Origin: Promethearchaeota archaeon
GTDB lineage: Archaea; Asgardarchaeota; Lokiarchaeia; Sigynarchaeales; SOKP01
DNA: 8,647 bases
Direction: 5' to 3'
NCBI GenBank assembly: GCA_030620005.1
Contig: JAUXAJ010000227.1
Location: forward strand, 1-8,647
The first letter of the stretch is position 1. Each line of letters opens with the position of its first letter. The translations under genes were made by a program, and so were the position numbers. Positions 1 through 8,647 of the stretch are shown piece after piece. Under the pieces are notes generated by a model. The model did no database searches and had not been told where the DNA came from. It worked only from the letters and a program-made list of their open reading frames with translations.

Positions 1-108
1 ATTGACTTTGATTCTGAAGATAATATACCTACTTTGGAAAATGGCTGTGGAGATAAATGTAAATACCGAATTGCGAAGAATAAACTAAAATTAAATTTTG
101 AAGTGTAA
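1..108 (+). CDS. possible 3' end of an unidentified gene (partial)
   Basis: A frame open from the first base runs 35 codons to a TAA at 106-108. It ends in a polar, Lys-rich tail with a CGDKC pair of cysteines (codons 16-20) and a final FEV. I recognise no family. In such A+T-rich DNA a 35-codon open stretch can occur by chance, and a second frame is also open to about base 87, so this is only a candidate gene end running in from the left. Upstream sequence would decide it. Confidence 0.3.
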   Translation: MDFDSEDNIPTLENGCGDKCKYRIAKNKLKLNFEV

Positions 109-210
109 AATGAATTCGGTTAAAATCTTAACTTACACCCGGTATTTAGTTTCAATTTCATGAGGATTCAAAAAAAATTAGTACCAAGAAAAATTTGTTA
201 ATTTTAATGG

Positions 211-224
211 TCGAACATGTTCGA
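211..224. promoter_or_regulatory. 14-bp perfect palindrome, possible operator
   Basis: TCGAACATGTTCGA is a perfect inverted repeat lying 72 bases before the cupin start codon and about 35 bases before its TATA-like box. A dimeric regulator could bind such a site. It resembles the GAAC-N4-GTTC LexA box of Gram-positive bacteria, but the spacer here is 2 bases, not 4, so I do not call it a LexA site. The regulatory role is an inference from position and symmetry only. Confidence 0.3.
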
Positions 225-257
225 ATTTAAATTCAAATCCTAAGGTTTTTTATTATA

Positions 258-270
258 ATTAAATATAAAG
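258..270 (+). promoter_or_regulatory. TATA-like box of the cupin gene
   Basis: ATTAAATATAAAG fits the archaeal TATA consensus (YTTAWATA-like) and is preceded by an A/T tract. A start site about 26 bases downstream would fall near 289, giving a leader of only about 8 nt before the ATG at 297. Any A+T-rich spacer offers such matches, hence the low confidence. Confidence 0.3.
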
Positions 271-296
271 ATAGATCTATATGATGTGATATATCC

Positions 297-632
297 ATGG
301 ATGAAAATACTTTAAATAATAATATAGCAAAAATATTGAATTTAGAAAGCTTACTGGATTACCAAGAGGGATCTGTTGTTAGTAGAACTATAATAGATAA
401 AAAGGTTGGTACGATTACCTTGTTCTCTTTTGATAAAGGTCAAGGTTTAAGTGAACACACGGCGCCTTTTGATGCTCTTGTATATGTTTTCGATGGCAAA
501 GCCGAGATAACAATTTCAAAAAAAAGTCATGTTTTGAAGAAAGGGCAAATGATTATCATGCCTGCCAAAGAACCTCACGCCTTGCAAGCCTTAGATAAAT
601 TTAAAATGATGCTAATCATGATAAAAGCGTGA
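297..632 (+). CDS. small single-domain cupin protein
   Basis: This 111-residue protein is one conserved beta-barrel of the cupin_2 type, the usual size for stand-alone members. Motif 1 is seen around residues 50-67, with H54, an acidic D59 and G67 (SEHTAPFDALVYVFDG). Motif 2 is around 83-94, with G83, P89 and H94 (KGQMIIMPAKEPHAL). The second histidine of the classical HxH is Ala here, which is common in the subfamily carrying the EHTAPFDAL signature. Metal binding, if any, would use H54, D59 and H94. The specific ligand or reaction is unknown; relatives are annotated only as cupin-domain proteins. The protein is cytosolic, with no signal peptide or membrane segment. The ATG at 297 is preceded by a weak GTGAT at 286-290, 6 nt away. 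The gene appears monocistronic, with a palindrome and TATA-like box upstream and a terminator-like hairpin downstream. Confidence 0.9.
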   Translation: MDENTLNNNIAKILNLESLLDYQEGSVVSRTIIDKKVGTITLFSFDKGQGLSEHTAPFDALVYVFDGKAEITISKKSHVLKKGQMIIMPAKEPHALQALDKFKMMLIMIKA

Positions 633-652
633 AAATTAAGCATTACTCAGAA

Positions 653-712
653 ATTTAACCTCAAAAATTGGTTAAATGAGAACAAATTTTATCTAAATTT
701 TATTAATTTTTT
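653..712 (+). terminator. hairpin plus U-tract after the cupin gene
   Basis: ATTTAACC (653-660) and GGTTAAAT (670-677) form a perfect 8-bp stem with a 9-nt loop, 20 bases after the cupin stop codon. T-rich sequence follows, ending in a six-T run at 707-712. The U-tract alone would suffice for archaeal termination. The 29-base gap between stem and main T-run is unlike a bacterial intrinsic terminator. Confidence 0.4.
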
Positions 713-756
713 GGAATTATAATGAATTTAATAAAATTGTCATAAATAATCTGGAC

Positions 757-911
757 TTATTCAATCGGTATAGAAAAAGAAAACTTACTTCCCTTATTTC
801 TGCCCCCTGAGATTCCACCCAAATTTTTCCTCCATGGGATTCTACGATACCTTTTGAAATGTATAGTCCCAAACCTGAACCATCGATTCCAACATCCAAT
901 CCAATCCAATT
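757..911 (-). pseudogene. decayed C-terminal tip of a sensor histidine kinase
   Basis: Read on the minus strand from 911, this piece encodes N-W-I-G-L-D-V-G-I-D, then GSGLGLYISKGIVESHGG, then KIWVESQG. That is the G2 box and final strands of the HATPase_c (GHKL) ATP-binding domain of histidine kinases. At a run of five Gs (plus-strand C's 803-807) the frame breaks. In the shifted frame it continues RNKGSKFSFSIPIE and stops at 757-759, exactly the expected kinase ending (S-E-G-x-x-K-G-S-x-F-x-F-x-L-P). Without the shift the frame runs on to 717 with unrelated residues. No dimerisation domain, H-box, N-box or G1 box is present. Homology stops at the pentamer tract, and a stop codon appears in frame just beyond it (921-923). 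This is a remnant and cannot be a working kinase. The frameshift could be a sequencing error, but the 5' truncation cannot. Confidence 0.85.
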
Positions 912-925
912 TAATTTAATTTAAT
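896..925. repeat. pentanucleotide tandem repeat (CCAAT)3(TTAAT)3
   Basis: Six consecutive 5-bp units are seen: CCAAT at 896-910 and TTAAT at 911-925, followed by TTAAA. The tract begins inside the last recognisable codons of the histidine-kinase remnant and marks where its homology ends. Slipped-strand replication is the likely origin of the expansion (inference). Confidence 0.85.
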
Positions 926-979
926 TTAAATAAATTTAAATTAAAAGAATGAAATTTTTGAGAGAGAACAATTAACTCT

Positions 980-1129
980 TCATAGTTCTTTCACATGTTT
1001 TAAAATGGTATAATAAGATTTCTCGAATTCTCTAAACTTGAACTCGTCGAGGATGTGTAAGGCCCAACAATTGCTATATCCGAAATTATAGTTTATTTTA
1101 TATTCGGCATCTTCGAATTTTTTCTCCAT
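980..1129 (-). pseudogene. C-terminal remnant of a second ArdC-like metallopeptidase-type gene
   Basis: On the minus strand an ATG at 1127-1129 opens 49 codons ending at TGA 980-982. The product aligns end to end with residues 464-512 of the ArdC-like protein encoded at 1365-2909. The core YKINYNFGYSNCWALHILDE and onward to FREFEK matches at 25 of 28 residues (1019-1102 against 2781-2864). The last 12 codons (SYYTILKHVKEL) are more diverged but keep the length to within two residues. Homology disappears upstream of 1129 and a stop follows at 1154-1156, so the ArdC-N and HxxxH parts are missing. I see no ribosome-binding site suggesting it is expressed. Of the 28 core codons, 14 differ synonymously and only 3 change the residue, so it derives from a long-separated, selected paralogue and is not a recent partial copy. 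It could be a tiny expressed fragment, but a broken gene is more likely. Confidence 0.85.
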
Positions 1130-1364
1130 TCCAATTTTTAAGCGTAGATTTTTTTATACAACTAAAGATTAAATTGTAGAGGGGTAGGAAGGCGAAATCA
1201 GAGCGTATTTCTACGCGTCCAAAAGACAAAAATCCAGGGCGCTGCAGAAATTATAAGACAATAATCGTAGAAAATTACCTAATTTTTTAATAGATCCCGT
1301 CATTACTGTATACATTGTTTTTAACTAAATATTTTTTTTTAATGATAATATTGGAGCAAACATA
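1130..1364. other. spacer with a G+C-richer patch, no gene recognised
   Basis: No convincing coding region is seen on either strand. Positions 1181-1250 are clearly richer in G+C than the flanks and contain a small hairpin, GCGTA (1203-1207) with TACGC (1212-1216) around a TTTC loop. A 36-codon open frame without an ATG (1180-1287, +) covers it and is rich in Lys/Arg, which could be a gene scrap. I tested the patch for a tRNA and found no T-loop or acceptor pairing. The end of the stretch is A+T-rich and probably holds the promoter of the following gene; TGTATACAT at 1307-1315 is a weak TATA candidate. Confidence 0.4.
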
Positions 1365-2909
1365 ATGGCAGAAGTTATAGACCAAACATTCAAGAATTAT
1401 CGAAAAGTTTTCTTACGTCGAGAAGAGGAGCTAAAGGCATTTCTTTTAAGATATTGTGAGGGAATCTTTGATCGCTACGAGTTAGAGGATGTTGAGAGGA
1501 TTGATTCCACAGAGAGAATAGTATTGGCAGGCTTTCACGAACCGATTTCTGGTTGGCGAAATATTCGACATATTGTCTTATTTTCTTGTGAAATAGAACA
1601 GGGAACACGAAAACGCTATGATTATAAGTTCAATTTCAAGCAAGATATAATCGAAAGGACAGAAAGAGTATTCTCTCCAAAGAAAGAACCAGAAAAAGAT
1701 GAGATCACGGATGAAAAAGAGGTCTCAGATGAATATAAACCTGATATAGATGATCTTGAGGATGATGAAGCTGAAATAGAGTCCGAAGGCGAGAAGGAGT
1801 TGACTGAAGAAGAAAAAGAGGAACTTCGAAAAGAACTTGAGCAAAAACTCGAAGAAGTGAAAACTTCTCTTGAAGAGGAAAATTTCTCTCTCGCAAAAAA
1901 GGATTCATATGAGATAATTACTCAAGCAAAAGCGGCTGGCTTGGATGATGTTATGAATGAAGCAAAGGATGTAAGAAAAGAAGTGGAAATAAAAGAAAAA
2001 GAAGATACTGAAGAAACATTTCAGGGTTTTATAGGAACTCAAACCTTAAAAGACATTGTAGAGATGGTTGATGATTCTCAAGTACTTAAAAATGTGAAAA
2101 ACGAAGCATTGGAATTAGAAGAAAAGATTGCTTCCGAAGAAGACCCAGAAAAGAAGGAATTATTACAAAACCTAAAACATGTACACGAATATTCTATTAG
2201 AAATTACCTAATGGTGTTAGCTCAAGCTCGAAAACGGCAAGATAATAATTTCGTGGGCGTTATTAATAGTTATTGGAACTGGAAACGACAAGGAGCCCAG
2301 GTTTTAAAGAATCCGGATAAATCCAAACCATATAGTTATAAAATCTTCATGCCTGTATTTAAGAAAAAGAAAACTGAAGGAGATTATCTTTCTGGATTTA
2401 AGATTGGTAATGTTTTTGATATTTCCCAGACAAATAAATTTGAAGTGTATAAAGAAGTACGTGAACATGCAAAGGAAGCATTAGAATATAAAGATGAAGT
2501 TGACCATGAGACTGCTGTATCATTCATAGAAAAGAATTATCCAGACCTTACAATTGAAGTAGATCATGATATGGAACAGGAGAATGGCATTTATGACTCG
2601 GAGGCAAATAAAATTACTCTAAAAAATGAATCCTCACATGACCTCTTTCATCAAATTGGCTATTTTGTTGTATCAGAATTAGAGCTTAAAAGAACAGATG
2701 AAGATGCTAACTTGCAGAATGAGATCCTTGCTGAAATAACTGCGTATCTACTCATGAAAAAACTCGAAATCGAGGGCAAGTATAAAATCAATTACGATTT
2801 TGGTTATAGTCATTGCTGGGCATTAAATATTCTTGATGAGTTTAAATTTAGAGAATTTGAGAAACTTTACAAAGATATTCAAGAATACGTGAGTGAACTT
2901 GAATTATAA
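1365..2909 (+). CDS. ArdC-like protein: ArdC_N domain plus zincin-type metallopeptidase domain
   Basis: This 514-residue cytosolic protein has four parts. Residues 1-103 are an alpha/beta region I do not recognise. Residues 104-160 are a very acidic Glu/Asp/Lys linker running into coiled-coil-like helices to about 215. Residues 270-356 resemble the ArdC N-terminal (DUF1738) single-stranded-DNA-binding domain: YSIRNYLMVLAQ (276-287), W304/W306-KRQGAQVLK, a basic KKKK (333-336) and VFDISQT (350-356). Residues 405-510 resemble the ArdC zincin-like peptidase: GIYDSEANKITL, H425-D-L-F-H429, E457 in EILAEITAYLL as probable third ligand, then YSHCWALNIL and DEFKFREFEKLYKDIQEYV. The catalytic Glu of HExxH is Asp (D426), so peptidase activity may be weak or absent. 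ArdC proteins of plasmids and phages bind ssDNA and counter restriction; a chromosomal role here is unknown. GGAG at 1353-1356, 8 nt before the ATG, supports the start. A broken paralogue lies inverted upstream. Domain calls come from motif recall, not a search. Confidence 0.8.
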   Translation: MAEVIDQTFKNYRKVFLRREEELKAFLLRYCEGIFDRYELEDVERIDSTERIVLAGFHEPISGWRNIRHIVLFSCEIEQGTRKRYDYKFNFKQDIIERTERVFSPKKEPEKDEITDEKEVSDEYKPDIDDLEDDEAEIESEGEKELTEEEKEELRKELEQKLEEVKTSLEEENFSLAKKDSYEIITQAKAAGLDDVMNEAKDVRKEVEIKEKEDTEETFQGFIGTQTLKDIVEMVDDSQVLKNVKNEALELEEKIASEEDPEKKELLQNLKHVHEYSIRNYLMVLAQARKRQDNNFVGVINSYWNWKRQGAQVLKNPDKSKPYSYKIFMPVFKKKKTEGDYLSGFKIGNVFDISQTNKFEVYKEVREHAKEALEYKDEVDHETAVSFIEKNYPDLTIEVDHDMEQENGIYDSEANKITLKNESSHDLFHQIGYFVVSELELKRTDEDANLQNEILAEITAYLLMKKLEIEGKYKINYDFGYSHCWALNILDEFKFREFEKLYKDIQEYVSELEL

Positions 2910-2928
2910 TTTTTTACTTTTTTATTTT
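2910..2928 (+). terminator. U-tract terminator of the ArdC-like gene
   Basis: Immediately after the TAA come TTTTTT (2910-2915), TTTTTT (2918-2923) and TTTT (2925-2928). Consecutive T-runs of this kind are the usual archaeal transcription end signal and need no hairpin. Confidence 0.55.
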
Positions 2929-2999
2929 AATTAATTAACTAATCTAAATACTGAAGGTCATTATTATTATTCGCGAACATATTGATTTAGAGCTTTTTA

Positions 3000-3060
3000 A
3001 ACCATTAATTAACACTTAACTTTCAACCTTTTATCAACCATTAATTAACACTTAACTTTC
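3000..3060. repeat. 25-bp exact direct repeat, period 36
   Basis: The 25-mer beginning AACCATTAATTAACAC and ending TTAACTTTC occurs at 3000-3024 and again, without mismatch, at 3036-3060, separated by 11 bases. Each copy contains the palindrome TTAATTAA. With only two copies and no further spaced units it is not a CRISPR. A local duplication or a pair of protein-binding sites are both possible. Confidence 0.85.
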
Positions 3061-3144
3061 TAATGAATTTTATATTTCATTTTATTATTATTAAATTACA
3101 TTTTATTTCTTTTTGTTTGAGAAGATTTCAATTGAAAGTTATAT

Positions 3145-3176
3145 AAAAAAAACATGTTAAAAAGGTGAGAAAAAAA
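3145..3176 (-). terminator. U-tract terminator of the carA-carB unit
   Basis: On the minus strand, runs of seven T (3170-3176) and eight T (3145-3152) lie about 83-114 bases after the carB stop codon. They are the first strong T-runs met by a transcript leaving carB and are the likeliest end of the carAB message. Confidence 0.45.
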
Positions 3177-3258
3177 TTCCAAATAGAATAGCGATAATAG
3201 AGTTTTTACCTTATTTGATTAATTAATAATTTGAACGCATCTTTTTTAGACTTCGTTC

Positions 3259-6200
3259 TTACCAATATACTTCTTTTAAAGATTCATGGTACTCATTCAA
3301 AGATTTTACAACTAATGGTTGTTCTCTCACTTTTTCAATTGCATCGACTATAGCCTCGGCAAGCTGTAAATTGATAATTACGGGTATATTAAAATCGACA
3401 GCCATGCGGCGTATTAGATATTCATCGTGGATTATTTGGCGAAACTTTTCTTTGACGGTTATTGGAAGCGGGATGTTTATAACCATATCAATTCTTCCAT
3501 TTACCATGCATTCTCTTATATTTGGCTCCATTCCCTGATCACTCACCTTATATAACTTCACAGCAGGAATACCATTTTCTTTGAGTGCTTTTGCCGTGTG
3601 TTCAGTAGCAAAAATGGTAAATCCTAAATTTTTAAGTTTAGCCGCAATTGGGATAATATGTTTTTTTAATTCGCCCCCCCCTACTGAGATCAAGACGCTA
3701 CCTCCTTCGACTGGAATGTATTGTTCTGCAGCCTCTAATGCCTTCATCAGAGCATCAGGAAGATCTTCCCCAATAACAGCTACTTCTCCTGTTGAATTCA
3801 TTTCTACACCTAATATTGGATCTGCGTTATCAAGTCGCATGAAAGAAAACATTGGAGATTTAACCGCAACAAAATCCCCATAAGGTAAATTTAAAAGTCG
3901 TTCTGGTATTTTTTTCCCCATTATTACTTCCGCAGCTATTCTCATCAAATTTATCCCTCTTACCTTAGATACATAAGGCATTGATCTAGAAGATCTCAAA
4001 TTGCACTCGATTACATATACTTCTTCATTTTTAATTAGATATTGTATATTAAATGGTCCTTGGATTTTAAGTGCTAATGCAATTCTTGTAGTATAATCTT
4101 TAATATCGTTTTGTACCTTCCCGGAGATCGTTATTGGAGGAATAATCATGGTTGCATCTCCACTATGTACTCCTGCATTCTCTATATGTTCAACTATAGC
4201 TCCTATTAAAACATTATTCCTATCACAGACTCCATCACATTCAACTTCTCGAGAATCTGTGAAGAATTTTGTGATAACTACAGGATATTCTCTTGAGACT
4301 GCTGCCGCTAAATCAAGAGTATCTTTCAAAGTTTTCTCATCATACGAAACTCTCATTGCAGCACCACTTAATACATACGAAGGTCTAACAAGAACAGGAT
4401 ATCCAACTTTTTTAGCAAATTCAAAAGCCTCATCCGTAGTTGTTAATATAGCCCACTCAGGTTGCCTTATTTTAAGTTGATCAAGTAAGCTACTGAACTT
4501 GGCTCTATTTTCTGCCATATCCACACGGGAGCCATGTGTCCCTAAAATATTAATACCCGCTTTCCGGTAGAAATCGGAATACTTAACGAACTTTGCAGCA
4601 AGATTTTGGGCAATTTGTCCACCAGCATTTAATACGATACCTTGAGCTTTTTCTAGTTCCGCAATGTCAAGTACTCGTTCACCAGAAAGTTCCTCGAAAT
4701 ACAACCGATCGACAACATCATAATCCGTGGAGACGGTTTCAGGATTGTAATTTATCATGATAGCTTTATCTACATCCAATTTTTTAAGCCCCCACAAGCA
4801 ATTAACGCTTCCCCAATCGAATTCGCAACTTGAGCCAATGCGATACGTGCCGCAACCTAAAACAATTACCTTTTTTAAATTATCTCTTTCTTCTTGTTCG
4901 AAATCAATGTCGTGTTTATCTCCCCAGTAAGTAAGATATAAATATTGCCTTGTAGGAACAACCTGGCCTGCTAAGGTATCAATTTGTTTGACATGTGGAA
5001 CGATATTGTACCTTTTTCTTAACCTTCTTATCGTTGGAGTGTCAATTCCTAAGATACGGGCAATCTGTCCGTCCGAAAAACCATATCTCTTTGCTCTTAA
5101 CATCCAAAATTGCTTATCTTCATCAGAAGATTCAAGTAAATTTAATTTTTTAAGTTGTTCTTCCACATCAATTATATTTTTTAACTTATAAAGGAACCAC
5201 TTATCAACCCTCGATCTTTCATAAATTTCATCAATACTAATTTCTCTTTTTATTGCTTCTCCAATTCTTATGAATCTTAGATCAGTTGGATTTCTTAATT
5301 CATACTTTAATTCGTTTATATCCTCAATTGGCTTAAGATCATTTGCAACAAACCCCCTTAGCCCTATATCAAGCATGCGAATTGCTTTTTGACAAACCTC
5401 CTCGAAACTTCGTCCTATACTCATGCATTCTCCAACACCTTTCATTTGTGGTCCTATGCGCCTATCAACTTTTACAAATTTAGTCAGATCCCAGCGAGGA
5501 TACTTTAAAATCATGTAATCCGTTGCGGGTTCAAAGTTTGCAGTAGTTTTAAGTGTAATTTGATTTAATAATTCTGGTAAGGTGTAACCAACGGCAATTT
5601 TCGCAGCAATATACGCCAATGGATAACCAGTTGCTTTTGAAGCCAGAGCAGACGACCTAGATAATCTTGCATTGATCTCAATTGCTCTATGCTTTTTTGA
5701 AAAAGGATCAAGAGCCCATTGAATGTTACATTCCCCAACAACATCTACTCTTCTAGTTGCGCGTATGGATGCGGAGCGGAGCATTTGTAATTCCTCGTCA
5801 GATAAGGTTTGAGCTGGAGCCACAACAATGGAGTCTCCTGTATGGATCCCACAAGGGTCTAGGTTCTCCATGCTGCAATTAATAAAACAGTTGTCTTCTG
5901 CATCTCTTAGTATTTCAAATTCAATTTCTTTCCATCCCCACACGCTCTCTTCAATTAAAATTTGACTTATTCTTGATTGGGCCAAACCCCTTTTAGCTAG
6001 TCTTTCAAATTGTTCCCAATTGTGGATGAATGCAGAACCTAGACCACCTAAAACATACCCAACCCTCATCATTATAGGAAATCCAATTTCTTTTACAGCA
6101 GCAACGGCATCTTTATAATTATTTACAGCGACACTCTTGCATACAGGGCAATCTGCATCATTCATTGCTTTAACAAATAGATTTCTGTCCTCGGTTGCTT

Positions 6201-6570
6201 CAATAGCTTCAACGGTAGTACCACATACCCTAACATTATATTTATCCAGAATTCCTGCTTCGCTTAATTCAACCCCTACATTAAGGGCCGTTTGCCCTCC
6301 AAAAGCTAGACATATCCCATCTGGTCTCTCTTTTTTGATTACTTCCTCAACATATTTAACATTAATAGGAAGTAAATAAACCCTCGAGCTCATCTGGGGG
6401 TCTGTCTGTATCGTAGCAATATTTGGATTTATTAAAATAGTCTCAATTCCTTCCTCTTTTAATGCTTTTAATACTTGACTTCCTGAATAGTCAAACTCTC
6501 CTGCTTGACCGATCCTAACTGCACCTGATCCTAAAATGATTACTTTCTTTAATGATTTATCTAATGGCAC
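3259..6570 (-). CDS. carB: carbamoyl-phosphate synthase large subunit, copy 1 (CAD/CPS II type)
   Basis: CarB makes carbamoyl phosphate from ammonia, bicarbonate and two ATP, feeding pyrimidine and arginine synthesis in the cytosol. The 1103 residues (E. coli CarB 1073) show all the parts. The first synthetase half runs about 8-400, with GSGAVRIGQAGEFDYSGSQ (14-32), GIHTGDS (241-247) and metal-binding E298/N300 in EINARLSRSS. The oligomerisation domain is about 410-550. The second half is about 560-940, with VRPSYVLSGAA (728-738), AGVHSGDA (799-806) and E855/N857 in ECNLRSSRS. The C-terminal MGS-like allosteric domain is about 945-1085. Wording such as INPNIATIQTD, PRWDLTKF, VKQIDT, YLYLTYWG and NYNPETVSTDYD is closer to eukaryotic CAD and Bacteroidetes CarB than to E. 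coli. The start is GTG, 8 nt after a strong GGAGGTG (6579-6585) that overlaps the end of carA, so translation is probably coupled. No key residue is missing, so it should be active, with ammonia supplied as discussed under carA. Confidence 0.97.
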   Translation of the reverse strand: MPLDKSLKKVIILGSGAVRIGQAGEFDYSGSQVLKALKEEGIETILINPNIATIQTDPQMSSRVYLLPINVKYVEEVIKKERPDGICLAFGGQTALNVGVELSEAGILDKYNVRVCGTTVEAIEATEDRNLFVKAMNDADCPVCKSVAVNNYKDAVAAVKEIGFPIMMRVGYVLGGLGSAFIHNWEQFERLAKRGLAQSRISQILIEESVWGWKEIEFEILRDAEDNCFINCSMENLDPCGIHTGDSIVVAPAQTLSDEELQMLRSASIRATRRVDVVGECNIQWALDPFSKKHRAIEINARLSRSSALASKATGYPLAYIAAKIAVGYTLPELLNQITLKTTANFEPATDYMILKYPRWDLTKFVKVDRRIGPQMKGVGECMSIGRSFEEVCQKAIRMLDIGLRGFVANDLKPIEDINELKYELRNPTDLRFIRIGEAIKREISIDEIYERSRVDKWFLYKLKNIIDVEEQLKKLNLLESSDEDKQFWMLRAKRYGFSDGQIARILGIDTPTIRRLRKRYNIVPHVKQIDTLAGQVVPTRQYLYLTYWGDKHDIDFEQEERDNLKKVIVLGCGTYRIGSSCEFDWGSVNCLWGLKKLDVDKAIMINYNPETVSTDYDVVDRLYFEELSGERVLDIAELEKAQGIVLNAGGQIAQNLAAKFVKYSDFYRKAGINILGTHGSRVDMAENRAKFSSLLDQLKIRQPEWAILTTTDEAFEFAKKVGYPVLVRPSYVLSGAAMRVSYDEKTLKDTLDLAAAVSREYPVVITKFFTDSREVECDGVCDRNNVLIGAIVEHIENAGVHSGDATMIIPPITISGKVQNDIKDYTTRIALALKIQGPFNIQYLIKNEEVYVIECNLRSSRSMPYVSKVRGINLMRIAAEVIMGKKIPERLLNLPYGDFVAVKSPMFSFMRLDNADPILGVEMNSTGEVAVIGEDLPDALMKALEAAEQYIPVEGGSVLISVGGGELKKHIIPIAAKLKNLGFTIFATEHTAKALKENGIPAVKLYKVSDQGMEPNIRECMVNGRIDMVINIPLPITVKEKFRQIIHDEYLIRRMAVDFNIPVIINLQLAEAIVDAIEKVREQPLVVKSLNEYHESLKEVYW

Positions 6571-6575
6571 GCTTT

Positions 6576-7709
6576 CTACACCTCCAAAAGTTCAATAAAT
6601 TTATTGAATATTAGTTCTTTCATGTCTAATGCTCCAGGTGAGGCTTCTGGATTAAAAGCTACCGAAAATATTGGTTTACTCTCATGGATTATTCCTTCGT
6701 TTGTATTATCGTCTTTGTCATGGAATAATTGCTTAAAACCTTCTCTTTCTACATCCTTTAGACAATAAGCATGATTTTGAAAAGTAATAAAACAGTTTTC
6801 TTTTCCGCTCTCAACTGTTGTTCGACTGCCTCTATGTTCAGCGGTCAATTTATAGCAACTGGCTCCTGAAGCGATCCCAAGGATTAAATTGCCCATTCCA
6901 ATTCCCATTGTAGGAATCGAACTTTTAATTAAGTTTTTTGCTATTTCGATAGATTCAAGGTTGATATTCGGATTTCCAGGACCACTTGTGATTAAAACAC
7001 CATCTGGCTTCAATTCCATGATCTTATTATAAGAGTAATTGTAAGGAACTACATTTACTTCTATTTTATTGCTTAATAAAGTTCTTAAAATATTATTTTT
7101 AACACCTAAATCTAATATTACAGCAGAACCTTTTGGATCATCTAGCGTAATTTTTTTAACATGCTTAGTAGACACTGTATCTACGAGATCTTTATTAATT
7201 GGATCTTCAATACTTTGAACTTCTGCTTTTATTGAATCAATATCTGGTTTCTGTCCTTCCTCGAACACTTGAATTAAACCTAACTTGCTACCGCTTAGAA
7301 CTAATTCTTGGGTAATCATTCTAGTATCAATCCATTGGATACCAGGAATATTTTCTTCAATTAACCATTCGTCAAGAGTCCTAATGCTTTCATGATGACT
7401 AGGTTTTTTACAGTATTCATTTACAATCAAACCTTTTATTGTAATAGATTGTGATTCAAACTGTTTGAGAATTCCAAACTCATCCTTCACCTTATCTGGA
7501 ACTCCATAGTTGCCTATAGAAGGATATGTGAAGAGCACGATTTGATCTTTATAGGTTGGATCCGTAAGAATCTCTACATAGCCAGATCCGGGAATGGTTG
7601 AAAATGTTATTTCACCAGAAACTTTTTTAACAGCACCGAAACCTATTCCTTCAAGGCACGTTCCATCTTGAAACATTAAAATCGCAGGTTTTTCGTACTT
7701 ATATATCAT
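6576..7709 (-). CDS. carA: carbamoyl-phosphate synthase small subunit with inactivated glutaminase site
   Basis: CarA normally hydrolyses glutamine and channels ammonia to CarB. The 377 residues match the family in length. The N-terminal CPSase_sm domain is residues 1-150 (SGYVEILTDPTYKDQIVLFTYPSIGN region, 42-67), and a class I GATase domain is residues 195-375. The GATase site is altered. The family's GICLGHQ is G-I-G271-M-G-N274-L275, so nucleophile Cys is Gly, and the adjacent His and glutamine-binding Gln are lost. The catalytic His of HPEASPG is N353, while E355 remains. Other landmarks persist: TSGPGNP (241-247), QNH (311-313), EASPG (355-359). The frame is intact and carB follows after 5 nt, so this looks like a maintained pseudo-glutaminase, not decay. 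Inference: the complex uses free ammonia, and CarA serves structure or regulation. No Shine-Dalgarno precedes the ATG; a TATA-like CTAAATAC (minus strand, 7743-7750) would give a short leader of about 12 nt. Confidence 0.95.
   Translation of the reverse strand: MIYKYEKPAILMFQDGTCLEGIGFGAVKKVSGEITFSTIPGSGYVEILTDPTYKDQIVLFTYPSIGNYGVPDKVKDEFGILKQFESQSITIKGLIVNEYCKKPSHHESIRTLDEWLIEENIPGIQWIDTRMITQELVLSGSKLGLIQVFEEGQKPDIDSIKAEVQSIEDPINKDLVDTVSTKHVKKITLDDPKGSAVILDLGVKNNILRTLLSNKIEVNVVPYNYSYNKIMELKPDGVLITSGPGNPNINLESIEIAKNLIKSSIPTMGIGMGNLILGIASGASCYKLTAEHRGSRTTVESGKENCFITFQNHAYCLKDVEREGFKQLFHDKDDNTNEGIIHESKPIFSVAFNPEASPGALDMKELIFNKFIELLEV
6579..6585 (-). promoter_or_regulatory. strong ribosome-binding site deciding the GTG start of carB
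   Basis: GGAGGTG on the minus strand lies 8 nt before the GTG at 6568-6570 and within the last sense codons of carA (Leu-Leu-Glu-Val). It is the strongest Shine-Dalgarno in the window. It selects GTG over any later ATG and implies that ribosomes ending carA can restart on carB. Confidence 0.85.
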
Positions 7710-7756
7710 TTTGGGTAGATGTTATTTTTTTATTATCTCAATGTATTTAGAATTAA

Positions 7757-7886
7757 GTTATACTAATTTAATTCTTTTATTTAATATAATTATCATGGGA
7801 TAAATAAGAACAAGTTAATAAGAACACGTTATACTAATATAATTCTTTTATTTAATATAATTATCAAGGGATAAATAAGAACAAGT
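7757..7886. repeat. 59-bp near-perfect direct repeat in the carB-carA spacer
   Basis: Copy A is 7757-7815 and copy B 7828-7886, a 71-base period with only two mismatches (7768/7839 and 7796/7867). Each unit, read on the minus strand, contains a TATA-like TTAAATAA (7777-7784 and 7848-7855). The octamer TAAGAACA occurs once in each copy and a third time in the 12-base gap (7805, 7819, 7876). The nearer copy ends 47 bases before the carA ATG, so this may be a duplicated promoter or operator block. No five-A run (minus-strand U-tract) exists in 7710-7903, so read-through from the upstream carB copy is possible. Confidence 0.85.
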
Positions 7887-7903
7887 ATATAAATTTTTAA
7901 AGT

Positions 7904-8647
7904 TTACCAGTAGACCTCCTTTAAGCTCTCATGATATTCGTTCAAGGATTTTATGGATAACTTTTTTTTCCTAACTTTTTCGATAGCATCGACAATAGCC
8001 TCTGCTAGTTGCAAATTAATTATCACGGGTATGTTATAATCGACTGAGAGTCTTCTTATTTTATACTCGTCTTCCATGATTTGTCTAAACTTTTTCTCTG
8101 CCGTTGTTGGAAGCGGTATGTTAATTACTAGATCAATAGCACCATTTTGTAAACAGCTCATTATATTGGGCTCTTCACCAGACTCGTGAATTTTGTAAAG
8201 TCTCACAGCAAATAAACCATTTTCTATAAGCACTTTCGCAGTATCTTCGGTTGCGAAAATCTTAAATCCCAAATCTCTTAGCTTTTTGGCCAAAGGAATT
8301 ACTTTCTTTTTTAATTCCTCACCGCCTACTGAAATTAGAACATTGCCTCCGTTGATAGGAATGTTTTGTTCAGTGGCTTCAAGAGCTTTCATCAAGGCAT
8401 CAGAGAAGTCGTTCCCAATTGCGGCACACTCTCCCGTTGAGCTCATCTCCACTCCCAATATGGGGTCAGCTTTATCTAATCTCATGAAAGAGAACATTGG
8501 AGCCTTAACGGACACATAATCCCCATAGGGTAAATTCATTAACCTTTTTGGTATTTTTTTATCCATTATGACTTCGGCAGCTAAACGCATCAAGTTAATT
8601 CCTCGAGTCTTAGATACATAAGGCATGCTCCTACTTGAACGTAGATT
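7904..8647 (-). CDS. carB: carbamoyl-phosphate synthase large subunit, copy 2 (3' part only)
   Basis: The frame is open across the right edge (NLRSSRS precedes the internal Met at 8624-8626), so this is the C-terminal 247 residues of a second CarB and the rest lies outside the window. It covers the end of the second ATP-grasp core (NLRSSRSMPYVSK), the connecting region (KAPMFSFMRLDKADPILGVE), and the whole C-terminal MGS-like regulatory domain. The last 240 residues align with CarB copy 1 without a gap, 180 of 240 identical by my count. Identity is highest in the core (MPYVSK...GVEM) and the extreme C-terminus (IVDAIEKV, SLNEYHESLKEVYW). It is lowest in the middle of the MGS domain, around residues 1000-1020 of copy 1, where effectors bind in relatives. 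No stop or frameshift is seen, so the copy looks functional. It is upstream of carA on the same strand; whether its own small subunit lies further upstream cannot be seen. Confidence 0.95.
   Translation of the reverse strand, partial: NLRSSRSMPYVSKTRGINLMRLAAEVIMDKKIPKRLMNLPYGDYVSVKAPMFSFMRLDKADPILGVEMSSTGECAAIGNDFSDALMKALEATEQNIPINGGNVLISVGGEELKKKVIPLAKKLRDLGFKIFATEDTAKVLIENGLFAVRLYKIHESGEEPNIMSCLQNGAIDLVINIPLPTTAEKKFRQIMEDEYKIRRLSVDYNIPVIINLQLAEAIVDAIEKVRKKKLSIKSLNEYHESLKEVYW

Follow-up and report, generated by a model that had tools for sequence, protein, structure and literature searches.

A conserved Asgard paralogue of CarA without glutaminase catalytic residues, encoded with an intact CarB and predicted to serve an ammonia-dependent carbamoyl-phosphate synthetase

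Several Asgard archaea encode a second form of the small subunit of carbamoyl-phosphate synthetase (CPS), here called CarA2, in which Gly and Asn stand in place of the nucleophile Cys and the catalytic His of the glutaminase, and which is encoded just ahead of a large subunit, CarB2, with its named catalytic residues intact. Sequence comparisons make it probable that this pair is an old tandem carAB duplicate turned ammonia-dependent CPS, in which CarA2 would act as a structural or ammonia-entry subunit. The pair lies in a window of 8,647 nucleotides (the whole stretch of DNA analysed), which resembles a piece of an Asgard contig: its best named relatives are Lokiarchaeota or Promethearchaeota, a few being labelled Hod- or Hermodarchaeota. 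A viral origin was rejected, the viral contig scan having returned 11 pattern matches without any relative.

The carA2-carB2 locus and the residues of CarA2

Read along the minus strand, the locus consists of the tail of another carB, a spacer, carA2 and carB2. The carA2 gene (6576..7709, minus strand) encodes 377 amino acids from an ATG start without an internal stop, in agreement with the first-pass annotation, which had described it as full length and in frame. Its product matches both Pfam domains in the order PF00988-PF00117 and scores 334.5 bits against TIGR01368, above the NCBIfam cut-off of 307.35 for the CPS small subunit. A Shine-Dalgarno-like GGAGGTG (6579..6585, minus strand) at the 3' end of carA2 precedes the GTG start of carB2 (6570), which lies 5 nt past the carA2 stop. 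The carB2 gene (3259..6570, minus strand) encodes a CPS large subunit paralogue of 1103 amino acids, full length with both ATP-grasp halves and scoring 1383 bits against TIGR01369 (cut-off 1027).

The 3' end of the second carB (7904..8647, minus strand), cut by the window edge, probably belongs to a canonical copy, carB1. Its highest identity, 80.6%, is to three canonical Loki CarBs, whereas no CarB2 exceeds 76.9% and that of the window reaches 75.7%; in a C-terminal tree it was placed among canonical CarBs with weak support. This upstream tail, which the first-pass annotation had left unmentioned, shows carA2-carB2 to be one half of a tandem duplication, and a canonical carA in the window's own genome is likewise implied by the tail. 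The AT-rich spacer of 194 nt between carB1 and carA2 (7710..7903, minus strand) is mostly filled by two direct repeats of 65 nt each, 94% identical (7757-7821 and 7828-7892), which are possibly regulatory or a duplicated promoter. Elsewhere in the window, the plus strand carries an open reading frame for a 111-amino-acid cupin-domain protein (297-632; PF07883) and another of 514 amino acids with an acidic stretch (1365-2909), for which neither Pfam nor NCBIfam gave a match at E <= 0.001. A search for RNA elements gave 0 Rfam matches at the gathering threshold.

Residues were numbered by alignment to E. coli K-12 CarA, in which window positions 271 and 353 correspond to C269 and H353; locus sequences shorter than 331 amino acids were omitted, and three sequences ending before position 353 were assigned to neither group. 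The paralogue set comprised at least 105 protein clusters, taken from the best 120 of 6222 and the best 120 of 4390 matches, and 105 of them were compared with 30 canonical CarA clusters among the matches listed (hereafter the listed clusters).

The nucleophile elbow of the window protein reads GIGMGNL, with G271 (codon GGA, 6897..6899, minus strand) at the site of the nucleophile Cys (E. coli C269) and L275 (6885..6887, minus strand) at that of the glutamine-binding Gln (E. coli Q273). Further on, FNPEASPG places N353 (codon AAT, 6651..6653, minus strand) at the catalytic His (E. coli H353). Both motifs, on which the first-pass annotation had based its case, are confirmed in the sequence and in the E. 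coli alignment. Position 271 is Gly in 105/105 listed paralogue clusters and Cys in 30/30 listed canonical ones; position 353 is Asn in all 105 and His in all 30; and Gln at the Q273 position is found in 0/105 against 30/30. At the E. coli S47 position the window has Thr, and Ser is kept in only five of the 105 listed paralogue clusters, whereas Cys, His, Gln and Ser are all intact in the 30 listed canonical clusters. The acidic member of the triad remains, as Glu in 91 and Asp in 14 of the 105.

N274 (6888..6890, minus strand), which had been taken as a replacement of His in the elbow, is not a loss, because canonical Asgard CarAs with intact Cys, His and Gln read GICLGNQ and carry Asn there in 30/30 listed clusters; the listed paralogue clusters have N in 66, H in 35, S in 2 and T in 2 of 105. 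The true losses in carA2 are Cys, His and Gln, plus Ser at E. coli position 47. Judged by its residues, the product is a glutaminase-dead CarA homologue without the Cys-His-Glu triad, and we do not class it as a glutaminase.

Laboratory variants C269G and H353N of E. coli CarA exist, and PDB entry 1c30 is titled 'small subunit mutation C269S' (1a9x: 'caught in the act of glutamine hydrolysis'). In carA2, by comparison, both residues have been replaced naturally, across a deep clade and together with fixed changes in CarB. Both Cys-269 and His-353 are described as essential for glutamine hydrolysis by the E. coli enzyme (PMC6245113).

Conservation and distribution among Asgard genomes

The replacements at positions 271 and 353 stood up when relatives were compared, but their reading as an isolated odd gene did not: they are common to 105/105 listed clusters and mark a conserved Asgard paralogue family. 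In a CarA tree of 113 tips, some of them near-duplicates and CPS1 not among them, the 36 paralogues were separated by one bipartition with UFBoot 100. All organism names attached to listed paralogue clusters (14/104) are Asgard. Searching back from P0104, which scored lowest among the paralogues listed first, gave known paralogues, one new one (P0121) and canonical CarAs among the best 120 of 4390 matches.

Pairwise identity between listed paralogue clusters reaches down to 49.6% (median 65.3%), and 47 of 377 positions are invariant among the 105. Six of the 377 are invariant in the listed paralogues and missing from the 30 listed canonical clusters, namely Y62, Q134, G271, R296, D331 and N353. 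Since two of these six are the catalytic positions, G271 and N353, the new state of carA2 is maintained rather than drifting; the glutamine contacts, unlike G271 and N353, vary across the paralogue. carA2 is under purifying selection: against its two closest relatives, in genomes G001 and G002, the window gene gave dN/dS values of 0.13 and 0.14 (dS 0.70 and 0.95), and against G005 a higher value of 0.25 (dS 1.04), the remaining pairs being near saturation with dS of at least 1.6.

Searching the 227 genomes of the phylum with the paralogue profile (E <= 1e-40) gave a CarA match in 81; the other 146 had no match at this threshold, which may reflect true absence, divergence or incompleteness. Among the 81, the paralogue occurs in 11, canonical CarA in 77 and both in eight, and the CarA of G101 is a fragment without the catalytic sites. 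There are thus eight of 11 paralogue-bearing genomes with a second, canonical carA, such as the first-pass annotation had suggested looking for. Of 94 distinct CarA rows, the window included, 88 span both catalytic positions, and these divide into 76 with Cys/His, 12 with Gly/Asn and none mixed; two rows span neither position and four reach the Cys position alone. G141 and G152 each showed two canonical CarA copies (L080, L146, L084, L107), which may represent mixed bins or another duplication.

Three paralogue-bearing genomes had the paralogue only. In G010, a second carB tail lies at the contig edge, so its canonical carA has probably been cut off. The other two, G001 and G002, are the closest to the window and hold one CarA, the dead one, and one CarB in all; both are metagenome-assembled genomes (MAGs) whose completeness is not stated. 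Unless a canonical pair was missed through MAG incompleteness, these two genomes have no CPS other than the dead pair, which must then work with ammonia.

The order carA2 then carB2 was found in 11/11 loci and in the window. carA2 lies directly downstream of a canonical carA-carB in four loci (L003, L004, L008, L009), a second carB cut by the end lies upstream in L010 and the window, and the pair stands alone, away from the canonical one, in five (L001, L002, L005, L006, L007); L011 begins within carA2. No neighbour of carA2-carB2 is constant across these loci, and the neighbourhood names no pathway. In L006, hypF lies upstream and an AIRS-domain gene, which we take to be HypE-like, downstream; AmtB and PII genes lie near L008, a homologue of the ammonium transporter AmtB near L009 and glnA (glutamine synthetase) near L003. 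Each of these occurs near a single locus, and gene context was rejected as proof of a pathway. A conserved family of small proteins, c2 (about 82-108 amino acids; no Pfam match in the four members scanned), is encoded downstream of carB, canonical or paralogous (L001 14585-14830, L002 14764-15012, L003 14466-14792, L004 9099-9362, L010 5923-6210, L011 3932-4195). It was rejected as a dedicated partner of carA2-carB2, lying likewise downstream of canonical carB in L150, L153, L154, L156, L160 and L164, and tblastn found no member in the window at E <= 1.

The CarB2 partner

The intact carB partner of the first-pass annotation was borne out across the family: all 15 named catalytic residues are kept in 12/12 CarB2 copies, namely R129, R169, E215, H243, Q285, E299, N301, R303, R715, E761, H788, Q829, E841, N843 and R845. 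The tunnel-gate residues C232, A251 and A314 are intact as well. CarB2 differs at the positions of E. coli L210, H754 and L756, where canonical Asgard CarBs differ too; at the tunnel-region position of E. coli I352, it has T in 12/12 copies against L or I in canonical CarB.

Fixed differences between CarB1 and CarB2 were counted at sites conserved within both groups. A canonical carB was sought in 20 genomes beyond the 11 and CarB was obtained from 19; the near group comprised 20 CarB1 sequences, compared with 12 CarB2 (fragments from the window, G010 and G145 being excluded), with six distant canonical CarBs as the control group. At the threshold used there were 44 fixed differences, distributed as 31/282 sites in the carboxyphosphate domain, 8/77 in the oligomerisation domain, 5/239 in the carbamoyl-phosphate domain and 0/66 in the allosteric domain (carboxyphosphate versus carbamoyl-phosphate domain, Fisher p 4e-5). 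In the same domain order, the near and distant canonical CarBs differed at 2/210, 2/47, 4/156 and 3/39 sites, and a control split of the near set gave 0 in every domain. In E. coli, the small subunit is reported to contact the carboxyphosphate and oligomerisation domains, ammonia being delivered to the former (PMC6245113). The changes in CarB2 can accordingly be read as a putative co-adaptation to the altered CarA and to its ammonia supply.

The 3' half of carB also bears signs of gene conversion, the MGS distance there being 0.276 within the same genome against 0.313 across genomes. In G005, the C-terminal end of CarB2 (L005) groups with the CarB1 of G005 (L048) and G108 and the rest with CarB2, which likely reflects gene conversion between the copies. 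Since conversion would lower the counts of fixed differences in this half, we do not take the domain asymmetry as wholly adaptive. As a test of vertical inheritance, CarB1 and CarB2 distances were correlated over eight genomes for the whole gene (r 0.58, permutation fraction 0.009), a correlation that was not clear for the N domain (0.064) or the C half (0.23) alone. Trees of the carboxyphosphate and oligomerisation domains placed CarB2 outside all Loki CarB1, and those of the C-terminal part placed it, weakly, nested among Loki CarB1; support labels in the domain trees were possibly shifted by rerooting and are not counted as evidence.

These data bear on the best placed of the alternatives, in which CarA2 is a regulatory pseudo-subunit that tunes or competes, and CarB2 draws its ammonia from another amidotransferase or, within mixed complexes, from canonical CarA1. 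The presence of both CarAs in eight of 11 genomes agrees with it, and tandem genes of shared ancestry would permit subunits to mix. We nevertheless regard it as unlikely: G001 and G002, with the caveat on their completeness, show the dead CarA and one CarB alone, the pair stands apart from the canonical one in five loci, and the fixed CarB2 changes in the domains that contact CarA suggest a matched pair.

Predicted function and comparison with known systems

An AlphaFold2 model of the window CarA2, built from a 24-row alignment, had a mean pLDDT of 84.2 and a pTM of 0.86, with low confidence at residues 40-43, 290-295 and 300-309. In a Foldseek search with this model, entries of E. coli CarA ranked first to third (1a9x_B, TM 0.88) and human CPS1 fourth (5dot_B, TM 0.86), and the CarA fold is thus predicted to have been kept. 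By sequence, the best PDB match to CarA2 was human CPS1, with 256.7 bits against 163.5 for E. coli, the GIGMGNLI of the window corresponding to GISTGNLI in CPS1.

Compared with canonical Asgard and prokaryotic CarAB (CPS II type, a glutamine-dependent heterodimer), carA2-carB2 has the same separate CarA and CarB, the same domains and the same CarB catalytic residues, and the two pairs are tandem neighbours in several genomes. It differs in that CarA2 lacks the Cys, the His and the Gln that binds glutamine, in most cases the Ser as well, and has six invariants of its own among the matches listed, and CarB2 has its 44 fixed differences, including T at E. coli position 352. Vertebrate CPS I and the Asgard pair both keep a glutaminase-dead, CarA-like part with the synthetase, the Cys and the Gln being lost in each. 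The loss of the glutaminase Cys that characterizes CPS I was found, as Gly, in 105/105 listed clusters; a single fused chain was not, carA2 and carB2 being separate genes 5 nt apart, and carA2-carB2 may therefore work like CPS I without being classed as one. Human CPS1 is one fused, N-acetylglutamate-requiring chain that keeps the His, whereas the Asgard pair consists of two proteins and has lost it; since the His is kept by CPS1 in the alignment, the Asgard route differs. CPS1 is described as unable to use glutamine, with Ser294 in place of the Cys, and its Gln318 as replacing E. coli G293 and blocking the old tunnel; a path along the surface is given as a possible entry for ammonia (PMC4655335). 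At the place of G293, 102/105 listed paralogue clusters have Gly (the window has Ser), and the old tunnel is therefore not blocked in the CPS1 fashion. A one-residue deletion beside this tunnel glycine was discarded as a candidate feature, vanishing in the 105-cluster alignment. The paralogue clade, with CPS1 outside that tree, suggests an origin independent of vertebrate CPS I.

In a fish CPS III, a preference for ammonia through loss of a glutamine-binding residue has been argued from sequence (PMC7657897), which offers a parallel. Glutaminase-free archaeal routes to carbamoyl phosphate have been described, namely the ArcE/ArcB route of Thermococcales and anabolic enzymes that resemble carbamate kinase (PMC13260591, PMC6022934). 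Their genes differ from carA2-carB2, and carbamate kinase is given as structurally unrelated to CPS (PMC13260591).

We propose that a Loki-type archaeal carAB operon was duplicated in tandem to give carA2-carB2, and that CarB2 would use bicarbonate and NH3 in the ordinary synthesis with two ATP. Glutamine would no longer be bound or hydrolysed by CarA2, which would have been kept, because CarB needs it structurally, as a partner capping the carboxyphosphate domain and letting in or gating free ammonia. The ammonia might enter by way of the emptied glutaminase pocket or along a path on the surface to reach the carboxyphosphate in CarB2, later steps being ordinary, and the glutamine-dependent route would be left to canonical carA1-carB1 wherever present. 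Given that Gly and Asn are shared by the relatives, that the CarB2 partner is intact and that the fold is kept, it is very unlikely that CarA2 hydrolyses glutamine by the usual thioester route, and our best inference is that carA2-carB2 uses ammonia. We infer in the same way a CarA2-CarB2 complex, ammonia as its substrate, the entry route and a physiology tied to ammonia-rich anoxic settings.

The patchy occurrence of the paralogue, in 11/81 CarA-bearing genomes, counts against the ammonia-CPS explanation, as do the inconstant gene neighbourhood, the higher dN/dS of the window gene against G005 and the gene conversion that partly confounds the domain asymmetry in CarB. Furthermore, the ammonia reaction of the E. 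coli enzyme is reported to need very high, likely unphysiological concentrations (PMC6245113), so that loss of the glutaminase alone would not be enough for a good ammonia enzyme. As possible consumers of carbamoyl phosphate, which need not come from carAB2 because eight of 11 genomes also hold a canonical CarA, OTC was above the cut-off in 8/11 paralogue genomes (with weaker transcarbamylase matches in 11/11) and HypF in 9/11 (a match in 10).

A reverse or catabolic role, in which carbamoyl phosphate from arginine or ureido compounds would yield ATP and carbamate and the missing glutaminase would spare glutamine from waste, is improbable. Carbamate kinase was found in three of the 11 genomes and in none of the other eight, and in these three it lies within about 2 kb of OTC on one contig (G001:C14, G002:C198, G011:C96), an arrangement that suggests arginine or citrulline fermentation and makes carbamoyl phosphate from arginine breakdown plausible there. 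G001 and G002 are also the genomes that show the dead CPS pair alone. These three genomes, however, already own carbamate kinase for that step, and the named residues of the bicarbonate-phosphorylating half, unneeded for one-ATP recovery, are intact in CarB2.

Slightly less probable still is a mainly allosteric CarA2 whose former glutaminase pocket has become a sensor of a new ligand such as ammonium or an amino acid. The six invariants of the 105/105 listed clusters (G271, N353, Y62, Q134, R296 and D331) speak for it, but a Gly at the strained nucleophile elbow can become fixed purely for structural reasons, and the glutamine contacts vary among the paralogues. Decay of a duplicate, or a frameshift, sequencing or assembly artefact, would account for lost catalytic residues and a patchy distribution and is refuted by the full-length open frames, the dN/dS of 0.13-0.14, the intact named residues of CarB2 and the identical pair of replacements in 105 listed clusters, down to 49.6% pairwise identity, and in 11 separately assembled genomes.

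With ammonia-dependent synthesis thus the preferred reading, we favour on balance a fuller account in which an ammonia-specific CPS would have evolved independently in Asgard archaea by tandem duplication, with CarA2 as a non-hydrolytic entry or gating subunit and matched changes in CarB2, and would run beside the glutamine-dependent copy or, in genomes like G001 and G002, replace it. Searches of open-licence literature on Asgard CPS, ammonia-dependent prokaryotic CPS and Cys-less CarA gave no title or abstract on such a paralogue among the matches listed, and we know of no earlier natural counterpart of CPS I in prokaryotes that is built from two subunits. Vertebrates already provide an ammonia-dependent CPS whose glutaminase moiety is dead; what appears to be new is the archaeal form with its two subunits and tandem duplication. 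If the proposal is true, the annotation of some carA2 genes as 'glutamine-hydrolyzing' would need correction, and carA2-carB2 would offer an independent case of glutaminase loss that can be set against the canonical sisters which many of these genomes also encode. Asgard archaea, the archaeal group closest to eukaryotes, would then also be seen to use free ammonia directly for carbamoyl phosphate.
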